DNA from: a virus
Virus record (IMG/VR): IMGVR_UViG_3300045141_000143
Span: 1-64,000 of that record
Strand: one strand, 5' to 3'
DNA length: 64,000 nt
A program made the position numbers and the translations under genes. Below, in pieces: positions 1-64,000 of the stretch (position 1 is its first letter; each line of letters opens with the position of its first letter). The notes under the pieces were generated by a model. The model was not told the origin of the DNA. It saw nothing but the letters and a program-made list of their open reading frames with translations, and made no database searches.

Positions 1-120
1 GCAGACCATCGGCTCGGAGCGGCTGCCAGGGCAGACCGGCATCGGCTGCCAGGGGGTGGCCAGGGCAGGGCAGACCGGCATCGGCTCGGAGCGGCTGCCA
101 GGGCAGACCGGCATCGGCTG
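1..120. repeat. Four copies of a ~30-bp direct repeat at the left edge
   Basis: The heptamer GCAGACC recurs at 1, 31, 70 and 103, each time followed by a variant of GGCATCGGCT and, in two copies, CGGAGCGGCTGCCAGG. The spacing is irregular (30, 39 and 33 bp), so this is a degenerate direct-repeat cluster. It adjoins the 27-bp array at 122. The frame running through it (56-295) encodes only low-complexity repeats and looks spurious. An origin or a repeat-driven recombination site is possible but not shown. Confidence 0.75.
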
Positions 121-121
121 G

Positions 122-202
122 CCACCCCTCAAGCGGTTATTCGGAATCCCACCCCTCAAGCGGCTATCAGGATTGCCACCCCTCAAGCGGCTATCTGATT
201 CT
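122..202. repeat. 27-bp tandem repeat, three copies
   Basis: CCACCCCTCAAGCGG starts at 122, 149 and 176, giving an exact 27-bp period. Each unit continues into CTATC or TTATT and a short variable part. The same unit, with ACGCGG in place of AAGCGG, recurs twice at 1040 and 1067, again 27 bp apart, and fragments occur at 470-530 and 755-765. Together these form a dispersed iteron-like family within the first 1.1 kb. Bases 203-307 hold no gene I can support. Confidence 0.8.
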
Positions 203-307
203 GAAACAATTGCCACACTTGGCAGATTGCCGGAATCGGTTCACTGTGCATGGTGCAAGCAATTGCCTACCGGCTATCCTGCCGGTTGTGGATAGGACAA
301 CCCTAGA

Positions 308-970
308 TTGAGCAAACCTAACATTGCCCTATTGTCTCAGAAACTGAGACAAGGGGGCGGGAATCCTGGCAGTGGTCTGCCAGCGAATCCCATACCTATG
401 ACCAGTGGGCAGAAAGCGGCTGCTACCAAAGCAGCAAACAAGCTTGCGGCATCGGGGGGGGTGGCCACCCCTGCCACCCCTGCCACCCCACAAGCGGCTA
501 TTCCCACCCCGGCCACCCCTACAGCCTTGGATCTGACTCTTGTGGTCACAGAGTCGGAATCGGGGCTGGCAGTGACTCTTGAGTGTGCCACCCCTGCGGC
601 GGAATTGCCGGAAGGCTGGAGTCCAAACCTAGCTTGGACTCTGCGGTCTGCTATCGGCTCGGAGGGGTGGGCAGGACATGAGTCGGTCACAGTCACCTTG
701 CAGGATGCCACTGCGGCCGAATTGCTAGCGGCTGCACACTCAATTCCCTATCTGCAAGCGGCTATTGAGGCGGACAGGGAGTCATCTGAGGATGACAGCC
801 TAGCTAGGACAGTATCGGCAATCTGTGCCCACTATCTGGTCAGTCGAATCCGGCTAGTGCAGCCGGATGGTACTGGGAGTCGGGAAGTGGCCAGAGGTCA
901 GTCCTATAGGGCACTGACTCAACTGACTGACACCATGCTGGCCAAGGCTTCACTTAAGGAAGTGGCCTAG
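308..970 (+). CDS. Ala/Pro/Thr-rich hypothetical protein of unusual composition
   Basis: 220 residues from a TTG at 308 (first ATG in frame at 398). The N-terminal half is rich in Ala, Pro and Thr and contains a low-complexity stretch of PATPATP type encoded by repeated CCACCCCT words. The C-terminal half is acidic and looks more like a folded domain. I do not recognise a family. Codon use is unlike the neighbours: Arg is AGA, AGG, CGG or CGA and never CGC or CGT, and CTA, ATA and TAT are common. The surrounding non-coding DNA shares this bias, so the whole segment may be recently acquired. Coding status is plausible because the frame is long and ends just before a hairpin at 995. Confidence 0.5.
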   Translation: MSKPNIALLSQKLRQGGGNPGSGLPANPIPMTSGQKAAATKAANKLAASGGVATPATPATPQAAIPTPATPTALDLTLVVTESESGLAVTLECATPAAELPEGWSPNLAWTLRSAIGSEGWAGHESVTVTLQDATAAELLAAAHSIPYLQAAIEADRESSEDDSLARTVSAICAHYLVSRIRLVQPDGTGSREVARGQSYRALTQLTDTMLAKASLKEVA

Positions 971-975
971 TCACG

Positions 976-1018
976 CACGAACGAACGAACGAACGCCGGC
1001 CAGAGCGATCTGGCCGGC
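976..1018 (+). terminator. Tetranucleotide repeat followed by a perfect hairpin
   Basis: Five tandem ACGA/GAAC units (about 976-994) are followed by the 9-bp stem GCCGGCCAG (995-1003), loop AGCGAT, and CTGGCCGGC (1010-1018), then TTTCGCTT. Position right after the stop codon at 970 suggests a transcript-end or stability hairpin, but the T-run is weak. Confidence 0.55.
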
Positions 1019-1039
1019 TTTCGCTTGTACTCCCCACAC

Positions 1040-1079
1040 GCGGCTATCAGGAACCACCCCCTACACGCGGTTATCAGGA
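1040..1079. repeat. Second array of the 27-bp repeat family
   Basis: GCGGCTATCAGGA at 1040-1052 and GCGGTTATCAGGA at 1067-1079 are 27 bp apart, each in an ACACG context with CACCCCCT between. The last four bases of the second copy begin the strong AGGAGG ribosome binding site of the gene at 1091. A 13-bp identical copy lies at 13725-13737 inside a coding region. Confidence 0.7.
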
Positions 1080-1090
1080 GGCACGCAACC

Positions 1091-1381
1091 ATGCGGGTCA
1101 CGCTTGAACGAAACCTGACGCTTCGGCGTCTGGACGGCTTTCCATTGCACGCCGAGTTGGTGCGGATCGTCTTCGTGAAAGACGATCAAGTCTACGACGT
1201 TGGCCAAGGCCCACTGCCTTGGGCCATTCGCTGGTTCAACATCCAACGCAAGTTCGCGTCGGAAGACGGGTGCCAGTTCGCATCCGTTGAGGATCACACG
1301 AACCTTGCAAAGCCTAACGATTGGTTCTGTCGAAACCCGGCGCAGAAGGCGGCGTGGGTGAAGGCCAACAAGCAACTCTGA
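1091..1381 (+). CDS. Small hypothetical protein
   Basis: 96 residues. The start is fixed by AGGAGG about 10 bases upstream of the ATG at 1091. The sequence is mixed alpha/beta in character with a conserved-looking centre (PWAIRWFNIQRKF) and a C-terminal KAAWVKANKQL. No family recognised. It is the first of the accessory genes with normal GC-rich codon use after the odd left segment, and is followed by two hairpins at 1392-1434. Confidence 0.7.
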   Translation: MRVTLERNLTLRRLDGFPLHAELVRIVFVKDDQVYDVGQGPLPWAIRWFNIQRKFASEDGCQFASVEDHTNLAKPNDWFCRNPAQKAAWVKANKQL

Positions 1382-1391
1382 CGAGGAGGCT

Positions 1392-1434
1392 AGCCAGCGT
1401 TTCGACGCTGGCTTTCCTCTGCGCCAGGCGCAGA
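1392..1434 (+). other. Two adjacent hairpins between small genes
   Basis: AGCCAGCG (1392-1399), loop TTTCGA, CGCTGGCT (1406-1413) is a perfect 8-bp stem. Directly after it TCTGCGCC, A, GGCGCAGA (1418-1434) is a perfect palindrome. Two smaller GGC/GCC hairpins follow before the gene at 1497. This tandem-hairpin design recurs between other genes of the left operon. Confidence 0.6.
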
Positions 1435-1496
1435 GTCGGCGGCAATAGTGCCGTCGTGATCGGTGGCAATCCCGCCGCCGTTTACCGGAGACAACC

Positions 1497-1763
1497 ATGT
1501 CTACAACTACGAAGGCACGTCCAAAGGACGTGACCGCAAGACGTCCTGTGTATTGGATGAGCGATGTCCCTGACCAGTGTCAGGTCACACGTAGAGCCAT
1601 CGACGGAGAGTTCGTTGACGGCGTGGTTCCAAGCTTCTCTGGGACCATGTGGGCGTGCTGGCACCCGCAAGAGTTCACGAAGCGGGGCGGCAAGTACGGG
1701 ACCGGCAGCGGGCAGCTCTTCACGCTGCAAGCGGACGGTCGCTGGCTCAAGACGCGCGGCTGA
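1497..1763 (+). CDS. Small hypothetical protein
   Basis: 88 residues, ATG preceded by CCGGAGACAACC. Basic N-terminus (residues 1-16), then an aromatic-rich region ending in GSGQLFTLQADGRWLKTRG. The pattern WHPQEF..RGGKYGTGSGQLF looks like a small beta-rich fold. No family recognised. The stop codon is 1 base ahead of the next GTG start at 1765, so the two are probably co-translated. Confidence 0.65.
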   Translation: MSTTTKARPKDVTARRPVYWMSDVPDQCQVTRRAIDGEFVDGVVPSFSGTMWACWHPQEFTKRGGKYGTGSGQLFTLQADGRWLKTRG

Positions 1764-1764
1764 C

Positions 1765-1983
1765 GTGGCCACGTCCTGGGCGCCGGAGGTCATCGCTGAT
1801 GACACTGGCAAGTGGTCGCGGAACGGCTTGCGTTTCGCCACCAAAGAGGAGGCCGACGCCAACGTGCGTGATCTCTACTCGCGTTGGACAGCGGTGCGTG
1901 AATATCGCTCGGTCGAAACGGACGATCCGGTCAACTCGAAATGGATCAGGACCGAGTCACGCCTCGCAGACGCGGCTGAGTGA
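1765..1983 (+). CDS. Conserved small phage/plasmid protein
   Basis: 72 residues from GTG at 1765. The sequence FATKEEADANVRDLYSRW, then VREYRSVETDDPVN, matches a short conserved family I know from alphaproteobacterial phages and plasmids (pattern: nglrFaT-eEA, dL-RW, RV-e-dDPVN); no function is known for it. It overlaps a longer upstream frame (from 1564) that is the shadow of the preceding gene. Followed by an 8-bp hairpin and a GCATTTGGAGA leader. Confidence 0.65.
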   Translation: MATSWAPEVIADDTGKWSRNGLRFATKEEADANVRDLYSRWTAVREYRSVETDDPVNSKWIRTESRLADAAE

Positions 1984-1991
1984 CGCAACTA

Positions 1992-2032
1992 GGCCAGCCT
2001 CGAAAGGGGCTGGCCGCATTTGGAGACGACCA
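1992..2032 (+). other. Hairpin plus GCATTTGGAGA leader
   Basis: GGCCAGCC (1992-1999), loop TCGAAAGG, GGCTGGCC (2008-2015), followed by GCATTTGGAGACGACCA and the ATG at 2033. Nearly the same hairpin-plus-leader combination precedes the genes at 8365 and 9140. Confidence 0.6.
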
Positions 2033-2239
2033 ATGGATGACGACGAAGAGACCTACGATCGGCGGATCATGTTCGCTGATCCAGGCGGCAAGTCAGCGTT
2101 GCGCGCTGCCAGCAAGCGCAATCCGCGCAACCTGCCGTGTCCAACCTGCGGCCAGCCAGATCGGCTGACGCCAGCAGATCGGGCGCAGGGCTATCAGTGC
2201 GACGAGTGCGCAGATCGCGATGAGATGGGAGGGTATTGA
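2033..2239 (+). CDS. Small zinc-ribbon protein
   Basis: 68 residues, start at 2033 supported by TTGGAGA. An acidic N-terminus (MDDDEE) leads to a C-terminal zinc ribbon: CPTCGQPDR followed 18 residues later by CDECADRDEMGGY, i.e. two CxxC pairs. Small treble-clef or ribbon proteins of this type are frequent in alphaproteobacterial phages; target unknown. The stop overlaps the next start by one base (TGATG), so translation is coupled. Confidence 0.7.
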   Translation: MDDDEETYDRRIMFADPGGKSALRAASKRNPRNLPCPTCGQPDRLTPADRAQGYQCDECADRDEMGGY

Positions 2240-2814
2240 TGGAACGTTACATGGTGACCGTGCGGCACATCGACTGCTTCACCGTTGAGGTCGAGGCCGC
2301 AGATAAGGACGCAGCGGCCGACGCTGCGGAGCAACAGATCGAACTCAACCCGCGGGACGCGGACTGGAGTGAGGTCGATGTTGAGCCTGAACTCGCAGAC
2401 GACATGAGGCTGAAGGTTATCGGCTTCGACGAGAACGGGCCTCACGATATGGGCAACCTCGATGTCGGGGAGCTGCACAACGTCATCGCTGAGGCGGTCG
2501 AGGAGCCGCAGCAACTCGAAGCAGCCTACAGGATGATCCGAGACATCCAGGACGCACTCGGCACTGCGGAGAAAGGCGAGGGCCTCGTGGAGATTGCACG
2601 CAATGCCCATCGTGCCGAGGTGGCCTTTAACTCGCAGTTGCAGTTTCCGGCGCCTGGTGCCGAAAACGCCTACGCTTTCGAGCCACACTGGTTTCGCAAG
2701 CTGCGCGAAGTCGAAGACGGCTTGCACGGCAAAGGGCGGGTACTGACCGGCGATCAGCGGCGTGACCTGGCCAACCTGATGACGCTGATACTGTCAAACG
2801 CGGTTCAGATCTGA
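2239..2814 (+). CDS. Acidic hypothetical protein
   Basis: 191 residues. ATG at 2239 with GGGAGGG upstream, overlapping the previous stop. Residues 1-60 form a likely small alpha/beta domain (MVTVRHIDCFTVEVEAADKD, then an acidic helix) of the kind seen in DpnD/PcfM-like proteins. The middle is Glu-rich, and the C-terminal third is helical (HWFRKLREVEDGLHGKG). No function assigned. The gene is directly followed by copy 1 of the two-hairpin intergenic element. Confidence 0.65.
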   Translation: MERYMVTVRHIDCFTVEVEAADKDAAADAAEQQIELNPRDADWSEVDVEPELADDMRLKVIGFDENGPHDMGNLDVGELHNVIAEAVEEPQQLEAAYRMIRDIQDALGTAEKGEGLVEIARNAHRAEVAFNSQLQFPAPGAENAYAFEPHWFRKLREVEDGLHGKGRVLTGDQRRDLANLMTLILSNAVQI

Positions 2815-2899
2815 CGTTGAGGATGGGGATGCAGCGTGGTGCACGCTGCATCTCTATGCACAACGCAAGTGCAGAACGGCAGGCGATCATGCCAGCCGT
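2812..2899 (+). ncRNA. Two-hairpin intergenic element, copy 1
   Basis: Stem I: GATGCAGCGT (2828-2837), 5-base loop, ACGCTGCATC (2843-2852), perfect 10 bp. Stem II: ACGGC-A-GGC (2876-2883), loop GATCAT, GCC-A-GCCGT (2891-2899). The flanks CTGACGTTGAGGATGGG and CTCTATGCACAACG are shared with the copy at 5740. Base changes between copies are compensated, which points to selection on structure. It is probably part of the mRNA rather than a free RNA. Confidence 0.6.
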
Positions 2900-2917
2900 A
2901 AACCACGGGATGATCCG

Positions 2918-3115
2918 ATGTATAACATCACCCATGCGGTCAAGGGCACGAAGCTCGTGATCGAAGTCGACCTGTCGCCAAAGACGTTGGCGGCAGCAAC
3001 GCCCTCCAGGAGCGGTGCGACAATGCTCGTTGCATCCACTGGCGGTTTCCAGGCTGCAACAGTGGTCGCCAACAAGGCGGTCAAGTTCGCGGTCAACGTG
3101 ACGGTGGCACGATGA
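2918..3115 (+). CDS. Conserved small phage protein
   Basis: 65 residues starting MYNITHAVKGTKLVIEVDLS and ending in a beta-rich VKFAVNVTVAR. The order KGTKLVIEVDL, then SRSGATMLVASTGGF, matches a widespread small phage family of unknown function (pattern: kG-kLvIevDl, sksGkT-lvASt-G). Start supported by position just after the stem-loop element; stop overlaps the next ATG. Confidence 0.7.
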   Translation: MYNITHAVKGTKLVIEVDLSPKTLAAATPSRSGATMLVASTGGFQAATVVANKAVKFAVNVTVAR

Positions 3116-3522
3116 CACATAAGATCGTCATCACCGATCCGGTGCGGCTACGTGCTGCCATCGAGTTCGCCAATGACATGGGCTGCCTCGAACAGTTCGG
3201 CGCTGACCTGTGTCGGCTACTGCAAGTGCTGACGTCCGACATGATCCGCTACCCCGAGAGGGGTGGCGAGATCACCTGCAACGAGGAGCGCCGTTTCAAC
3301 GCTGAGATCGTCCCTGATTGGGCACCACACTCATTCGGGTTCGCAATATGGGACACGACGAAGAGCAACGAGAAGAGCCGCGCTAACCTCGTCCTGAACG
3401 GCGGCTGGATCTACTCCGGTCCCGGCGTGCCGAGCGATGGCAGCTTTCCTTCGCTGTGCGTCAGCCTCGATGACATCAGCGGTCGGTCGCGGCCAACGCA
3501 CACTTGGCGGTGCCACACATGA
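3112..3522 (+). CDS. Conserved phage protein with NGG motif, DUF4120-like
   Basis: 136 residues. The C-terminal half contains HSFGFAIWDTTKSNEKSRANLVLNGGWIYSG in sequence order (split here: HSFGFAIW, then NLVLNGGWIYSGPG). A FGFxxWD followed by a lNGGxIY motif is characteristic of a phage family close to DUF4120; function unknown. Start overlaps the previous stop and its own stop overlaps the next start, so it belongs to a translationally coupled trio (2918-3836). Confidence 0.55.
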   Translation: MTHKIVITDPVRLRAAIEFANDMGCLEQFGADLCRLLQVLTSDMIRYPERGGEITCNEERRFNAEIVPDWAPHSFGFAIWDTTKSNEKSRANLVLNGGWIYSGPGVPSDGSFPSLCVSLDDISGRSRPTHTWRCHT

Positions 3523-3836
3523 TTGAGCGCCAGACTTACAAGGTTGGCGTCAATCGTCAGAGGCGGCGGATCTGGATCGATGGTCCCCGTCTCACTCGTG
3601 CGGGTTTCACGCCGGGTGTCCACTACTGGTCGCCGGTCTCGCTGGGTCGCATGACGCTGACACTCAGCGAGGTCGAAGGCCACACGGCACGAAGGGTATC
3701 AGGCAGGCCGGACGGAAAGCCGATTGTCGATATATCAGGCCGGGACGTGCACGCTGCATTCCCAACCTGTGCGGCGGTCGACGTTGAATTCCGGCCTGGT
3801 GTGATCTCAATCGTGCCCTCTACTCGAAACGCCTAG
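3519..3836 (+). CDS. Hypothetical protein with RRRIWIDGPRL motif
   Basis: 105 residues from ATG 3519, overlapping the preceding stop by 4 bases. N-terminal region reads YKVGVNRQRRRIWIDGPRL, then AGFTPGVHYW, followed by RRVSGRPDGKPIVDISG. This layout (basic IDG-rL-raGF, then vSgR..p-iDis) is seen as a stand-alone protein and as an N-terminal extension of some phage cytosine methyltransferases, and loosely resembles SymE/AbrB-type beta barrels. A nucleic-acid role is only a guess. Followed by copy 2 of the two-hairpin element. Confidence 0.5.
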   Translation: MIERQTYKVGVNRQRRRIWIDGPRLTRAGFTPGVHYWSPVSLGRMTLTLSEVEGHTARRVSGRPDGKPIVDISGRDVHAAFPTCAAVDVEFRPGVISIVPSTRNA

Positions 3837-3910
3837 CATGGGGATGCAGCGGCCACGGTCGCTGCATCTCTATGCGTCACGGCGCAGAACGTCAGCAATC
3901 ATGCTGACGT
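3836..3910 (+). ncRNA. Two-hairpin intergenic element, copy 2
   Basis: Stem I: GATGCAGCG (3843-3851), 8-base loop, CGCTGCATC (3860-3868). Stem II: ACGTCAGC (3889-3896), loop AATCAT, GCTGACGT (3903-3910), perfect 8 bp. The shared CTCTATGC and GCAGAACG lie between the stems. Stem II differs from copy 1 by compensated changes (ACGGC/GCCGT against ACGTC/GACGT). Confidence 0.6.
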
Positions 3911-3926
3911 AGCCTAGGACAATCGA

Positions 3927-4241
3927 ATGTCTACTGTGATTGAAGGGTGGCTCGCGAAAGCGCGGCCACATCGCTCTATGAGGTTGTCGCCTCATGAGCG
4001 GATCGTGCTGATCGCAACCAAGCGGTTCAAGCCCAGCTACGCTGGCAGTGACCGCTACCAGATGGTGCGCGCCGAGGCTGTTGAAGGTCGCCGGTGGATC
4101 ACTGACCACATACCGGGCGAGCGGTTCATCACTCGCGCGGAGTGGGCAATCGCCCGAACTGCCCTGGTCGAGAAGGGGCTGCTGACGCTGATCGGCGGCA
4201 TCACGATGGCCGGTCGCGAAGCACTGGGAGACGAGACATGA
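3927..4241 (+). CDS. Small hypothetical protein, possible winged helix
   Basis: 104 residues, ATG 3927. The arrangement LSPHERIVLIATKRF, then FITRAEWAIARTALVEKGLL, then LIGGITMAGREAL resembles a winged-helix domain, with the last part as recognition helix and wing; this is an inference from pattern only. Gene lies just after intergenic element copy 2 and its stop overlaps the start of the DUF6876 gene. Confidence 0.5.
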   Translation: MSTVIEGWLAKARPHRSMRLSPHERIVLIATKRFKPSYAGSDRYQMVRAEAVEGRRWITDHIPGERFITRAEWAIARTALVEKGLLTLIGGITMAGREALGDET

Positions 4242-4621
4242 ACTCGCAATCGTTGGAGGCCGGACTGGCACAGTTCACCGGCACCGAAAACTACACGAGG
4301 CACGGTCTGATGCGCGATCTGCTGATGACCGACGGCGTTGTGTTCCTGGCCAACGAGGCCGGGGCACACTGGCTGACGGACATCGTGGGCTCGCACCTGA
4401 TGACGAACAAGACGCTGCGGGGCGAGGAGTTCCAGTGCTGGACGCTGGTGAAGACGGGCACCGCAGCCCGCGTGTTCGCCACGGACGGCAACGAGACGGA
4501 ACTGGTCTCGCAAGACATCGAGTTCACCGACTTCCCACTCGACGAGGTCAAGCTGTTTTGCAGCAAGGCCGCGGAGTTCGGGCCGAAGTCGTGGGTTCTC
4601 ATGCTCACGTCGGAGTACTGA
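4238..4621 (+). CDS. DUF6876 family protein
   Basis: 127 residues, ATG 4238 overlapping the previous stop. The sequence FTGTENYTRHGLMRDLLMTDG, with TDGVVFLANEAGAHWLTDIV, then FQCWTLV and a late FTDFPLDEVKLFC, is the signature order of DUF6876, a family common in phages and plasmids and of unknown function. Length is as expected for the family. It sits in a run of unrelated small accessory genes. Confidence 0.75.
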   Translation: MNSQSLEAGLAQFTGTENYTRHGLMRDLLMTDGVVFLANEAGAHWLTDIVGSHLMTNKTLRGEEFQCWTLVKTGTAARVFATDGNETELVSQDIEFTDFPLDEVKLFCSKAAEFGPKSWVLMLTSEY

Positions 4622-4623
4622 CG

Positions 4624-5058
4624 ATGGGATGGTTAGTGTTGAACGGCCCGATACCCTACGGCTACACGCGAGATGAGTATCTCCGCAGGGAAATCGAGGA
4701 TCTGTCGTCCCAGGCTCGTGCCAGGGGCTGCAAGAACGAGGTGATAGCTTCGGCTTTCGTTGGCAGCGTCTGGTATGCCGCAGTGCATGTCATCAGGCCA
4801 TCGGACACCGGGCACTCGATCGATTGCACCACTGCCCTGGTCTATCTGACGCAAGGCACCGCGAAGGCCGGCTTCGGATACAAGGACATGGACGAGACGA
4901 TGGGGCCGGTAGAGGCTCAGTGCCCCGTCAAGATCCTCGACATGCTGTCGCCGGTCCACAACCTGGGCGCTGGCGAACAGGGGGCAAAATGGGCAAGCGA
5001 ATGGCGGGCACGGTGCCGCGTCTACGCAAGCCTGCCACGAGGAAGGAGGGCGTCATGA
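4624..5058 (+). CDS. DUF6927-like hypothetical protein
   Basis: 144 residues starting MGWLVLNGPIPYGYTRDEYL. Central YAAVHVIRP, then TALVYLTQG and GFGYKDMDETMGP followed by CPVKILDML; the C-terminus is ASEWRARCR. The MGWL start plus the YKDMDEtmGP and CP-iL signature matches a phage and plasmid family that I associate with DUF6927; function unknown. Overlaps the next gene by 4 bases. Confidence 0.6.
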   Translation: MGWLVLNGPIPYGYTRDEYLRREIEDLSSQARARGCKNEVIASAFVGSVWYAAVHVIRPSDTGHSIDCTTALVYLTQGTAKAGFGYKDMDETMGPVEAQCPVKILDMLSPVHNLGAGEQGAKWASEWRARCRVYASLPRGRRAS

Positions 5059-5243
5059 CGGTCTCGGACGTCTTCCACAACACCGACTGGAAGCTGCTGT
5101 CGAAGCAGAAGCTGCACCTGATCTCCGCGTGCAATCGCTTCGAGGAACTCGAAGGGCTGCTGAACTGGATCGACAGCATACAGGAAGCAGCCGAGGACGC
5201 TGGCTTCCCGGTCGTGTGGCTGACTACGGGAGAGGACAAATGA
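5055..5243 (+). CDS. Small hypothetical protein
   Basis: 62 residues, ATG 5055 preceded by the good site GGAAGGAGGG. Mostly helical, weakly acidic (SACNRFEELEGLLNWIDSIQ). No recognisable family. Both ends overlap neighbours by 4 bases (ATGA), tying it into a coupled cluster from 4624 to 5742. Confidence 0.6.
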   Translation: MTVSDVFHNTDWKLLSKQKLHLISACNRFEELEGLLNWIDSIQEAAEDAGFPVVWLTTGEDK

Positions 5244-5425
5244 ACGAGCGTTGGCAATGCAACTGCGGATCGGGCCTCGACAAGCGAGACCTGAAGGATG
5301 CACGCGGCATCTTCTGCACCTTCGTCTGCGACAAGTGCGAGCAGCGGAAGCGCAGACAATTCCGCGCGGACATCTTCGAGGATGCCTCCTACTGGCACGA
5401 TGAGCCCATCGAGGAGGACGAGTGA
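5240..5425 (+). CDS. Small zinc-binding protein
   Basis: 61 residues. Cysteines at CNCGSGLDKRD and FVCDKCEQRKRRQ form a likely zinc ribbon, followed by an acidic tail (EPIEEDE). Coupled to both neighbours by overlapping start and stop codons. Family not recognised; possibly a nucleic-acid or protein binder. Confidence 0.6.
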   Translation: MNERWQCNCGSGLDKRDLKDARGIFCTFVCDKCEQRKRRQFRADIFEDASYWHDEPIEEDE

Positions 5426-5742
5426 TGGTCGAGGAGTGGAACGTCACCAAGTTCTGCCGGGAGTGCGGCAAGCGGATGATAATCGATGATGACGGCATCG
5501 CGTATCACTTGCGGGAGGCACCGGCTGGCACTGCCGATGAAGTAGACCACGATGCGGATCGGCATCACGTTGCTCTCGATGACACCGAGGGCGAACTGAC
5601 CTGCGACGTTCCGCTCACCGAGTTGGAATGCAGGGTGCTGACGCAACTCGTGTGGAACACAACGAGCGACAAGTTCCCGGAACTGACACGCGATGTAGCC
5701 GTCAAGCTGCTCGACAAGTTCCGGGGCAATTACTTCAGCTGA
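5425..5742 (+). CDS. Acidic hypothetical protein with N-terminal CxxC
   Basis: 105 residues from ATG 5425 (TGATG overlap with the previous gene; a GTG lies one codon upstream). FCRECGKRM near the N-terminus is half of a zinc site, with later His residues (YHLRE, DRHH). The rest is acidic, ending in a helical VKLLDKFRGNYFS. No family recognised. Followed immediately by intergenic element copy 3. Confidence 0.55.
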   Translation: MVEEWNVTKFCRECGKRMIIDDDGIAYHLREAPAGTADEVDHDADRHHVALDDTEGELTCDVPLTELECRVLTQLVWNTTSDKFPELTRDVAVKLLDKFRGNYFS

Positions 5743-5821
5743 CGTTGAGGATGGGGATGCAGTGTGATGCACACTGCATCTCTATGCACAACGTGCAGAA
5801 CGTCAGTGATCCTGCTGGCGT
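5740..5821 (+). ncRNA. Two-hairpin intergenic element, copy 3
   Basis: Stem I: GATGCAGTGT (5756-5765), loop GATGC, ACACTGCATC (5771-5780), perfect 10 bp. Compared with copy 1 a C-G pair is replaced by T-A on both sides. Stem II: ACGTCAG (5800-5806), CTGGCGT (5815-5821), with one G-T pair. Shared flank CTGACGTTGAGGATGGG at 5740. It sits 17 bases ahead of the clamp gene. Confidence 0.6.
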
Positions 5822-5838
5822 AACACCAGGAGCCAATC

Positions 5839-6951
5839 ATGGCTGCTACGAAGAAGAAGGCGGCACGCAAACCCTCGCGTGCTTTGAACGCTGCCAAGCC
5901 ACCGAAGAAGGCGGCGAACGGCGTGGAAAAGGTGAAGCCGGAGCCGAAGGCGCCAGTGTGGGAGACCATGCTGCTGCCGGTGCCGTTGCTGATGGCGGCC
6001 GAGAGCATCGCCGCGAAGGCCGACAAAGAGCGGGTCGGACTACAAGGCGTTATGCTTCACCAGAAGGACGGTGGCGCAGGGCGGATCGTCGGCAGCGACG
6101 GAACGCGGCTGTTCGTCGGTTCCTTCCCGGTGGGGTCGAAGCCTCCGACCTGGCTCAAGACTGGTTTGGTGCTGCCTCGTGAAGACCTGAAGGCCCGCGT
6201 GAACATGATCGCAAAGGTCGCCGGGAGTGAGGTCCAGATCAAGCACGCCAAAGGGGAAGCCTTCGCCTTCCTGAGCGACACCAACGACACCATGCTGTTT
6301 CGAGTGCAGTGCGGCGAGGTGACGGCGTTCCCTCCCTACGAGAACGTCTTCAACATCCAGTCGTTCTCCGACATGACGGAAGAGGGCGACATGGTGGAGA
6401 AGCGCGAATGGGAGCCGGTCGGCTTCAACTCGCGTCACCTGAAGCACGTTGGCGAGGTGGCCAAGATCCTCGAAGCGGGTATGCCGAAAGACAGCCGGGA
6501 AAAGAACGGCATGACGATCCGGGTGTTCGACAACGGGGAGCCGAGTGCGCCTCGCGTATTCGACTTCGTCGGATGGCCTGGTGCTCTGCTTGTGATCGCT
6601 GCGGTGCAGCTGACACAGACGGTGCTGCCGTTGCAGACCGCCAAGCTGCTCGCCCCGGCGGTCAAGCTGACACTGGCTGCGCTGCGGGCTCACGCAACCC
6701 GCTGGCTGGATGCGGCAACGAAGGCTGACGGCGAGGTCGCCAAGGCAGCTTGCTTGGCCAAGGCCCGAGGCTTCCAGGAGCGCGTAGCGGCTATCCTGGC
6801 GGTGACGCCTGATCTGGCTTCACCCGCGATCGGCACCGACGCCAAGCCGGAGCCGGAAGCTGAGGCAGAAGCCGAGCCAGTCCTGACGCGGGCTGAGAAG
6901 GCGGCTGCGACACGCAAGCGCAAGCAGGCTGCTGGCGCGACCGTGCACTAA
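5839..6951 (+). CDS. DnaN-like sliding clamp homologue
   Basis: 370 residues, ATG with CCAGGAGCC upstream. Residues 1-40 are a Lys/Ala-rich basic extension. Residues 41-258 look like sliding-clamp fold: GSDGTRLFVGSFP (85-97, cf. the TDGhRLa of DnaN), FAFLSD (142-147), VTAFPPYENVF (161-171, cf. FPdY), VGFNSRHLKHV (194-204) and the terminal FDFVGWPGALLVIAAVQL (241-258). This would be about two clamp domains rather than the three of bacterial DnaN, with an Ala/Glu-rich, probably disordered C-terminal extension (260-370). A clamp tethers polymerases and repair enzymes to DNA; three proteins of this phage carry QLxLF clamp-binding peptides. Function is inferred from pattern; fold prediction would settle it. 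Confidence 0.6.
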   Translation: MAATKKKAARKPSRALNAAKPPKKAANGVEKVKPEPKAPVWETMLLPVPLLMAAESIAAKADKERVGLQGVMLHQKDGGAGRIVGSDGTRLFVGSFPVGSKPPTWLKTGLVLPREDLKARVNMIAKVAGSEVQIKHAKGEAFAFLSDTNDTMLFRVQCGEVTAFPPYENVFNIQSFSDMTEEGDMVEKREWEPVGFNSRHLKHVGEVAKILEAGMPKDSREKNGMTIRVFDNGEPSAPRVFDFVGWPGALLVIAAVQLTQTVLPLQTAKLLAPAVKLTLAALRAHATRWLDAATKADGEVAKAACLAKARGFQERVAAILAVTPDLASPAIGTDAKPEPEAEAEAEPVLTRAEKAAATRKRKQAAGATVH

Positions 6952-7091
6952 GCGGGGAACAGGGATGCGGCCAGTGGAGGTTGGCCGCATCCCCCGCCGA
7001 CTGGTCTTGCACCAGGTCGGCACGCTGGCTGCGCACCCGCGGTTCGCGGTGGCGTTATAGTGCGTTTCGCACATTCCTAACAGGGGGACAA
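6952..7091 (+). other. Intergenic region with two hairpins
   Basis: GGGATGCGGCCA (6962-6973) pairs with TGGCCGCATCCC (6982-6993), a perfect 12-bp stem. A second stem runs 6996-7021 (GCCGAC-TGGT against ACCA-GGTCGGC, one bulge). The GGATGC/GCATCC outer stem resembles stem I of the three-copy element, so this may be a diverged fourth copy. GTGCGTTTCGCAC at 7060-7072 is a third small hairpin, and CAGGGGGACAA provides the ribosome site for 7092. Confidence 0.55.
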
Positions 7092-7955
7092 ATGACAGTC
7101 ATCGGGACTGGCATAAGTTGGACGAACTCAACGTGGGGCCTCGCAACAGGATGCGACAAAGTGTCCGCCGGTTGTGACCACTGCTACGCTGAGGAGATCG
7201 TGGGTCGCTGGGACTTCGGTCACACCTTCGATCAAGTGAAGCTCCACCTCGAAAGACTACCTCACGTCAGACGGTTCAAGCCGTTGCCTGATGGTCAGGG
7301 CGGCTTCAACCCGCACATGGTCTTCGTCAACAGCATGAGCGACTTCTGGCACGATGCAATCTCCAACGAGGTCATCTATCAGATCCTCGATGTGATGGAG
7401 GCCAACCGGCACGTTGTGTTCCAGATCCTCACGAAGCGGCCGATCAGAGCCCGCAGGCTGCTGACTGGTCGTTACGGCGGCAAGGGCATACCGTCACACA
7501 TCTGGATCGGCGTATCGGCTGAGGATAACCGGGTGGCCAAGCGGCTAGACATCATGCGGACGATTAAGCAGCGCTGTGGTGGCGGGACGTTCTTTGTCAG
7601 CGTAGAGCCCATCGTCGGGCCTACAGATCAGATCGACTTCGCTGACATGGACTGGATCATCACCGGGGGCGAAAGCGGGCCAAAGGCACGGACGATGGAA
7701 CGACCGTGGCTGATGAGTGTGCTGGACACGCAGACTGCGCCGATCTGGCACAAGCAGAGCGGCACTGTGCGAAGCCACCCGAACATCGACAAAGTCCCAA
7801 GCCGCTACCTCAAACCTGCCGATCAGTTCCGCTGGCTCCGCGACAACGGATGGGAGCTGCTGCCGCAAGAGAAAGGCGGCGCCACGGCGGATCGGATGAC
7901 GTGGCGGCATCTGCCGCAAGCCTACTACGACCTGAAACAAGCAATGGCTGCGTGA
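7092..7955 (+). CDS. Phage Gp37/Gp68-like protein (DUF5131)
   Basis: 287 residues. N-terminal ISWTNSTWGLATGCDKVSAG followed by CDHCYAE gives the hallmark C-x6-C-x2-C cluster of DUF5131, a family related to radical-SAM-like three-cysteine proteins. Further family marks: HMVFVNSMSDFWHDAI, FQILTKRP, IWIGVSAED, VSVEPIVGP and WIITGGESGP. Length is normal. Biochemistry is unknown; members are widespread in phages and mobile elements. Start chosen at 7092 because of the site CAGGGGGACAA. The gene is separated from both neighbours and may have its own promoter in the hairpin-rich gap upstream. Confidence 0.85.
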   Translation: MTVIGTGISWTNSTWGLATGCDKVSAGCDHCYAEEIVGRWDFGHTFDQVKLHLERLPHVRRFKPLPDGQGGFNPHMVFVNSMSDFWHDAISNEVIYQILDVMEANRHVVFQILTKRPIRARRLLTGRYGGKGIPSHIWIGVSAEDNRVAKRLDIMRTIKQRCGGGTFFVSVEPIVGPTDQIDFADMDWIITGGESGPKARTMERPWLMSVLDTQTAPIWHKQSGTVRSHPNIDKVPSRYLKPADQFRWLRDNGWELLPQEKGGATADRMTWRHLPQAYYDLKQAMAA

Positions 7956-7967
7956 TTGGAGAAATCA

Positions 7968-8267
7968 ATGAGCGACGAACTATTGGTAGACATCGGCATG
8001 ATGCTGGCGGCGCTACCCCGCCCAATGAACTCGGACGAAGTGAGACGGTTCGCAAACGATCTGGTGAACAAATCCGTGGATCAATCGCCTCTGTCCATCG
8101 CCTCACTGGCTTGGATCGAACTAGAACCGCGAGGAGGCAACCTGGACCAAGCTGAAGCTCTGGCGACAGCCGTCCTCAATGTCGTGGACCCGAAGAGAGG
8201 TCTCTCACTGAGTGCGGCACGAAAGATCATCGGAGCTATCTGGGCTGGCACCACGCTGATGAAGTGA
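7968..8267 (+). CDS. Small hypothetical protein
   Basis: 99 residues, ATG 7968 preceded by TTGGAGAAATCA, the same leader type as genes 8365 and 9140. Predicted largely helical, with leucine- and alanine-rich segments. No motif or family recognised. Lies 12 bases after the DUF5131 gene, so probably co-transcribed with it; a perfect 10-bp hairpin with a GCAA loop follows. Confidence 0.6.
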   Translation: MSDELLVDIGMMLAALPRPMNSDEVRRFANDLVNKSVDQSPLSIASLAWIELEPRGGNLDQAEALATAVLNVVDPKRGLSLSAARKIIGAIWAGTTLMK

Positions 8268-8276
8268 AGCACCGAA

Positions 8277-8364
8277 CAGGAGGCGAGCAATCGCCTCCTG
8301 ATCCGTGCCTCACAGCACGTCGGGCCGGCGATACCCGGCAACTGCGCATTTGGAGAAATGCAAC
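8277..8364 (+). other. GCAA-loop hairpin and GCGCATTTGGAGAA leader
   Basis: CAGGAGGCGA (8277-8286), GCAA (8287-8290), TCGCCTCCTG (8291-8300) is a perfect 10-bp stem closed by a GNRA tetraloop. A second small stem, GCCGG/CCGGC, follows near 8325-8340, then CTGCGCATTTGGAGAAATGCAAC before the ATG at 8365. Confidence 0.65.
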
Positions 8365-9078
8365 ATGGCTACGAAGACGAAGAAGAAGGCTGCGGCCACA
8401 CCGCCGCAGCCGGTCGAGCCTGAGTCGCGGGAAGCGGTGCTGGCTGCGATCGTCAAGCTCTGCGATCGGTTTGATCGCCAGATGCTTGAGACTCGTGGTG
8501 AGACGATGAACCTGGCCTTCGGCCACTACGGCAGGAACACCCCGATGGGCGATCTCCGCGATGAGATGCGGGCGCTGGACATCGTGCTGGACAAGTTCCT
8601 GACCGCCGAGGAGGACGCGCAGGACATCGTGCTCAAGGCGATCTCCATCGAGCCGGGGATCGTTCCAACCTGGTCGCGGGCGGGCACGTTCCTGATCTGG
8701 ATGGGCAAGACGCCCTTCCGGTGCGAGTGGGGCGGCTTTCCCTACCCGTACGCCAGCTTCGCAGCAGCCGACCCACGGATGCCGTTCCCAAGCTCCGATG
8801 GTGTGATGCGATGCACGACGGTCATTGAGCGTATGCAGAGGACGCCGGCCGATGTCTGCCGTTCTGATCTGCTGGTGTCTTCGCAAAGGATCAGCTGGAG
8901 ACGAAACAAGAAGGAACCGACCTTCAGCTTCGTCCCGCTGGACCCTGCTACCCGAGCAGACGTAACGTCCTATCGGGACAGTAACGAATGGCTACGCAAG
9001 GCCATCGCGAAAGGCCCTGTTGAGCCAATCCCGATGCCGGATCATCTGCACGCGATCCCGCTGGCTCTCGCTTTCTAA
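8365..9078 (+). CDS. Hypothetical protein with basic N-terminal tail
   Basis: 237 residues. N-terminus MATKTKKKAAATPPQP is basic and disordered, similar in style to the clamp-like protein at 5839. Residues 30-110 are helical (LDIVLDKFLTAEEDAQDIVL). A compact aromatic region follows (FLIWMGKTPFRCEWGGFPYPY). No recognised family. It shares the GCGCATTTGGAGAA leader with 9140, suggesting common regulation or duplication of the 5' region. Confidence 0.55.
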   Translation: MATKTKKKAAATPPQPVEPESREAVLAAIVKLCDRFDRQMLETRGETMNLAFGHYGRNTPMGDLRDEMRALDIVLDKFLTAEEDAQDIVLKAISIEPGIVPTWSRAGTFLIWMGKTPFRCEWGGFPYPYASFAAADPRMPFPSSDGVMRCTTVIERMQRTPADVCRSDLLVSSQRISWRRNKKEPTFSFVPLDPATRADVTSYRDSNEWLRKAIAKGPVEPIPMPDHLHAIPLALAF

Positions 9079-9087
9079 ACCGCCTGC

Positions 9088-9139
9088 CGTTGTGGCCGGG
9101 ACGTTCCCGGTCACAACGCTGCGCATTGGAGAACTACAA
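9088..9139 (+). other. Long hairpin and GCGCATTGGAGAA leader
   Basis: CGTTGTGGCCGGG (9088-9100) pairs with CCCGGTCACAACG (9106-9118) with one G-T pair, loop ACGTT. CTGCGCATTGGAGAACTACAA follows, nearly identical to the leader at 8341-8364. Confidence 0.65.
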
Positions 9140-9589
9140 ATGAGCGAGGATCTCATCACCATCGGCAACGATGGTCAGACGATCACCAACACGGACTACT
9201 GGCAGCACCCATACGCCGCAAAAGGCTTGTTCTTCCTATCGACCAACGCCGGATGCCTGCGTCTGCTTGTGCCCCAGCCGCATGTCCACCTGATACCGGA
9301 GATGACCAACAACGTCCGCGAGGTCGTGCTGACCAGGGGGAAGATGGAGGGCAAAGACGACGTGGTCGAGATCATGTTCGAGGACGGAAGTGACGCGCCG
9401 TTCAGCCTGCATCTCGATCCCGGCCAGCTTGATCGGCGATGGACCAAGCAGGACGAAGGGTCGCAGTGCGTCTTTGCGGTCTACACAGAGGGACCAGCCA
9501 AGGTCGCTGAGTTCACGCGCTGCTTCCTCCGACGGGCGTCGCGCCTGCCGCACATGAAGCCCTGGAAGGGGAGTGAGCGCCATGAGTGA
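9140..9589 (+). CDS. Conserved phage hypothetical protein
   Basis: 149 residues. Central NAGCLRLLVPQPHV, then VVLTRGKMEG, then VEIMFEDGSDAPFSLHLD; this strand-rich pattern (NaG-lRLlvP, GkdaiEimFED-sd-Pf-lHl) recurs in alphaproteobacterial phage proteins without known function. Overlaps the next gene by 8 bases. Start supported by TTGGAGAA. Confidence 0.6.
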   Translation: MSEDLITIGNDGQTITNTDYWQHPYAAKGLFFLSTNAGCLRLLVPQPHVHLIPEMTNNVREVVLTRGKMEGKDDVVEIMFEDGSDAPFSLHLDPGQLDRRWTKQDEGSQCVFAVYTEGPAKVAEFTRCFLRRASRLPHMKPWKGSERHE

Positions 9590-9830
9590 CGATGCAGAAC
9601 GTGCACGCCTGCGGGCGCTGCCAGTCACACGAACCACCAAGCTGCTCGTCATGAACAGCGGCGTTAGGGAGTGGGTGAGCAACGGACGCTTGTTCACCGT
9701 GATCGGCAAGCCACGCCCGCACCGCATCGATGAGGATGATCCGTCTATCTACGGCCACCAGCTGCTGGGCCACGAAGGCGAGCGTGCCTGGATGGTGACT
9801 GTGGAGATCAGGGGAGATCAGGGAAGGTAG
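9582..9830 (+). CDS. Small hypothetical protein
   Basis: 82 residues, ATG 9582 with GGAAGGGGAG upstream, overlapping 9140-9589. No recognised family. Its 3' end overlaps the end of the leftward gene at 9818 by 13 bases, so the accessory operon and the replication operon meet tail to tail here without an obvious intrinsic terminator. Confidence 0.55.
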   Translation: MSDDAERARLRALPVTRTTKLLVMNSGVREWVSNGRLFTVIGKPRPHRIDEDDPSIYGHQLLGHEGERAWMVTVEIRGDQGR

Positions 9831-10132
9831 TTGACCTCGATGCCGCCAACACGCGCGATGATCTTGCGCGCTGTTGGCGCATCAACGCCGCTGGCGATCA
9901 CGCACACCGGCATCCAAGTTTCATCGACGCCCTCAACGTCGAACCACGGCGCGAAAGGGTCGGTCTTGCCCGCCACATACACCTGCATCTCGTTGTTGCG
10001 CACCAACCGATAGCGGTTCGTCGCTGCCAGGACGACGGGAGCAGGCGGTGTGGGGTTAGGCGACCACGCGACTGCGACCGGCTCCGGCTCCGCGAACAGC
10101 GAGAGCTGAGGTTTAAGCCTCGCCGTCGGCAC
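9818..10132 (-). CDS. Small protein with N-terminal QLSLF clamp-binding motif
   Basis: 104 residues from GTG 10132 (no in-frame ATG ahead of the conserved part). Residues 5-15 read RLKPQLSLFAE; QLSLF is the textbook bacterial beta-clamp binding pentapeptide. The remainder (residues 35-104) is a small alpha/beta domain with YVAGKTDPFAPWFDVEGVDE and ARKIIARVGGIEVNYLP. Family not recognised. It is the last gene of the leftward operon and overlaps the Calx-beta gene by 20 bases. I infer clamp tethering, possibly linked to the phage clamp-like protein. Confidence 0.55.
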   Translation of the reverse strand: MPTARLKPQLSLFAEPEPVAVAWSPNPTPPAPVVLAATNRYRLVRNNEMQVYVAGKTDPFAPWFDVEGVDETWMPVCVIASGVDAPTARKIIARVGGIEVNYLP

Positions 10133-10781
10133 GCGCCTGCCACGCCGCGAGATAGGCTTCCTGGAACGCCTGGATCGACGCGAACCACTGCCCGTTTGGC
10201 TCCAGTATCGAGCCGTCCGGTCCCATGTGACCCCACCACGCATTGCCCGCTGGCGTCTCCAGCAGCAGCGCCGTCGATGTCTCCGGGCTGCCAGCGATGC
10301 GCCACGCCGTGACATACATCTGCTTGATCCAGCAATTGTCATGCGACGGGCCAGCGGTCGCATCGCGCGGCTCGATGGAAACGACCATGTGCTGCGCGGC
10401 CGCGGGCACGTAGTGGGCTGGCTCATTGACGATGATCGACGAGGCACTCGCCACACCAATCGAGCAGTTCACCGGGCTCGACAACTGCACCGAGAACGAC
10501 TCGTCCTGCTCGAAGACCGTGTCGCCAGAGACAGCAACGATGATCTGCGCCGTGGCCTCCCCGACATCGAAGGTGATGACGCCAGACGGCAGCACGCCGC
10601 CAACAAAGTCCTCCGGCTGGGTGTCGCCGGCGAGGACTGCCCACGCAGCACTCGACACACCCGACTGATCCCCTGACCGCGTCACCGTGAAGGTGAACAG
10701 GGTGTCGCCAGTGTCGCCCTCGACTTTCGCCGTCTGGTCCGCCGCTATGTCGATCCGGGGTGTCGGTGCTCTGCCGCTCAT
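10113..10781 (-). CDS. Calx-beta domain protein
   Basis: 222 residues. Residues 10-105 match a Calx-beta repeat: VEGDTGDTLFTFTVTRSGD, then a DFVGGVLPSGVITFDVGE strand pair, then IIVAVSGDTVFEQDESFSVQL. Such domains bind calcium and occur in surface adhesins and phage structural proteins. The C-terminal half (PSHDNCWIKQ, AGNAWWGHMGPDGS) is unassigned. No signal peptide or membrane segment. Unusual in being encoded among replication genes, far from the structural operon and in overlap with both neighbours. Confidence 0.7.
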   Translation of the reverse strand: MSGRAPTPRIDIAADQTAKVEGDTGDTLFTFTVTRSGDQSGVSSAAWAVLAGDTQPEDFVGGVLPSGVITFDVGEATAQIIVAVSGDTVFEQDESFSVQLSSPVNCSIGVASASSIIVNEPAHYVPAAAQHMVVSIEPRDATAGPSHDNCWIKQMYVTAWRIAGSPETSTALLLETPAGNAWWGHMGPDGSILEPNGQWFASIQAFQEAYLAAWQARADGEA

Positions 10782-11410
10782 TGGTTCTCGTCCCCTCGCA
10801 GCACCAGGCCGATGTATGTGACCCGCGATCCCTTGTTGCCCGTCGCCTGCCATCGCTTGACGATGGTCACGCGCATCATCCGGCACACTTCCCCCAACGC
10901 CCTCTCGATCAGATCGCTGCGCGCCGCTCCCATACCAGGGAGATGCGTCTTCACGCGCGCCAGCTTCGCCATCGCCTTGCCGAGCCCGCCCATGTTCATC
11001 TTCAACCCGAGCCCTTCGGTCAGCACCACGCCGATGATCTCCTTTGGCTCGACAGGCCTCCTCGCGGCTATTAGGTAGAGCTGCTCCCACGGAGACCCGT
11101 GAGCATCGAGGTCGAAGATGTTGTAATCCCGCAGATCGATCGCACGCAGCACGCGCCGGTTATCAGCCTTCGCGAAGGCCATACGTTGGTCGTCTGGATA
11201 CCAGGCGGTGTTGTCGCAACCGACATATTTGCCAGCGCGGGACCACACCGCTTTGAACATCTCGCCTTCACCAGCGAACGCATCGAACACCGACGCGGCC
11301 TCCGCGCCGATCTCGTCCAGCACGCTGCCACGGATCTTGGCCTTCGCTGGCGCAGCCGCCTTCGAGTTGTCGCGCTTGCCGTAGCGCAGCAGGTCTTGCG
11401 AGATGTCCAT
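10778..11410 (-). CDS. SAM-dependent methyltransferase-fold protein
   Basis: 210 residues. SVFDAFAGEGEM at 40-51 is a good motif I of a Rossmann methyltransferase, YVGCDNTAW (62-70) fits motif II, and YNIFDLDAHGSPWEQL supplies the middle strand with an acidic patch. No clear NPPY or PC catalytic motif, so substrate is open (DNA, RNA or protein). The start at 11410 abuts the next methyltransferase gene by a one-base overlap; the pair may act together. Confidence 0.6.
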   Translation of the reverse strand: MDISQDLLRYGKRDNSKAAAPAKAKIRGSVLDEIGAEAASVFDAFAGEGEMFKAVWSRAGKYVGCDNTAWYPDDQRMAFAKADNRRVLRAIDLRDYNIFDLDAHGSPWEQLYLIAARRPVEPKEIIGVVLTEGLGLKMNMGGLGKAMAKLARVKTHLPGMGAARSDLIERALGEVCRMMRVTIVKRWQATGNKGSRVTYIGLVLRGDENQ

Positions 11411-11970
11411 CAGGCAGTCTCGAAGTAGAACAGTTCGCTCTCGACGCTGGTAGGCACCAGGGCGATCACGTCGTGATGGATCTTGCAGACGTAGGCTCCC
11501 TCCTTTGCCTTCGCCTTTACCTGATCGAACGTCGGACAGGCCGGATGTGGCGTGTCCGGCATGAAGCAATGCGCGTCATCGATCAGAACGAAATGTGCAT
11601 ACGGCGACGCATTGATGGCGGCGAGTTCCTCAAGCACTGGCCAGTCGTCCTTCTCGCCGAACAATCCTGGCGCTGCGTGCGCGTCGAGCCAGAACAGCGC
11701 GGGTCCGTCGAGCGATGCCACGACCCCTGGCAGCACTGCCCGCGTGTCGCCTGTGAAGAATTCGACGTTGCTATGCTCGGCGCAGGCAGCAAGCGCAGCA
11801 TCTTGGAACTCCAGGCTGCTGTCGATCGTCACGACACGCCTGAAACGCTGTGCCGCCCAGAGCGTACTCTCCCCCTCGAAAGTTCCCGTCTCGACCAGGG
11901 TCGTCATGCCGTAGCGCCGCTGCAGGTGTTCGACGAAACTGGCAATCGGGGCGTGACTCAGCGTTGTCAT
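11410..11970 (-). CDS. SAM-dependent methyltransferase-fold protein
   Basis: 186 residues. LVETGTFEGEST (25-36) is motif I, VVTIDSSLEF (46-55) motif II, FFTGDT, and ALFWLDAHAAPG with HFVLIDDAHCF complete a class I methyltransferase core like that of small-molecule or sugar O-methyltransferases. Second of two adjacent methyltransferase-fold genes; no target-recognition domain is visible. Overlaps the coiled-coil gene by 4 bases. Confidence 0.7.
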   Translation of the reverse strand: MTTLSHAPIASFVEHLQRRYGMTTLVETGTFEGESTLWAAQRFRRVVTIDSSLEFQDAALAACAEHSNVEFFTGDTRAVLPGVVASLDGPALFWLDAHAAPGLFGEKDDWPVLEELAAINASPYAHFVLIDDAHCFMPDTPHPACPTFDQVKAKAKEGAYVCKIHHDVIALVPTSVESELFYFETA

Positions 11971-12230
11971 CGGTCTCTCGCTCCCAGCAGCGCCCGCACA
12001 TGCGCGGTCCGCAAGTCGCGCTCGGCAAGCAGCTTATCGATGAGGGCCTGCTGCACGCCGGTCCTACGCACGAGGCGGTCTCGCTCCTCCTCAGCCGCCT
12101 GTAGTTGCCGGTTGATCTCATCCGCCGCCTGCTCGGCCAGACACACCGCTTCTCGGTGAACGTGATAGCTCACGCTGACCTGCGGCGCGGCGCTGACTAT
12201 CTGCGCCTGGTCGCATTTTTCATCGTTCAT
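11967..12230 (-). CDS. Small coiled-coil protein
   Basis: 87 residues. Residues 25-80 form a heptad-rich charged helix (EINRQLQAAEEERDRLVRR) and probably a coiled coil; the N-terminus is short and unremarkable. No family recognised. Sits between the ParB-like gene (1-base gap) and a methyltransferase gene (4-base overlap). Confidence 0.6.
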   Translation of the reverse strand: MNDEKCDQAQIVSAAPQVSVSYHVHREAVCLAEQAADEINRQLQAAEEERDRLVRRTGVQQALIDKLLAERDLRTAHVRALLGARDR

Positions 12231-12231
12231 C

Positions 12232-12840
12232 TCAGGTGTCCTCCACCGTGCCGATCTCCACCGTGATCGCCGGATACTCGACGAGCAGTTCCTTCATGCG
12301 CTGCAGCACGACAGCCTGTTCCGCGAGCGGCCCGCGCACCGCCAGCCAGAAATGGTCGGTCACGTTGGAGGTCTCGATCTCGTAGACTTCGATGTCGTCC
12401 ACGCCGGTCTGATCGAACAGCTTGCTGGCCTCCTCGACGGAATAGCCGGTCGCAAGCCAGTCGCCCTCGCTGATGTCTTTCATCAGGTCGGCGACGCGCC
12501 GGTCATCCAGTTCGGACAGCGCGGCCAGGCGGTCGTCGGCCAGCATGATCCGGTCCGCGGCGTGCTGGTCGACATCGAGGAACAGCACCGCGATTTCCGT
12601 CCAGCCGAGACGGCGCGCGGCGGTATGCACCCCATGTCCGGCTATCAGCATCCGGTTGGCCTTGCGCGCTAGCAGCGGCCGCGTCTGCCGGTCCAGCCGC
12701 AGCGCCGCCATCAGGCGGTTGATCTGGTCTTCGCTGTGCTTGTTCGGGTTCTTCGGGTTCGGCCGCAAGTCGCCGATCGGCACCAGCTCCACGATAGGAG
12801 CCTCGCGGGTGGCAGGCGACAGCGTAGCAGCGCGGGCCAT
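12232..12840 (-). CDS. ParB/sulfiredoxin-fold protein
   Basis: 202 residues from ATG 12840. ELVPIGDLRPNPKNPNKHSE, then LMAALRLDR, PLLARKANRMLIAGHGVHTAARRLGW and ADDRLAALSEL are the classical N-terminal ParB-like nuclease or CTPase fold (GHGR-type box here GHGVHTAARRLG). Phage homologues usually lie beside DNA methyltransferases, as here, and may act in DNA modification or segregation. There is no ParB central helix-turn-helix domain; the C-terminal region (130-202) is family specific. Overlaps the upstream gene by one base. Confidence 0.8.
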   Translation of the reverse strand: MARAATLSPATREAPIVELVPIGDLRPNPKNPNKHSEDQINRLMAALRLDRQTRPLLARKANRMLIAGHGVHTAARRLGWTEIAVLFLDVDQHAADRIMLADDRLAALSELDDRRVADLMKDISEGDWLATGYSVEEASKLFDQTGVDDIEVYEIETSNVTDHFWLAVRGPLAEQAVVLQRMKELLVEYPAITVEIGTVEDT

Positions 12841-13166
12841 TACCGCAGGAAGTCCATCATCGCGGCGTAGCTCGGCCATTCGCCGACGACCCACGATTCG
12901 GAGACCGAACACACCCCGGCCTTCGCATCGAGGACATGCCAGCACGCCTCAAGGCGCACGGTTTCGGTCTCGTCGAACGCGGTGAAGTAAGGGAAGCCGT
13001 GGTCGAACTCGCCGTCGACCACCGGCAGCATGGGGCCTTCGACGATCAGCTCCACCTGGCCGTCCGGGTGGTCAGCCCGGCGCGCACGGATGCGATGCTC
13101 TGGCGGCAGCACTCGCTCGAAACGGCCTTCCATCTCCCGATGACACAGGGCGATTATCGCGCGCAT
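12840..13166 (-). CDS. Hypothetical protein
   Basis: 108 residues. Beta-rich pattern (VLPPEHRIRARRADHP, VELIVEGPMLPVVDGEF) with a C-terminal WVVGEWPSYAAMMDFLR. No recognised family. Overlaps the genes on both sides (1 base with the ParB-like gene, 13 bases with the next). Confidence 0.55.
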   Translation of the reverse strand: MRAIIALCHREMEGRFERVLPPEHRIRARRADHPDGQVELIVEGPMLPVVDGEFDHGFPYFTAFDETETVRLEACWHVLDAKAGVCSVSESWVVGEWPSYAAMMDFLR

Positions 13167-14035
13167 ACGTTTTCTCCCTCGAAGTGATCGGCCAGCTTCA
13201 CCATCCCGACGCGCACCAGCGCGCCGGCGATCTCCTTCCGCATCTGCCGGAAGGTCGAGTAGCCCACGACGGTGCCGCCCAAGCAGATCCAGATCACAGC
13301 CTCCCAGTGCAGCTCGCCGATCGCGGCCGCGGCCTCGCGCGCGATGAGGCAGGCGTCGAGGTTGCTCGAACTGATCGGCTTGCGGAGGAACGGCGCCGTG
13401 TGCACCGAGATGCCGCCGCCGTTGCCCAGGGCTGGCGTCATGGTCTCCAGGCAGTCCCGCAGCGTCTCTGCGGCCTCGTACTCCCGACTGGTGATCGACC
13501 CGGCACGCTGCAGCGCGAGCAGCGGGTCGGCCCGCACGGCCCGCCGCACGATGCGCTGCGGCTGGGTCGGGTCGCGCACCGTGGCGACCGAGACGTCGGC
13601 CTCGCGGATCACCTTCCCGGTGGCGTCGATCACGTCCTGGAGGCGAATGGTGGGCCCGACGTCGACCCCGTAGTGGGGCTCGCGGGGTCGCCGGGGCCGC
13701 GCCCGAGCCTCAGCACGCCTACTCGCGGCTATCAGGAGCGCCATGTCGGGCGGCCGCGGGAGGGGCGCTGGCGGGGCCGCAGGCGGCTTCCGCGGCGCCT
13801 GGCGGTCGACCGGCCAGGGATGCACCGTGGCGGCTCCCTGGACCCAGCGCGGCCCCAGGCGGCGGCAGACCAGGCGCAGCCGGTGCGGCTTCACCTCGCC
13901 GCTCCGGCGCAGCTTGGTGATCTCGATGATCCGATAGACCACCTTGCCCTTGGGCGAGCCCAGCAGCATCCCGACAGCCAAGCCACCCTGGTCCAACCGG
14001 CGAGCGCGAAGCGTGATGATGCGCTCAGTCGGCAT
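13154..14035 (-). CDS. Large hypothetical early protein, terminase-small or DUF6456-like region
   Basis: 293 residues from ATG 14035. Residues 1-75 are basic and strand-rich (KGKVVYRIIEITKLRR), followed by a Pro-rich linker. The C-terminal half carries DPLLALQRAGSITSREYEAA and AETLRDCLETM, then a WEAVIWICLGG helix; such DPL-L---G-I---q--Aae-lR patterns occur in a phage family loosely like DUF6456. Function unknown. A copy of the 13-bp repeat GCGGCTATCAGGA lies within it at 13725. Overlaps the upstream gene by 11 bases. Confidence 0.5.
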   Translation of the reverse strand: MPTERIITLRARRLDQGGLAVGMLLGSPKGKVVYRIIEITKLRRSGEVKPHRLRLVCRRLGPRWVQGAATVHPWPVDRQAPRKPPAAPPAPLPRPPDMALLIAASRRAEARARPRRPREPHYGVDVGPTIRLQDVIDATGKVIREADVSVATVRDPTQPQRIVRRAVRADPLLALQRAGSITSREYEAAETLRDCLETMTPALGNGGGISVHTAPFLRKPISSSNLDACLIAREAAAAIGELHWEAVIWICLGGTVVGYSTFRQMRKEIAGALVRVGMVKLADHFEGENVCAR

Positions 14036-14597
14036 GTTCGAGGTTCTCGACGGTTCTCGGCGGTTTCCGGCGGATCTGATCGCGCAGCATTTGCGCGCGA
14101 TGGCAGCCACCCAGTCCCTGAGCCTCGTAGACAGCGAGGAGCTGCTCGCCGAACAGGTGGTGGGCCTTCGGTCGCGACGGCGGCTGTGGCGCGTCCTCGA
14201 TGGCTGCTGCCTCTGCTGCCAGGGATTTGGCTACCACGGCCTGGGGCAGCAGGTCGACGTGCTGCGGCGCGAACTTGCGGACAGCGGCGGCAAGATAGCT
14301 CACCAACTGCGCGTCGTCCCCGGCCTCGAGGATCCGCCGTTGGATGCCAGCCGGGTCGTCCCACTCGCGGCTGAGTTCGTCGTCCCGCCTGCTCAGTTGT
14401 TCCGACGGCGTCGCCTGGGTGATCGCGGGCAACGGCGGGCGATGTCCCTGCCACCACTCCGACAACCACGCCGCCAGTTCGCCGTAGGTGGGAAATCCTT
14501 TGACCGCGTTCCGCGCGCAGTGCTCCAGGCTCGCCTGCGTGAACGCGCCGTCGGGGAACCGATCGAACAACAGCGGCACGTACGCGGCGAGCTTCAT
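14025..14597 (-). CDS. Replication-associated protein, partner of the DUF1376 gene
   Basis: 190 residues. Start at 14597 chosen for the AGGAG site 6 bases upstream (a longer frame to 14696 lacks one and would overlap the DUF1376 gene). N-terminus MKLAAYVPLLFDRFPDGAFT with FPTYGELAAWLSEWW resembles phage replisome-organiser or helicase-loader accessory proteins. Position directly after the DUF1376 gene supports a lambda P-like place in replication. No AAA motif is present, so it is not itself an ATPase loader. Confidence 0.5.
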   Translation of the reverse strand: MKLAAYVPLLFDRFPDGAFTQASLEHCARNAVKGFPTYGELAAWLSEWWQGHRPPLPAITQATPSEQLSRRDDELSREWDDPAGIQRRILEAGDDAQLVSYLAAAVRKFAPQHVDLLPQAVVAKSLAAEAAAIEDAPQPPSRPKAHHLFGEQLLAVYEAQGLGGCHRAQMLRDQIRRKPPRTVENLEHAD

Positions 14598-14619
14598 CTC
14601 TGACTCCTGGCGAGAGATG

Positions 14620-15255
14620 CTAACCGCCGATAACACGCCGAGAGATTGGCACCACTGTCGCACCACTGGGAGGTGCGTCGGCTTGGTAGTCGGCATCGGC
14701 GTTCTCCATGTCGGCTAGGATGCTGGCGGTGAATCCGTTCCTCGGTTCGCTTCCCTTCACCCCAATTTTATGACCCCCCGTCCGCGTCCCCCCTCCGGGG
14801 GGATAAAAGGGGGGGCTGCTGTTATCTGGTTCTGGTTCTTTCGCGTGCACGCGGGTCCGCGCGCGTGAGTCCGACTCATTTTTGGGATGGCATGTGCCAT
14901 CCTCTGAAATGGCATGTGCCATTTTCCAACGACGTTGAGCGCCTTTCTTTCCAGCGGCTTGCTTGACTTCACTCACATCTCTGGCGCGTTGCCGTTCTGC
15001 GTCTACTCTGCGATGTCTCCAGGCCCCACCTTCTCGACTGAAAAGGGTTATCGCGGGGCCTGCTTGGCGACGCCATTGGGGCACACTGATCTTGGCGATC
15101 CTGGCCAGCGACGCCTCGTCGTCGGGCAGATCGCCGCGTTTGAAATAGTGCATGATTAACAACAGGTAGATCCCATGCTGGAACGCGGTCAGGTGCATCG
15201 TGTCGGCGAGGTAATCGCCAACATTGAATCGCATCCAGTGGTCGGTCGCGGCCAT
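14620..15255 (-). CDS. DUF1376 (YdaU-type) replication initiation protein
   Basis: 211 residues. Residues 5-75 are a clear DUF1376 domain: MRFNVGDYLADTMHLTAFQH, GIYLLLIMHYFKRG, LPDDEASLARIAKIS, W. The rest is a basic, low-complexity linker (KQAAGKKGAQRRWKM) and a Pro/Gly-rich tail with AT-rich, Cys-poor sequence. Such proteins act as origin-binding O-like initiators in many temperate phages. The phage origin may lie within or next to this gene; the tail contains a duplicated ATGGCATGTGCCAT motif near 14888 and 14909. Confidence 0.8.
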   Translation of the reverse strand: MAATDHWMRFNVGDYLADTMHLTAFQHGIYLLLIMHYFKRGDLPDDEASLARIAKISVPQWRRQAGPAITLFSREGGAWRHRRVDAERQRARDVSEVKQAAGKKGAQRRWKMAHAISEDGTCHPKNESDSRARTRVHAKEPEPDNSSPPFYPPGGGTRTGGHKIGVKGSEPRNGFTASILADMENADADYQADAPPSGATVVPISRRVIGG

Positions 15256-15258
15256 CGA

Positions 15259-15828
15259 TCAGAACAACCGTTGCTGGCCGGGCAAGTGCCCGAACTCAGG
15301 GTTCCGTTGCCACACTTCATACTCGCGCCAGAAGATGAGACGCTCCGCCCATTCGTCGGGCGTCATCGTCGATTTCTCAGTGTTGCAAGTGCGGCAGCAT
15401 GGTTTTACATTTGAATCAAAATAAGGCGGTCGGGAACGGTCGATAATGTCCAGGGTGATGTCAGCAAAACCGTTTCCCATCGCGCTGTACAAGCGACGAC
15501 AATAGTCGCACGTATTCGTGTAATCGTGCCGCATCTTATATGCCACTCTGGCGAGATCCCAACCGTAGTAGCGTCGGAACACCTCGACGGATAATCCAAG
15601 GCGCTTTGCATGGAAGGCAATCGTCGACTTTGCCTTGGACACGAACGGATCGTTGCTCTTGTCAGCATCCCGATCATTTTGCTTGCAGCCGATACAAACC
15701 TTTTCCCGGAGAATGTATACATTCTCGCCCCTGCTGACGGTCCCCCTCTTGTGAAACTGGCCGATCCCCCATGTTCCGAAGCATCGAGTGCACTGCTGTG
15801 TGGCGATCGGCTTATGAATGAACGTCAT
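15259..15828 (-). CDS. HNH-like zinc endonuclease
   Basis: 189 residues. Four CxxC pairs: CTRC (13-16), CIGC (45-48), CDYC (107-110) and CRTC (145-148). The second half, ITLDIIDRSRPPYF then NVKPCCRTCNTEKS, is the HNH core with zinc ribbon, although the usual first His (DH) appears as Asp-Ile. The last five residues are QQRLF, a weak QxxLF clamp-binding candidate at the extreme C-terminus. Codons are less GC-biased than in neighbours, hinting at a mobile (homing) origin. Located inside the replication operon. Confidence 0.65.
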   Translation of the reverse strand: MTFIHKPIATQQCTRCFGTWGIGQFHKRGTVSRGENVYILREKVCIGCKQNDRDADKSNDPFVSKAKSTIAFHAKRLGLSVEVFRRYYGWDLARVAYKMRHDYTNTCDYCRRLYSAMGNGFADITLDIIDRSRPPYFDSNVKPCCRTCNTEKSTMTPDEWAERLIFWREYEVWQRNPEFGHLPGQQRLF

Positions 15829-16040
15829 GCCGCCCTCTCATTGCTCATCAGCCCTGCATGGGCCGTGCATAAATTCCGGTCCGGTACGGCACGCTTCAGC
15901 AGGACACCGGCCTCGCGGACGGCAACGCTGCCGATGATGACGACCGTCGCCGGCGCACCACAGCGGCAGCGCCGGGCGGCGAAGCGCGCAGCCAGTCCTC
16001 CCTGGTAGGCATCCAGGTCGGCTTGCTGCGCGGGCGTCAT
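15825..16040 (-). CDS. Small zinc-binding protein, paralogue of 28853-29092
   Basis: 71 residues from ATG 16040, overlapping the stop of the 18-residue membrane peptide (ATGA). The core ARRCRCGAPATVVIIGSVAV followed by a late CTAHA makes a CxC...CxxH zinc site. The same design, ARRCQCGAQATVFVISKVEK and CAEHA, is in the last-but-one late region gene at 28853. No family recognised; the paralogy links early and late operons. Confidence 0.6.
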   Translation of the reverse strand: MTPAQQADLDAYQGGLAARFAARRCRCGAPATVVIIGSVAVREAGVLLKRAVPDRNLCTAHAGLMSNERAA

Positions 16041-16093
16041 GAGACGGCCGCGATCAGCAGGACGAAGAAGCCGATGACGATCCAGAGTTTCAT
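16037..16093 (-). CDS. 18-residue single-pass membrane peptide
   Basis: Reads MKLWIVIGFFVLLIAAVS: one Lys, then an uninterrupted hydrophobic stretch long enough for a membrane helix. Its ATG overlaps the stop of the upstream gene (ATGA at 16090-16093) and its TGA overlaps the ATG of the downstream gene (16037-16040), so it is precisely fitted into a coupled gene chain. That double coupling is the main argument that it is translated. Confidence 0.5.
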   Translation of the reverse strand: MKLWIVIGFFVLLIAAVS

Positions 16094-16470
16094 GGCCGCA
16101 ACTCCGCATCGAAGAGCGAGAGCTGCGGACGCGGCCCTGGGTGCTTCAACTCGGTCGCTCGCAAGATCCCCAATGGGGTGATCCGCCACACGATCGCGCT
16201 CGACCCGGAGGGAGCGGGACGCCTCACCAGGCTGTCGGCGATGTAGCCCATGTCGCGCAACTCACCGCGTCGCTTGCCCGCGCTGGTCTGCTGACGCCCC
16301 ACCAACATGCCAAGCTCGAAATCGGTAAGCCCGCTCGGATGACCGTAGTGGACGAGGAGGACGCGGACGCGGTCGATGCTTCGCGTGGACGGACTTCTCG
16401 CCGCTGCCTTGTGAGAGGTTTCAGGATCGGTGGGTCTCGCTCCAGGCCCCGGCCCAACCGTCTCCATCAC
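16090..16470 (-). CDS. Winged-helix protein with C-terminal QLSLF clamp motif
   Basis: 126 residues. PETSHKAAARS (15-25) then a winged-helix-like region: LTDFELGMLVGRQQTSAGKR, RGELRDMGYI, and IVWRITPLG as wing. Residues 111-120 read PGPRPQLSLF in a disordered tail; QLSLF is a consensus beta-clamp binding peptide. Similar phage proteins are annotated as helix-turn-helix or Xis-like. I infer DNA binding plus clamp tethering. Overlaps RuvC-like gene by 4 bases. Confidence 0.65.
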   Translation of the reverse strand: MMETVGPGPGARPTDPETSHKAAARSPSTRSIDRVRVLLVHYGHPSGLTDFELGMLVGRQQTSAGKRRGELRDMGYIADSLVRRPAPSGSSAIVWRITPLGILRATELKHPGPRPQLSLFDAELRP

Positions 16471-16967
16471 ACAAGCTCCCGACGCACGACGTGCCGGACC
16501 GCAAATTCCCAGCCGCAGCAGGCGTCAGCGATGTTGTCGTTCTTGGTGTCGATGCCGCGCTGCTGCGCCCAGCGGACAACGACGCCCTTGACCGTGCCCT
16601 TTGGGAACTGGCCACAGCCCAGCACCTCTTGGCGGATGGTCTGCGGTTCGTTCTCGGCGCAGCGGATGCCAAGCTCGGCGCACTCGCCCTCGACGTAGGC
16701 ATCGAGGCCATACTGCTGGCGGATGACGCGAAGGGGATCGTCGGTGAAGTGGGCGAGCGGCGCCTCTTTGAACACGAGGCTCGGCTGGTACTTCACCAGT
16801 GCCTCGACGAAGATGGTGCGGAAGGCGTTCAGCCGGTCGCCCAGGTACTTCTGCGGCAGGAGCCACACGCCCCACGCCGCCGGAAGCTTTAGGTCCGTCG
16901 TCCCGTAGGCCCACCCGCAGTTCGAGCTAAGATCGAGTGATAGGACTCCTCCTCGCGCTGCCACCAC
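16467..16967 (-). CDS. RuvC-like Holliday junction resolvase
   Basis: 166 residues. LSLDLSSNCGWAYG (9-22) supplies the first catalytic Asp (D12) in the RNase H-fold strand, LVFKEAPLAHF (65-75) the catalytic Glu (E69), and NDNIADACCGWEFAVRH (143-159) the last acidic pair. This order fits phage RuvC-type resolvases that cut branched DNA in late replication or before packaging. Length normal. Lies between the QLSLF winged-helix protein and the QLNLF protein. Confidence 0.8.
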   Translation of the reverse strand: MVAARGGVLSLDLSSNCGWAYGTTDLKLPAAWGVWLLPQKYLGDRLNAFRTIFVEALVKYQPSLVFKEAPLAHFTDDPLRVIRQQYGLDAYVEGECAELGIRCAENEPQTIRQEVLGCGQFPKGTVKGVVVRWAQQRGIDTKNDNIADACCGWEFAVRHVVRRELV

Positions 16968-16973
16968 ACACGG

Positions 16974-17633
16974 CTAGTGCAGGGGTAGCGGTGGTTCGTT
17001 CTCGCTGGTGGCGGTTGCGGCTGGCGGCACTGAGGGCGGGCGGCCGCGCTTGCGACCAGGGTTCGCCGTGGTCGAGCCGGTCGCCGGCGGCGCCTTGGCC
17101 TTGCGGGGCTTGCCGGTGGCGACCTTGGCGTTCTTGTCGAGGCCCTTGGCGATCTCCTTCTGGCCGCGCTTCCAGCCCTTCATCCAGAGCGCGTAAGCCT
17201 TGTCGCCTGGCTTGCCGACTGCGGTCTCGTTCCCGAAACCCCGACGACCGGCCACGAACCCAGCCTCCTCTGCCTCGAATTCGGCGTGCTGCTCGCGCGC
17301 CTTGGTGGTCGGCTCGACGTCCTTGACCTCGTTGAACAGGTTGAGCTGCATCGCGAACTCGGCCTTCTCGATCCGGCCGTAGCGGAACACATCGCGAAAA
17401 TGAGCAACCGCGGTTTCCGGCTCCTGGCGGCGCAGCTGGATGACTTCGATCAGGGCTTTGACGTTGATGCCATGTCCTTTCCAGCGCTTGCAGACGTTCC
17501 GGTGATCGCCCTGGGACTTCTCCAGAGCGGCTTTGCTCGCGGTGATCTCCCGCCGCGCTTCGAGCACAACTTCTGGCGGCACGATCCCGATCTGGCTCTC
17601 GGACCCGTTAGAATTTTTTAACCGTGCTGCCAT
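16974..17633 (-). CDS. QLNLF-bearing early protein with RMF-like patch
   Basis: 219 residues. Residues 20-95 are helical (REITASKAALEKSQGDH, then GHGINVKALIEVIQLRR), reminiscent of GapR/DUF2312-type DNA-binding helices. Residues 94-101 read FAMQLNLF with QLNLF a beta-clamp binding pentapeptide. A following segment GKPGDKAYALWMKGWKRGQ resembles the RMF/CrpP WxxGW pattern. The C-terminus is Lys/Pro/Ala-rich. First gene after cro in the leftward operon; a CTGTGCA palindrome lies just upstream (17660). Confidence 0.55.
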   Translation of the reverse strand: MAARLKNSNGSESQIGIVPPEVVLEARREITASKAALEKSQGDHRNVCKRWKGHGINVKALIEVIQLRRQEPETAVAHFRDVFRYGRIEKAEFAMQLNLFNEVKDVEPTTKAREQHAEFEAEEAGFVAGRRGFGNETAVGKPGDKAYALWMKGWKRGQKEIAKGLDKNAKVATGKPRKAKAPPATGSTTANPGRKRGRPPSVPPAATATSENEPPLPLH

Positions 17634-17659
17634 TGTAGCCCCCTTCTAGTTCTTGTAAT

Positions 17660-17676
17660 CTGTGCACAATGCACAG
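17660..17676. promoter_or_regulatory. Operator candidate CTGTGCA-N3-TGCACAG
   Basis: Perfect 7-bp inverted repeat with CAA spacer, in the 89-base gap between the cro-like gene and the QLNLF gene. The core GTGCA-N3-TGCAC occurs again at 26226 and 26326 in another regulatory region, so one regulator may bind all three. Confidence 0.5.
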
Positions 17677-17722
17677 ACGTAAGTGCCTCGATTCGCTGCT
17701 TGATGGCGCCGCAGTAGGTTCT

Positions 17723-18037
17723 TCAGACTCTGACGGCATCACTTGGAGTAATTCGATGTTCGACGGGCTTCTCAGGTTTCACGCGCTTCCGGCGGCGCTT
17801 TTTGGCGCGCTCCCGGTGGCGTTTGGCGTGGACGCCCTCAGCGGCGGCGGCGAGGAGTTCCATGCTGATGCCACGGATCTTGTTGCGTTTTGCCGACGCC
17901 ATGAGCGCGGACCAGTACTCGTAAGGCACGGAGTTCCGCCGCTTCCAGGCCATCACCGTGTCGTACGGGACCGCCAACTCGTCGCTGATTCGCGCGAGCG
18001 AAGGCCAGAGCGACAGCAGGTTGGCAAAGCTTTGCAT
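17723..18037 (-). CDS. Cro-like repressor, carph-isopro domain
   Basis: 104 residues. Residues 6-65, LLSLWPSLARISDELAVPYD then TVMAWKRRNSVPYEYWSALM, match the carph-isopro helix-turn-helix domain common in alphaproteobacterial prophages (iwP-sl-elA--lg-----v--Wk-R--IP--yW). The C-terminus is a very basic AKKRRRKRVKPEKP tail. Divergently oriented to the CI-like gene with only 38 bases between the start codons, and first in the leftward replication operon, as expected for Cro. Confidence 0.8.
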   Translation of the reverse strand: MQSFANLLSLWPSLARISDELAVPYDTVMAWKRRNSVPYEYWSALMASAKRNKIRGISMELLAAAAEGVHAKRHRERAKKRRRKRVKPEKPVEHRITPSDAVRV

Positions 18038-18053
18038 GGCGCACGATTGCGCC
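18038..18053. promoter_or_regulatory. Operator candidate between cro-like and CI-like genes
   Basis: GGCGC (18038-18042), six-base spacer, GCGCC (18049-18053). It fills most of the 38-base gap between the two divergent starts, so the promoters must extend into the opposing reading frames. The GGAAGGGGGG ribosome site for the CI-like gene follows at 18055. Confidence 0.5.
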
Positions 18054-18075
18054 GGGAAGGGGGGTAGGTCAAGTG

Positions 18076-19008
18076 ATGGCTGAGGACTACGACACTCTGG
18101 GCCGACGCCTGCGTACGGTCCGCCTGGGGCTCGGGCTGGACCAACAGGTCGTCTCCAAGGCGCTCGGAATAGCGCCGACAGTGATCTCGAAGCACGAACA
18201 TGACCGCCGCAATGTCAGCGAGGAGGCCGCGCTTCGGTATGCCAAATACTACGGCATCCCGGTCGAACATCTGCTCGATGCGCCGAAAGAAAAGCGGCCA
18301 CCGAAAGATGTTGATGTGATCCCACGTTTCCAGGGGGAACCGAAGTCGCGAGGCGAGCGTTTAGAACGACTGCGGCAATCTCGCGGCTTTATGAAGCTCG
18401 CTCCGACTGCGCGTATGATAGGCATCAATCCCACGACAATGACGCACCACGAGAAAGGTTTGCGCGAAATCACACGCCAAGCGGCTGAACTTTATGCACG
18501 TTTTTTCCACGTCCCGGCTGGTTTCATTCTGTTCGGTGATGATTGTCCAACTGAGAATTATGCCGATATAGTTGGAGAAATAAGAGCCAGAGGTCGGGTA
18601 GTTATGACCCACGGTAACGACGAGCATGGCGAGGTCCGCCGCGTTCCCACACCATCAGGACTGGTAAGCGGCACCACGGCGAGCGGAGAGCAACCCAAGC
18701 TTGTCGCCTTCGTTGTCATCGGTGACGACCTGTATCCGGCCTACTTTCACGGCGATGTGGTGGTGGTTGCGAAGGATCACGGGCCGATAGTTCCAATTGA
18801 TGTCAATGGGCGTGAGTGCATCGTGACGACGGCGTCCGGTGAGAACCTGCTCGGCATCATCAAATCGGAGGGCGGCGAATACTATTCGATCGTCGGCCCG
18901 CACGCGCCGCCACAGTTCCACATCCGGCTCCTCAGTGCAGAGCCGGTGCTGCAAATCTTCCGGGGTTTGCTGCGCACCCTCTCGCGTGGCGGCAACGGCG
19001 AAGGTTGA
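18076..19008 (+). CDS. CI-like repressor with two helix-turn-helix domains and S24-like C-terminus
   Basis: 310 residues from ATG 18076 (GTG one codon earlier). Domain 1 (about 8-65): LGRRLRTVRLGLGLDQQVVS, IAPTVISKHEHDRRNVS. Domain 2 (about 93-147): RLERLRQSRGF, INPTTMTHHEKGLREIT. C-terminal domain (about 209-295) has the LexA/CI dimerisation pattern AFVVIGDDLYPAYFHGDVVVV, but the catalytic Ser position (GDSMxP in S24 peptidases) is Asp-Leu, so self-cleavage should not occur by the usual route. Two XRE domains in one repressor are uncommon. It heads the operon with exonuclease and RecA-like genes. Confidence 0.8.
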   Translation: MAEDYDTLGRRLRTVRLGLGLDQQVVSKALGIAPTVISKHEHDRRNVSEEAALRYAKYYGIPVEHLLDAPKEKRPPKDVDVIPRFQGEPKSRGERLERLRQSRGFMKLAPTARMIGINPTTMTHHEKGLREITRQAAELYARFFHVPAGFILFGDDCPTENYADIVGEIRARGRVVMTHGNDEHGEVRRVPTPSGLVSGTTASGEQPKLVAFVVIGDDLYPAYFHGDVVVVAKDHGPIVPIDVNGRECIVTTASGENLLGIIKSEGGEYYSIVGPHAPPQFHIRLLSAEPVLQIFRGLLRTLSRGGNGEG

Positions 19009-19038
19009 CGAGGCTTTGCATCTTGCACAGGATGCGGC

Positions 19039-19992
19039 ATGGCTCGACCACGCCGCCTCCGAAAGCCCGGCATCTATGCACTGACGGCCAGCGAATATCT
19101 GGCTGATCCCTGCGCCCGGCCATCGCTCAATCGCGGCATCGCCCAGCGCCTGGTGGAGCGGTCGCCCGCTCATGCCTGGATGGCCCACCCGCGCTACGGC
19201 GGCGCATCGGACGACGACGGCGATGACGACACGATGGACGTGGGCAGCGCGGTGCACGCGGCATTTTTGCTGGGTGACGACCTGATCGCGGAGTTCCCGT
19301 TCTCCTCCTGGCGATCGGATGCTGCCAGGGCCCGACGTGCCGGCGCGAGGGCTGCCGGGAAGATCCCACTGCTGTCCGAGAAGGCCGCGATCGTGCGGGC
19401 GCTGCTCGATCAGCTCTACCTGTTCCGAAACATGACCGGGGCCTTTACCCGTGGCAAGCCCGAGCAGACCGTGCTCTGGCGTGAGGGCGAGGTTTACTGC
19501 CGGGCTAAACCAGACTGGCTCCCCGACGATCCGACCGCGCCGCTGTGGGATCTGAAGGTGACCAACGGCGTCGCGTCGGCCGGAGCCTGGAAGTATCGCG
19601 CCTACGAGGTTGCCGCCGACATCCAGGCGGTGATGTACGTGCGCGGGGTGGCGAAGGTGCGCAACCGCTCGCCGGACGGGATGCGGTTCTGCGTCATCGA
19701 GCAGGCCCCGCCGCACGGCATCCGGGTGTTCCGCTGGTCCGGTGAGGCTGAGGAGATCGCGCTGGCCAAGTTCGAGCGCGCGGTGGAGTTGTGGGGCGAG
19801 TGCCAGGCCAAGGACCGCTGGCCCAGCTACCCCACCGACGAGGTGTTCCTCGATCCTGCCTACGGCGCGCGGGACGATTGGGCGGCGTTCACCGCATCGG
19901 CCAAGGGCCTCGACCCGCAGACCCAGGCGCAGCGCCAGAAGGATGCTGCCGTGGCCGATAAGATCGTCGCACAGCACAACTGGGGAGGCTGA
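19039..19992 (+). CDS. PD-(D/E)XK exonuclease, RecE-like (DUF3799)
   Basis: 317 residues, ATG 19039. N-terminal LTASEYLADPCARPSL plus RLVERSPAHAWMAHPR is the conserved entry of the PDDEXK_12 (DUF3799) group. Catalytic core: EQTVLWREGEVYCRAKPDW (E142, D159), then PLWDLKVT with D171-x-K173, then a helix with YEVAADIQAVMY. Predicted 5'-3' exonuclease generating single strands for recombination; the ATPase at 20246 is its likely partner. 30 bases after the CI-like gene, in the same operon. Confidence 0.85.
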   Translation: MARPRRLRKPGIYALTASEYLADPCARPSLNRGIAQRLVERSPAHAWMAHPRYGGASDDDGDDDTMDVGSAVHAAFLLGDDLIAEFPFSSWRSDAARARRAGARAAGKIPLLSEKAAIVRALLDQLYLFRNMTGAFTRGKPEQTVLWREGEVYCRAKPDWLPDDPTAPLWDLKVTNGVASAGAWKYRAYEVAADIQAVMYVRGVAKVRNRSPDGMRFCVIEQAPPHGIRVFRWSGEAEEIALAKFERAVELWGECQAKDRWPSYPTDEVFLDPAYGARDDWAAFTASAKGLDPQTQAQRQKDAAVADKIVAQHNWGG

Positions 19993-19994
19993 GG

Positions 19995-20249
19995 ATGCTG
20001 AAAGCAGCCGTGATGGGAACCAATGGTCGCGCGCTTTTGGTGCTCGGCTTGTCCTACGCCAACCTTGACCATCTTCGATCGGGACCGGGCGACTCATTCC
20101 TCAAGGTCGACGGCAGCCGGTTGGGTCTGGACATCGACGTCATGATCTTCTCCGGCGCGACCGAGGCCGACATGGCGGGGACCATCGTCAAGGCCGATGG
20201 CATCGGTCCCGACACCACGGTCATCATCGACCCGAAGCTGAAATCATGA
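19995..20249 (+). CDS. Small conserved phage protein
   Basis: 84 residues. MGTNGRALLVLGLSYANLDH near the start and GLDIDVMIFSGATEADM followed by DTTVIIDPKL at the end. Small alpha/beta protein seen between exonuclease and Sak4-like genes in related phages; role unknown. Starts 2 bases after the exonuclease stop and overlaps the ATPase gene. Confidence 0.65.
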   Translation: MLKAAVMGTNGRALLVLGLSYANLDHLRSGPGDSFLKVDGSRLGLDIDVMIFSGATEADMAGTIVKADGIGPDTTVIIDPKLKS

Positions 20250-21583
20250 GCGACGGCGGACTGATCTATGCCCCCGCCACACCAGGCGCCGAGACCTACC
20301 TCATCGCCCTGGCCGGGCCGACCGGCTCTGGCAAGACGCTGTCGGCGCTGCGCCTGGCGCGCGGGCTCGCAGGACCAGACGGCAAGATCTTCTTCTGCGA
20401 CACCGAGAACCGGCGCGGCCTGCGCTACGCCCGCGACTTCGAGTTCATGCACGCCTCGATGTCGCCGCCATTCATCAGCGAGAAATACACGGTCGCCGCC
20501 GAGCAGGCGCAGAAGGCCGGGGCCGCGGTGCTGATCCTCGACAGCGTCAGCCACGAGCATGTCGGCCCCGGCGGTATGCTGGAGCGCTTCGAGGATGAAC
20601 TGACCCGGCTCGCCGGCGACAACTACGAGCGCCGCGATCGGCTGAAGGGCACCGCCTGGATCAAGCCGAAGCGGGCGCACAAGGCGATGCTCCAGCGGTT
20701 CATTCAGCTGAACATGCACGTCATCTGCTGCCTGCGCGCCGAGCCCAAGCTGGTCATCCGCCCTGATCCGAAGAAGCCTGGGAAGACCGAGTGGGCCGAC
20801 GCTGGCCTGCAACCGGTGTGCGGCAGCGACTTCATGTTCGACATGACGATGAGCCTGATGCTGTATCCGCTCGACCCCAAGAACCCCAGCGTGGATCCGC
20901 GTGGGATCCCCGTGCCGATCAAGCTCGACAAGCAGGACGCCCACCTGGTCCCGCTGGATCGCGTGCTGGACGAATCGGTGGGCGCGGCGATCGGCGCCAA
21001 GGCGCGCGGCGAGACGGTGGCACCGAAGTCCCAGCGCCACGAGATGCGCACCGATGTGCCGACTGACCCGAATGCTGGCAGCGATCTGATCCCGTCAGGG
21101 CAATCGTCAGTAGAGTCCAAGCCGCCGCCACTGCGCGGCGAGGCCAAGAACCGCGCCAAGGCTGATGAGCTGATCGCGCGGTTCAACGCCACCAGGGCTC
21201 AGGTGGATCACCAGGCACTCATCGCACTGGACGAGGTGCAGGACGCGCTGCGCTGGTTCCTGGAAAAGCGGCCCGAGATGGCGAAGGAGATCAACGCGGC
21301 GCTCAACGAGAGTTGGAAACGCTGCAATCCGTTTGGGAGCGGAACGCCCTCAAATGAGACGGCAAAAAGTGACACGCCACCCGACAAGGATCAGCAGCGG
21401 GCCGATCAGATCCTCGCCGACATCGCGGCCGCCGAGGACGAGGAACAGCTGAAGGCAGCGACCGGCGGCACCGCTTTGCAGACGCTGGCCAAGCGCTGGC
21501 TCCAGGAGCGGCCGGAACTCGCGAAGGCGATCAACGACGCGGAGAAGGCAAAAGCCGACCAACTGAGGAGCGTGACAGCATGA
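20246..21583 (+). CDS. RecA-like AAA ATPase (Sak4 type) recombinase
   Basis: 445 residues. Walker A GPTGSGKT (24-31), Walker B LILDS (96-100), with FFCDTENRRGLRYA in between, as in phage AAA_24/Sak4 ATPases. The RecA-like core ends near 230. Residues 285-445 form an unusual C-terminal extension holding two similar helical repeats ending in WFLEKRPEMAKEINAALNES and WLQERPELAKAINDAEKAKA. Paired with the RecE-like nuclease as a homologous recombination module; no separate SSB gene is visible. Co-translated with both neighbours through 4-base overlaps. Confidence 0.8.
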   Translation: MSDGGLIYAPATPGAETYLIALAGPTGSGKTLSALRLARGLAGPDGKIFFCDTENRRGLRYARDFEFMHASMSPPFISEKYTVAAEQAQKAGAAVLILDSVSHEHVGPGGMLERFEDELTRLAGDNYERRDRLKGTAWIKPKRAHKAMLQRFIQLNMHVICCLRAEPKLVIRPDPKKPGKTEWADAGLQPVCGSDFMFDMTMSLMLYPLDPKNPSVDPRGIPVPIKLDKQDAHLVPLDRVLDESVGAAIGAKARGETVAPKSQRHEMRTDVPTDPNAGSDLIPSGQSSVESKPPPLRGEAKNRAKADELIARFNATRAQVDHQALIALDEVQDALRWFLEKRPEMAKEINAALNESWKRCNPFGSGTPSNETAKSDTPPDKDQQRADQILADIAAAEDEEQLKAATGGTALQTLAKRWLQERPELAKAINDAEKAKADQLRSVTA

Positions 21584-21699
21584 CAATCAGGCAGCGGAAG
21601 ATACGGCGGGCACTGCGGGAGTGGCGTTCCGATCTGGCGATTGTGGTGCTGGGGGTGACCGTCGTGTGCGGCCTTGTGGTAACCGGGGTGCTGCGCTGA
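21580..21699 (+). CDS. 39-residue single-pass membrane peptide
   Basis: MTIRQRKIRRALREWRSDLA, a basic amphipathic start, followed by the membrane helix IVVLGVTVVCGLVVTGVLR. ATG overlaps the ATPase stop (ATGA) and its TGA overlaps the next ATG (TGATG), indicating translational coupling. Function unknown. Confidence 0.55.
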   Translation: MTIRQRKIRRALREWRSDLAIVVLGVTVVCGLVVTGVLR

Positions 21700-21884
21700 T
21701 GGGCCGCCCGCGCGACCATGAGCTGTACGATATTCGCCGGATCATGGCGATTTTCGCAGCTATGCCGGTGCCGCAGCGTCGCCGCGTGCTGGCATATGTC
21801 AACGAACGTATCGACCTGATGGCAGAGTTCACTCCACCGAAGACCGAGACGCTGGAGGAAGATCTACCGCTGGAGACCACCTGA
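21699..21884 (+). CDS. Small hypothetical protein
   Basis: 61 residues from ATG 21699. Helical (RRIMAIFAAMPVPQRRRVLAYVNERI, in two parts) with an acidic tail ETLEEDLPLETT. No family recognised. Overlaps both neighbours by one to four bases. Confidence 0.6.
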   Translation: MGRPRDHELYDIRRIMAIFAAMPVPQRRRVLAYVNERIDLMAEFTPPKTETLEEDLPLETT

Positions 21885-22126
21885 TGGAACGCACAGAGAT
21901 CATGGACGAAGCCGGTCGCTGGATGGCTCGCGCCAACGAGGTCCAAGCCGGGCCGGACGACGTGTTGAAGATCCTGTCGCTGATGATGGGGCAACTGCTG
22001 CACGAACATGCGGCCGACGCTGACCAGGCAGGCCACATCATCGTGCAGCACAATCTCTTCGCGATCGAGTTTTACACGCGCCAGCAGGAGCGCCGAGAGC
22101 AGCGGCGCGCGACGACGTTGCACTGA
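21884..22126 (+). CDS. Small hypothetical helical protein
   Basis: 80 residues, one long helical domain (VLKILSLMMGQLLHEHAADA) with a basic C-terminus QQERREQRRATTLH. No recognised family. Translationally coupled on both sides. Confidence 0.6.
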   Translation: MERTEIMDEAGRWMARANEVQAGPDDVLKILSLMMGQLLHEHAADADQAGHIIVQHNLFAIEFYTRQQERREQRRATTLH

Positions 22127-22335
22127 TGCCGGGGCATAGCCTGCATCCGCGACCGGGGTTCAATTGGCTGGCGGTGTCGTGGGGCGGGCCAGACGAGGTC
22201 GTGTCGGAGACCTGTTCCTACTGCGAGGCGGTGATCCCCGATGACGATGTGCCGCTGATCCTGTGGAACAACGACGGCTGGTGCGCTCGCTTCTGCCTGA
22301 AATGCTGCCGCAAATGGTGGGGCATGTCGGGGTGA
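22126..22335 (+). CDS. Small zinc-finger protein
   Basis: 69 residues. CSYC and FCLKCC form two CxxC pairs in a ribbon of the type SETCSYCEAVIPDDDVPLI then WCARFCLKCCRKWW. Found beside recombination genes in related phages; role unknown. Starts at the last base of the previous stop. Confidence 0.6.
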   Translation: MPGHSLHPRPGFNWLAVSWGGPDEVVSETCSYCEAVIPDDDVPLILWNNDGWCARFCLKCCRKWWGMSG

Positions 22336-22865
22336 CGAACGAGGAGCTATTGCTCCGAATGTTCCCCGAGGCCGTCGCCAAGCGCGAGGCAGCCTACGAG
22401 CGCGGCCGCCAAATGCTGCGCGGGGTCAGGGCTGGAGTGCCGGTCCCAGACTTGGCCAGGCGGTTCGGCATGTCCCGCACCCGTGCCTACCAAATTCTAC
22501 ACAAGGCCGAGAAGAACCGGGAGGCGCCGGTCGCGCAGTACTTTCGCCAGACCTGGGCCGATTATGAGCAGCTCTGCAGCCGACGCCCCACCGCTCCAGA
22601 GAAGCCCCGTCGGCCTCGCCCTAAGCCACCAAGAACGGATTGGTATCGGATGGAAGACCAGCGACAAGGCGAAGCACTGACCGCGCTCATCATCCAGAAG
22701 CTCTCCCCGGTCCTCGATGGCGAGCCGCTGCCCCTCGTGATCGAGGCAGTAGCAGCGGCGATGATGGCGCTGCTCGCGTCCAGCGTGCCGTTCCCCGCAC
22801 AGAAGCGAACGGTGTTGCTCAGTTATGCGCAACGCATCCTGAATTATGCAGAGGAGGTGACCTGA
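22332..22865 (+). CDS. Helix-turn-helix protein
   Basis: 177 residues from GTG 22332 (overlap with the previous TGA). Residues 36-65, GVPVPDLARRFGMSRTRAYQ followed by ILHKAEKN, form a sigma-region-4-like or resolvase-like helix-turn-helix. C-terminal region (110-177) is helical and hydrophobic with VIEAVAAAMMALLASSVPFP. Could be a transcriptional activator of the phage; that is inference. Confidence 0.6.
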   Translation: MTNEELLLRMFPEAVAKREAAYERGRQMLRGVRAGVPVPDLARRFGMSRTRAYQILHKAEKNREAPVAQYFRQTWADYEQLCSRRPTAPEKPRRPRPKPPRTDWYRMEDQRQGEALTALIIQKLSPVLDGEPLPLVIEAVAAAMMALLASSVPFPAQKRTVLLSYAQRILNYAEEVT

Positions 22866-23248
22866 TGCCGCGTTGGACCCACGCCGTATGCGACGTGTGC
22901 TGGGAGGCACAGGAGCCTGGAGCGCTGCCGGTGCGGATGGCCAAGCCCGTCATAGAGTATTGCGGATGGTGTGCGCAGCGGACCGAATCGGGGATCTATC
23001 GGCGGGCCGACCCTGAGACGGTGCCCTACCCCGATCAGCCAGCCGATGCGCGATGTTTCATCGCGGGGTTCCGTCGCTCGTCGCTGCCGCCTGGCGCCGC
23101 CTACATCGACACCGACCAGGGCCGGCGCATCTACTTCGGCCGCATGGCCGACGGCGACGCGGTGTTCATCGCTGGCCAGTTCCGCGAGTGGCGGCGGATC
23201 GCACTGAGACGCCGATCGCCGCCGCCTCGCGGCCTGGGCCTGTCGTGA
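22865..23248 (+). CDS. Small zinc-binding protein
   Basis: 127 residues, ATG 22865, preceded by GAGGAGG. CDVCWEAQEPG and YCGWCAQRTESGIYRR give two CxxC pairs at residues 9-37. C-terminal half is beta-rich, AAYIDTDQGRRIYFGRMADG, then a basic tail. Zinc ribbon plus small fold typical of phage accessory proteins. Function unknown. Confidence 0.6.
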   Translation: MPRWTHAVCDVCWEAQEPGALPVRMAKPVIEYCGWCAQRTESGIYRRADPETVPYPDQPADARCFIAGFRRSSLPPGAAYIDTDQGRRIYFGRMADGDAVFIAGQFREWRRIALRRRSPPPRGLGLS

Positions 23249-23376
23249 TGAAGCGCAAGCGTTGGACAAGTCGCGCGGAGTACTACGCGAACCGTCGGAT
23301 CTGTCGCATGTGGCGCAGCGGCCGGATCACGTTCACTGCGTTCGACTGGTGGCTGCGCTCCATGAGTGGCGTTTGA
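23248..23376 (+). CDS. Small basic protein
   Basis: 42 residues, MKRKRWTSRAEYYANRRICR then RMWRSGRITFTAFDWWLRSM. Strongly basic and aromatic, probably nucleic-acid binding. ATG overlaps the previous stop. Last gene of the CI-exonuclease-recombinase operon. Confidence 0.55.
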   Translation: MKRKRWTSRAEYYANRRICRMWRSGRITFTAFDWWLRSMSGV

Positions 23377-23393
23377 GCGCGCGTAGACTCCAC

Positions 23394-23444
23394 ACTCAGT
23401 AATTCAATTCCTGAGAATTAGTGAGTGAGGCCGAATTAGTGAGT
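23394..23444. repeat. Direct and inverted repeats between convergent genes
   Basis: GAATTAGTGAGT occurs at 23415-23426 and 23433-23444 (18-bp period), and in inverse orientation with one mismatch at 23394-23405 (ACTCAGTAATTC). The cluster straddles the end of the leftward gene at 23436. It is AT-rich against a GC-rich background. It can fold as a hairpin and so may stop transcription from either side, or serve as iterons. Confidence 0.6.
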
Positions 23445-23954
23445 AAGCGCGGCCCGCTGGTCTGCCAGAACCTGCCGCTGTCGCCGTTCCAGCAGGTCAG
23501 TCGGCCCCTGTGGCGCTGGCGGAACCCGCCTTTCTTGTTGGTGAGCAATCTTCTCTGAATCAAACCTTCGGATTGGTGGCTCGCACTGAGCTTCGCAGGC
23601 GGGACACAGCACATAGGCGTTGGAGGTCTGCTCGCAGCGCCAGCCGGTGCCCGTGTCGCGCCGCAGCCGCCGCTGCCAGCGGAGGAAGCCCAGCCCACGG
23701 AGCCGCACCAGAGCCCGCTTGGCGGTTGCCAGGGAGCAATCGGCCCAGTCGGCTATGGTCGCCTGGGACGGGTCCAAGCGGCCGTCGGCGCCGAGCATAC
23801 GGACCAGCACCTCGCCGACCTTCAGTTGGTCAGCGGTGATCCTGCCCGCCCTCCTGAACTGCCGCAGCAGCCATCCCAGCCTCGCCTTGCCCTCTCGCGG
23901 GATCGGCTGGCGCAGGCCGTCACCGAACACTGAACCTCGTAGCCATCGTTGCAT
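23436..23954 (-). CDS. Winged-helix / helix-turn-helix protein, Rep-like
   Basis: 172 residues. Residues 38-90, ITADQLKVGEVLVRMLGADG then SQATIADWADCSLATAKRAL and VRLRGLGFLRWQR, form a winged-helix domain of the type found in plasmid or phage Rep-like helix-turn-helix proteins. Cys residues at CPACEAQC (117-124) suggest a small zinc knob. Convergent with the recombination operon; its own promoter would be in the 348-base gap to the right. Repeats at its 3' end could be its binding sites. Confidence 0.6.
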   Translation of the reverse strand: MQRWLRGSVFGDGLRQPIPREGKARLGWLLRQFRRAGRITADQLKVGEVLVRMLGADGRLDPSQATIADWADCSLATAKRALVRLRGLGFLRWQRRLRRDTGTGWRCEQTSNAYVLCPACEAQCEPPIRRFDSEKIAHQQERRVPPAPQGPTDLLERRQRQVLADQRAALTH

Positions 23955-24030
23955 CAGTCCCCCTCGTCGGGACCGACCGTCAGGACGCAGCTACCCACTC
24001 CCAATACGGGCTTGCATTTGGCACGTTGAT

Positions 24031-24105
24031 GCGGGATAAACTGATGCTGCCAAGCAGTCAGTTGATCCCGCGTGGGGGTTGTGGGGCCGGTCCTTTGGAT
24101 CGGCC
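24031..24105 (+). ncRNA. Possible small structured RNA
   Basis: GCGGGAT (24031-24037) pairs with ATCCCGC (24065-24071); inside, AACTG pairs with CAGTT and CTGC with GCAG around a CAA loop, giving a long stem with small bulges. 13 bases on, GGCCGGTCC (24085-24093), TTT, GGATCGGCC (24097-24105) is a compact hairpin followed by TTTCG. A stem then a terminator-like hairpin in a non-coding gap could be a small RNA, but no promoter is identified. Confidence 0.35.
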
Positions 24106-24271
24106 TTTCGACTATCTACGCATTGGATCTCCGTCGCCCCCTGGAATCGGGAAGCATCCCGCCACTTTGCGCTGCGGGCTGTGCATCGTGCAAGGGGTTA
24201 TCGTTTCACTGTTGCAAAACTGCCACCAGGTATTCCAGCCGGTTAATCCCCATTGCCTCGACGCAGCGACA

Positions 24272-24300
24272 GGTTTACTCGCCGGGTAAAGGAGTAAACC
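24272..24300. promoter_or_regulatory. Operator palindrome overlapping a ribosome binding site
   Basis: GGTTTACTC (24272-24280) and GAGTAAACC (24292-24300) form a perfect 9-bp inverted repeat with an 11-base spacer. The GGAG ribosome site of the gene at 24303 is inside the right arm. Related copies lie within the gene at 24461-24480 and 24616-24635. Binding of the product, or folding of the mRNA, would block translation. Confidence 0.6.
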
Positions 24301-24302
24301 CG

Positions 24303-24743
24303 ATGAGCGATGACCTTCAGCGGTTGCGGCACTGGCAGATCAAGGACTTCCCCGAGGACAAGCGCCTGGGTGTGGCCGGCGCCGCGAAAGCGGCCAACCA
24401 GACGGTCGCCGCATGGCTGGAGCCGATCATCGACCGCGCCCTGACCGGGACTGACGCCACGGTTACTCGCCGGGTAAACCAGCCAGAGGCGCCGCCTGAT
24501 GACCTGATCCGCTTGGTGGAAGCGGCTTGCCTGTTCGCGGACCACGCCGGGGCGATGCCGCCCGGTCTGCGCAACGCGGTCGGTCGTCGGCTGCGGTCTG
24601 CGCTGGAACCCGACCGGGTTACCAATCGGGTAAACCGGCCCAAGCAGCTTCCAGCGCCGGTCAGTGGCGTGCTCGGCCCGACCGTCGAAGACGCGAACCA
24701 AACTCTCCAGGATGGCAGCGAAGCAAGCCTAGCGGCCGAGTGA
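24303..24743 (+). CDS. Ribbon-helix-helix-like DNA-binding protein
   Basis: 146 residues. Residues 11-47, WQIKDFPEDKRLGVAGAAKA then ANQTVAAWLEPIIDRAL, follow the Arc/CopG/ParG-like pattern of a short strand and two helices (IKDFPeekR--a--aA---g-tv--WL). The rest is a flexible tail with two TRRVNQP/TNRVNRP motifs that are encoded by copies of the upstream palindrome. Likely an autoregulated repressor. A plasmid-type partition role is an alternative. The product stands alone between leftward genes. Confidence 0.55.
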   Translation: MSDDLQRLRHWQIKDFPEDKRLGVAGAAKAANQTVAAWLEPIIDRALTGTDATVTRRVNQPEAPPDDLIRLVEAACLFADHAGAMPPGLRNAVGRRLRSALEPDRVTNRVNRPKQLPAPVSGVLGPTVEDANQTLQDGSEASLAAE

Positions 24744-24745
24744 CA

Positions 24746-25003
24746 TCAGCGGGTTAGAGCCAAGATGCGCTCAACCATTTCAGCCTCACTTTCGACGCCC
24801 GCTTTCTCCAGGATCGCCCGCTCGCTCTCTGGCTTTATCGCGGCGGGCAGAACCCTGGGCTTCGGCAGCTCTACCGCCCTGGCTGGCGCTGGCGGCGGCG
24901 CCGGTGGCGCCGCTGGCGGTCGCGGCTTCGGGACCGGCCTACGCTTCGCCGGGCGCTCGGCACGGGGTGGCGGACCCTTCGGTGCCCTGGGCGGCTTACG
25001 CAC
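24746..25003 (-). CDS. Pro/Ala-rich basic protein
   Basis: 85 residues from GTG 25003 (start uncertain; a longer frame reaches 25108). Residues 1-55 are Lys/Arg/Pro/Ala low complexity (PRAPKGPPPRAERPAKRRPV), followed by a short helical end KPESERAILEKAGVESEAEM. No family. Last gene of the leftward five-gene operon 24746-26066; convergent with the ribbon-helix-helix gene. Confidence 0.45.
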   Translation of the reverse strand: MRKPPRAPKGPPPRAERPAKRRPVPKPRPPAAPPAPPPAPARAVELPKPRVLPAAIKPESERAILEKAGVESEAEMVERILALTR

Positions 25004-25292
25004 GACTGCCCCGCTTCGCCAGATCGGGGAAGCCAGCCTGCACCAGCGACATCCGCCCCAGCGTGAGTTCGCGCTTGGTCTCGGGTTCAAGCTCCCGCCA
25101 CTCCGCAACCGTCAGCGGTCGCCAGAGCCCGCCCTCAACGAGCGTGTGGTAGACGCCGCAGTTCATGCACGCCGCCACGTCACCCGGCACCGGGATGTCG
25201 GAACGGCGCGCATCCATAGGCGAGGCGGCGTCCATCACGTAGCCGCACTGGTGGCACATCCACGGCCGATAGCGCGTCACTCCCTTCGCCAC
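24996..25292 (-). CDS. Zinc-ribbon protein
   Basis: 98 residues. CHQCGYVMDAAS and ACMNCGVYHTLVEGG form a two-CxxC zinc ribbon in the first half; the second half is helical (VAEWRELEPETKRELTLGRM). A similar sequence is common in prophages of alphaproteobacteria; role unknown. Overlaps the gene at 25292 by one base. Confidence 0.6.
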   Translation of the reverse strand: MAKGVTRYRPWMCHQCGYVMDAASPMDARRSDIPVPGDVAACMNCGVYHTLVEGGLWRPLTVAEWRELEPETKRELTLGRMSLVQAGFPDLAKRGSRA

Positions 25293-25498
25293 TACGCGGC
25301 CTCCTTCCCGTAGGTGAACAGATCGCAGGTTCCCATCGCCATGATCGTGCCAGCCACCACGGAACAGGACTGCATGTGCGGGTCGAACGTCAGGCAGATC
25401 ATGCAGGGAGAGCGGCGGTCGGGGGATGGGTGGATGTAGCGCGCGGCGGCCTTGCTGGTTTTTTCGATGGTGGTGTCGGGTGAATCGCCAGTCGCCAC
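25292..25498 (-). CDS. Small cysteine-rich protein
   Basis: 68 residues. Motif CMICLTFDPHMQSCSVVAGT then GTCDLF: C-x2-C-x9-C-x13-C with VxGxI between, a pattern that recurs in short phage-encoded proteins and recalls a high-potential iron-sulfur fold. Metal or cluster binding is inferred from cysteine spacing alone. Confidence 0.55.
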   Translation of the reverse strand: MATGDSPDTTIEKTSKAAARYIHPSPDRRSPCMICLTFDPHMQSCSVVAGTIMAMGTCDLFTYGKEAA

Positions 25499-25502
25499 AA
25501 TC

Positions 25503-25799
25503 TCACCTCCTAAACCCGTCGATGTACAGGACAGGCGTCGTCGGCTTGGTCGCCGCTTTCAGGCGCTCGAACAGATAGCCCTCAACGGGCAGTGTCGTTC
25601 CGGTCTTCTTCACATAGTCCCCAAGACGACGGCGGTAGGCTGCGTGACTCAGCAGCGCATCGGGCTCTTTCTTGCCTGGGCGCAAAGCCTGTTGCTTCTC
25701 TCGCGGCCGGCGCGGGGCGCTGGCCTCCTCGCCCAACTTGATCGCTTGGATCTGCATGTGAACGGTCTCGGTAAGCATCGGATCGAACTTCCACGCCAT
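25503..25799 (-). CDS. Hypothetical protein, paralogue of 25809-26066
   Basis: 98 residues, starting MAWKFDPMLTETVHMQIQAI with KLGEE following. The N-terminal 25 residues match the upstream neighbour (MTWRFDPLGHVAIEMTILAI, RCGEA). C-terminal half is different, ending LYIDGFRR. Start supported by GGAGAG upstream. Tandem duplication with divergence is likely. Confidence 0.6.
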   Translation of the reverse strand: MAWKFDPMLTETVHMQIQAIKLGEEASAPRRPREKQQALRPGKKEPDALLSHAAYRRRLGDYVKKTGTTLPVEGYLFERLKAATKPTTPVLYIDGFRR

Positions 25800-25808
25800 T
25801 GGACTCTC

Positions 25809-26066
25809 CTACCGGAAGATCGCTGACAACGAGATCACAGGCGTCAGCTGTCCGCAGACCGGACAATCAACGTGCTTGTCGTGGTTGTGCTCGATCCACT
25901 CGTCGCGGACCCTCCGGGTTTCCTCAGACATCGCCGGATCGGGCTGGTTGGGTGGCATTCGCCTTAGTCGTAGTCGGCGGGGCTGGCTCCTGGCCTCGCC
26001 GCACCTGATCGCCAGGATCGTCATCTCAATCGCTACATGGCCGAGCGGGTCGAAACGCCACGTCAT
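25809..26066 (-). CDS. Hypothetical protein, paralogue of 25503-25799, with zinc-ribbon end
   Basis: 85 residues from ATG 26066, with GGGAGGAA upstream. MTWRFDPLGHVAIEMTILAI mirrors the downstream gene. The C-terminus holds HNHDKHVDCPVCGQLTPVIS, one CxxC plus His residues, which may bind zinc. First gene of the leftward operon that starts in the divergent region 26067-26350. Confidence 0.6.
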   Translation of the reverse strand: MTWRFDPLGHVAIEMTILAIRCGEARSQPRRLRLRRMPPNQPDPAMSEETRRVRDEWIEHNHDKHVDCPVCGQLTPVISLSAIFR

Positions 26067-26225
26067 CGTCAGATTCCTCCCTCCCGGACCTGCGTCGGTG
26101 GGGCCGAACCGCTTTCGTTGGCGGCGCTGGCGGGCCTGACTGAAGGTCCGGGTTTGTGTCCTCAGTCGCGCCGGGATGGCATCGGCTCGCCAGCTACACG
26201 GAACGGTAGCGACAGCGTCACAGTC

Positions 26226-26238
26226 GTGCAATATGCAC
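26226..26238. promoter_or_regulatory. Operator candidate GTGCA-N3-TGCAC (left copy)
   Basis: GTGCA, ATA, TGCAC in the 284-base gap between the divergent genes at 26066 and 26351. The same core is found exactly 100 bp further at 26326 and at 17660. Confidence 0.5.
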
Positions 26239-26325
26239 ATTCCCGATTTGGTCAAAGATGCACAGAATGCCTGACAAGGCGTCGTGATCTGTGGACAAAT
26301 CGGGGGATGCAATGCGACGGTGCGC

Positions 26326-26338
26326 GTGCAGGATGCAC
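26326..26338. promoter_or_regulatory. Operator candidate GTGCA-N3-TGCAC (right copy)
   Basis: GTGCA, GGA, TGCAC, 12 bases ahead of the ATG at 26351, so a bound protein would cover the ribosome site or promoter of the rightward operon. Confidence 0.5.
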
Positions 26339-26350
26339 AGGGTAAGCGCC

Positions 26351-26686
26351 ATGAACGAGGTCAAGCCGCCTGTGGATGACGAGGTCGCCGCCTTGTCGGC
26401 CGCCATCGCCAAGGGCGCGGCCAACGCCATGAAGGCGGTGGAGGATGGCGGCGGCGTCGACTCGGTGTTCGAGGCTGGGATGCGGATGGGGATCACCATC
26501 GCTATGGGGCTGGCGACCGCCAGGGCCATCAGGGAGCGGCGGCAGCGGGACAAGTATCGGGATAAGGCGCTGGGGCAGGGGGCCTTCTACCAGCGCCACG
26601 ACTACCGCGCGCAGGCCTTCGCCGAGATGGCCAATGCGATGGAGCGGTGGAACGCGGCGCACGGAGTCGAGGGCGACTCGGAGTGA
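26351..26686 (+). CDS. Hypothetical protein with Gly/Ala-rich helix
   Basis: 111 residues from ATG 26351. Acidic N-terminus, then EDGGGVDSVFEAGMRMGITIAMGLATARAI, given here in two parts (VFEAGMRMGITIAMGLATAR) a moderately hydrophobic helix, and a charged C-terminus. It might be membrane-associated. No recognised family. First gene of the rightward operon 26351-28456. Confidence 0.5.
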   Translation: MNEVKPPVDDEVAALSAAIAKGAANAMKAVEDGGGVDSVFEAGMRMGITIAMGLATARAIRERRQRDKYRDKALGQGAFYQRHDYRAQAFAEMANAMERWNAAHGVEGDSE

Positions 26687-26913
26687 GTCCCCCGTTCCCG
26701 ATTCACCCCAAGATCCAGTTCGTCAGCACCGAACAGGCCGAGCAGGCCGACGTGATGGTGTGCATGTCGTGGACGGACCCGCCCGTCCTGCGAGACAACC
26801 TCCAGGCCGCGTGCGGCGTGTGCGGCCACCTCGTCCAGCATCGTCCGAATGCGCCTGTGCGGCCGATGAAAGTATGCGTGTCCTGCGCGCCATCCATCAT
26901 CCGGCAGCAGTGA
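26683..26913 (+). CDS. Small zinc-ribbon protein
   Basis: 76 residues from GTG 26683 overlapping the previous stop. CGVCGHLVQHRP and VCVSCAPSIIRQQ form two CxxC pairs. N-terminal QAEQADVMVCMSW. No family recognised. Confidence 0.55.
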   Translation: MSPPFPIHPKIQFVSTEQAEQADVMVCMSWTDPPVLRDNLQAACGVCGHLVQHRPNAPVRPMKVCVSCAPSIIRQQ

Positions 26914-26914
26914 A

Positions 26915-27073
26915 TTGTTCGCGATTCGCCCCCTGCTGAAACAGGTGGACCTAGCGAATGACGTCGCGCAGGAGGCGCTGGACGCCGGCGATCTGGTCAC
27001 TTTCTGCGCAGCGATCCAGCTGGCGGCGCAGCTGCTGCAACTGGCGAGGATCTGGGAGAGGATGAACCGATGA
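26915..27073 (+). CDS. Small helical protein with non-ATG start
   Basis: 52 residues if it starts at TTG 26915. Helical and leucine-rich (VDLANDVAQEALDAGDLVTF, AAIQLAAQLLQLARIWERM). It fills the gap between coupled genes and overlaps the next start by 4 bases, which supports it; the start codon is uncertain. Confidence 0.4.
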   Translation: MFAIRPLLKQVDLANDVAQEALDAGDLVTFCAAIQLAAQLLQLARIWERMNR

Positions 27074-27162
27074 GCGTCTGGTACTGCTCGGCGTGCCGAA
27101 TCGCCTATGCGTCGGTGCCCTACTGCCCGCGGTGCGGCGCGGTCGGAGTTCGCCAGCCGTGA
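27070..27162 (+). CDS. 30-residue zinc-ribbon peptide
   Basis: MSVWYCSACRIAYASVPYCP then RCGAVGVRQP: CxxC-x11-CxxC, a minimal rubredoxin-like knuckle. ATG and stop both overlap neighbours. Likely a real micro-gene. Confidence 0.55.
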   Translation: MSVWYCSACRIAYASVPYCPRCGAVGVRQP

Positions 27163-27341
27163 GCGACGCCGAGCGGCGAGAGATAGCGCTACAGGAGATA
27201 GGCGACGCCGCTGCGGACTGTGTGAAGCGCCTGGAGCGGCTAGCGCGCTGGCTGGACGCCCTGACGGCTGACGAGGCGTTGGCATGGTCCCAGGCGCGGC
27301 AGGCGTGCGACCGGCTCTATCTCGCGGTCAACCAGCCATGA
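27159..27341 (+). CDS. Small helical protein
   Basis: 60 residues from GTG 27159. Entirely helical, charged (AERREIALQEIGDAAADCVK, RLERLARWLDALTADEALAW). No family. Overlaps the 27338 start. Confidence 0.5.
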   Translation: MSDAERREIALQEIGDAAADCVKRLERLARWLDALTADEALAWSQARQACDRLYLAVNQP

Positions 27342-27448
27342 CGCTGGAGAGGCGCTGGGTGCGGCTCTGCGTCCTCTGGTACGTGTGCGGCCTCGCGACC
27401 GGGCTCGTCGCTGCGGCATGGTTCGCGAAAGCCAGGGGCATCTGGTGA
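27338..27448 (+). CDS. 36-residue membrane peptide
   Basis: MTLERRWVRLCVLWYVCGLA then TGLVAAAWFAKARGIW: basic start and one membrane helix. Coupled on both sides by ATGA or GTGA overlaps. Function unknown. Confidence 0.5.
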   Translation: MTLERRWVRLCVLWYVCGLATGLVAAAWFAKARGIW

Positions 27449-27702
27449 CGGCCCCCGGCTATTGGATGTACGAGACGAGCGGTGTGCTGCGGCCTGCGAT
27501 CGTGGCCTATCTGGACGGCGAGGAGATGACGCCAGAGCAGATCGTCGCCATGCGCGCGTATATCCGGCAGTGGATCTTTGCCCCGGTATGGACAGGCCCA
27601 GAGATCGAGAACCTGCGCGCGATGGTCGCTGGCATCACGAGTCGAGAGCGGCTTGAGTTCTGGTTGGACGAGGCCGAGGCCTGCGGGATCGATCCGCTAT
27701 GA
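27445..27702 (+). CDS. Conserved small phage protein
   Basis: 85 residues from GTG 27445. PAIVAYLDGEEMTPEQIVAM then RAYIRQWIFAPVWTG, and IENLRAMVAGITSRERLEFW; this order, with the yIrqWI--pvW-G core, is a conserved small phage protein I have seen in several alphaproteobacterial prophages. Function unknown. Confidence 0.6.
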   Translation: MTAPGYWMYETSGVLRPAIVAYLDGEEMTPEQIVAMRAYIRQWIFAPVWTGPEIENLRAMVAGITSRERLEFWLDEAEACGIDPL

Positions 27703-27998
27703 GCGAGACGGTGCAATTCTGCCCGCAGTGCGGGACCAAGACATGGCACGTCAGCGGCGTGTGCGAGTGGTCTGACTGTCACAAGAAGTGGCGCCAGGGC
27801 GACCGCGTGCTGATCGCCATCGGATCGGACAGCACGCCTGGGGTGGTGATCCTCGCGTCGGGCAACGGCAAAAGTTTGATGCTGGAGTTCGAAGCGATCT
27901 TGCATGGCCACGTCGGGACGATGCCGGTGCTGCTTGAGGAGGACGGCTGCTTTCGCTCCATCGTCACCGGAGAGGTCGTGGAGCTGACGCCGCGATGA
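27699..27998 (+). CDS. Zinc-ribbon protein
   Basis: 99 residues. FCPQCGTKTWHVSGVCEWSD with a later His provides a zinc-ribbon N-terminus; the rest is beta-rich (RVLIAIGSDSTPGVVILASG). No recognised family. Overlaps both neighbours by 4 bases. Confidence 0.55.
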   Translation: MSETVQFCPQCGTKTWHVSGVCEWSDCHKKWRQGDRVLIAIGSDSTPGVVILASGNGKSLMLEFEAILHGHVGTMPVLLEEDGCFRSIVTGEVVELTPR

Positions 27999-28456
27999 CG
28001 ACGGCTGACACCTACTCGGACGGCACTCTGAGCCTGATCGCGGTGAAACGTCCACGCCTGGAAGGCTGGCGCGAGGTTCCCACTGACGGATTGCCGGTGG
28101 TGAGACACAAGGGCGCCCCGGTGCGGGCCTTCTTTCACGAAGCCTCATCGCTGGCTGTCCTGTCCGCCGTGGAGTTCATCGATGACGGTAAGGTCGACGG
28201 ACCAGAGTATCACCTCAGCATCAGCCGCCAGCATCGCACGCTCGGCACGCGCCGTTGCTCATCGAACGAAGCGCGATGGGTGCTGAAGCAGTTCGGCATC
28301 GAGGAAGCGATCGAGGACAATCACGTTCCCGGCGGCCGCGTCCGCAACTTCTGGCGGCCGGTCGCAGACCCGATGGTTGGGCGTGAGTGCCTGTGCGTCG
28401 AGAGTGAACCTGCGATCGTTGAGGATAAGGGCGACTTCGTTTGGAGGGCGGCCTAG
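27995..28456 (+). CDS. Conserved phage hypothetical protein
   Basis: 153 residues. EYHLSISRQHRTLGTRRCSS then NEARWVLKQFGIEEAIEDNH and VRNFWRPVADPMVGRECLC. The arrangement HlSis, ARWVLkqFgie--EEDNHvPg--RnfW-PVA-p-vG-EC-C is widespread in phages and plasmids but uncharacterised. Last gene of this rightward operon; its stop overlaps that of the convergent RMF-like gene. Confidence 0.6.
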   Translation: MTTADTYSDGTLSLIAVKRPRLEGWREVPTDGLPVVRHKGAPVRAFFHEASSLAVLSAVEFIDDGKVDGPEYHLSISRQHRTLGTRRCSSNEARWVLKQFGIEEAIEDNHVPGGRVRNFWRPVADPMVGRECLCVESEPAIVEDKGDFVWRAA

Positions 28457-28692
28457 ACCGCCTCCTGCCCCTTGCCCTCACGCACCAGCTTGGCTGATCC
28501 AGGGCAGCAGCACCCGCACCACCAATGCAGGCGAGGCGCTCTGGTGAACCCGTCCAGCCAACCGGCGCGCTCCAACTCCCGATCGTCCCCGTAGGGGCAA
28601 TCCGCCGCCGCAGTGCCAGCGCGCTTCGCCTCGTCGCCTTCGCGGCGGCAGCGTTCGACAATCAGCATAGCCATCGCGAGGTTGTCGTTCAT
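28453..28692 (-). CDS. Rmf/CrpP-fold small protein
   Basis: 79 residues. AKRAGTAAADCPYGDDRELE then RAGWLDGFTRA follows the ribosome modulation factor pattern (G--A----CPY-----R--WL-Gw--a), also seen in CrpP-like phage and plasmid proteins. A Cys-rich tail HWWCGCCCPG is an addition. RMF binds ribosomes and makes inactive 100S dimers; a phage version could act on host translation, but that is inference. A perfect 9-bp palindrome sits 12 bases upstream of its start. Confidence 0.55.
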   Translation of the reverse strand: MNDNLAMAMLIVERCRREGDEAKRAGTAAADCPYGDDRELERAGWLDGFTRAPRLHWWCGCCCPGSAKLVREGKGQEAV

Positions 28693-28704
28693 GGGTTCCT
28701 ACTC

Positions 28705-28724
28705 TTCAAAATGCCCATTTTGAA
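28705..28724. promoter_or_regulatory. Perfect palindrome upstream of the RMF-like gene
   Basis: TTCAAAATG, CC, CATTTTGAA: 9-bp arms, 2-base spacer, ending 13 bases from the start codon at 28692. Strong operator candidate. Confidence 0.6.
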
Positions 28725-28743
28725 ACCTGACATGGAGCAAAGC

Positions 28744-28762
28744 GCCAATTGCCACAATTGGC
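28744..28762. promoter_or_regulatory. Second palindrome upstream of the RMF-like gene
   Basis: GCCAATTG, CCA, CAATTGGC: 8-bp arms with 3-base spacer. It may be an operator or part of the promoter region for 28453-28692. Confidence 0.45.
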
Positions 28763-28774
28763 CAGACGCCGGGC

Positions 28775-28807
28775 AAAAAAAAACCCCGCCATTGCCCACG
28801 GCGGGGG
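28775..28807 (-). terminator. Intrinsic terminator of the late operon
   Basis: Read leftward: GGCGGGG-type stem (28784-28790 pairing with 28800-28806, 7 GC-rich pairs) followed by nine T residues (complement of 28775-28783). Placed after the last late gene (28853) and before the RMF-like gene, as expected for the end of the structural transcript. Confidence 0.85.
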
Positions 28808-28852
28808 AGGCTAGCGACTCGGAAGGTGTTCTCTTAACCCAGAACCCGCTGA

Positions 28853-29092
28853 CTATAGCCGAGGAGCGTGCTCGGCGCAGTACTCGCGGGTGACTGCCCT
28901 TTTCTCGACCTTGCTGATGACGAAGACGGTCGCCTGGGCGCCGCACTGGCACCGTCGGGCATAGAAGGCGGCGAGCTGCTCCTCGCGCCATGCTGCGGCC
29001 CTGGCCTTGCTCTCGGCCTTCCTGGCCGCTCTGGCAGTCGCCCGCGCCTGGTGTTCGTCTGGACCAGGCGCGGTGCCGCCCTTCGACCTCAC
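28853..29092 (-). CDS. Small zinc-binding protein, paralogue of 15825-16040
   Basis: 79 residues. N-terminal half is a charged Ala/Arg/Lys helix (RATARAARKAESKARAAAWR). C-terminal ARRCQCGAQATVFVISKVEK, then YCAEHA, is the CxC...CxxH module also found in the replication operon gene at 15825. It overlaps the membrane protein gene (ATGA) and lies at the lysis end of the late operon. Confidence 0.6.
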   Translation of the reverse strand: MRSKGGTAPGPDEHQARATARAARKAESKARAAAWREEQLAAFYARRCQCGAQATVFVISKVEKRAVTREYCAEHAPRL

Positions 29093-29370
29093 CGCGAAGG
29101 CTCTTGGTCGTCAGTCGCCTTTCTCTTCGCTGGCGCGGGAGCCGGGACCAGCCCGTGCGGTAGAGCTTCTAAGGGGATGGTCTTGCTGCACGCTTCCAGA
29201 AGCGGGACCAGCACTCGCTCGCGGGAAGCGTTCTGCTGCGACAAGAGCCAGAAGAGCGCACCGATGTAGACTGCGTTAATCAGGAGGACCATCAAGAGGT
29301 GCGATGGCAACGCTCCGATCAGCTTGTGCGAGATGCCAGCGATCATCCCGTGCTGCTGCTCTTCGGTCAC
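29089..29370 (-). CDS. Small membrane protein, holin candidate
   Basis: 93 residues. One hydrophobic segment at about 18-44 (ALPSHLLMVLLINAVYIGAL, then FWLL) with a charged N-terminus and a soluble C-terminus ending KRKATDDQEPSR. Position immediately after the endolysin candidate fits a holin or a spanin component. Overlaps both neighbours by 4 bases. Confidence 0.5.
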   Translation of the reverse strand: MTEEQQHGMIAGISHKLIGALPSHLLMVLLINAVYIGALFWLLSQQNASRERVLVPLLEACSKTIPLEALPHGLVPAPAPAKRKATDDQEPSR

Positions 29371-29741
29371 AACGAAGCCTCTGTCTCGACCACGCAGTAG
29401 CGGTCGCCATCATCGCAGGCAGGACCGACGCCGTTCTTGAACCTGATGATCCTCTCCGCGACGGGATGCAGCACCCACTGGTCGATCACGCGGAGGCCGT
29501 CATCGTTCTGGTCAAGCAGGATCGCTATGTGGCTGCTGCCGTCGGTGGAGTTGGTATAGCGCCCGTTGTTGAACGTCGCGACAACTGCACCAGGCGGAAG
29601 ATCGGCGCCGCGCACCTTGATCCCTTGCCGCAGCTTGGAGGAGTTCGGCACGCCTGGGTCAACCAGCTGGACGAGTGCCATGCACTGGCCGGATCCGACG
29701 ACCTTACCGATCCAGCGGTGAGTGTCCGATGCGACGAACAT
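29367..29741 (-). CDS. Cys/His amidase-like protein (BPSL0067-type), endolysin candidate
   Basis: 124 residues. GSGQCMALVQLVDPGVP (17-33) has the nucleophile-type Cys; GADLPPGAVVATFNNGRYTN and GSSHIAILLDQND give the NGrY...SHiAi pattern with the His; then VIDQWVLHPVAERIIRF. This is the BPSL0067 or CHAP/NlpC-like fold. Predicted to cut cell-wall peptides. No signal peptide, so a holin is needed. It follows tail genes and precedes the membrane protein gene. Confidence 0.7.
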   Translation of the reverse strand: MFVASDTHRWIGKVVGSGQCMALVQLVDPGVPNSSKLRQGIKVRGADLPPGAVVATFNNGRYTNSTDGSSHIAILLDQNDDGLRVIDQWVLHPVAERIIRFKNGVGPACDDGDRYCVVETEASL

Positions 29742-29750
29742 AGCGGCCTC

Positions 29751-30839
29751 CTATAACTCGATGATCGCCGTGTAGCTGCCCAGGAAAGTGTAGTAGCCAG
29801 CTGCAACGACTGCGGTCGATAGCTTTAGATCTCGGGCCGAAAGCGCGGCGATTGTGTTCGCCGCGCCGCAGTTTGTGCAGCTACCGACGCCAATGAACAC
29901 GTTCGGTGTGGCACGCATCAGCGTGGGTAGGTTTATCATGTGTTCCGCGACCATGCCGGCGAGGCCGTAGCCCGAAAACCGGAACTGCCCCTGCACCAGA
30001 TACCTCTCGCACAGCGCCTGGTCATCGAACCGCACTTCCCATTGGGACGCGGTGTCGCCGGGTTCAAATTGCGGCTTTAGGACGCTGCCAGTGTTGAATT
30101 CGATCGTAGTGTTCGCGCCTGCGGTGATGGAGGTGGCGCCTGTGCAAACCAGCGGGCTGGTCGAGTAAGCCCCCGTGTTGACCCGCGCCGTCGCAGTGCC
30201 CTGCCATGAGAGCACATAGGTGCCGCCCTCTATGAAAGTCCCATCGATGACCTGTTGCATCGTTCCTTGGGTCACCGTGACGGTCGTGGCTGGCTTCGTT
30301 GCCGTGAACGTCAGCGTCCAACCGTTCTGCCCGGTCCTCCAGCGATCAAACGCCGTGTACTGGAACGCCGCCACATTGTTGCTGCCGCTGATATAGCCAT
30401 TCTGGTTGCACTGAAATCCCGAGTTGATGAGTCGGTTGCGATGACCGGCAAGCGGACCCAGGTTCTGTTGCGGGCTCGAGATGTCGTAAGGCACCTTCAG
30501 CCGTCCGGTCGATGGGTCGCGATAGACCGATCTCTCAGCGGGGATCTCGGGATAGACGTAGACGGGCAACGTGTTGAAATTGATCTTCGCCGTGCTTCCG
30601 GCCGAAGTCCAAAGCACCGTGTCGCGCGTCAGCGAGCCCGTGGTGTATGTGCCGATACCCCACTCTTGTCTTGTCGTATCATTCGCGAAATAGAGAACCT
30701 GTGCCGGGGCCACGAAGTATCCGGCAGCGACGCCGGCCGACCAGGGCAGCCGCCCTTGCACTGGCGTGCCGAGAACGAAGTTGCCGGTGCCGGGAGCTGC
30801 GACCAGCTCCAGGATGAAGTTGCCGATGCGCTCAACCAT
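29751..30839 (-). CDS. Tail fibre-like protein with receptor-binding-type C-terminus
   Basis: 362 residues. N-terminal 1-130: VAAPGTGNFVLGTPVQGRLP, then TRDTVLWTSAGSTAKINF, as in phage tail-tip fibres of the DUF2793/adaptor type. From residue 130, RNRLINSGFQCNQNGYISGS, then GTYVLSWQGTATARVN, LKPQFEPG and CERYLVQGQFRFSGYGLAG, a jelly-roll-like domain typical of phage receptor-binding proteins. The same domain ends the 1404-residue protein at 56838-61052. Probably contacts the host surface. Confidence 0.75.
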   Translation of the reverse strand: MVERIGNFILELVAAPGTGNFVLGTPVQGRLPWSAGVAAGYFVAPAQVLYFANDTTRQEWGIGTYTTGSLTRDTVLWTSAGSTAKINFNTLPVYVYPEIPAERSVYRDPSTGRLKVPYDISSPQQNLGPLAGHRNRLINSGFQCNQNGYISGSNNVAAFQYTAFDRWRTGQNGWTLTFTATKPATTVTVTQGTMQQVIDGTFIEGGTYVLSWQGTATARVNTGAYSTSPLVCTGATSITAGANTTIEFNTGSVLKPQFEPGDTASQWEVRFDDQALCERYLVQGQFRFSGYGLAGMVAEHMINLPTLMRATPNVFIGVGSCTNCGAANTIAALSARDLKLSTAVVAAGYYTFLGSYTAIIEL

Positions 30840-30848
30840 GCTGCTGCC

Positions 30849-31625
30849 TCAGATGCGTTCGGTTAGCTGGCCCGACCATGAGCGACGATCGGATGTGCCC
30901 AACGGGTATTTGATGTCCGCGGTCTGCTTGAGCCTGCCAAACGTGGCTTCCGTCCTCCAGTCTGGCGAATTGGTGTCGGGCACGACGAGGAGATTTGTGC
31001 CAAAGGCCGCAGCCCGCATCATGGCGTCAAGCGAGGGCCAAAGCTCCGTGCTCGTGCGGACGCCTTGCATATCCAGATCCCAGCGTCGCCGTTGGTATCG
31101 ATAGACCGGATACTCTTGCCCTCCGTGCGAGACCAGTTCGTCCGTCGTCACGTCGCGGCCGTAGCTGGTGTTGAGCGAAAGCGCGGAGAGCGGGCTCCAC
31201 ACCGGCCCGGCATACGCCAGCGCGACGTTGATGAAGCCGTCGGGGTTGCCGCTGTCGTTGAGGCTCACAGTGGCATAGTCGCCCACCACGCCGCCGGTGT
31301 CGGCAAGCACCTGCCCGCTCCCGTTCGCTGGCCCCGCCGTCGAACCCGAATACACGACCGTGGCCGGGTTGTTGTAGACCGTGAAGACGATTGCTGCGGC
31401 GCTGGTGAGGTTGCTGCGGAACAGGCCGATGATGCGAAACGTCTGCTGCGTCAGAGGCGGTGTAATGGTGAGCAAGATCCCGGTGCGCGTGGTCGTCTGC
31501 CAGCCGTCCGCCGCAGCACCAGAGTCAGTTTGCAGGTTGGTCACGGGCATCCCGGATGCGGCGTTGTTCGATGTCACGGTGCCGGTGGTGACGTGGTTTA
31601 TGTAGCCAAGCAGGGCATTGCTCAT
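30849..31625 (-). CDS. Tail-tip protein
   Basis: 258 residues. Beta-rich, with MSNALLGYINHVTTGTVTSN at the start, WSPLSALSLNTSYGRDVTTD and YRYQRRRWDLDMQGV in the middle. Resembles minor tail proteins found between the tail hub and fibre genes of siphophages. Overlaps the hub-like gene by 4 bases. Confidence 0.6.
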   Translation of the reverse strand: MSNALLGYINHVTTGTVTSNNAASGMPVTNLQTDSGAAADGWQTTTRTGILLTITPPLTQQTFRIIGLFRSNLTSAAAIVFTVYNNPATVVYSGSTAGPANGSGQVLADTGGVVGDYATVSLNDSGNPDGFINVALAYAGPVWSPLSALSLNTSYGRDVTTDELVSHGGQEYPVYRYQRRRWDLDMQGVRTSTELWPSLDAMMRAAAFGTNLLVVPDTNSPDWRTEATFGRLKQTADIKYPLGTSDRRSWSGQLTERI

Positions 31626-34600
31626 ATCAGCAACCTAACTGTGACCGACGCATCCTCGGAGCGGTAGCTGTAGCCCACGACCTGGCCAAGCCTGGTGCCC
31701 GAGAGATCGCCGATTTCTGTGGTGACCGAGACCACGTCGCCATATTCGAGCGTCACGCCAAGGGCGAACGGCACCTCGATACCGTAGACGCGCCGCCGCA
31801 CACCCCAGAGGTTCGTGTACTGGCTCGCCGCTGCCTGCGCGGCCGCCAGCGCTCCCAATGTGGGTCCGGCGTCCACGATCGAGCCGGTGATTACCGGAGG
31901 ATCGTTTGGCCGCGTGACGGAACTGAACAGCGTTGGCGAATTCGACTGCTGGATCGATTGCGGTGTGGCGAGGTACTGTTTGCGGGTCGCGTCGATCAGC
32001 GGTGAGAGATCGGTCGTCTGCTGGGTATAATTGTCATTGTAGCCGACGCGCATTCTGTACGGCGTGGGCGAGATGCCAGCCGGAAGCGCGATCGGCGTGA
32101 TCGAGATGATGTTGCGGTTGTCGAGCGCGGCCTCGACCAGCGTCGAGGCATTCGGGGGAAGCGCCGCCAATACCAGCGCACGGAGCTTACCATCGCGGCA
32201 GGAGACCAGCTTCATGCCAGCCGGAGCCAAGATCCTGGTCAGCAGCGTGATGCCGTCGGGCGCGTCTCCAGGCGCCAGGAAAATGGCACACCCGGAGGCG
32301 AGCGGCGCAACAGCTCCAATCGCGGCCAGATTGGTGCCGTTCAGCGCCACCAGGTTAGCCGGAACCCCGCACAGGTTGGTCAGCGCGTAGGCAGCGACCG
32401 CCAGAGCCACCGGTCCCGGCGAGCCAGGTATCGTCTGGCCGTTCACGTCACAGGTGATCGCGTAGACCGGTGTGCTGCCAAGCTGAAAGCAGCCACGCGC
32501 GAGGCATGTGCGATACGATCCAGCCGGTGTCGAGCCGACATAGAGGTCAGCCACGTCGCCAGCGAACGCCCAGCCCCCGGCGTGACCGCCTTCATAGAGG
32601 TTCGCGAGCTTCAGGATCGGGCCGTCGCAGACCTGATAGATCAGGTTCGGAGGGTCCACGAGGATCGGCGTGATGTTGTTCACCGGCCCGTAGATCGCCA
32701 ACGTGCCTTGACCGCCGCCGATCACCAGCGGTTTCAGCGAGCCCGTCAGCGCGGCTGTGCCATCGTATTGCCCATTGCCGCCGTAGGTGGTCCTAAGCAC
32801 CGGGCGTTCTAGCCAGTACGACGTATCGCGCAGTGGGATGGTTACCTGTTTGTCATCGGAAGTCACCGGGCCTGCCACGCCATTGAAGGCTGGCACCAGG
32901 CTCGCGTAAGGCGGTTCGGTCAGAATGTGCCGTGCGGTGTATGTGACATCGGCGGCACGCAGAGTGATCGTGGTCCCTGGTGGGATGTACGACGTCACCG
33001 TGTTCAGTTCCATCTGCCAGCAGGAGGTATAGACGACGTCGCCGTTCACCTGCGGCGTGACGCGGAGCACTATCGAGGTGTTGCTGAAGCCGGAGGTCAG
33101 TGTCGCGCTCGCAGTGATCCGCTGCCAGTGATCGGTCAGCGCCAGATTGGCGGCGACCGATGTTGCCGCGGTGGTGTTGCCCTCGATCGAGATCGCGATC
33201 GACGTCTTGGAAGCGGCTCGCGAGCCCGGAATCCAGACCCAGATCGAGGCACGCAGTGCCGCCCCTGTGGACGGCAGGCCGGCAACGCCGATCGTCGCAG
33301 TGTTGCTATCCGTGCCGGTGGCAGTCCGAACGTGTTTCCAGACTGAGGATCCGCCGTAGATCGGTGGGATCTCGCCGGTTACGGTGGTGTTCACGTTCCC
33401 GACGCTCGGCGTCTGCGTCGAGAGGACGTACTGGTTCTTGGCGATCTCGTTCAGCAGGACCGGCGCCCCGGTGAGGTGATAGGTTGCCGACCTCGTGAAC
33501 GGTCCGTTGGTCGTCGGCATGAACGAGGTTGCTACGCTACCGCCCTCTTGCTGCGGCGCCATGAGGCGGATTGTGAAGTCGGTGAACCAGGCGTTGGGAA
33601 TGTTTATCAACAGAGTCATCTGCGCGTAACGGGTTGTCGCGTGGCTGCATATCATCGGTGCGACACGGCGAGCGCGGGTAATGTCGTTGAGACTGCAAGG
33701 CGAAGGCCCGTCACCGGTGAACCCCAGCAGCGCGATGGTGCCGTCCCACTCCCGCGTCCCGAACTGGAAGGTGATGCCGCTCTGCGAGCCGCCGATGAGC
33801 GACGCATAAATGCTTGAGCACCACGCCTGCCCGACGGTCGCGTCGACGGTAAACGTATCGGCCACCAGGATTACACCCGCGGCGGAAGTGGTTGTGCCGG
33901 TGAAGTGCAGGTCCATGTACTTGTAGTGGGTAACCGTATCAGTGCCGATGTTCGTGACCTGCATCGTCAGGCCGGGAAGTTGGACCGACCATAAGCTCGG
34001 CAGCGTTGCCGTACCCACGACCGCGCCTGTCATGTCCGAGGTCGGAATGACGTTCGTTCCAGCATCGCCCCGCGTTACGTCGCCGACGGTGGTGGGAATG
34101 AAGAGAGTCGGCGTGGTGCCAAGCTCAAGCTGCGGCGCAGTGAAGTCGATGGTGAAGTCGACCGGCGCTCCGACGTTCCAATAGAACACGATGGACGGGT
34201 TCGAGGTCGCATATGCCGCATTGCCGGTCGCCGGCGTGGAATAGGTGCGGAAGAGCCGCGTGAGCGTCCCGGTGATCGAGGCCAGGAAGTTTGGCTGCGG
34301 CACGGTTACGGTGGTCGCAGTCGCATCGTAGAGCGCGAGCCAGTGCACGATCTGGGTCACGTTGGCGAAGCTGCCAGCGATCAGCGCCATCGAGTGGGAC
34401 TGCACGATCGCCGCGTTGTTCGGCAGGCCCGAGAGGCTGCCAGTTGTCCCATATGAGAGGCTGCCTGTGCTCGCCGTCGGAGTGCCGTGGAATCGCATCC
34501 GCAGCACGTTCGCCGCACCAGCTGCCCCGCTCTTGTAGATGGAAAGTTCGACCGCCAGGCCGCCCGATGCGACTGACCATCCTGTCGGCATTACGCCGCC

Positions 34601-35185
34601 CGAGTTGATCGTGCCTGCCGTGGCGCCGTTGCCAACCGAGTTGCGGACCACGTTCGTGGCGGTCACGTCGAGCGCAATCTGCCCGGTGTAGTCCTGCCGG
34701 ACCACGTTGACCGGCGCTAGCTGGAGCGTGTTGTTCTGATCGAGGTATGTGCCGACTGTGGCGCGGGCGGTTGCGGTGCCGCTGAAGTTCTCCAGGAGCT
34801 TGTCGCCATAGAGGATATGCGTGTCGCGGCCGTCGGCGATCCAACCGCCATTGATGATGCTGTCGTAGAAGCCGTCGCTGTTTGCCAACTGGATGGCACC
34901 CCAGGAGGCTCCTACAGCCGAGGCGGCAGGATCGAGGTTGACCATCCCGTCGACCGCGAACGCCTCCAGTACGCGCGGCGGGTATGGCACCGGTCCCTTC
35001 GGATCAGTCGGGCGAGTTCGATACCCCATGTCCGACGCTAGGATCTGCGTGTCGGTGTACTGACCGCTGTCGGTCAGCGAGAGCGAGCCGTGCGCCCGCG
35101 TGCCGTGGCCTTCAGCGTAGGTCAGACCGCCATCGTTCGGCCTGCGGATGGTCTGCTCGATCGCAAAGAAATGGGCCGTCGTCAT
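31622..35185 (-). CDS. Large tail hub/baseplate protein with inserted carbohydrate-binding-like domains
   Basis: 1187 residues. N-terminal part up to about 110 and the C-terminal 400 residues (VTIPLRDTSYWLERPVLRTT, LLTRILAPAGMKLVSCRDGK, LEYGDVVSVTTEIGDLSGTR) have the character of phage hub or fibre-attachment proteins. Between them (about 110-760) lie three jelly-roll-like segments with repeating features (LWSVQLPGLTMQVTNIGTDT, YMDLHFTGTTTSAAGV, W...LYDATATTVTV), as in CBM4/9-type carbohydrate-binding modules. The protein is thus likely to bind cell-surface glycans. Overlaps the tape measure gene by 4 bases. Confidence 0.6.
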   Translation of the reverse strand: MTTAHFFAIEQTIRRPNDGGLTYAEGHGTRAHGSLSLTDSGQYTDTQILASDMGYRTRPTDPKGPVPYPPRVLEAFAVDGMVNLDPAASAVGASWGAIQLANSDGFYDSIINGGWIADGRDTHILYGDKLLENFSGTATARATVGTYLDQNNTLQLAPVNVVRQDYTGQIALDVTATNVVRNSVGNGATAGTINSGGVMPTGWSVASGGLAVELSIYKSGAAGAANVLRMRFHGTPTASTGSLSYGTTGSLSGLPNNAAIVQSHSMALIAGSFANVTQIVHWLALYDATATTVTVPQPNFLASITGTLTRLFRTYSTPATGNAAYATSNPSIVFYWNVGAPVDFTIDFTAPQLELGTTPTLFIPTTVGDVTRGDAGTNVIPTSDMTGAVVGTATLPSLWSVQLPGLTMQVTNIGTDTVTHYKYMDLHFTGTTTSAAGVILVADTFTVDATVGQAWCSSIYASLIGGSQSGITFQFGTREWDGTIALLGFTGDGPSPCSLNDITRARRVAPMICSHATTRYAQMTLLINIPNAWFTDFTIRLMAPQQEGGSVATSFMPTTNGPFTRSATYHLTGAPVLLNEIAKNQYVLSTQTPSVGNVNTTVTGEIPPIYGGSSVWKHVRTATGTDSNTATIGVAGLPSTGAALRASIWVWIPGSRAASKTSIAISIEGNTTAATSVAANLALTDHWQRITASATLTSGFSNTSIVLRVTPQVNGDVVYTSCWQMELNTVTSYIPPGTTITLRAADVTYTARHILTEPPYASLVPAFNGVAGPVTSDDKQVTIPLRDTSYWLERPVLRTTYGGNGQYDGTAALTGSLKPLVIGGGQGTLAIYGPVNNITPILVDPPNLIYQVCDGPILKLANLYEGGHAGGWAFAGDVADLYVGSTPAGSYRTCLARGCFQLGSTPVYAITCDVNGQTIPGSPGPVALAVAAYALTNLCGVPANLVALNGTNLAAIGAVAPLASGCAIFLAPGDAPDGITLLTRILAPAGMKLVSCRDGKLRALVLAALPPNASTLVEAALDNRNIISITPIALPAGISPTPYRMRVGYNDNYTQQTTDLSPLIDATRKQYLATPQSIQQSNSPTLFSSVTRPNDPPVITGSIVDAGPTLGALAAAQAAASQYTNLWGVRRRVYGIEVPFALGVTLEYGDVVSVTTEIGDLSGTRLGQVVGYSYRSEDASVTVRLLI

Positions 35186-38100
35186 GACACCCTGGCCGGC
35201 GCCGTCGTGCCTTGCAGCAGTTGCAGCCGGAGCTGCTTCACTTCGTCCTGAAGCTCCTGGAGCTGCTCGACCAGCTGGGCGGTCTGCGAGCGCGTCTCGG
35301 TCTGCAACACGGAGGCGGTCAGTTGGTCAGACGTTTGCCCGCCGACCTCCGCCAACGCCGTGATGACGCGGCCGAAAGCGGTGACGTAATCGGTGCCGGA
35401 CCCGTAGAGGGTGTGCGCCGCATTCAGGTAGTTGTCCGCATAGGTCTGCAAGGTCTGCACCGCGGCAAAGTTGCCGCCCGACGCGAGCCCGGATTGTGTG
35501 TCGAACTGCGTCTTCGCCAAGTTGAATTGGGCCTGTGGCGACAGCGGCGACTGGGCCGACGTTTGCAGCGTCCTGGCATACTGGTTGAGCGAGGTGATCG
35601 AACTGGTGGCTTGCGACGCGAGCGCATCGTTTTGTTGCTGTTGCAGCGCCAGCCGCTCCTCGCCCTGTGCTTTCACAAGTGCCGTGATCTTGGTGCCATA
35701 GTCGACGGTGTATTGGTACGCATCGCCATAGGTTTGCACGAGGCTGATCTTGAGGTTGTCCAACTCATCGTTTTGCGTGACGACGAGCGCGTCTCGTGCA
35801 GCCTGATTGAGCGCCGCCTGCCCGCCGGTGACCGACGCCTGTGCATTCTCAAAGCGCGTCGCGAAGCTCTCGTCCTGCTGTGAACTGGCGATCTGTTGCT
35901 GGCGGGCTTGCAGGTCGAGTTGCTGTTGCAGCGCGATCCGTTCCAACCCCTGCGCGTTCTGCAGCGCCAGCATCTTGTCGCCGTACTCTTTCGTCAGGGC
36001 ATAGGCATTGCCGTAGGTTGAGGTGAGGCTGAGGTAGAGGTTCTGCTGCTCGGACCCGGCATTTACGTCGAACGCAAACAGCTCCGCCCTGGCCTTTGCC
36101 TCCGGCGAGCCGATGATGTTGGCTGTCGCATTCGACGAGCGCACCGCGAAGCCCCAGTCCTGCTGCTGGCTCGCGACCTGACGCTCAAGGGCAGCGCGGG
36201 CAAGCTGCTGCATGGCCAGTTGCATTTCGGCGGTCTGCGCGTCCTGCAAGGCGCCGACCTTGCCATAGTATTCAGCCGTGGTCGCATAGGCGTCGCCGTA
36301 GGTCTGCTTCAACCCCTCCTGCAAGTTCTGCATCTCTTCGACTTGTTGCACATACAATGCGGAGAGCGAGGCGTTTCCCATTGCGGTCGGGTCACCGCTA
36401 ATCGCTGCTCTCGCCGTGTCTCTCCGCACCGTGAAGGTTATGTCCTGCTGCCAACTGGCAATCGCCTGCTGCCGCAGTTTTTGATTGAGCGTCTGTTCGA
36501 GGACCAGGCGCTCCTCGCCCTGCGCCGTAACAAGCGCGTTCAGCTTGTCGCCATACTCCTGCGTCGTTGCGTACGCATTCCCGTAGGTCTGCGTCATCGA
36601 CAGGTAGAAGTTTTGCAGCTCCTGTGAAGCTTGGACGTCGAACGCCTCGTATGCGGCGGCTGGCGCGACCTGGGTCGGGTAGAGCGCTGCAATGGCGTTG
36701 ACGCGACGCACATCGATGTTCTCGTTCTGCTGGACGCTGTTGACCTGAAGCTGAAGGTTCTCGCGGTTGATCTGCTGGCCAAGTATGTTCATTTCGTTGG
36801 CCTGCGAGTTAATCAGCGCGTCCCACTTTGCGGCATAGTTTGAATCGGTGTTGTAGAACTGATCGCCAAAGGTCTGCTGTTCGCTTTGCTGGAAGCCGAT
36901 GCGCTCGATGGCCTGCTGCGCATTCAGAGAGTTGAGCGCCGCAGTGTGGATCTGGGTCGGATCGCCGCTCAGTGCAGCAGCGGTGGTGCCCTGGCGAGCC
37001 TGCAAGGTCAGCAGTTGCTCGTTGCTTGCGATGTCGTTCTGTTGTTGCTGCTTGTTGAATGCGACCTGAATGGCGAGCCGCTGCTCTGCGGTCGCCTTGT
37101 CGTACTCGGCCATCCGGTCGTTGTAGCCCTGCGTCGTCGTGAAGGCATCGCCCCAGATGGCGGTGAGCGAGTCAGAGAACGCCTGACGCTGCGTCGCGGA
37201 GCCTGCGCCGAGATTATCAAACTGATAAAGCTGCGCATTAAGGGCATCCTGTGGGCTGCCACTGATCGACGCCTGCGCGGTGAGGAAGTTAGAGGTCTGG
37301 GTCGAAGTGATCGTGTCGGTCGCCAGCTTCGCGACCAGATTGTTCCGGTCGTAAAGCTTTTGCTGTGCGGCCTTCAGATCGTCGTAGCCGAAGCCGTACT
37401 GCTGCGCCTGGTTGAGAGCATCGCTGTACTGCGCATAGACCTGGCTCTGATTGGTTGCGAGCGAGCCGGGCTGCCCGGCGGTCAGCGATGGATAGATCGA
37501 CGTGATAAACGTCGCGGCCTTCTGCAATGCCGGTTGCACGTCGGTGTTCGCCGCACCGGACAGCGCGCGGAACGCGATGCCCATCGTGTCGCTTTCGGCC
37601 TTGGTGCCCTTCAGCGCCTTCTCGAAATCCGACAGCGACGTTGTGACACCGGCCAGTTCTTCCGGGCTCTGGAACAGGCGACCTTGGATGAATCGGTTCG
37701 TGAGATCATCTGACGATGAAAAGCGCAGGCTCGGGAAGGCAGCACCGATGGAACTGTATTTGCTCGGGTCTTGGAAGCCGCCCGGCGTGTTCTGCCCGAT
37801 CTGTAGATACTGCGCGCCAGTGTTCACGCCTTCCAGGCTCGTGACCCGCAGACCCTTCGACGTCAACAGATCGTTGATGGACTGGACGTCACTGATGGCA
37901 GCAGACCGCTCGCCGGATGCGTTGACCCGTTGCGATGTCGTGCTGCCGACAGTCAGCAATCCTTGATCGTTCCTGTTGATGATCGTGCTCGAAAATGCGT
38001 TCGGCGCGTGCGGGCCGATCAGGCCACCGGCACTTCCGCCAAGCACGCCACCGATCAGGGCAGGGATCAGGAGCGATGTGCCGAATGTTGCGGGGGCGAG

Positions 38101-41100
38101 GACAACGCCCGCGATACCGGCCGCCGTGCCAAGGGCCGCGCCGATTTCCGGCCCATAGCCCACCTTGTTCTGCGACTTCTGGACAAAGCCGCCGACGAGC
38201 GAACCAGCGGCGAAGCCCGCGCTCGCGGCACCAGCCAAGCTGCCGATCGTCACGCCAGGGTTGGCGGCGATGATTGCGTCGCCTGGCAGGATGCCACCGC
38301 TGGCAGCGGTGGGAGCGATGATAGGCGTGTTCAGGAAGTTCGTGATGCCTGTCAGCGCGCCGTTCGGGCCGGTCAGGCCGAGCGATTCGCCAAGACCTGA
38401 GAACATGCTGCCGCCGGCGTTGCCCGCGGCGCTGAAGGTATCGGGGAAGAGCGCCTTGCCGATCGTGAACAGGCTGCCGCCCGTGCTGAGGAGGCTGCCG
38501 ATCCCGCCGCTGCTGCTCGAGCCCTGCCCGGCGCCGCTCGCATAGAGCCCTGCCAGCCCGCCTATCGTGCCGCCACCGAAGGCGCCACCGAGCGTGCCAG
38601 ACGTGCCCACGGCCTGCGTGCCGATCATGCCGCTGATGGCACCAACGCCGCCGACCGGCACGAAGCCTTTGACCCCGTTCCCCAGGTCTACCAGCTGCAG
38701 CGCCGTCCCGAGACCGCTGCCCGCACCGCCGCCGGTGCTACCGGCGCCGCTGAACAGATTGAACACCGAGCCGAGCGTCGTGTCGTTCTTGCCGAACAGG
38801 TTATTCAGGATCGGATTGAGGATCGCCAGGTGCGCGAACTGCTGGATGAGCTGCGTCACCACGCCTTGCATGACGCTGGCGAATTTCACGCCAGCGCCAG
38901 AGCCCTGCACGAAAGCCTGCGTGATCGAATTGCCAATCGTGTCGAAGGCCGAGCTGAACTGCTGCGACAGGTAATTGACCGTCTGCTGCTGGTTCTGAAG
39001 GTTCTGCGTGAGCTGCGCCGCCACATCCTTCTGCGCCAGCATTGCGGCTCGTTCTTGATCGAGCAGCTGCGGAGATTTGCTCGCTAGCTCGTTCTGGTCC
39101 TTCATGTGTTGGACCAACAACGCACGCGCGTCGCCGTTTTCGAGCAGAGTGTCGGTCTGGACCTTGGTGATTTCGATCTGCTGCGCGGTGGCGAGCGAGT
39201 CCTGCACCGCCTTGGCTTCTTCGGTGGCCTTGGTGTTGTCGCGAATGATAGCGGCTGTCGCGGCGACGCCTACGCCCGCATCCGCAGCCGCCTTGCCGAA
39301 TTTCTCCGCGACGATGTTGTAAGCTTGCTGCTGGATTGCCGCGTCGGACGCAGCCTTTGCGCCGCCCGACCACGCAACCGTCAGCTTGGTCTGCTCAAGA
39401 GTGGCCTCCTGGGTCTTCTTTACCCAGAGGTCGTATGCCGCCGATAGCGCCCCGAGTTGCGCGGCGATCTGCTTGGCGGCGTCATCGTCCGAGATCGGAT
39501 GCAGCGGGTTCTGTGCACGCTGGCGCGCAATCGCAAGCTCGCCCGCTGCACGCTGCTTGTCAGCTTCATAGAGGATCGACGCGACGGTATTCTGATCCTG
39601 TAGCGCCTTTGTGGCCTGCTCCGTCGGGTGGATCACGTTGTTGATGTCGACAGCGTTCTGCTCAAGCAGCTTGTTGTATTGCTCGACCTGCGCGTTGTCG
39701 TTGTGGATGACGGCCTGGCTCCGCGCCTCGGTGTATTCCTTTTGCAGCGTAATCAGCTTGGCGAGTTGCGCCGCTTGCGCGTCTGACAGGTTGCCGGCCA
39801 TCGCGGAGGCGCCAGCGTTGGCGGCAGCGATGCTCTCCGGCGTGCCGGTCGGGAAATCCACCTTGGCGGGTGTCGAGACTCTGGCCGCAAACTGCGTGCC
39901 GCCGCTCTCGACGGAGGCAGTCTGCAACGCGAGCTTTGTCAGCCAGTCCGGCCAGCCATAGAGCTGCGCGATGAACGCGATGCCACCGGAAACGTCGGTC
40001 GGTAGCTTGCCAATGTCGGCAGCATTCAGCTTGCCCATCTTCGCAGTGAGACCGGCCGTATTGCCCGCCGAGAAGCCGCCATAGGCTTGCGTGATGCCTT
40101 GTGCATCGCGACCCTGCTGGAACAGGCTGTTCATGTAGTTCAGGGCCGCAATGATGTTCTGGCCCGCATTCTGATCGATGAAGCCGCCCGGCAAGCCCCT
40201 GGCCGCAGCCGTCCCCGGCACGATCTGCATCACGCCGTGGCCGATCGAATCGGCTGCCACGCCTGGTGTGTGATCGGTCAGTACGCTCGTGCCACTGGGA
40301 GCGCCCTGGAACAGCGACGGATACTTCGCCTGTAGCTTTTGAATCTGCGTGTCGATCACGTCCTGACCGGTCTGGGCCGCGTTGGTGGCAGCGCGACCGG
40401 TCACCCAGGCGACAAACCGGTCGATGATCGAGTCGCCCTGATAGGCGGACGAGTTTATGGCGTTGCCTTGTGAGCCAGCACTCGGGTTGTTCTGATGATC
40501 GTCGATCCACTTCTGTAGGTCTCGGAGCGCATTGATCGTCCGCGCAATGGCCTCGACGGCCGCGGCCGCCATGTCATCGATCGCCTTGCCGAGACTCTCG
40601 AAGAACGTCTTCTGGTGCGCCTGTGCTGCCGGGCTCAACGCAGCGTCGAGATCGATCACCGCCTTTTGCAGCGGCGTCAGTTCCTTCTCGGCGCGATCGG
40701 CAGCAGCGCCAAACACCTCCATCAGCTTTGCATTGGCGTCGGTGACGTCGCCCAGCTGCTGCAAATGAGCGATGTTGGCGAGGGTCACTGAGTCCAGGCC
40801 GACCAGCGACTTCGTTGCTGTGTCCAGCCCCACCGCAACCTTGGTCGGATCCGCCGAAGCCTCGACCATCAGGTTGGCGGTGTCCTGGAGCGACTTGCCC
40901 AGAACCGCGCTGAGATATTGCGCAGTGGTGGTCAGCTTCGCCAACGACTGCTGTGACTTGTCGATGAGCGGTGCGCTGGCAAATGTCTGCGCGGCAGAGG
41001 TTGCGTCGGCGGTCGATGCAGGCGTGCTCTTGGCAACCTCGCTGCCCGCAGCCCGCACCGCTTCAGCCAGATTGACATAGTCGTTGGTCGTTGCGGAGAG

Positions 41101-44100
41101 TTGGTCTCGGAGCGCCTCCTGCTTTCGCGCAGCGACCTCAGCGGCGTAGCCCAGACCGACGATAGCGGTGGCGACAACAGCGAGGCCGGTGATGGCCAGA
41201 CCGGTTGGGGTCGTGATCGCGGCCCAGGCTTGCTTCGCGGCTTGCGCGATCACGCCGAAGCCGGTGCCGGTCGCCAGGGCCACGTCGAGAACTTGGTGGC
41301 CCTGCTGGATGAACGCAGTGAAGACGGACTGTCCGGCCTCGATGGAGCTGAAGAACTGGATCGTCTGCACGCCGAGCTGACGGACAGCGAACGCGGCCTG
41401 GCCGTGCCCGGTAGCGAGATCCTGGGCCGATTTCTGCGCCTTCGCGAAACGGCCGTTCAGCGCATCAAGCGCCGCGTCATAGTTCGCGACCGGCAGCGCG
41501 CCGTTCTTCACCGACTCGTTCAGCAGGTTGAACTCTTTCTCGTACGCCATCGACATGGCGAACAGCGGATCGAATTTCGCGCGGAGTGCATCCAGCGATG
41601 CGCCGTAGGCCTGGATGTCAGCGGCCCGCTTGGCGTAGTCGGCGTCGGAGGTCGGCGCTTGGACACCGGCAAAGGCACTGGCTTGTGCCTGTGCTGCTTC
41701 TGCGACCGCCTCCGCTGCGGCCTTCATCCCGGTGGCTGCCTCAGTCGCCGCCTCGTAGTCGCTCACGATCTTGTCGAGCGCGGCTGACTGCTCGGCAAGT
41801 CCCGGCAGCACACCGGTGTCGATAGCCTCCGAGAGCGCGCTCAGTTCCGTGCGATATTTGAGGGTGGCGGCAAACACCGGATCAAGGCTGGCCTGGAGCC
41901 GATCCGCCGCCTCGCCGACGGCCTCGAGGTCGGCAGCACGCTTGGCATAGTCGGCCTCGGAGGTCGGCGCTGTGACGCCAGCAAAGGCGTTGGCCTGGGC
42001 CTGCCCAGCCTCCGCTGCGGCCTCCGCTGCAGCCCGTGCACCGGTCGCTGCCTCAGTGGCCTTCTCATAGTCCGCGACGATCTTGTTGAGCGCCGCGGAC
42101 TGCTCCGCGAGGCTCGGCAGCACACCGGTATCAATCGCTTCAGCGAGGGCACTGAGTTCGGTGCGGTACTTCAGCGTGGCCGCGAACGCCGGATCGAGGC
42201 TTGCCTGGAGCGCATCCGCCGCAGAGCCGACGGCGGCCAGGTCTGCCGCCCGCTTGTTGTAGTCATCGGTGGAGGTGGGCGCGGTGACGCCGGCGAAAGC
42301 GTTGACCTGGGCCTGTGCCGCTTGCGCCGCTGCTTCGGCTGCGGCTTTTGTCCCGGTGGCTGCTTCGGTTGCCGCCTCATAGTCCGCGACGATCTTGTTG
42401 AGCGCCGCGGACTGCTCCGCGAGGCTCGGCAGCACACCGGTATCAATCGCCTCCGCGAGCGCGCTCAGTTCCGTGCGGTACTTCAGCGTGGCAGCGAACA
42501 CCGGACTGAGTTTCGCTTGCAGCTGATCCGCCGCCGCGCCTACGGCTTCGAGGTCGGCAGCGCGCTTGGCATAGTCCTCTTCGGAGGTTGGGTCGGTGAC
42601 GCCAGCGAAGGCGTTGGCCCTGGCCTGTCCGGTTGATGCCGCCGCCTCGGCTGCGGCCTTTGCACCGGTCGCCGCCTCGGTCGCCGCCTCATAGTCAGCG
42701 ACAATCCTGTTCAGCGCGGCCGACTGCTCCTTGAGCCCTGGCAGCACACCGGTATCGATGGCTTCCGAGAGTTTGCTCAACTCGGTGCGATACCTCAGCG
42801 TGGCGGCGAATACCGGATCGAGGCTCGCTTGAACCTGATCCGCCGCAGAGCCGACGGCGGAGAGGTCAGCAGCACGCTTGGCATAGTCCTCGTCGGAGGT
42901 CGGAGGGATGACGCCAGCGAACTGGTTGGCCTGCGACTGGAATGCTTGTGCCGCAGCCGCAGCGGTAGCCTTCATACCGGTGGCAGCTTCGGTCGCCTTC
43001 TCGTAATCCGCGACGATCTTGTTGAGCGCGGCTGACTGTTCGGCCAATCCCGGCAGCACGCCGGTATCGATGGCTTCCGACAGCTTGCTCAACTCGGTGC
43101 GGTACTTGAGCGTGGCCGCGAACACCGGATCGAGGCTCGCTTGCAGTGAGTCCGCTGCAGCGCCGACGGCGTTCAGGTCGGCGGCTCGCTTGGCGTAATC
43201 ATCCTCGGAGGTGGGCTGGGTGATGCCAGCGAAGGCGTTGACCCGTGCCTGCGCGGCCTGCGCTGCGGCTTCGGCTGCGGCCTTCGCGCCGGTCGCTGCC
43301 TCAGTGGCCTTTTCATAGTCGCCCACGATCCGATCGAGCGCGGCGGACTGCTCCTTCATACCGGGCAGCACACCGGTGTCGATGGCCTCAGCGAGCGCAC
43401 TCAACTCGTTGCGGTATCTCAGGGTGGCGGCGAACACCGGGTCGAGCTTCGCCTGTAGCTGATCCGCCGCAGAGCCGACGGCGGAGAGGTCAGCAGCACG
43501 CTTGGCATAGTCATCATCGGAGGTTGGGGCGACGACACCGGCGAAGGCATTGGCCTTGCCCTGCGCGGCCTGGGCGGCGGCATCAGCCGCGGCCTTCAAT
43601 CCCGTGGCAGCTTCGGTGGCCTTATCGTAGTCGGACACGATCTTGTCGAGCGCTGCCGACTGCTCCTTCAGACCCGGCAGCACACCAGTGTCGATGGCCG
43701 ACGACAGCGCACTCAGCTCGTTGCGATATTTGAGAGTGGCAGCGAAGACCGGATCGAGCCTCGCCTGGAGCGCATCCAGTTCGGCGCCATAGGCCGCGAT
43801 GTCGGCAGCCCGTTTGTTGTAGTCCACTTCGGAGGTAGGCGCGGAGATGCCGTATTGCTTGCTGAATGCCGCCTGGGACGCCGCTCCGAAGGCTGTGAGC
43901 TGCCCCTGTAGGCCAAGCAGGGCCTCCGAGCCGTCAGCAATCTGACCCTGCCACAGCCGCTGCGCCTCTGCCGCGCCCTCGGTCGCCTCGCGGATGGTGA
44001 CCAGCGAGGCGGCAGCGCGCTCAACCTTCTGCACCTGCTCGTCGAGGACGCGGTTGGCGGCATCCTGGCTGACGGTGCCAACGGCAACCGCTGCGGCCGC

Positions 44101-44391
44101 CTGGGCCTGGATGCGCGTGAGTTCTTCCTGCGCCGACTTCAGGCGATAGACGGCAGCGGTAAGCTCGTCGTTGCGACGGGCCACTCGCTCAAAGGCAGAA
44201 GCGGCGGCGAGAACCTTTTCGCCAGCGTCCTCGGCGTCCGAGCCCGCTCCCGCCAGCGCCGCGCCGGCGCCCTCCGCCTTCTTGATGACGGTATCAAGCT
44301 TGGCGGCTGCGGCATCGGCGGCCGGGCTGAGGTTGTCTTCGACGCTGAGTTTGGCGACATATTCGTCGGTGATTTTTTCGCTCTCGGCCAT
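35182..44391 (-). CDS. Tape measure protein with two repeat arrays and lysozyme-like segment
   Basis: 3069 residues, the longest gene here. N-terminus (1-180) is coiled-coil (EKVLAAASAFERVARRNDEL). Residues about 183-1015 hold eight copies of a 104-residue repeat (YAKRAADL, LDPVFAATLKYRTELS, EAIDTGVLPGLAEQSAAL), the last degenerate. A hydrophobic segment near 1060-1090 (AITTPTGLAITGLAVVATAI) fits membrane insertion. A transglycosylase-like region spans about 1360-1510. Residues about 1840-2150 are Gly/Ala-rich. The C-terminus has six 95-residue repeats with TYGDAYATT cores. By the usual rule of about 0.15 nm per residue the tail would be near 450 nm long. Confidence 0.85.
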   Translation of the reverse strand: MAESEKITDEYVAKLSVEDNLSPAADAAAAKLDTVIKKAEGAGAALAGAGSDAEDAGEKVLAAASAFERVARRNDELTAAVYRLKSAQEELTRIQAQAAAAVAVGTVSQDAANRVLDEQVQKVERAAASLVTIREATEGAAEAQRLWQGQIADGSEALLGLQGQLTAFGAASQAAFSKQYGISAPTSEVDYNKRAADIAAYGAELDALQARLDPVFAATLKYRNELSALSSAIDTGVLPGLKEQSAALDKIVSDYDKATEAATGLKAAADAAAQAAQGKANAFAGVVAPTSDDDYAKRAADLSAVGSAADQLQAKLDPVFAATLRYRNELSALAEAIDTGVLPGMKEQSAALDRIVGDYEKATEAATGAKAAAEAAAQAAQARVNAFAGITQPTSEDDYAKRAADLNAVGAAADSLQASLDPVFAATLKYRTELSKLSEAIDTGVLPGLAEQSAALNKIVADYEKATEAATGMKATAAAAAQAFQSQANQFAGVIPPTSDEDYAKRAADLSAVGSAADQVQASLDPVFAATLRYRTELSKLSEAIDTGVLPGLKEQSAALNRIVADYEAATEAATGAKAAAEAAASTGQARANAFAGVTDPTSEEDYAKRAADLEAVGAAADQLQAKLSPVFAATLKYRTELSALAEAIDTGVLPSLAEQSAALNKIVADYEAATEAATGTKAAAEAAAQAAQAQVNAFAGVTAPTSTDDYNKRAADLAAVGSAADALQASLDPAFAATLKYRTELSALAEAIDTGVLPSLAEQSAALNKIVADYEKATEAATGARAAAEAAAEAGQAQANAFAGVTAPTSEADYAKRAADLEAVGEAADRLQASLDPVFAATLKYRTELSALSEAIDTGVLPGLAEQSAALDKIVSDYEAATEAATGMKAAAEAVAEAAQAQASAFAGVQAPTSDADYAKRAADIQAYGASLDALRAKFDPLFAMSMAYEKEFNLLNESVKNGALPVANYDAALDALNGRFAKAQKSAQDLATGHGQAAFAVRQLGVQTIQFFSSIEAGQSVFTAFIQQGHQVLDVALATGTGFGVIAQAAKQAWAAITTPTGLAITGLAVVATAIVGLGYAAEVAARKQEALRDQLSATTNDYVNLAEAVRAAGSEVAKSTPASTADATSAAQTFASAPLIDKSQQSLAKLTTTAQYLSAVLGKSLQDTANLMVEASADPTKVAVGLDTATKSLVGLDSVTLANIAHLQQLGDVTDANAKLMEVFGAAADRAEKELTPLQKAVIDLDAALSPAAQAHQKTFFESLGKAIDDMAAAAVEAIARTINALRDLQKWIDDHQNNPSAGSQGNAINSSAYQGDSIIDRFVAWVTGRAATNAAQTGQDVIDTQIQKLQAKYPSLFQGAPSGTSVLTDHTPGVAADSIGHGVMQIVPGTAAARGLPGGFIDQNAGQNIIAALNYMNSLFQQGRDAQGITQAYGGFSAGNTAGLTAKMGKLNAADIGKLPTDVSGGIAFIAQLYGWPDWLTKLALQTASVESGGTQFAARVSTPAKVDFPTGTPESIAAANAGASAMAGNLSDAQAAQLAKLITLQKEYTEARSQAVIHNDNAQVEQYNKLLEQNAVDINNVIHPTEQATKALQDQNTVASILYEADKQRAAGELAIARQRAQNPLHPISDDDAAKQIAAQLGALSAAYDLWVKKTQEATLEQTKLTVAWSGGAKAASDAAIQQQAYNIVAEKFGKAAADAGVGVAATAAIIRDNTKATEEAKAVQDSLATAQQIEITKVQTDTLLENGDARALLVQHMKDQNELASKSPQLLDQERAAMLAQKDVAAQLTQNLQNQQQTVNYLSQQFSSAFDTIGNSITQAFVQGSGAGVKFASVMQGVVTQLIQQFAHLAILNPILNNLFGKNDTTLGSVFNLFSGAGSTGGGAGSGLGTALQLVDLGNGVKGFVPVGGVGAISGMIGTQAVGTSGTLGGAFGGGTIGGLAGLYASGAGQGSSSSGGIGSLLSTGGSLFTIGKALFPDTFSAAGNAGGSMFSGLGESLGLTGPNGALTGITNFLNTPIIAPTAASGGILPGDAIIAANPGVTIGSLAGAASAGFAAGSLVGGFVQKSQNKVGYGPEIGAALGTAAGIAGVVLAPATFGTSLLIPALIGGVLGGSAGGLIGPHAPNAFSSTIINRNDQGLLTVGSTTSQRVNASGERSAAISDVQSINDLLTSKGLRVTSLEGVNTGAQYLQIGQNTPGGFQDPSKYSSIGAAFPSLRFSSSDDLTNRFIQGRLFQSPEELAGVTTSLSDFEKALKGTKAESDTMGIAFRALSGAANTDVQPALQKAATFITSIYPSLTAGQPGSLATNQSQVYAQYSDALNQAQQYGFGYDDLKAAQQKLYDRNNLVAKLATDTITSTQTSNFLTAQASISGSPQDALNAQLYQFDNLGAGSATQRQAFSDSLTAIWGDAFTTTQGYNDRMAEYDKATAEQRLAIQVAFNKQQQQNDIASNEQLLTLQARQGTTAAALSGDPTQIHTAALNSLNAQQAIERIGFQQSEQQTFGDQFYNTDSNYAAKWDALINSQANEMNILGQQINRENLQLQVNSVQQNENIDVRRVNAIAALYPTQVAPAAAYEAFDVQASQELQNFYLSMTQTYGNAYATTQEYGDKLNALVTAQGEERLVLEQTLNQKLRQQAIASWQQDITFTVRRDTARAAISGDPTAMGNASLSALYVQQVEEMQNLQEGLKQTYGDAYATTAEYYGKVGALQDAQTAEMQLAMQQLARAALERQVASQQQDWGFAVRSSNATANIIGSPEAKARAELFAFDVNAGSEQQNLYLSLTSTYGNAYALTKEYGDKMLALQNAQGLERIALQQQLDLQARQQQIASSQQDESFATRFENAQASVTGGQAALNQAARDALVVTQNDELDNLKISLVQTYGDAYQYTVDYGTKITALVKAQGEERLALQQQQNDALASQATSSITSLNQYARTLQTSAQSPLSPQAQFNLAKTQFDTQSGLASGGNFAAVQTLQTYADNYLNAAHTLYGSGTDYVTAFGRVITALAEVGGQTSDQLTASVLQTETRSQTAQLVEQLQELQDEVKQLRLQLLQGTTAPARVS
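35595..37305 (-). repeat. Six 285-bp tandem repeats in the tape measure gene
   Basis: The codons for a TYGDAYATT-type core fall at about 35726, 36011, 36296, 36581, 36866 and 37151, exactly 285 bp apart (95 residues). Each protein unit runs ISGDP, QNLxxSLxQTYGDAY, KxxALxxAQxEERLALQQ. A seventh, degenerate unit follows to the C-terminus. Confidence 0.8.
41350..43845 (-). repeat. Eight 312-bp tandem repeats in the tape measure gene
   Basis: The codons around PTS (GGAGGTxGG on the + strand) lie at 41647, 41959, 42271, 42583, 42895, 43207, 43519 and 43831, an exact 312-bp period (104 residues). Seven units are close to identical in protein, the C-terminal one is diverged. Synonymous changes are spread along them, so the array is old enough to have drifted. 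Confidence 0.9.
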
Positions 44392-44392
44392 C

Positions 44393-45070
44393 TCAGCGCG
44401 CCGACAGCTGGAGGGCAGGGTAGGTGATCTGCTCGCCCCGGTAGATCCCAGTCTTCAAGACGTATGGAACCTGCCAGCCGTGCGCCAAGCCGCCGCCTGG
44501 AAGCGTGACGAACAGCCGTTCGATGAGCGCGGCTGGGAACTTTCGCATCGCCCACTGCCGCACCCGTTCGGTCACAACGAGTTCGGGCCGGGCATAGTGC
44601 GAGAGCCGACCGCTGCGCCCGAGACGGCCTTCTTCCTCCAACCTGCGCGCGTATGGCGCGAAGTTTGCGAGGATGACCTTGGCGTTGAAGGGGATTTTTT
44701 TGGAGAGATCGGTGACCGGGATCCCGTCGATCGCCAGGAACCACGCATCCCGATAGGCGCCGCTTTGGACCGGCGAGATTGCCTGGGCGTATGCGAGCAT
44801 CGCTCGAACAACGCCGTCCAGCAGCGCGAATTTGATGGTGATGGTGTCGCCGTAGAAGGTGACCGGCGACAGATCGCTGGTCTCCTTGTCATTCACGAAC
44901 ATCCGATAGACCGGAAGCTCGCCGCCTGCCTTCATCTCATTAAGGCGGTCACGCAGGTGCCTTGCTACGATCTTGCTCGCGTTGGGAGACTGGACGTGAC
45001 GATCCAGCATCCGCCGCACTTCCTTGAGCATCCTGGGTCCGACGGATGCGCCGGCTAGCGGAATTGCCAT
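44393..45070 (-). CDS. Minor tail protein
   Basis: 225 residues from ATG 45070, which overlaps the stop of the GT chaperone by one base (TGATG). Contains AISPVQSGAYRDAWFLAIDG, similar to the PVxTGxLRxS motif of HK97 gp10-like and minor tail proteins, and a C-terminal LPGGGLAHGWQVPYVLKTGI. Located between chaperone and tape measure genes, so likely part of tail assembly. Function beyond that is unclear. Confidence 0.55.
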   Translation of the reverse strand: MAIPLAGASVGPRMLKEVRRMLDRHVQSPNASKIVARHLRDRLNEMKAGGELPVYRMFVNDKETSDLSPVTFYGDTITIKFALLDGVVRAMLAYAQAISPVQSGAYRDAWFLAIDGIPVTDLSKKIPFNAKVILANFAPYARRLEEEGRLGRSGRLSHYARPELVVTERVRQWAMRKFPAALIERLFVTLPGGGLAHGWQVPYVLKTGIYRGEQITYPALQLSAR

Positions 45071-45872
45071 CAGCGCACCCTTCGTGTCGACGAAGGAGGA
45101 TCGGGCGGATGCTTTTCGATCCACCACGCCCGATACTCAGCGTCCATCCTCTGAATCACGCGGTCGAGCATTTGAAATTCTCCGCGCGCCATCCGATGGA
45201 ACTCGGCCCACTGCCGCACCACAGTCCAAGGGATGTCCCCGGGTACAGCTGGACCCATCCCGCCGCCGTGTTGCGGACGATCGGGATGGAGCCGGAACCA
45301 GGCTCGCCACATCCAAAGGAATTGAGGTTCGATTTGCGGAGCAGGCGGCAGATCCGCCTCGCTCTGGTCGGGGCGTTGCCCCCTAGCGATCTGCTCGTTG
45401 CGGCGAATAACCTGTCGCCTGCGCAGATCGCCCCAGTCTAGCTCGATGCGGAGTCCGACGACGAGTTTTTTACCGCGTCCTCAACCTGCTTCATCGAGCG
45501 CGCTGACACGCGGCCAGCGACTTCCCAGCACATCCGCGACAGCTTGCCGTAGTCGTTCTGGTAAAGCAGCTTGTGGAACGTCTCCAACGGCACGGGCTGG
45601 CCGTCCTTGTCGTTCAGGTTCCTCACCCCGATGATGAGGAACTCCTCCATCAGCGAGGCGTTGATGCGTCGCTGCTCGGCGTTGGGTATCTTCTTTTCGT
45701 CGCCATTGTAGGGCTCGGCTGCGGCAATCGTGCGGGCGGTTCGCGCATCGTGGAATGCGTCGGTGAAGCCGCGCACCTGAATTTCGAGATCACCGTAGGC
45801 CTCGTTCACACGCACCCAGATACCGTCGATGATCGACTTCATGTCGCTTTGGAATTCGAGGAGATTTGCCAT
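45070..45872 (-). CDS. Tail assembly chaperone GT fusion by -1 frameshift
   Basis: The upstream G frame (45438-45872) contains GTA AAA AAC, i.e. the canonical slippery heptamer A_AAA_AAC at 45471-45465, 8 codons before its TAG stop. A -1 shift reads on as KKLVVGLRIELDWGDLRRRQ and continues without a stop through FLWMWRAWFRLHPDRP to 45070. The T part (SIRV..W, then EFQMLDRVIQRMDAEYRAWW) matches T-type chaperone tails. The fused product would be 267 residues. G/GT chaperones guide tail-tube subunits onto the tape measure and are placed, as here, just before it. Confidence 0.85.
45438..45872 (-). CDS. Tail assembly chaperone G
   Basis: 144 residues. EAYGDLEIQVRGFTDAFHDA, then IPNAEQRRINASLMEEFLII and VRNLNDKDGQPVPLETFHKL followed by YGKLSRMCWEVAGRV are the conserved blocks of the phage tail chaperone G family of this type. 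The C-terminus is a short Ser-rich end (NSSSDSASS) used only when no frameshift happens. Lies between the tail-tube genes and the tape measure gene. Confidence 0.8.
   Translation of the reverse strand: MANLLEFQSDMKSIIDGIWVRVNEAYGDLEIQVRGFTDAFHDARTARTIAAAEPYNGDEKKIPNAEQRRINASLMEEFLIIGVRNLNDKDGQPVPLETFHKLLYQNDYGKLSRMCWEVAGRVSARSMKQVEDAVKNSSSDSASS
45465..45471 (-). other. -1 frameshift slippery heptamer A_AAA_AAC
   Basis: On the coding (minus) strand GGT.A AAA AAC with the zero-frame codons GTA-AAA-AAC. After slippage the -1 frame is open for 131 codons. A stem 3' of it could not be judged with certainty, but GC-rich sequence follows. Confidence 0.85.
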
Positions 45873-46011
45873 GTTACTTCCTGTCCGGTGGAAGGATGGC
45901 GCGTGACCACAGCCCGGACGGCAACGGCCACGCGCCGACAGGCGGGGCGGTTCCTACAGAACCCCGCCCGCCATCAGCGTCGTTGGGAGACGCCGATCTT
46001 GTTGATGGGGA

Positions 46012-47253
46012 TCAGTTAGGGGCCGGGAACCGGTTCAGCTGGAAGGTTCCGCCGTTCACCGTGTCGGGGTTGCACTCGAAGGTGACGTCCACCATGAGCG
46101 CCGCGCCTGGGCCGGTCGCGTTGATCTTTGCGAGAAAGACCACGTTCTGAAACGACAGGCAGTAGCTCTGTCTTGCCGCATCTTGCAGGTAGAACTGCAC
46201 GTCGCCCGCAGTTTCAGCCTGGAAGACGTTGTACAGCAGGAAGTCCTTGCAGTACATCCGAAAGCTGCCGCTGCCCTGGAATGTCCCGCCAAGAATGCCG
46301 CTGGCTCCTGCTGCTCCTGCTGCGCCTGCCGATGGGCCTAGAGTGAACTCGGGTGCCGCGCCAGTGTTCTCCAAGGTGATTTGGAGCTGATCCAGATTGC
46401 CAGCGATCGTGTTCGTGGTGCCGTTGTATGTCATCCGAACATAGCCCGCGACCGGATCGACCACGGTGCCTGCTGGCGCAGGGTTCAAGCCGCCGGTTGA
46501 GCCATCGGCTGCATTGAAGGCTTCGGATTGGGCAACGACATCGATAGCCCCGGTGAAGAATGATCCGACGTTCGCGCCGAGCGTGATCCGCGTCACATAG
46601 CAACCGCCATAGCGCAGGAAGCCTTTGCCATCGAACTTCCGCTGCAGGAACAGCGAATGGAACGTCGTGCCGTTGGCGAGGCTCGACCCCGAGATCTGGA
46701 CTTGGTTGCTGGTGAGTGAGGTCTCGGTCGTGGTCGCAACCGGTATCCCGACGAGGGTCAGGCTGGTGCCCGTGTTCACGGTGACCCGAAACCAAGTATT
46801 GTAGTTGTTGTTCACCCAGCCCGAGAGGCGGACGTACTGACCGACGAGGATGGTCGCAAACTTCGCCGCCAGCGTTGATGTCAGCGTAAGGGTGCCAGTG
46901 CCATTCGACGCGATCGTCAGATCGGTGAGGATACTGAAGATCTGAAATGGCGGCGTGTGCGACCACTCGCCCTGACAGAGCGAGCCGAAGAAGTCGTCGT
47001 ATGTGCCCCAGGACAGCGCGTAGTTGATGGTGCCACCAGCGGTCTGCTCAGTGGTGACCGCCTGCGAGACTTCGCGGGTGATGTTGATCTCGCCCGGCCG
47101 CTGCCGCGTTTTGGTGAGCGCCAGCGTGTCGCTTGTGTAGCGGATCGTGTTCCACTTTCCGCCTGGCTTCACGCCCCAGGTTGTTTCGGGGGCATATGAG
47201 AGAAGCGTTTGGTTGGCTTCGACGCCAGCCTGGTATCCTAGTGTCGCAGCCAT
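46012..47253 (-). CDS. Tail tube protein, copy 1
   Basis: 413 residues. MAATLGYQAGVEANQTLLSY, then ETTWGVKPGG, TRQRPGEINITREVSQAVTT and QTAGGTINYALSWGTYDDFF are shared with the upstream gene (47281-48537). C-terminal block: GSFRMYCKDFLLYNVFQAET then VVFLAKINATGPGAALMVDV. Large phage tail-tube proteins of this kind form the hexameric tube. Central residues 100-180 carry an inserted strand-rich domain. Probably the major or a specialised tube subunit. Confidence 0.75.
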   Translation of the reverse strand: MAATLGYQAGVEANQTLLSYAPETTWGVKPGGKWNTIRYTSDTLALTKTRQRPGEINITREVSQAVTTEQTAGGTINYALSWGTYDDFFGSLCQGEWSHTPPFQIFSILTDLTIASNGTGTLTLTSTLAAKFATILVGQYVRLSGWVNNNYNTWFRVTVNTGTSLTLVGIPVATTTETSLTSNQVQISGSSLANGTTFHSLFLQRKFDGKGFLRYGGCYVTRITLGANVGSFFTGAIDVVAQSEAFNAADGSTGGLNPAPAGTVVDPVAGYVRMTYNGTTNTIAGNLDQLQITLENTGAAPEFTLGPSAGAAGAAGASGILGGTFQGSGSFRMYCKDFLLYNVFQAETAGDVQFYLQDAARQSYCLSFQNVVFLAKINATGPGAALMVDVTFECNPDTVNGGTFQLNRFPAPN

Positions 47254-47280
47254 GTTGCTGCCCTCCTCCGCTGCTGCGTG

Positions 47281-48537
47281 TTACGGGGTGTTGGTGACGT
47301 TCGGCAGGCGATCGATGATGACTGTCCCGCCCAGCGCCGCCGGGTTCGCTTCGAACGTCATCTCGGCATAGACCGGCTGCCCTGGTCCGCCCGCGTTCAT
47401 CTTCTGCATCAAGACGGCGTTGGGGAACGTGAAGGCATAGGAGTTGCCAGTGGAGCCCTGGATGATGAAGGACAGCGCTCCCGCTGTTTCGGCCTGGAAC
47501 AGATTATAGTTTGTGAAGTCGTTGAAGTACATGCGGAACGAGCCCGACGCTTGGAACGTGCCGCTGAGGATGCCGACAGAGAGCTTGTTGCCGAGCGCAT
47601 ACTCGGGCGCCGCTGAGGTGTTCTCCAGCGTGATGGCCATCTGGTCGAGCGAGCCCACCATTGGCTCGCCGTTCCAAAATGCGCCGACAAAGCCGCCGAC
47701 CGGGTCCATGACGATGGCGGGGGCCGGAAGGTCGACGCCGCTCGATGAGTCGGCGGTTCTGTCGTCCTCATCCTTTGAGACGATGTCGATCGCGCCGGTG
47801 AAGAAGTTGCCGACAGAGCCAGACAGCGTCAGGCGCGAGACGTAGGCGCCGGGGTAAACCAGCCACAGCGTCGATGACAGCATCCGCTGGAGGAACATCG
47901 ACTTGAACGTCGTCCCGTTGGTCATCGATGACGACCGGACATGCGCCAGGACGCCGGTCGGGGTTTCGGTGGCAGCGTAGATACGCTGGGGACCAGCAAG
48001 CGTGAGATGGGTGGCGTCAGTCTTGGTCAGGACGTACCACCAGCCGTTGTTCTGCGGGACGCCGGGCGCCGCCGGGTTAACCCCGAGCAGGAAGCCGTAG
48101 AGCTTGATCCACGACCCTTGCACGACGTTCAAGAACTTGTTGGCGGTCGCTGACGACAGCACGCAGACGGCGCCAGCCCCAGGTGTGGTGACGGTGAGCA
48201 CGATGTCGCCCGCTACCCCGTTGATCGCCTGTGGGGCTTGCCAGTCCTGCTGAAGCGCCACCATCAGGAAGTCGTCATAGACACCGTACGACATAGCGTA
48301 GTTGATCGTGCCGCCAGCGGTCTGCTGGGTGGTGACGGCTTGCGACGCCTCACGGGTTATGTTGATTTCGCTCGGCCGCTGCCGCGTCTTGGTTTCCGCC
48401 AAAGTGTCGCTCATGTAGCGGATCGCTTTGAAATGCGGCGGTCCTGCTGGGACGACGCCCCAGGTGGACTCGACGACATACGAGATGCGGGTTTGGTTGG
48501 TCTCGATGCCCGCTTGGTAACCAAGTGTCGCGGCCAT
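47281..48537 (-). CDS. Tail tube protein, copy 2
   Basis: 418 residues, sharing the N-terminal 90 residues almost exactly with copy 1 (MAATLGYQAGIETNQTRISY, TRQRPSEINITREASQAVTT, GGTINYAMSYGVYDDF) and the C-terminal GSFRMYFNDFTNYNLFQAET. The middle differs. One of the pair may build the tube and the other a decorated or tip form; both could also be incorporated together. Confidence 0.75.
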   Translation of the reverse strand: MAATLGYQAGIETNQTRISYVVESTWGVVPAGPPHFKAIRYMSDTLAETKTRQRPSEINITREASQAVTTQQTAGGTINYAMSYGVYDDFLMVALQQDWQAPQAINGVAGDIVLTVTTPGAGAVCVLSSATANKFLNVVQGSWIKLYGFLLGVNPAAPGVPQNNGWWYVLTKTDATHLTLAGPQRIYAATETPTGVLAHVRSSSMTNGTTFKSMFLQRMLSSTLWLVYPGAYVSRLTLSGSVGNFFTGAIDIVSKDEDDRTADSSSGVDLPAPAIVMDPVGGFVGAFWNGEPMVGSLDQMAITLENTSAAPEYALGNKLSVGILSGTFQASGSFRMYFNDFTNYNLFQAETAGALSFIIQGSTGNSYAFTFPNAVLMQKMNAGGPGQPVYAEMTFEANPAALGGTVIIDRLPNVTNTP

Positions 48538-48591
48538 ATTGCTCTCCTTTTAGTTAGAATGAATGCACGCGACAGCAGGCCGCGTAGCTGG

Positions 48592-49107
48592 TTAAGCGAC
48601 GACGACGGCGTTGGATGGCGGCGCTACGGTTTCGCCTTGCGCGTTGCGCGCGGTGACGGTGCAGGTCGCGCTCTTGCCAACGTCAGCGGGCTGCACGGCG
48701 TAATTTGGGGCATTGGTGCCTGCATTCGCGCCGTCCAGTTTCCACTGATACCAATACTCGGTCGGCTCGCCTTCCCAGTTCCCCATCGTGCAAGTCAGCG
48801 TGCTGCCGCTTTGCGAGGCGTAGGGAACATCGACGTTGGTCGGGCCACCCAGACCTACCGACGGGAGCCGCCGTGCTCGCGTCCCCAAGGTTGTGCCACT
48901 AGCATCAGGCCCTATGCCGCCGACCGGCAGGATCTGTTTCGCGGCGACGCTTTCGTAGACCCACATTCCGTGTTTGCCGCCGCCAGCATTCAGCACAACG
49001 CAGCGCGCAACGGCATCTGCTACACCGGTGTTTACGATTTCGCCGGTCGCGGTGTAGTTGCCTGAACCGGCGGGCGTTTCCGCAACGATATGGTACTCTT
49101 GAGGCAT
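48592..49107 (-). CDS. Ig-like domain virion protein
   Basis: 171 residues. Residues 1-55 (MPQEYHIVAETPAGSGNYTA, then VARCVVLNAGGGKHGMWVYE) match the 55-residue protein encoded just downstream at 49124. Residues 85-171 form an Ig-like fold: LTCTMGNWEGEPTEYWYQWK, then YAVQPADVGKSATCTVTARN. Ig-like domains on tail or head proteins are thought to help surface attachment. Confidence 0.7.
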   Translation of the reverse strand: MPQEYHIVAETPAGSGNYTATGEIVNTGVADAVARCVVLNAGGGKHGMWVYESVAAKQILPVGGIGPDASGTTLGTRARRLPSVGLGGPTNVDVPYASQSGSTLTCTMGNWEGEPTEYWYQWKLDGANAGTNAPNYAVQPADVGKSATCTVTARNAQGETVAPPSNAVVVA

Positions 49108-49123
49108 GGTCGTTTTCCTTCTC

Positions 49124-49291
49124 TCAGGGGAGTGTCTCGACCCAGAACCCGTACCGCGCGCCGTCCTGGCTCAGTTCGACGCAACGCAGGACAGCCACGT
49201 CGGCGTCGGCGGTTATGACCTCGCTGGTCTCGACATAGGTGCCGGAGTTGGCGGGTGTTTCGGTGATGACATGGAACGCTTCGGTTGCCAT
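49124..49291 (-). CDS. Small tail/head protein, paralogue of the N-terminus of 48592-49107
   Basis: 55 residues. MATEAFHVITETPANSGTYV, then VAVLRCVELSQDGARYGFWV, clearly parallel to the first 55 residues of the larger neighbour. Stand-alone domain next to a longer version with an Ig-like extension suggests tandem duplication. Too short to be obvious but position, start and similarity support it. Confidence 0.65.
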   Translation of the reverse strand: MATEAFHVITETPANSGTYVETSEVITADADVAVLRCVELSQDGARYGFWVETLP

Positions 49292-49308
49292 GACGTTGGC
49301 TCCTTTTT

Positions 49309-49755
49309 TTAGGGTGATGGGGCGACAAGTTTGGTTTGGAACAAGTAACGGACGATCAGCGGCAGGCGCAGGTAGACGCCTTCGACCTTGTTGCTGAGAT
49401 CGAGCGGGTCGAACGATTGATCGTCGCTGTAGGTCAACCCAGGCGTGGTCAGCCCGACCACTGTGTTGATGCCGCGGAAGGCGTAGGAGAACGTCATCCG
49501 CATTTCTAAGAACGGGAGCAGACCGCCCCCGATCGGCACCATCAGGACGACGAAGATCTGCCCCTTCTCTTCCCAGGCGTCGTACCCGATCTGCAATGGG
49601 CCAGCGCCGGCCGCTGCTACCTCAATCTGAACCCACGGCGCAGGCGGCTGAGGGCGCGGTCCAGCGTCCTCGTTGGGCATCGCGAAGGGGATGCGCAATT
49701 GCGTCGCCACCGCCTGGATGCGGGGGATGGCGTCATGCCAGACCTCTGGTGACAT
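49309..49755 (-). CDS. Tail terminator-like protein (DUF4128-type)
   Basis: 148 residues. VWHDAIPRIQAVATQLRIPF, then AMPNEDAGPRPQPPAPWVQI and VEGVYLRLPLIVRYLF, matching the tail terminator pattern (W--ai---v-----iPf--pNE-----p--pWv-ve). Lies between head-tail joining and tail-tube genes, where a terminator gene is expected. Confidence 0.65.
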   Translation of the reverse strand: MSPEVWHDAIPRIQAVATQLRIPFAMPNEDAGPRPQPPAPWVQIEVAAAGAGPLQIGYDAWEEKGQIFVVLMVPIGGGLLPFLEMRMTFSYAFRGINTVVGLTTPGLTYSDDQSFDPLDLSNKVEGVYLRLPLIVRYLFQTKLVAPSP

Positions 49756-49758
49756 GGA

Positions 49759-50094
49759 TCATCCGCCCAGCGTTTTCAGAGTATATACAGTGTCTTCGTC
49801 GCAGCGGTCCGGCTGCGCTGGTCCCAACACCGTCCGCGTGCTGCCATCGGCATAGACAACCTGATCGCCGTGGCGCGGCGGCTTCGGCCACTGCACCGCG
49901 TTCATCTCGCGGTCGCTGACCTTCACCTGATCGGCGGTCTGAACCGTGTTCCCCACCAGGTCCGATACGGCACCTCTCGCCACGGCCCCCAGGCACTGCA
50001 CGCTGAACGCGACCTGGCGCGTGCCGGTCAGCCGCTTGATGGTCACGACCTCGCCGTTCTTCTCGCAGGCACGAAGGAAGCCATCCGCGTTCAC
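49759..50094 (-). CDS. Head-tail joining protein
   Basis: 111 residues. VTIKRLTGTRQVAFSVQCLG, then VKVSDREMNAVQWPKPPRHG and DQVVYADGSTRTVLG, a small beta-rich protein of the head-completion type (D-v---g-------V-v). Position between connector and terminator supports this. Family membership is inferred from position and general pattern. Confidence 0.55.
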   Translation of the reverse strand: MNADGFLRACEKNGEVVTIKRLTGTRQVAFSVQCLGAVARGAVSDLVGNTVQTADQVKVSDREMNAVQWPKPPRHGDQVVYADGSTRTVLGPAQPDRCDEDTVYTLKTLGG

Positions 50095-50537
50095 TTCGGG
50101 ATCACGCGGGCAGAGAGCGTGGTGTTGGCGTAGGTGCCGGTGACGATCGCCATCAGGCGCAGCCGGTCGCCAAGGACGTGGCAGGTCAGGCCATCCGGCA
50201 GCACGTCGTTCCCGGTAGAGTCCACGCCGCCAGCGGCAGCATCGATGATGGCCGTGGTGCCTCCGTAAAGCTCGAACACGACGGTGCGCGCGGCCGCGGC
50301 GAAGGTGACCTGTGCAATGTCGAAGGCGGGCGTGTCATCGCCCAGCGCCGTCTGCACCAGGACTTTGACGTTGGATCCGCCAGAGCCCCACAGGAAGCGC
50401 AGTTCCACGGCAACCGACTGCATCCCGACCAGGCCCATCGTCCACTCCCCGGTCATCGTGCCTGGACCGGCAATCGTGAAGTCTGCGGCGTCGGTGCCGT
50501 CCGGCTGGAGGGCAAAGACTTGCGTCGATTGCAGCAT
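50091..50537 (-). CDS. Hypothetical head/tail protein
   Basis: 148 residues, beta-rich: DFTIAGPGTMTGEWTMGLVG, VAVELRFLWGSGGSNVKVLV. Overlaps the joining protein gene by 4 bases. May be a head decoration or connector component; nothing more specific can be said. Confidence 0.5.
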   Translation of the reverse strand: MLQSTQVFALQPDGTDAADFTIAGPGTMTGEWTMGLVGMQSVAVELRFLWGSGGSNVKVLVQTALGDDTPAFDIAQVTFAAAARTVVFELYGGTTAIIDAAAGGVDSTGNDVLPDGLTCHVLGDRLRLMAIVTGTYANTTLSARVIPK

Positions 50538-50550
50538 CGTTGCCTCTCAG

Positions 50551-50739
50551 TCAGTTCAGGGGATGCAGGATCGAGCTACAGCACTCGACCACCAGCGACA
50601 TCTCGGTTTGCAGCCGATAGGTCTCATTTGAGCAGTCGGAGCAGCGCGGACCTTTGCCGAGGATCATCGCGACTTCCGGCTCGCAGCTTTCGCAGCGGAT
50701 GACGACGATCTCCCCGGCGCGGAATGGCCTGCGCGTCAT
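50551..50739 (-). CDS. Small zinc-ribbon protein
   Basis: 62 residues. IRCESCEPEVAMILGKGPRC then SDCSNETYRL form two CxxC pairs. Overlaps the connector gene by 4 bases. Function in the head region unknown. Confidence 0.55.
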   Translation of the reverse strand: MTRRPFRAGEIVVIRCESCEPEVAMILGKGPRCSDCSNETYRLQTEMSLVVECCSSILHPLN

Positions 50740-51407
50740 ATCCGCATCTCCCGATAGGGTTCGAGCCGCGCTGCGGCATCCGGCACGATCGCGGCACTCT
50801 CACCGGGCGTGGGACCGAAGTAGGTCGTCGAAAGGACGTTGGGGACGCTTTCGCTTCTGATCGACCGGTCGCGCGTTCCTGTAGACTTCCTGTACGAAAG
50901 CTGGATCAGCGCTGCGGCCTCAAGGTCGGGCGGAAGGTCGTCGCCTAGCGTGTATCCACCCGTGTATTGCACGATGACGACACTCGGATACGGATGGGCG
51001 TAGAAGCCGTAATTGCCCCACCACGGCACCCAGGTGCAGCTCACCTCGTCATAGCGCCGCAGCAGACCGGCCTCGCCGTCCAACTGCCACTGGTCCGGCG
51101 TCAGTACCGTGTTGTTCCACGTCACGGAGAGCACTTCGCTGACGGGATACAGCTCAAGCACCAGGTCGGAGTGCACGCCAGCCGGATGGCCGATGGTGGT
51201 CTCAAACCTCTGTTGCAGCGTTTCCTTGACCAACCGCCGCCCGCAGTAGCGCTCGATCGCGCCCGACTCCTCGCGGATCCATCGAGCCAGCCGCTTGTCG
51301 TAGGACGAGCCGGTGATCTGAAGCTCGTCCTTCGCGGTCGCCAGCGTCGTCAGATCCCGGCAGGGGGCTTTTGCGATGACGGTGGTGATCGAGCGCATCA
51401 GGCGCAC
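50736..51407 (-). CDS. Head-tail connector protein (gp6-like)
   Basis: 223 residues. DLTTLATAKDELQITGSSYD (17-36), then ARWIREESGAIERYCGRRLV, VVIVQYTGGYTLGDDLPPDL and AALIQLSYRKSTGTRDRSI. This fits the phage gp6-like (HK97 connector) family: N-terminal LaeaKa-l-i, helices then tGw-P--i--A---l. Overlaps the methyltransferase gene by 10 bases. Confidence 0.75.
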   Translation of the reverse strand: MRLMRSITTVIAKAPCRDLTTLATAKDELQITGSSYDKRLARWIREESGAIERYCGRRLVKETLQQRFETTIGHPAGVHSDLVLELYPVSEVLSVTWNNTVLTPDQWQLDGEAGLLRRYDEVSCTWVPWWGNYGFYAHPYPSVVIVQYTGGYTLGDDLPPDLEAAALIQLSYRKSTGTRDRSIRSESVPNVLSTTYFGPTPGESAAIVPDAAARLEPYREMRI

Positions 51408-52099
51408 CGCCGGAATGCGAATGAGGCGATGCTGTCGCGGCCGAGACGGCTCTCCATCTCGTTGTGTTCAAGCAGCTCCCAGCCCAGCTGGCGCATCACC
51501 TTCAGGAAGCCGAAGGATGTCCAATACCAACAGTGTTCGTCTGGTCGAAAATGCCGCGACGCCAGAACTTCGCACGCGCCGCCGTAGACCGGCATAGACA
51601 CGAAGACGCAGGCTGCTACGCGGGCCAGCAGCCGGTCGAAGTCGGGGATGTGCTCCAGCACGTCCCACAGCGCCACGGCCTGCACAGGCTCGGTGTAGGG
51701 GTTGCAGAACAGGTCGCGCTCCAGGAGCCACTGCACGCCGACCGGGTTGATGTCGTAGCCGCGCGTCTGGGGGCGAGCCTCGACGAAAGCCCCGCAGCCG
51801 ATGCCAACGTCGATCAGGGGGCCATTCCAATGCCGCTCCACCAGATCAACGCGGGCTTGGGTGATGCGTCGGCCGAGATCGGTGTCGCGGTAGCTGAGGT
51901 ATTTTGCGAAGTAGTGCGCGTCATAGGGCTCGGACGGGCGCTCAACCTCGTAGAAGCCGACGCCGAGATCGGGCAGCCAGTTCAGGCGTTTGGCGGCGAG
52001 ACGGTCGAACAGCGGCGCGGCACGGTCTTCATCCATCGCCGCCATTGCTGTGAAAAGTCGGTAATGCGCTTCTCGCATCGATGTCTCATGTCGGTGCAT
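51398..52099 (-). CDS. Class I SAM methyltransferase in the structural operon
   Basis: 233 residues. PLIDVGIGCGAFVE (94-107) is motif I, GYDINP (114-119) motif II, ALWDVLEHIPD (143-153) motif IV-like, as in methyltransferase types 11/23. The N-terminus (YFAKYLSYRDTDLGRRITQA) is typical of sugar or lipid-linked methyltransferases in surface-glycan clusters. ATG 52099 has GGAAAGG upstream; it overlaps the glycosyltransferase gene by 118 bases, so the true start may be internal (52036). Role: modification of virion or host glycan, inferred. Confidence 0.7.
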   Translation of the reverse strand: MHRHETSMREAHYRLFTAMAAMDEDRAAPLFDRLAAKRLNWLPDLGVGFYEVERPSEPYDAHYFAKYLSYRDTDLGRRITQARVDLVERHWNGPLIDVGIGCGAFVEARPQTRGYDINPVGVQWLLERDLFCNPYTEPVQAVALWDVLEHIPDFDRLLARVAACVFVSMPVYGGACEVLASRHFRPDEHCWYWTSFGFLKVMRQLGWELLEHNEMESRLGRDSIASFAFRRCA

Positions 52100-52896
52100 A
52101 GGCAGAACCTTTCCGGCGTCGCGAAACCGATGCGCGTTGTGTTCATCCGCTTGTCGAAGAGCCGGTCGGGCGCGTTCATCCCGCCGTTACCGCCCAGCAC
52201 GACGAAAGTGCGGGTCTTGAGCGCAATGGCGGCGGGCACGATCCAGCCAACCGGACCGACGACCACCGCGGCGTCGCGAATGGCAGCGAGCAGCTGGCGC
52301 ACCGACAGTTCGCCCTTGGTCAGCGCGACGTTGTGCGGCGGCAGGCCACCTTCGACCCACTCGTAGCCGTGTTTGATGTCGGCAATGACGACGACGGCGA
52401 AGCCCCTGCGCTTCAGGTCGCCGGCGGCCTCATGGATGTACTCTGGCAGCGGGTTGCGGGCCTCGTTGTCCCACTCGACCCTGCGCATCACCGGGCGGAC
52501 GATCGCCAGCGGTGCATCGCCTGGGTCGAACGGGCACTTGCCCATGTCTGGTAAATCCCACGTCGGCGCCGCCTTCATTCGAGGCAGCTTCCTCTCCATC
52601 GTCGCGGCGACGTTGCTTTTCGTGAGTTCCAGCACGCCATAGCCAAGCGCCACCGTTTCAGCGTCTGCCGGAGGCCGGAACCACTGCATGTTCTGCTGGC
52701 GCGCGATATTGCGCATCTGCGTGCGAAGCTGCCTCGCCCCGCGCACGAACCTGACGGGTAGATCGACATAGAGGTCGGGCCAGGGCGTCTCGAGCCAGAC
52801 ATCGCGCTCGGCGGCGATGCCAGCGACGAAAGGCCGTGTGTAGATACTATCGCCTAGACCCCACGGACCCCTTACGAACAGGCTTCTTTGGCTCAT
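51982..52896 (-). CDS. Glycosyltransferase family 9-like protein
   Basis: 304 residues from ATG 52896. SLFVRGPWGLGDSIYTRPFV (4-23) matches the GT-B N-terminus of heptosyltransferase-type enzymes, and AAVVVGPVGWIVPAAIALKT followed by RTFVVLGG the nucleotide-sugar side. Such genes inside a capsid cluster (between a small gene after the MCP and the connector) are rare. Together with the overlapping methyltransferase it could glycosylate a virion protein. Confidence 0.7.
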   Translation of the reverse strand: MSQRSLFVRGPWGLGDSIYTRPFVAGIAAERDVWLETPWPDLYVDLPVRFVRGARQLRTQMRNIARQQNMQWFRPPADAETVALGYGVLELTKSNVAATMERKLPRMKAAPTWDLPDMGKCPFDPGDAPLAIVRPVMRRVEWDNEARNPLPEYIHEAAGDLKRRGFAVVVIADIKHGYEWVEGGLPPHNVALTKGELSVRQLLAAIRDAAVVVGPVGWIVPAAIALKTRTFVVLGGNGGMNAPDRLFDKRMNTTRIGFATPERFCLCTDMRHRCEKRITDFSQQWRRWMKTVPRRCSTVSPPNA

Positions 52897-53095
52897 GGCG
52901 TGGCTTCGCCTTTTCCGGTTCCGGTGGAGGATCGGCCACGACCTTGATCTGCTCGTTCTCGTCGAGGACCGGCACAGCCAGGCCAGAGAGTTCAAGCTCG
53001 ACGGCCCGAGGGCCGTAAGCCTGGAATCGCTGGCCTGGATGCACGACGCCCTCATGGTCGCGATTGATCCACGGCCGGAGAGCTTCCATGAGCAT
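52847..53095 (-). CDS. Small hypothetical protein with charged Pro-rich tail
   Basis: 82 residues. GVVHPGQRFQAYGPRAVELE then LSGLAVPV suggests a small beta domain, followed by PPPEPEKAKPRHEPKKPVRK, a charged linker. Overlaps the glycosyltransferase start by 50 bases. Often seen next to capsid genes in related phages. Function unknown. Confidence 0.55.
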   Translation of the reverse strand: MLMEALRPWINRDHEGVVHPGQRFQAYGPRAVELELSGLAVPVLDENEQIKVVADPPPEPEKAKPRHEPKKPVRKGSVGSRR

Positions 53096-53117
53096 AGCTA
53101 CCGCCCCACAAGTATAG

Positions 53118-54320
53118 TTATGGTATAGTTCCGTAAATAAACGCGGCGGGGCGGTAAACTGCGAGTGTTAGTCTCTCTTCACCGCGTATAGTTATGAAAT
53201 TCCTAACAAAATCGTCGCTATTCTCAGTAGAGATGAGTATCTCTATTGACATGCGGTCGAAGATCTGCGCGCCGAGCTGGAAGGCGCCAGTCAGGAAGTG
53301 GCCGACCTGAATGGCCTGTGTGTCGACGACCGGCAGGTTCCAGAGACGCTTGCCGAGCATCCCGGTCGGGTCACCGACGATGTAGCGACCCTGCGTGTCC
53401 TTGGTGAGTTCGATCTTGCCCCAATCGGTCGGGTGCATGACAAACCCCGACGCCGGATAGAGAGCCAACGTCGCCTGCAGAGACGCCAGCCGCAGGGTGT
53501 CGATGTTGGTTGGCAGCGACGGCGCGAAAGCCGCCGCATAGGCCGTTGCCTGCGGGATGATCCCGAACAGGTGCTGCCCGGTGCCATCGCCATAGAGCAG
53601 CTCGCCCTCTTCGACGAACTGCAGCCCGTAGGTCAGACGACCATCGATGACGGACCGCAATTGCGGCGCGTCGTCCATGATCTGACGACTCGCCTTCATA
53701 AAATGCGCGATCGTCCTGACGGGGATCGACTTCAGGTCGAACGTCACATTGCTCTGCGGCTTCAGCTGGCCTTCCGAAACCACCGCAGCAGAGGTCACGT
53801 TCGGGTCGTCGGTCTCCACGGCGTACTCGATGGCGTTCGACGAGGTGGTGCCTGGGGTCAGGAGACTTCGCACCACCATCTGGCGCATCGGGGGCGTAAC
53901 CATTCCCTGCCGATCCGCCACCACAAGCGACGTGCTGGGCGAGCGCCCGGCGCCGACCGTGGGGTTACCCGACGTGATGTCCTTCAACTCGATGGAGACG
54001 CGAGCCTGACCGGACTTGCTCTCCATGAGTGCCTTCACCGCGTCGTTCTCGACGACCAGATCGCCAAGCGACTTCTGCTCGGCAGGCTGATCGCCCTTGC
54101 CGCGGGCCATCTTCTGCTCGACGCCCGTGAGCCGCTCACTGAGCGTGTTCATCTCAGTGAGGGCCTTATCGGCCTTGTCCTTGGTTTCCTGCGTGATGGT
54201 GCCGAGGTTTTTCATCTCGGTCATCGCCGTTTCGCCAATCTTCTTCGTGTCGTCCATAGCCTTCTTGAGATCGACTACAAGGGTCTTGAGTTCGACCTCT
54301 GGATTGGGGTCGTCAGCCAT
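53118..54320 (-). CDS. Major capsid protein, HK97 family
   Basis: 400 residues. Residues 1-85 are a charged coiled-coil (TDKADKALTEMNTLSERL-type) scaffolding delta domain removed by the protease. The shell part starts about 105-125 and includes TPPMRQMVVRSLLTPGTTSS, then ETDDPNVTSAAVVSEGQLKP, IPVRTIAHFMKASRQIMDDA, LYGDGTGQHLFGIIP, and a closing GEERLTLAVYRPAAFIYGTI. Order with protease and portal is as in HK97. The last 40 codons are unusually AT-rich (53120-53225). Confidence 0.95.
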   Translation of the reverse strand: MADDPNPEVELKTLVVDLKKAMDDTKKIGETAMTEMKNLGTITQETKDKADKALTEMNTLSERLTGVEQKMARGKGDQPAEQKSLGDLVVENDAVKALMESKSGQARVSIELKDITSGNPTVGAGRSPSTSLVVADRQGMVTPPMRQMVVRSLLTPGTTSSNAIEYAVETDDPNVTSAAVVSEGQLKPQSNVTFDLKSIPVRTIAHFMKASRQIMDDAPQLRSVIDGRLTYGLQFVEEGELLYGDGTGQHLFGIIPQATAYAAAFAPSLPTNIDTLRLASLQATLALYPASGFVMHPTDWGKIELTKDTQGRYIVGDPTGMLGKRLWNLPVVDTQAIQVGHFLTGAFQLGAQIFDRMSIEILISTENSDDFVRNFITIRGEERLTLAVYRPAAFIYGTIP

Positions 54321-54325
54321 TGTGT

Positions 54326-55219
54326 TTACCCTTCGCTGGTGAGAGAGAAGCCAGACACGATCTGCGACAGCTCCTTGAGCGTCGCTTTGCGTGCTTCGGA
54401 TGCCGCCTGCTCAACAGCCTCATCCCGAGGTGCTTTGAACCCGAGTTCGGCGATGGCTCGGGCTTGCGAGTGCGAGAGCTTGAACTCCTCCCGGAGCCAA
54501 CTCTCGAACTCACGTATCGTCGTTGGTTTGGCCGAGTTCATGCCCATCGGCATGTCCTGGCCGGTCAGCGCCTGGTGCGCGTCCATCAGGTGCGTAAACA
54601 TCTGCTGACGCTGGTCTGACGTTGGACTGTTGGCGCCTGATAGCGACTGCTGGTGCAGCTTCATGCAGGCGGCGACTGCGGTGGCCGCGCTCTCTGCATC
54701 GACGTTCTTCATGACGGTGTTCAGCGAGACGATCTTCGCCAGCTTGTTCGCCGGGTCGCGCACAACATCGACGGAGTGCAGCACCAGGTTGTTGATCGTG
54801 CGGTGCGGCTCGTCCTTCTTGCTGCTGCGGACATCACCGCCATCCGGCACGTTGAACGCTATGGACAGCGCCTTGATCGCGCCCTCTTTCATGAGCCCAT
54901 AGACACGCTGGCCGTGATCGGTGTTGAGCGCGCAGATCTTGCCCTGGCAGATCAGACCTTTTGAGTCCTCCGACATATGCGTCCACACGCCAACGGGCAG
55001 TGGGTCGCCGCCGAACTGGTAGGCGGAATGCTCCGCATACATGCCGGGCATGGTTCCTGCGGCCGTGTGCGCCGCCAGCGTCTCTTTGAAGGCGCCAGGC
55101 GCTATGACATGGCCGTACGAGTCCTGGTTGCCCGTGACGGCGCCATAACCTGTGAACACGCCTTCGGTGCCGCCGTCGAACTTGAATTCGACTGGCGTGG
55201 CGATGCGGTCGAGCAACAT
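54326..55219 (-). CDS. Prohead serine protease, HK97 family
   Basis: 297 residues. FTGYGAVTGNQDSYGHVIAP then GAFKETL is the family entry; MYAEHSAYQF holds the catalytic His (H64) and IKALSIAFNVPD the catalytic Ser (S119); LHSVDVVRDPANKLAKI is the third conserved block. The C-terminal 100 residues (after 180) are a linker with a helical end (EFESWLREEFKLSHSQARAI), possibly a scaffold. Six bases from the MCP start. Confidence 0.9.
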   Translation of the reverse strand: MLLDRIATPVEFKFDGGTEGVFTGYGAVTGNQDSYGHVIAPGAFKETLAAHTAAGTMPGMYAEHSAYQFGGDPLPVGVWTHMSEDSKGLICQGKICALNTDHGQRVYGLMKEGAIKALSIAFNVPDGGDVRSSKKDEPHRTINNLVLHSVDVVRDPANKLAKIVSLNTVMKNVDAESAATAVAACMKLHQQSLSGANSPTSDQRQQMFTHLMDAHQALTGQDMPMGMNSAKPTTIREFESWLREEFKLSHSQARAIAELGFKAPRDEAVEQAASEARKATLKELSQIVSGFSLTSEG

Positions 55220-55229
55220 GGTCAGTCTC

Positions 55230-56513
55230 CTATTCGACCGGTGTCGTTGGATCGGTCGGCGTCTGCGTCGCCTGGAACCCAGGATCGAGCGGCTTGAGGA
55301 TGCGGAACTGCGCTTCCTTGCCGAGCAGCTGGATGGGTATGAGGTTCGATTGCACGGTCAGGTCGTCGCCACCTGTGAGCGGGGCGATATTGTCGAGCGC
55401 GCGGAGTTCATTCCTCGTGCGAAGGCCGTTCTGAGCCAGGGTCTGCATCAACGCTGCGCGGCCAGCCGAGTCCGCACGCAACAACGCATCGACGTTGAAT
55501 TCGGCATAATAGAGAGCCTTCTCGCCGGGGTTCAGCAGCGACATGCGGATCGACTGCTCGATAGACTTCAGCAGCGGACGCAAGGTGTAGGTCAGGAACC
55601 AGAGATTCATCTGTTCCAACCCGGTTCCCCACGCCGTGGACTTAGACATATGGCCGATCATCACCGGTTGAACGCCGAACCAGCGACAGATCTCCTCGAC
55701 GCTGAACTCCCGCGTCGCCAGCAGCTGCGCATCATCCGGCTTGATGCCAATCGCTTCGGCTTTGATGCCGCCCTCGACGAGCGCCCAGCCGCCGCTGTTG
55801 ACGGCGCCTGCGATCTTCTCGGACGTTTCAGCGATGAACCGCTTGCGCTTGTCCTCCGGCAGATACTTCTCAGACGTGAACACCATCGAAGGCCGCAGGC
55901 CGTTGCGGAAGATCGAAGCGGACGACTTGTCGGCAGCTATCGCCATCCCAAGCGTCTCTCGCGCCTGACCGACGATCGAAAGGCCATGCAGACCGTCGAA
56001 GCTATAGCCCTTGATGTGCATCACTTCGCCCTCTTGGAGCTTCGTGATCTCGCCCATCCAGGTGTAGGTGTAGGTGAGTGAGCGGTCTTCGTTCCTGACC
56101 GCCGTGAGCCGATCGGGCACCATCGGCGCAAGGGCCACGACGCGATTGCCGTTGCGCACGATCTGAATGTAGGCGTTGCCCCACAGCAGGATGCACGCAA
56201 CGACGGCCTCCCAGAACGTGACCGCCGTCATCTCAAAGTTCGGTTGGTCGTGCAGCAGCGCATAGAGCGGATGGTCGCGTGCGAGCGTGCCGCGGCCCTC
56301 GTTGTCGGCCTTGTAGACCTGGCACGGCAAGGTCGCCATCGTCTGCGCGATCAGCCGCGAGCAGGCAAAGACTGTGCCGATGGCCAGCGACGTGCGCGGC
56401 GAGACGAATTCCCCGGAGTACGTTGGTCCGCTGCCGAGCCACGCGACAAGGCGATTGTCGGTCAGACCAAGCCCTCGGGCGATGGTCGTGACCGCGTTCA
56501 GGATCATGCCCAA
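55230..56513 (-). CDS. Portal protein, HK97 family
   Basis: 427 residues. WEAVVACILLWGNAYIQIVR, then VMHIKGYSFDGLHGLSIVGQ, FSVEEICRWFGVQPVMIGHM, YTLRPLLKSIEQSIRMSLLN, LRTRNELRALDNIAPLTGGD. All are hallmarks of HK97-like portals; length is normal. Forms the dodecameric gate for DNA entry. Terminase should act here but its genes are outside the window, since fibre genes, not terminase, lie upstream. Confidence 0.95.
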   Translation of the reverse strand: MGMILNAVTTIARGLGLTDNRLVAWLGSGPTYSGEFVSPRTSLAIGTVFACSRLIAQTMATLPCQVYKADNEGRGTLARDHPLYALLHDQPNFEMTAVTFWEAVVACILLWGNAYIQIVRNGNRVVALAPMVPDRLTAVRNEDRSLTYTYTWMGEITKLQEGEVMHIKGYSFDGLHGLSIVGQARETLGMAIAADKSSASIFRNGLRPSMVFTSEKYLPEDKRKRFIAETSEKIAGAVNSGGWALVEGGIKAEAIGIKPDDAQLLATREFSVEEICRWFGVQPVMIGHMSKSTAWGTGLEQMNLWFLTYTLRPLLKSIEQSIRMSLLNPGEKALYYAEFNVDALLRADSAGRAALMQTLAQNGLRTRNELRALDNIAPLTGGDDLTVQSNLIPIQLLGKEAQFRILKPLDPGFQATQTPTDPTTPVE

Positions 56514-56578
56514 TGGTTCAGCCTCCGACCCTGTGCGTTTCTGGCCCGCGCCGGGTCGAGCCGCCGTTCAGGCGAACG

Positions 56579-56824
56579 TCAGTCGGCGGCTACATTCGCG
56601 GCCGTACTGGCTCGCTCGGGTTCTCGCAGAGTGCTGGCATGTGCCTGGATCGCGTCGTTCACTTGCCTGGAGATGTCGAGCATCAGCGGGTTGACCTCGA
56701 TCCAGGGGTTCTTGGCGATGTATTGCGTGACCCGCTCCCAGGTCGCGATGGGGAGCGTGACCATAGCCGGCCACTGCGCGACGTCTTGCGGGGGCTGCGG
56801 CTGCGGCGGCATGTTGGTGTCCAT
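56579..56824 (-). CDS. Small hypothetical protein
   Basis: 81 residues. Pro-rich start, then MVTLPIATWERVTQYIAKNP and VNPLMLDISRQVNDAIQAHA helices. Between portal and fibre genes. No recognised family. Confidence 0.55.
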   Translation of the reverse strand: MDTNMPPQPQPPQDVAQWPAMVTLPIATWERVTQYIAKNPWIEVNPLMLDISRQVNDAIQAHASTLREPERASTAANVAAD

Positions 56825-56837
56825 TATTTCGATCCTT

Positions 56838-59800
56838 TTAGGTAGGAGAGGTGATTTCAGCGAAGAGGTAATAGGAGCCGTTGTAGTTGTAGTTTCCCGC
56901 TGCGGTGACGGTAGCCCCGATAATGAGATCGTGGGTGTCTGGCATCGATTGCGAGTAACTACCGATGTTCAACGTGGAGTTCTGGAGGACGGTGATGCTT
57001 GGTATGATTCTCATGCTGGTCGGCAGCGAGAACGTCGCTATGGCAGGGGTTCCTGCAACCCCATAACCGGCGAACTGGAATGTCCCCTGCTGATAATACC
57101 GCTCGCAGAGCGAACGCTCATCGAGGCGCATTTCCCACTGTGTAGCTACCGTGCCAGGTTCCAGTTGAGGCTTTAGAACAGTGCCTGCCTGGAACTCGAC
57201 AACGATGTTGGTGGCTGCGGTAATACCTGTGACGGTGATAGGGCTCGCAGCATAAGTGCCGCCGTTGATCCGACCGGTTGCCGTGCCTTGCCACGAAAGA
57301 GTGTAGGTGCCGCCCTCAACGAAAACGCCCTCGACGAGTTGTTGCACTGAGCCGGAACTGATGGTGATCGTTGCAGCAGGGTTTGTGGCGTTGAAAGTCC
57401 AGCTGTGACCGTTCACGCCACTTCGCCACATATCGAGCGACGAGACGAACGAGTAGCCCGCGCCATTATTAACCGGACTGGGCGATCCTCGTTGGTTCAC
57501 TCTGAAGCTAGAGTTGATCAACCGGTTGCGATTTCCGGCTGATGGTCCACCCCCGCCTGCTGCGCCGGTGACAAATGCTGTGGTTGCCAGTTGCGTCGTG
57601 GCCGTGCCGACGGCAGCAGTTGGCGCGGTGGGTGTTCCTGTCAGGGCTGGCGACGCCAGCGGTGCCTTGAGGTTGTCGGCAGTGGTGACGAATGCTGTCG
57701 TTGCAAGCTGCGTGGTATTCGTATTGGCGACAGCAGTTGGCGCTGTCGGGACACCTGTCAGCGCTGGCGCGGCCAGCGGCGCGTAGGGCGCCAGGAGGGT
57801 CGTGAAGCCCGCGCCGCTCACCGCACCAGTTGCCGACAACGTGGTGAATGCGCCTGTGCTTGGCGTCGTGGCGCCGACAGCGGCGCCATTCAGCCCGGTG
57901 TTTGAGATCGATGCCGTTCCGCCGACAGCAAGTATGCCACTGACCAGGCAGTTGTTTGTGACGTTCAGTGCGTAGCCGGCAGCAGTGAATGTGACGCCGC
58001 CGGTCACGTTGACGCCGCCTACGAGCGGGACGTAGGCAGCGGTCGCGGTTTGCACGAAGGATGTGGTCGCTAGCTGCGTGGTATTTGTGTTCGCCGCAGC
58101 AGTTGGCGCTGCAGGTACTCCAGTGAACGTCGGCCCAGCTAGCAAAGCTCCACCGACACCGGTCACGTCCGCTGCGGTTAAGACGACCGCACCAGTGCGC
58201 GTGTTGAATGTGGTGACGCCAGCCGAGGCGATATCGGCGGCGGTGACGAACGCGGTGGTCGCAAGCTGCGTTGTATTTGTCCCTGGCGCAGCAGTCGGCG
58301 CGGTGGGCACACCTGTTAGAGCCGGTGCGGCCAGGGTGGCGTATAGCTGGGCCTTGACGAAGGCTGTCGTGGCGACGGTCGTGCTGTTGTCAGCGGTTGC
58401 AGCGGTTGCAGCGGTGAAGGCGCCGGTAATGTTGAGAGCGCCTGTTCCGGTAGTGGTCAGTGTCGAGACAGCGGTCGCACCAAGACCGGTCGTGAACTGG
58501 AAGGCATTGCGCGTCGTGTCACCGATGCGGACAGTGGCGGCTGGCAAGATGCTATGCGTCGCGAACAGCGCGGCGCCGCTTGACCAGATTTCCCCGGAAT
58601 ATCCTTGCGGTATCGAGAAGCTATTCGTGCCCGCCGCGAAGATGACATTGAAGCCGCCCGTTCCGCCGTGCCGCACGACCCAACTCTTGTGCGCTGCATT
58701 GACCGGGATGGTGACGGTGCGATCAGCGGTCAGCACGCCCGTGGCACTGATGACCCTTTCGTTCGCATTCGCGGTCGTCCACGTCGCGTCAGCGTCAGCG
58801 ATGTTGTTCGCGATGTAGCCCGCCGCCTCGCGCGCAACGAACAGCACGGTCGCGAGGCTGGTGTCCTCATCGCCAACCGCTTGCGTCACGCCGACTGTGC
58901 CGGTCGGAAGCGAGGGAGCGCCAGTGAACACTGGAGACGCGAGCAGAGCACCGCCGACACCAGTCACGTCAGCGGCGGTTAAGACTACCGCGCCAGACCT
59001 CGTGTTGAACGTGACGACTCCCGCGGCGGCGATGTCCGCTGCGGTCACGAAGGCAGTGGTTGCCAGGGTCGTATTATTTGTGCCGGCGACCTGGGTAATC
59101 CCGACCGCACCAGTCGGCAGAGACGGCGCCCCCGAAAAGACCGGGCTCGCGAGGGGCGCGTAGGGCGCCAGGAGCGTGGTGAAACCTGCCCCGCTCACCG
59201 CACCGGTTGCTGCCAGCGTCGTGAAAGAGCCTGTGCTGGGCGTCGTGGCGCCTACAGCGGTGGCATTGATGCCAGTGGCGGTGATCGAGGCGACATCGAT
59301 GGCGTTGACGTTGAACCAGTGCGCGGCGAGGTTCGGCGCGAGGTAGTTCAAACGGTTGGCGGTGACGTTGAAGCCGTAGGTCGTGGAGTAGAGCGCAATG
59401 TGACGCGAGAGATCGGTGATGCCGCCGGGTGCGACCTGGGTGTTAATGAAAATGCCACGATAGAAGGTAAACAGGCCAGTGGCGCGCGTGATGCGAGCGT
59501 GGGTGGCGATGAGCGCGCCAGTGTCGCTGTAGGCATTGAAGTCGAGGTCGGTGCCTGCGTTAGAGCCGTCTTGTGGCGTTGCTGTCAGGTTGCCGCCGAC
59601 GACCCAATTGAGAATACCGGAGGTGAGCGCGCGGAAACTACGCCAAGTCCCAGTCGCTCCATCCGCATAGTAGCTCAAACACTGGATGTATCCTGCGTCG
59701 GCAAGCGTGATGACTGGGTTGGGTGCGGCCTGACTGCCAGTGGACCATTTGAGGCCAGTTGGTGTGTCGTTGACGTTGTCATAGTAGAGATTGCGGTTCG

Positions 59801-61052
59801 CTGTGGCGACGAAGCCGATGCTCTGATTGACGTTCATCCGAATAGCGTTCGCGGTGTGCGTGCTATTCAGAATGATGCCGTATTGTGTCGTGGCAGCGCT
59901 TAGAATGAGTTGCTGGACGCCGCTGCCACTCAGCGTGCCCGTGATCTGGATGCCGCCGGTAATGACGCCGCCTGCGAGTGGCAGATAGAGCGCCGCTGCG
60001 GCGGCAACAAATCCGGTCGTTGCTAGTTGAGTCGTATTCGTGCCTGGGGCGGCAGTTGGCGCTGCAGGTACGCCTGTGAACGTCGGTCCAGCGAGCAAGG
60101 CGCCGCCGACGCCGGTCACGTCCGCTGCGGTCAAGACGACCGCACCGACACGCGTGTTGAAGCTCAGAACCGCAGCGGCGTTCGCTGCCTGGACGAATGC
60201 CGTGGTCGCCAGCGTCGTCGTGTTCGTGCCAGCGACCTGTGTGACCCCGATAGTGCCAGTCGGCAGCGATGGCGCCCCCGAGAACACTGGGCTCGCCAAT
60301 GGCGCGTAGGGCGCCAGGAGCGTCGTGAAGCCCGCGCCGCTGACGACACCAGTTGCAGCGAGGGTGGTGAACGAGCCGCTGGCCGGCGTCGTGACGCCTA
60401 CAGCGGTGGCATTCAACCCGGTCGAGGTGATCGAGGCGACATCGTTGCCTGCACTGACGAAGAAGTGGGAGCCACCGACATGGTTGAGCCGCCCGCTGGT
60501 GACCGAGAAACCGTAGGCCGTGCCCCAAAGAGCTATGTGACTTGAAAGATCACTTGGGCTGGCACCAAGCACGCTGCCAAAGGCAAGACCGCCATTGCCG
60601 ACGTTAATCTGGCCAGTGGAGCGGTTGATCCGCAGCGCATACGTGCCGATGAGAACGCCAGTGTCATCGTAGGGTGAGAGGTCGAGGTCACCCCCGAGGT
60701 TCGCTCCGCTCTCAGCGGTGTTGGTCGTGTGCCAGCCCCAGCGGTTTATACCCGCCGTCTGCCAATAGATCGCGCGCCCCGTGTTCGTAGCCGCGCCGTT
60801 CAGATACAGCGCCTGCGGGAGCGTGTTGATGCCGAGTGTCAGCGAGCCGGTGAGAATACCCCCGGTGGTTGGAAGGAAGGCACCAGGTCCAGCAATCGGA
60901 AAGATCGATGTCGCTTGGTTCGCGGTGTTGCCGCCGCCGTAATAGAGGATATTGGTCTGCTCGTTGTATGCGAGTTCAGCGGCAGCGAGTGTTGGTGGTG
61001 CGCCTGCGGCTCCTCCGACAGCGCGGCGCTTGATGCGAAAAGTATCGGCCAT
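56838..61052 (-). CDS. Giant tail fibre with phage-tail repeats and receptor-binding-like C-terminus
   Basis: 1404 residues. N-terminal FRIKRRAVGGAAGAPPTLAA, AELAYNEQ is a fibre-attachment (phage hyalosis or DUF-type) start, also in the next gene upstream. Nine copies of an NTTQLATTAFV motif, with linked APALTGVPTAPTA and GAVVLTAADVTGVGGALL, are phage-tail-fibre repeats. C-terminal 260 residues, RNRLINSSFRVNQRGSPSPV to the end, form the same receptor-binding-like domain as in 29751-30839. Trimeric fibre predicted. Confidence 0.85.
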   Translation of the reverse strand: MADTFRIKRRAVGGAAGAPPTLAAAELAYNEQTNILYYGGGNTANQATSIFPIAGPGAFLPTTGGILTGSLTLGINTLPQALYLNGAATNTGRAIYWQTAGINRWGWHTTNTAESGANLGGDLDLSPYDDTGVLIGTYALRINRSTGQINVGNGGLAFGSVLGASPSDLSSHIALWGTAYGFSVTSGRLNHVGGSHFFVSAGNDVASITSTGLNATAVGVTTPASGSFTTLAATGVVSGAGFTTLLAPYAPLASPVFSGAPSLPTGTIGVTQVAGTNTTTLATTAFVQAANAAAVLSFNTRVGAVVLTAADVTGVGGALLAGPTFTGVPAAPTAAPGTNTTQLATTGFVAAAAALYLPLAGGVITGGIQITGTLSGSGVQQLILSAATTQYGIILNSTHTANAIRMNVNQSIGFVATANRNLYYDNVNDTPTGLKWSTGSQAAPNPVITLADAGYIQCLSYYADGATGTWRSFRALTSGILNWVVGGNLTATPQDGSNAGTDLDFNAYSDTGALIATHARITRATGLFTFYRGIFINTQVAPGGITDLSRHIALYSTTYGFNVTANRLNYLAPNLAAHWFNVNAIDVASITATGINATAVGATTPSTGSFTTLAATGAVSGAGFTTLLAPYAPLASPVFSGAPSLPTGAVGITQVAGTNNTTLATTAFVTAADIAAAGVVTFNTRSGAVVLTAADVTGVGGALLASPVFTGAPSLPTGTVGVTQAVGDEDTSLATVLFVAREAAGYIANNIADADATWTTANANERVISATGVLTADRTVTIPVNAAHKSWVVRHGGTGGFNVIFAAGTNSFSIPQGYSGEIWSSGAALFATHSILPAATVRIGDTTRNAFQFTTGLGATAVSTLTTTGTGALNITGAFTAATAATADNSTTVATTAFVKAQLYATLAAPALTGVPTAPTAAPGTNTTQLATTAFVTAADIASAGVTTFNTRTGAVVLTAADVTGVGGALLAGPTFTGVPAAPTAAANTNTTQLATTSFVQTATAAYVPLVGGVNVTGGVTFTAAGYALNVTNNCLVSGILAVGGTASISNTGLNGAAVGATTPSTGAFTTLSATGAVSGAGFTTLLAPYAPLAAPALTGVPTAPTAVANTNTTQLATTAFVTTADNLKAPLASPALTGTPTAPTAAVGTATTQLATTAFVTGAAGGGGPSAGNRNRLINSSFRVNQRGSPSPVNNGAGYSFVSSLDMWRSGVNGHSWTFNATNPAATITISSGSVQQLVEGVFVEGGTYTLSWQGTATGRINGGTYAASPITVTGITAATNIVVEFQAGTVLKPQLEPGTVATQWEMRLDERSLCERYYQQGTFQFAGYGVAGTPAIATFSLPTSMRIIPSITVLQNSTLNIGSYSQSMPDTHDLIIGATVTAAGNYNYNGSYYLFAEITSPT

Positions 61053-61066
61053 TTATAGTTACTGCG

Positions 61067-63007
61067 TCAGAATGTGCCACCGTCCAGGGTCACTCCATCA
61101 ATGGTCCCGCCAGTGATGGCAACCGCAGACGCAGCCTGCGTCGACATGGTCCCGAGGCCAGTGATGTCGGTGTTCGGTATCGTGGCGATTGCAGTGAACG
61201 CCGCCGCCGCATTGCCCTTCACGTAGCCGGTCAGCGTGACAGCGCCAGTGCCGCCGTGGTTGACCGCGATCGTCGTCGCATTCCACGTCCCCGCAGAGAC
61301 GGCACCCAGCGTCGTGATCGAGGCCTGCCCCACGTACGCCGGATCGATGTCGATGCTGTCGGGGTTGACCAGGATGCGATTGGCGGTGCCGATAGCGTCG
61401 ATCTGGTTGCCGGTCTTCGTGAGCCCGCCGCCAGCGATGATCTGGCCAGCGCCGCTGAACTGGACAAATGTGATCGGTGTCGTGCCAAGCGTTCCGCCAG
61501 GATCACTGGTGCACACGTAGCCGTTGTCGGCGTTGGCCGTGCCAAGCTCAACGAAAATATAGGTAGCTGGAATCTCGGCCCATGTGTCCATGTCGGTCGT
61601 GCGCGTCCAGGCGCCGACTGCGGCGGCGTAAATGCCGTTGTTCTGCGCGAGCGTCTGATCCTTGACCAACACACGGTCGCCGGCGACGGCGGTGATACCG
61701 TCGATCACCAGCAAGCCACTCAGCGCTGCCAGGTTTGTCGTCGTCGCCATGCGGCAAGGGTTGCTGACGTTCAGGCCTTGAACCACACCATCGACGTAGT
61801 TCTTGGTCGCCGCGTCTTGCGGACTCGTAGGGTCGAGCAGCGCGGTGATTTTGCGATTGCCCCAGGCGACATCGGCCGTCGGTGCCTGGAACTGATCCTG
61901 GCGCAGCCCTTTCACGAATGCCGTGGTCGCAAGGGTTGTCGATGAGTCCGCATTTGAAGGTGTTGGCGCTGCAGGTACGCCTGTGAACGTCGGGCTGGCG
62001 ATCGGAGCGTAAAGTTGCGCCTTCACGAATGCCGTAGTTGCAAGCGAAACCGACGAGTCGGCTGTGGCCGGCGTTGGTCCGGTCGGATTGCCAGTAAAGA
62101 TCGGCGATACGGTCGGCGCACGCGAGGTATCCGTTGCGTGAACGTGATCTGCGCGAGCGAAGGTGGTGCCGACACCAACTGCGACAACGCCATCCATGAC
62201 GGGGTTGGTCGAGGATGGCAGCGGAACGCTCGCAACAGTCGCGTAGGTCTGCGCTTTGACGAATGCCGTGGTGGCTATCGACGTGTCGTTGTCCGCTGTG
62301 GCAGGAGTCGGCGCTTGGGGGTCACCTGTGAAGACTGGCGACGCCAGCAAAGCGCCGCCCACACCAGTGACGTCCGCTGCGAGCAGAACGACCGAACCGC
62401 TTCTCGTATTGAAAGTCTGAACGCCGGTTGAAGCCGCAGCCGCCTGCACGAATGCCGTCGTTGCTAGTTGCGTCGTATTTGTGCCGGGAACAGCAGTTGG
62501 TCCAGCGGGTATTCCAGTGAACGTCGGAGACGCCAGGGGAGCACCGCCGGCACCTGTCACGTCGGCTAACAGCAGAGTTACCGCACCCGCGCGTGTGTTG
62601 AAAGTCTGAACGCCTGCCGCCGCCGCTGCCAAAGCGACAAATGCGGTGGTCGCTATTTGAGTCGTGCTCGTCCCTGGGCTGGCAGTTGGCGCGAGAGGTA
62701 CGCCTGTCAGACTTGGCGACGCGAGCGGTGCGCGCGAGGTGTCGCTTGCATGGACGTGATCCGCGCGAGCCCATGTCGTAGCGGTGCCAATCGCAACCGC
62801 ACCGTTCATAATTGGGTTGGTGGACGCGGCCAGACCAGGTCCGCCAATGCCGAGGATTACCGATGCAGTGCCGCCCGACCCGCCAGTGCCCTCGCCATAA
62901 TACAGAATGTGGTCTTGCTCGTTGTAGGCAAGCTCGGCATTCGCGAGCGATGGCGGTGCGCCGACGAGCCCGGTGACGCGGCGTTTGATCCGGATGACGT
63001 CGGTCAT
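61067..63007 (-). CDS. Tail fibre protein
   Basis: 646 residues. N-terminal VIRIKRRVTGLVGAPPSLAN, AELAYNEQDHILYYGEG is close to the start of the following gene. Five copies of a STTLATTAFV-like repeat, then DATKNYVDGVVQGLNVSNPC and DGITAVAGDRVLVKDQTLAQ, which resemble a T4 gp37-like or lambda-stf-like fibre segment. C-terminus NHGGTGAVTLTGYVKGNAAA, typical of long tail fibres. Overlaps 63007-63630 by one base. Confidence 0.8.
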   Translation of the reverse strand: MTDVIRIKRRVTGLVGAPPSLANAELAYNEQDHILYYGEGTGGSGGTASVILGIGGPGLAASTNPIMNGAVAIGTATTWARADHVHASDTSRAPLASPSLTGVPLAPTASPGTSTTQIATTAFVALAAAAAGVQTFNTRAGAVTLLLADVTGAGGAPLASPTFTGIPAGPTAVPGTNTTQLATTAFVQAAAASTGVQTFNTRSGSVVLLAADVTGVGGALLASPVFTGDPQAPTPATADNDTSIATTAFVKAQTYATVASVPLPSSTNPVMDGVVAVGVGTTFARADHVHATDTSRAPTVSPIFTGNPTGPTPATADSSVSLATTAFVKAQLYAPIASPTFTGVPAAPTPSNADSSTTLATTAFVKGLRQDQFQAPTADVAWGNRKITALLDPTSPQDAATKNYVDGVVQGLNVSNPCRMATTTNLAALSGLLVIDGITAVAGDRVLVKDQTLAQNNGIYAAAVGAWTRTTDMDTWAEIPATYIFVELGTANADNGYVCTSDPGGTLGTTPITFVQFSGAGQIIAGGGLTKTGNQIDAIGTANRILVNPDSIDIDPAYVGQASITTLGAVSAGTWNATTIAVNHGGTGAVTLTGYVKGNAAAAFTAIATIPNTDITGLGTMSTQAASAVAITGGTIDGVTLDGGTF

Positions 63008-63630
63008 TAGAAGCTCCCTCCGTCAAGCACTTGCGACGACCAGTCCTCGAGATCGGTCGTGTAGAGCAGCACGTCGCCAACCTTGGCCGCGACGCTCGTC
63101 ACCAGATCCGGGTGAACTGAGAAGCCGATCGCCTGCTCGACGAACTGGGTGGTGGCGATCTGTGTCGAGTTGCTACCGGCCGTCGGTGTCGGCGCGGTGG
63201 GCACGCCGACCAGTGCCGGCGAGTTTAGCGGCGCATAAGGCGCAAGCAGGCCGAGCGCACTCGCCCACTGATTGTTGAGCCGACCGTACACGAGGCCTGT
63301 CGCCGGGGCATCGGGGATGCCCGATTGCCACGCCGCAATAGCGTCCACCATGACGGCTGTCGGCGGGGGTGCGATGACATCGACCGTGATCGGATCAGGC
63401 AACTCCACATCGACGTTTGGCGTCGGCAGCGGCGCAGGTGTGTCAACAACGACGACCGGCGGTGCAGCGACGACATCGACGCTCAGAGGCGGCTGCGGAC
63501 CAGGCAGATCGACCTCGATGGCCGGCACCGTCGGCAGCGTCACGTCGAGAGTGAAGCCGTCAGCCGCGACCGTGACGATCTGAACCGGCGTGCCGCTATC
63601 TACATCGACGGATACGGTGTGATCGCTCAT
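63007..63630 (-). CDS. Fibre-associated protein
   Basis: 207 residues. N-terminal 100 residues contain repeated PPLSVDVVAAPPVVVVDTP-like strands, an almost sequence-repetitive beta-rich region rich in Val, Pro and Asp. Later WASALGLLAPYAPLNSPALV and SNSTQIATTQFVEQAIGF, one phage-tail repeat as in the two fibres. Likely a fibre connector or short fibre. Confidence 0.6.
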   Translation of the reverse strand: MSDHTVSVDVDSGTPVQIVTVAADGFTLDVTLPTVPAIEVDLPGPQPPLSVDVVAAPPVVVVDTPAPLPTPNVDVELPDPITVDVIAPPPTAVMVDAIAAWQSGIPDAPATGLVYGRLNNQWASALGLLAPYAPLNSPALVGVPTAPTPTAGSNSTQIATTQFVEQAIGFSVHPDLVTSVAAKVGDVLLYTTDLEDWSSQVLDGGSF

Positions 63631-64000
63631 ATCGGGCGCCCCGGAACGATGGAGGGCTGCGCGGCTAGCGTTCCGACGTTGGTCGAGTCAGTGACATCCA
63701 TCGTCACGCTCACGCTGCCAAGCAGGATCGTCTGCACGTCACCATTCGGATAGGTCAATTGGAGATCCCATGTGCCGCCCGTCTTTGGCAGCCCCTGGCT
63801 CTTCGCGGTCGTTATCACCGCAAGGATGATGTTCGGCATCTGGACGGTCAGATCGAGCGACGTGATGAGGGTGCCGCCTGCCGCAGAGCGTATCTCGGCC
63901 TTCGGGATGACCGCCGTCAGATCGGCCGGGACGGTCTTCGCTGGATCTTGCCAGAGCGTGAATTGCCAACGATAGGAATCGCCGTGGTAGATCGAGATGT
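63627..64000 (-). CDS. Tail-related protein, 5' end outside the window
   Basis: The frame is open to the window edge; at least 123 residues are visible (ISIYHGDSYRWQFTLWQDPA, then a fold with KAEIRSAAGGTLITSLDLTV and MPNIILAVITTAKSQGL, GTWDLQLTYPNGDVQTILLG). The HGDsY-wqf-lw-D...P-DLT pattern is common in phage baseplate and tail-fibre-network proteins (BppU-type N-terminus). An internal ATG at 63839 would give only 70 residues and cut a continuous domain. Overlaps the next gene by 4 bases. Confidence 0.6.
   Translation of the reverse strand, partial: ISIYHGDSYRWQFTLWQDPAKTVPADLTAVIPKAEIRSAAGGTLITSLDLTVQMPNIILAVITTAKSQGLPKTGGTWDLQLTYPNGDVQTILLGSVSVTMDVTDSTNVGTLAAQPSIVPGRPI

What the first reader, a model, noticed from the sequence alone, without database searches (positions are those of the whole stretch)
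2812..5838. Three-copy intergenic element with two covarying hairpins
Gaps at 2812-2917, 3836-3926 and 5740-5838 share the same order: GGGGATGCAG stem, CTCTATGC, GCAGAACG, second stem. Arms differ between copies in a compensated way: stem I CAGCGT/ACGCTG against CAGTGT/ACACTG, stem II ACGGC/GCCGT against ACGTC/GACGT. Such covariation indicates selection on folding. Loops keep GATCAT or AATCAT. I know no named phage RNA with this layout. It could be an RNA-processing site, attenuator, or regulator-binding element separating accessory gene modules.
Basis: seen in the sequence. Interest (0 to 1): 0.8.

Follow-up and report, generated by a model that had tools for sequence, protein, structure and literature searches.

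The report
New repeated phage leader RNA
A bacterial virus carries the same small folded RNA shape in front of four groups of early genes, and two related viruses carry it too, with letters swapped in ways that keep the fold, so it is a real RNA control element that is missing from the RNA library and virus collections I could search.

Summary
The window is most of a 68,060-base phage record. It holds four copies, not three: c0 1382-1480, c1 2823-2899, c2 3838-3910, c3 5751-5821. Each has three hairpins in a row, not two. Covariance models found seven more copies in two related phage contigs of about 69.6 kb, mostly at the same gene junctions. Over all 11 copies 96% of base-pair cells are paired and 21 of 25 pairs show a compensated double change; no shuffle reaches this. 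G.U cells outnumber A.C cells 24 to 2 on the coding strand, so the transcript is what folds. Invariant letters around hairpin II and a six-base loop in hairpin III suggest recognition by a partner. Each copy lies between an upstream stop codon and the ribosome-binding site of the next gene module, one of which encodes a sliding-clamp-like protein. Nothing matches in Rfam, sequenced phages, or the GTDB and IMG/VR pattern scans. Best reading: a cis-acting intercistronic leader RNA that a factor binds to set translation and/or processing of the module downstream. That it is a structured RNA is near certain; the mechanism is inferred.

The parts
1382..1480 (+). copy c0: stem I 1382-1420, stem II 1421-1431, linker AGA, stem III 1437-1456 (loop AATAGT), and a second stem III 1461-1480 (loop AATCCC)
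   Evidence: R1 28.7 bits, R2 60 bits; sequence; parse
2823..2899 (+). copy c1: stem I 2823-2857, stem II 2858-2872, linker AGA 2873-2875, stem III 2876-2899 (loop GATCAT)
3838..3910 (+). copy c2: stem I 3838-3873, stem II 3874-3885, linker AGA 3886-3888, stem III 3889-3910 (loop AATCAT)
5751..5821 (+). copy c3: stem I 5751-5785, stem II 5786-5796, linker AGA 5797-5799, stem III 5800-5821 (loop GATCCT)
1497..1763 (+). first gene of the module after c0 (88 aa, no Pfam match), conserved in both related phages
2918..3115 (+). first gene of the module after c1 (65 aa, no Pfam match), conserved in both related phages
3927..4241 (+). first gene after c2 (104 aa); its relatives in the other two phages lack an element upstream
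5839..6951 (+). gene after c3 (370 aa, DnaN sliding-clamp-like fold at low model confidence), conserved in both related phages with the element

Best explanation
A cis-acting intercistronic leader RNA. When the early operon is transcribed, each gap between gene modules folds into three hairpins: a long stem I; a short stem II that abuts it; an invariant AGA linker; and stem III with a six-base loop, ending mostly 14-18 nt (up to 25) before the next start codon. The invariant letters around stem II and the purine-A-pyrimidine-pyrimidine loop are recognised by a trans-acting factor, most simply an RNA-binding protein of the phage or host. Binding sets how well the downstream module is translated and/or protected or cut, so several early modules, including the clamp-like gene, are tuned together as one post-transcriptional regulon. 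Shown: the structure, its conservation, the strand that folds, the position, and that copies within one genome resemble each other more than their counterparts in related phages. Inferred: the factor and the effect on translation or processing.
For: Covariation over 11 copies in three phages. G.U versus A.C cells 24 to 2, in 11 versus 2 columns (p 0.011), which points to the coding-strand RNA rather than a DNA cruciform. The same three gene junctions are occupied in all three phages although the neighbouring proteins are only 36-78% identical. Elements run from 0-8 nt after the upstream stop codon to 16-18 nt before the start codon in the window. Stem II core and AGA linker are invariant, and all 12 stem III hairpins have a six-base loop. 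Copies within a genome are more alike than counterparts between genomes (c1-c3 82%, f-g 80%, Lc-Ld 71%; counterparts 57-70%), as expected if they share one phage-specific partner, though gene conversion would give the same. No promoter or terminator signal in the elements.
Against: No factor was identified. Folding predicts no consistent hiding or exposing of the ribosome-binding site by the element. The position just before the start codon is partly forced because the element fills the only non-coding space. Only three phages carry it, so depth is limited.
Confidence: 0.45

Rival explanations
1. Intercistronic RNase III-type processing and stability sites, as between T7 early genes: the long stem I (with stem II stacked on it) is cut, splitting the operon transcript into modules whose new ends are protected by hairpins.
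For: A 14-16 pair stem I with an internal defect in every copy, directly abutting stem II; one copy at each non-overlapping module junction in the 1382-5839 stretch.
Against: RNase III needs little fixed sequence (general knowledge), yet stem II, the AGA linker and the six-base loop are strongly conserved; those parts would be unexplained.
Confidence: 0.27
2. A put-like nascent RNA that binds RNA polymerase and lets it read through pauses and terminators along the long early operon.
For: HK022 put RNAs are ~70-nt folded RNAs of stem-loops acting in cis without a phage protein (PMC9378689); size and consecutive hairpins are similar.
Against: [quoted passage not shown] put RNA has two stem-loops, here three; no terminator is placed to be overcome.
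Confidence: 0.12
3. A DNA feature: cassette border or recombination site whose palindromes are kept by DNA-level recognition or hairpin-templated mutation; RNA folding is incidental.
For: Extra copies accompany genes whose neighbourhood differs between phages (c2 in the window, Lb in L145), and copies within a genome look homogenised.
Against: Conserved G.U pairs and the strong G.U over A.C excess are not expected from DNA recognition or templated repair; gene order is otherwise conserved; the attC core consensus is not seen.
Confidence: 0.07
4. A ligand-sensing riboswitch or a self-cleaving ribozyme.
For: Covarying multi-hairpin leader with invariant unpaired letters upstream of ribosome-binding sites; complementarity of at least 5 bases between the stem III loop and downstream sequence in 4 of 11 copies (permutation p 0.005 by length, 0.03 by energy, found post hoc).
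Against: No Rfam riboswitch or ribozyme model matches; several copies in front of unrelated small genes; the loop pairing is absent or very short in 7 of 11 copies.
Confidence: 0.05

Closest known systems
Start-associated sequences with extended inverted repeats (SAS/ESAS) of Cluster K mycobacteriophages (PMC3203893)
   Same: Many copies per phage genome, one orientation, just upstream of start codons of non-structural genes, kept in front of the same gene families in related phages, consensus shifting between subclusters.
   Different: ESAS has one 17-bp inverted repeat pair followed by a 13-bp SAS; its authors found little support for RNA pairing and favoured DNA-binding sites. Here there are three hairpins with overwhelming RNA covariation and no 13-bp SAS.
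HK022 putL/putR antitermination RNA (PMC9378689)
   Same: Phage cis-acting RNA of about 70 nt made of consecutive stem-loops, more than one copy per genome.
   Different: Two stem-loops, near the early promoters, acts on RNA polymerase; here three hairpins repeated at gene starts inside one operon.
RNase III processing sites between T7 early genes (general knowledge)
   Same: Hairpins in gaps between early genes, just upstream of the next ribosome-binding site, several per operon.
   Different: T7 sites lack the conserved sequence core and fixed three-hairpin order seen here (general knowledge, not tested here).

Membership tests
Any Rfam 15 family | covariance-model score above the family's gathering score | tested here: not met
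   0 matches in the window and in L034/L095; only chance sub-threshold matches
Cluster K SAS/ESAS | 13-bp GGGATAGGAGCCC at the ribosome-binding site | tested here: not met
   sequences downstream of all 11 copies, read by eye, lack it
Cluster K SAS/ESAS | several copies upstream of start codons of non-structural genes, one orientation | tested here: met
HK022 put RNA | two stem-loops downstream of an early promoter | tested here: not met
   three hairpins, inside the operon; no sigma-70-type promoter match in window 1-10500
HK022 put RNA | antitermination through the RNA polymerase beta' zinc-binding domain | not testable with these tools
   needs an in vitro transcription or reporter assay
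Intrinsic terminator / attenuator | G+C-rich hairpin followed by a T-run | tested here: not met
   no element flagged by the terminator scan; AGA or a ribosome-binding region follows the stems
RNase III processing site | cleavage in a long double-stranded stem | not testable with these tools
   a stem of suitable length is present; cleavage needs RNA-seq or enzyme assay
Integron attC site | single folded hairpin bounded by GTTRRRY / RYYYAAC core sites | tested here: not met
   three separate hairpins; cores not present at the element ends, read by eye

The most novel reading that the evidence does not exclude
A previously undescribed phage post-transcriptional regulon: one RNA fold, repeated at each module junction of the early operon, read by a dedicated phage RNA-binding protein with which the loop co-evolves, to switch early and replication genes on or off together.
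Probability: 0.25. Interest if true: 0.8.

Novelty: new variant of a known kind. Interest (0 to 1): 0.57.

Why it matters
Repeated start-associated elements have been described in phages, but in the best-described case RNA pairing was doubted. Here the RNA fold is supported by covariation in 11 natural copies, with a built-in set of compensatory variants, which makes the question of how phages coordinate early gene modules after transcription directly testable with small reporters. It also supplies an RNA family that Rfam lacks.

Tried and rejected
Rfam at gathering and relaxed thresholds: nothing. tRNA/tmRNA: none. BLAST in phages: no credible hit; one 47-nt plasmid match at E 0.8 inside a coding gene was not pursued. 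Eight IMG/VR scans: apart from L034 and L095, the matched sequences I printed showed no such element, and model R1 found none in the loci of the last two pattern scans and the GTDB scan. GTDB pattern scan: 10 matches, none confirmed. Clamp-like protein in GTDB genomes: no relative. Model R2 in 297 genomes of the order of one Chelatococcus genome, whose link to the phage is a guess: none. Ribosome-binding-site sequestration: no consistent effect. Loop III pairing to downstream sequence: at least 5 bases in 4 of 11 copies only, found post hoc, spacing too short in at least one; kept as a weak lead. Promoter inside the elements: none by consensus.

Full report
What the window is. The window is bases 1-64000 of a 68,060-base virus record. 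Portal, major head, protease, tail and fibre proteins are recognisable on the minus strand. Plus-strand genes run from about 300 to 9830, followed by minus-strand genes. I call this plus-strand stretch the early operon; that name is inference.

The observation. Each copy folds much better than shuffled sequence. In full it is three hairpins. Stem I runs from ATGGGGATGCAG... to ...CTGCATCTCTAT. Stem II is GCNN...NNGC and follows stem I without a spacer. A linker AGA follows. Stem III carries a six-base loop.

More copies. A pattern scan of IMG/VR gave one clear relative, L034 (the same contig as L145, 69,648 bases), and another gave L095 (69,580 bases). I built a covariance model R1 from c2, c3 and one L034 copy. 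It found c1, a fourth window copy c0 at 1382, three more in L034, and three in L095. A second model from all 11 copies, run on the whole records, returned exactly these 11 at 51.8 bits or more; the next best match had 19.7 bits. The 11 score well partly by construction; the gap to everything else, and the fact that each sits just upstream of a start codon, do not follow from construction.

Covariation. On the 11-copy alignment 96% of cells are standard pairs (shuffled mean 70.8%). 21 of 25 pairs carry a compensated double change (shuffled mean 9.9), and no shuffle of 500 reaches any of the five measures; sliding partners by 1-3 columns drops pairing to 24-44%. The alignment was fitted to the R1 structure, which leans towards it, but RNAalifold predicts the same three hairpins on it without being given a structure (22 of 26 pairs with double changes), and a hand parse gives 95.6% pairing and 19 compensated columns.

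Which molecule folds. In the hand parse G.U cells number 24 and A.C cells 2 (11 columns against 2, sign test p 0.011). G.U is a pair only in the coding-strand RNA; a DNA palindrome or the opposite transcript would show no such bias. This also argues against hairpin-templated mutation, which would turn G.U into perfect pairs.

Position. Window copies start 0-8 nt after the upstream stop codon and end 16-18 nt before the next start codon; the other copies end 14-25 nt before it (read). Three junctions are occupied in all three phages: before the 88-aa gene at 1497, before the 65-aa gene at 2918, and before the 370-aa gene at 5839. Proteins there are 36-78% identical between phages. The 370-aa protein is most like DnaN sliding clamps: nearly all listed fold matches are clamps, but the model is low confidence (pLDDT 54), so this is tentative. 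Two copies, c2 and L034b, are extra and accompany local differences in gene content.

Evolution. Copies in one genome are more alike than counterparts between genomes (c1-c3 82%, f-g 80%, Lc-Ld 71%; counterparts 57-70%). This fits gene conversion among copies, adaptation to one phage-specific partner, or both.

How it most likely works. The stem arms change freely while the stem II core, AGA linker and six-base loop start (purine, A or C, pyrimidine) are kept. That pattern suits recognition by a factor. The place, at the border of the ribosome-binding region of each module, suits control of translation or of transcript processing. I therefore propose a factor-bound intercistronic leader RNA (confidence 0.45), with RNase III-type processing as the main rival (0.27). 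I found no factor. Predicted folding shows no consistent masking of the ribosome-binding site. Loop III can pair over five or more bases with downstream sequence in four copies only (post hoc).

What is known. No Rfam family matches. The closest described thing is the start-associated sequence system of Cluster K mycobacteriophages, whose authors saw little support for RNA hairpins in the inverted repeats (PMC3203893). HK022 put RNA is similar in size and in having consecutive stem-loops, but has two and lies near early promoters (PMC9378689). T7 RNase III sites are similar in placement (general knowledge). None is a match on its defining features as far as these could be tested.

Limits. Only three phages carry the element in what could be searched. 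The host is unknown. Metagenome contigs could not be scanned. Pattern scans miss diverged copies, so absence elsewhere is not proven.

Noticed in passing
window 6952-7091: The gap before the DUF5131 gene holds a different strong hairpin (GGGATGCGGCCA...TGGCCGCATCCC) and a TTATAG box; L145 6941-7075 has a comparable hairpin plus TTATAG, and L095 near 3460 (minus strand) has CTATAG. Not matched by the model; may be a second type of junction element or a promoter.
   Followed up: partly
window 1461-1480: Copy c0 carries two stem III hairpins in tandem, both with six-base loops (AATAGT, AATCCC).
   Followed up: partly
window 5839-6951: Divergent protein with a DnaN sliding-clamp-like predicted fold; no Pfam match, and PHROGs names it RusA-like, which the fold does not support.
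   Followed up: partly
window 7-195; L095 about 10200-10400; L145 about 410-560: Each of the three phages has its own short repeat array at the left end of the early operon (33- and 27-base units in the window, GAGATTTAGT units in L095), possibly operator or replication sites.
   Followed up: no
window 995-1018: Terminator-like hairpin with a short T-run after the 308-970 reading frame.
   Followed up: no
L145 2014-2390: Reading frame after element L034b runs on through element L034c and into the next gene; possible frameshift or sequencing error.
   Followed up: no
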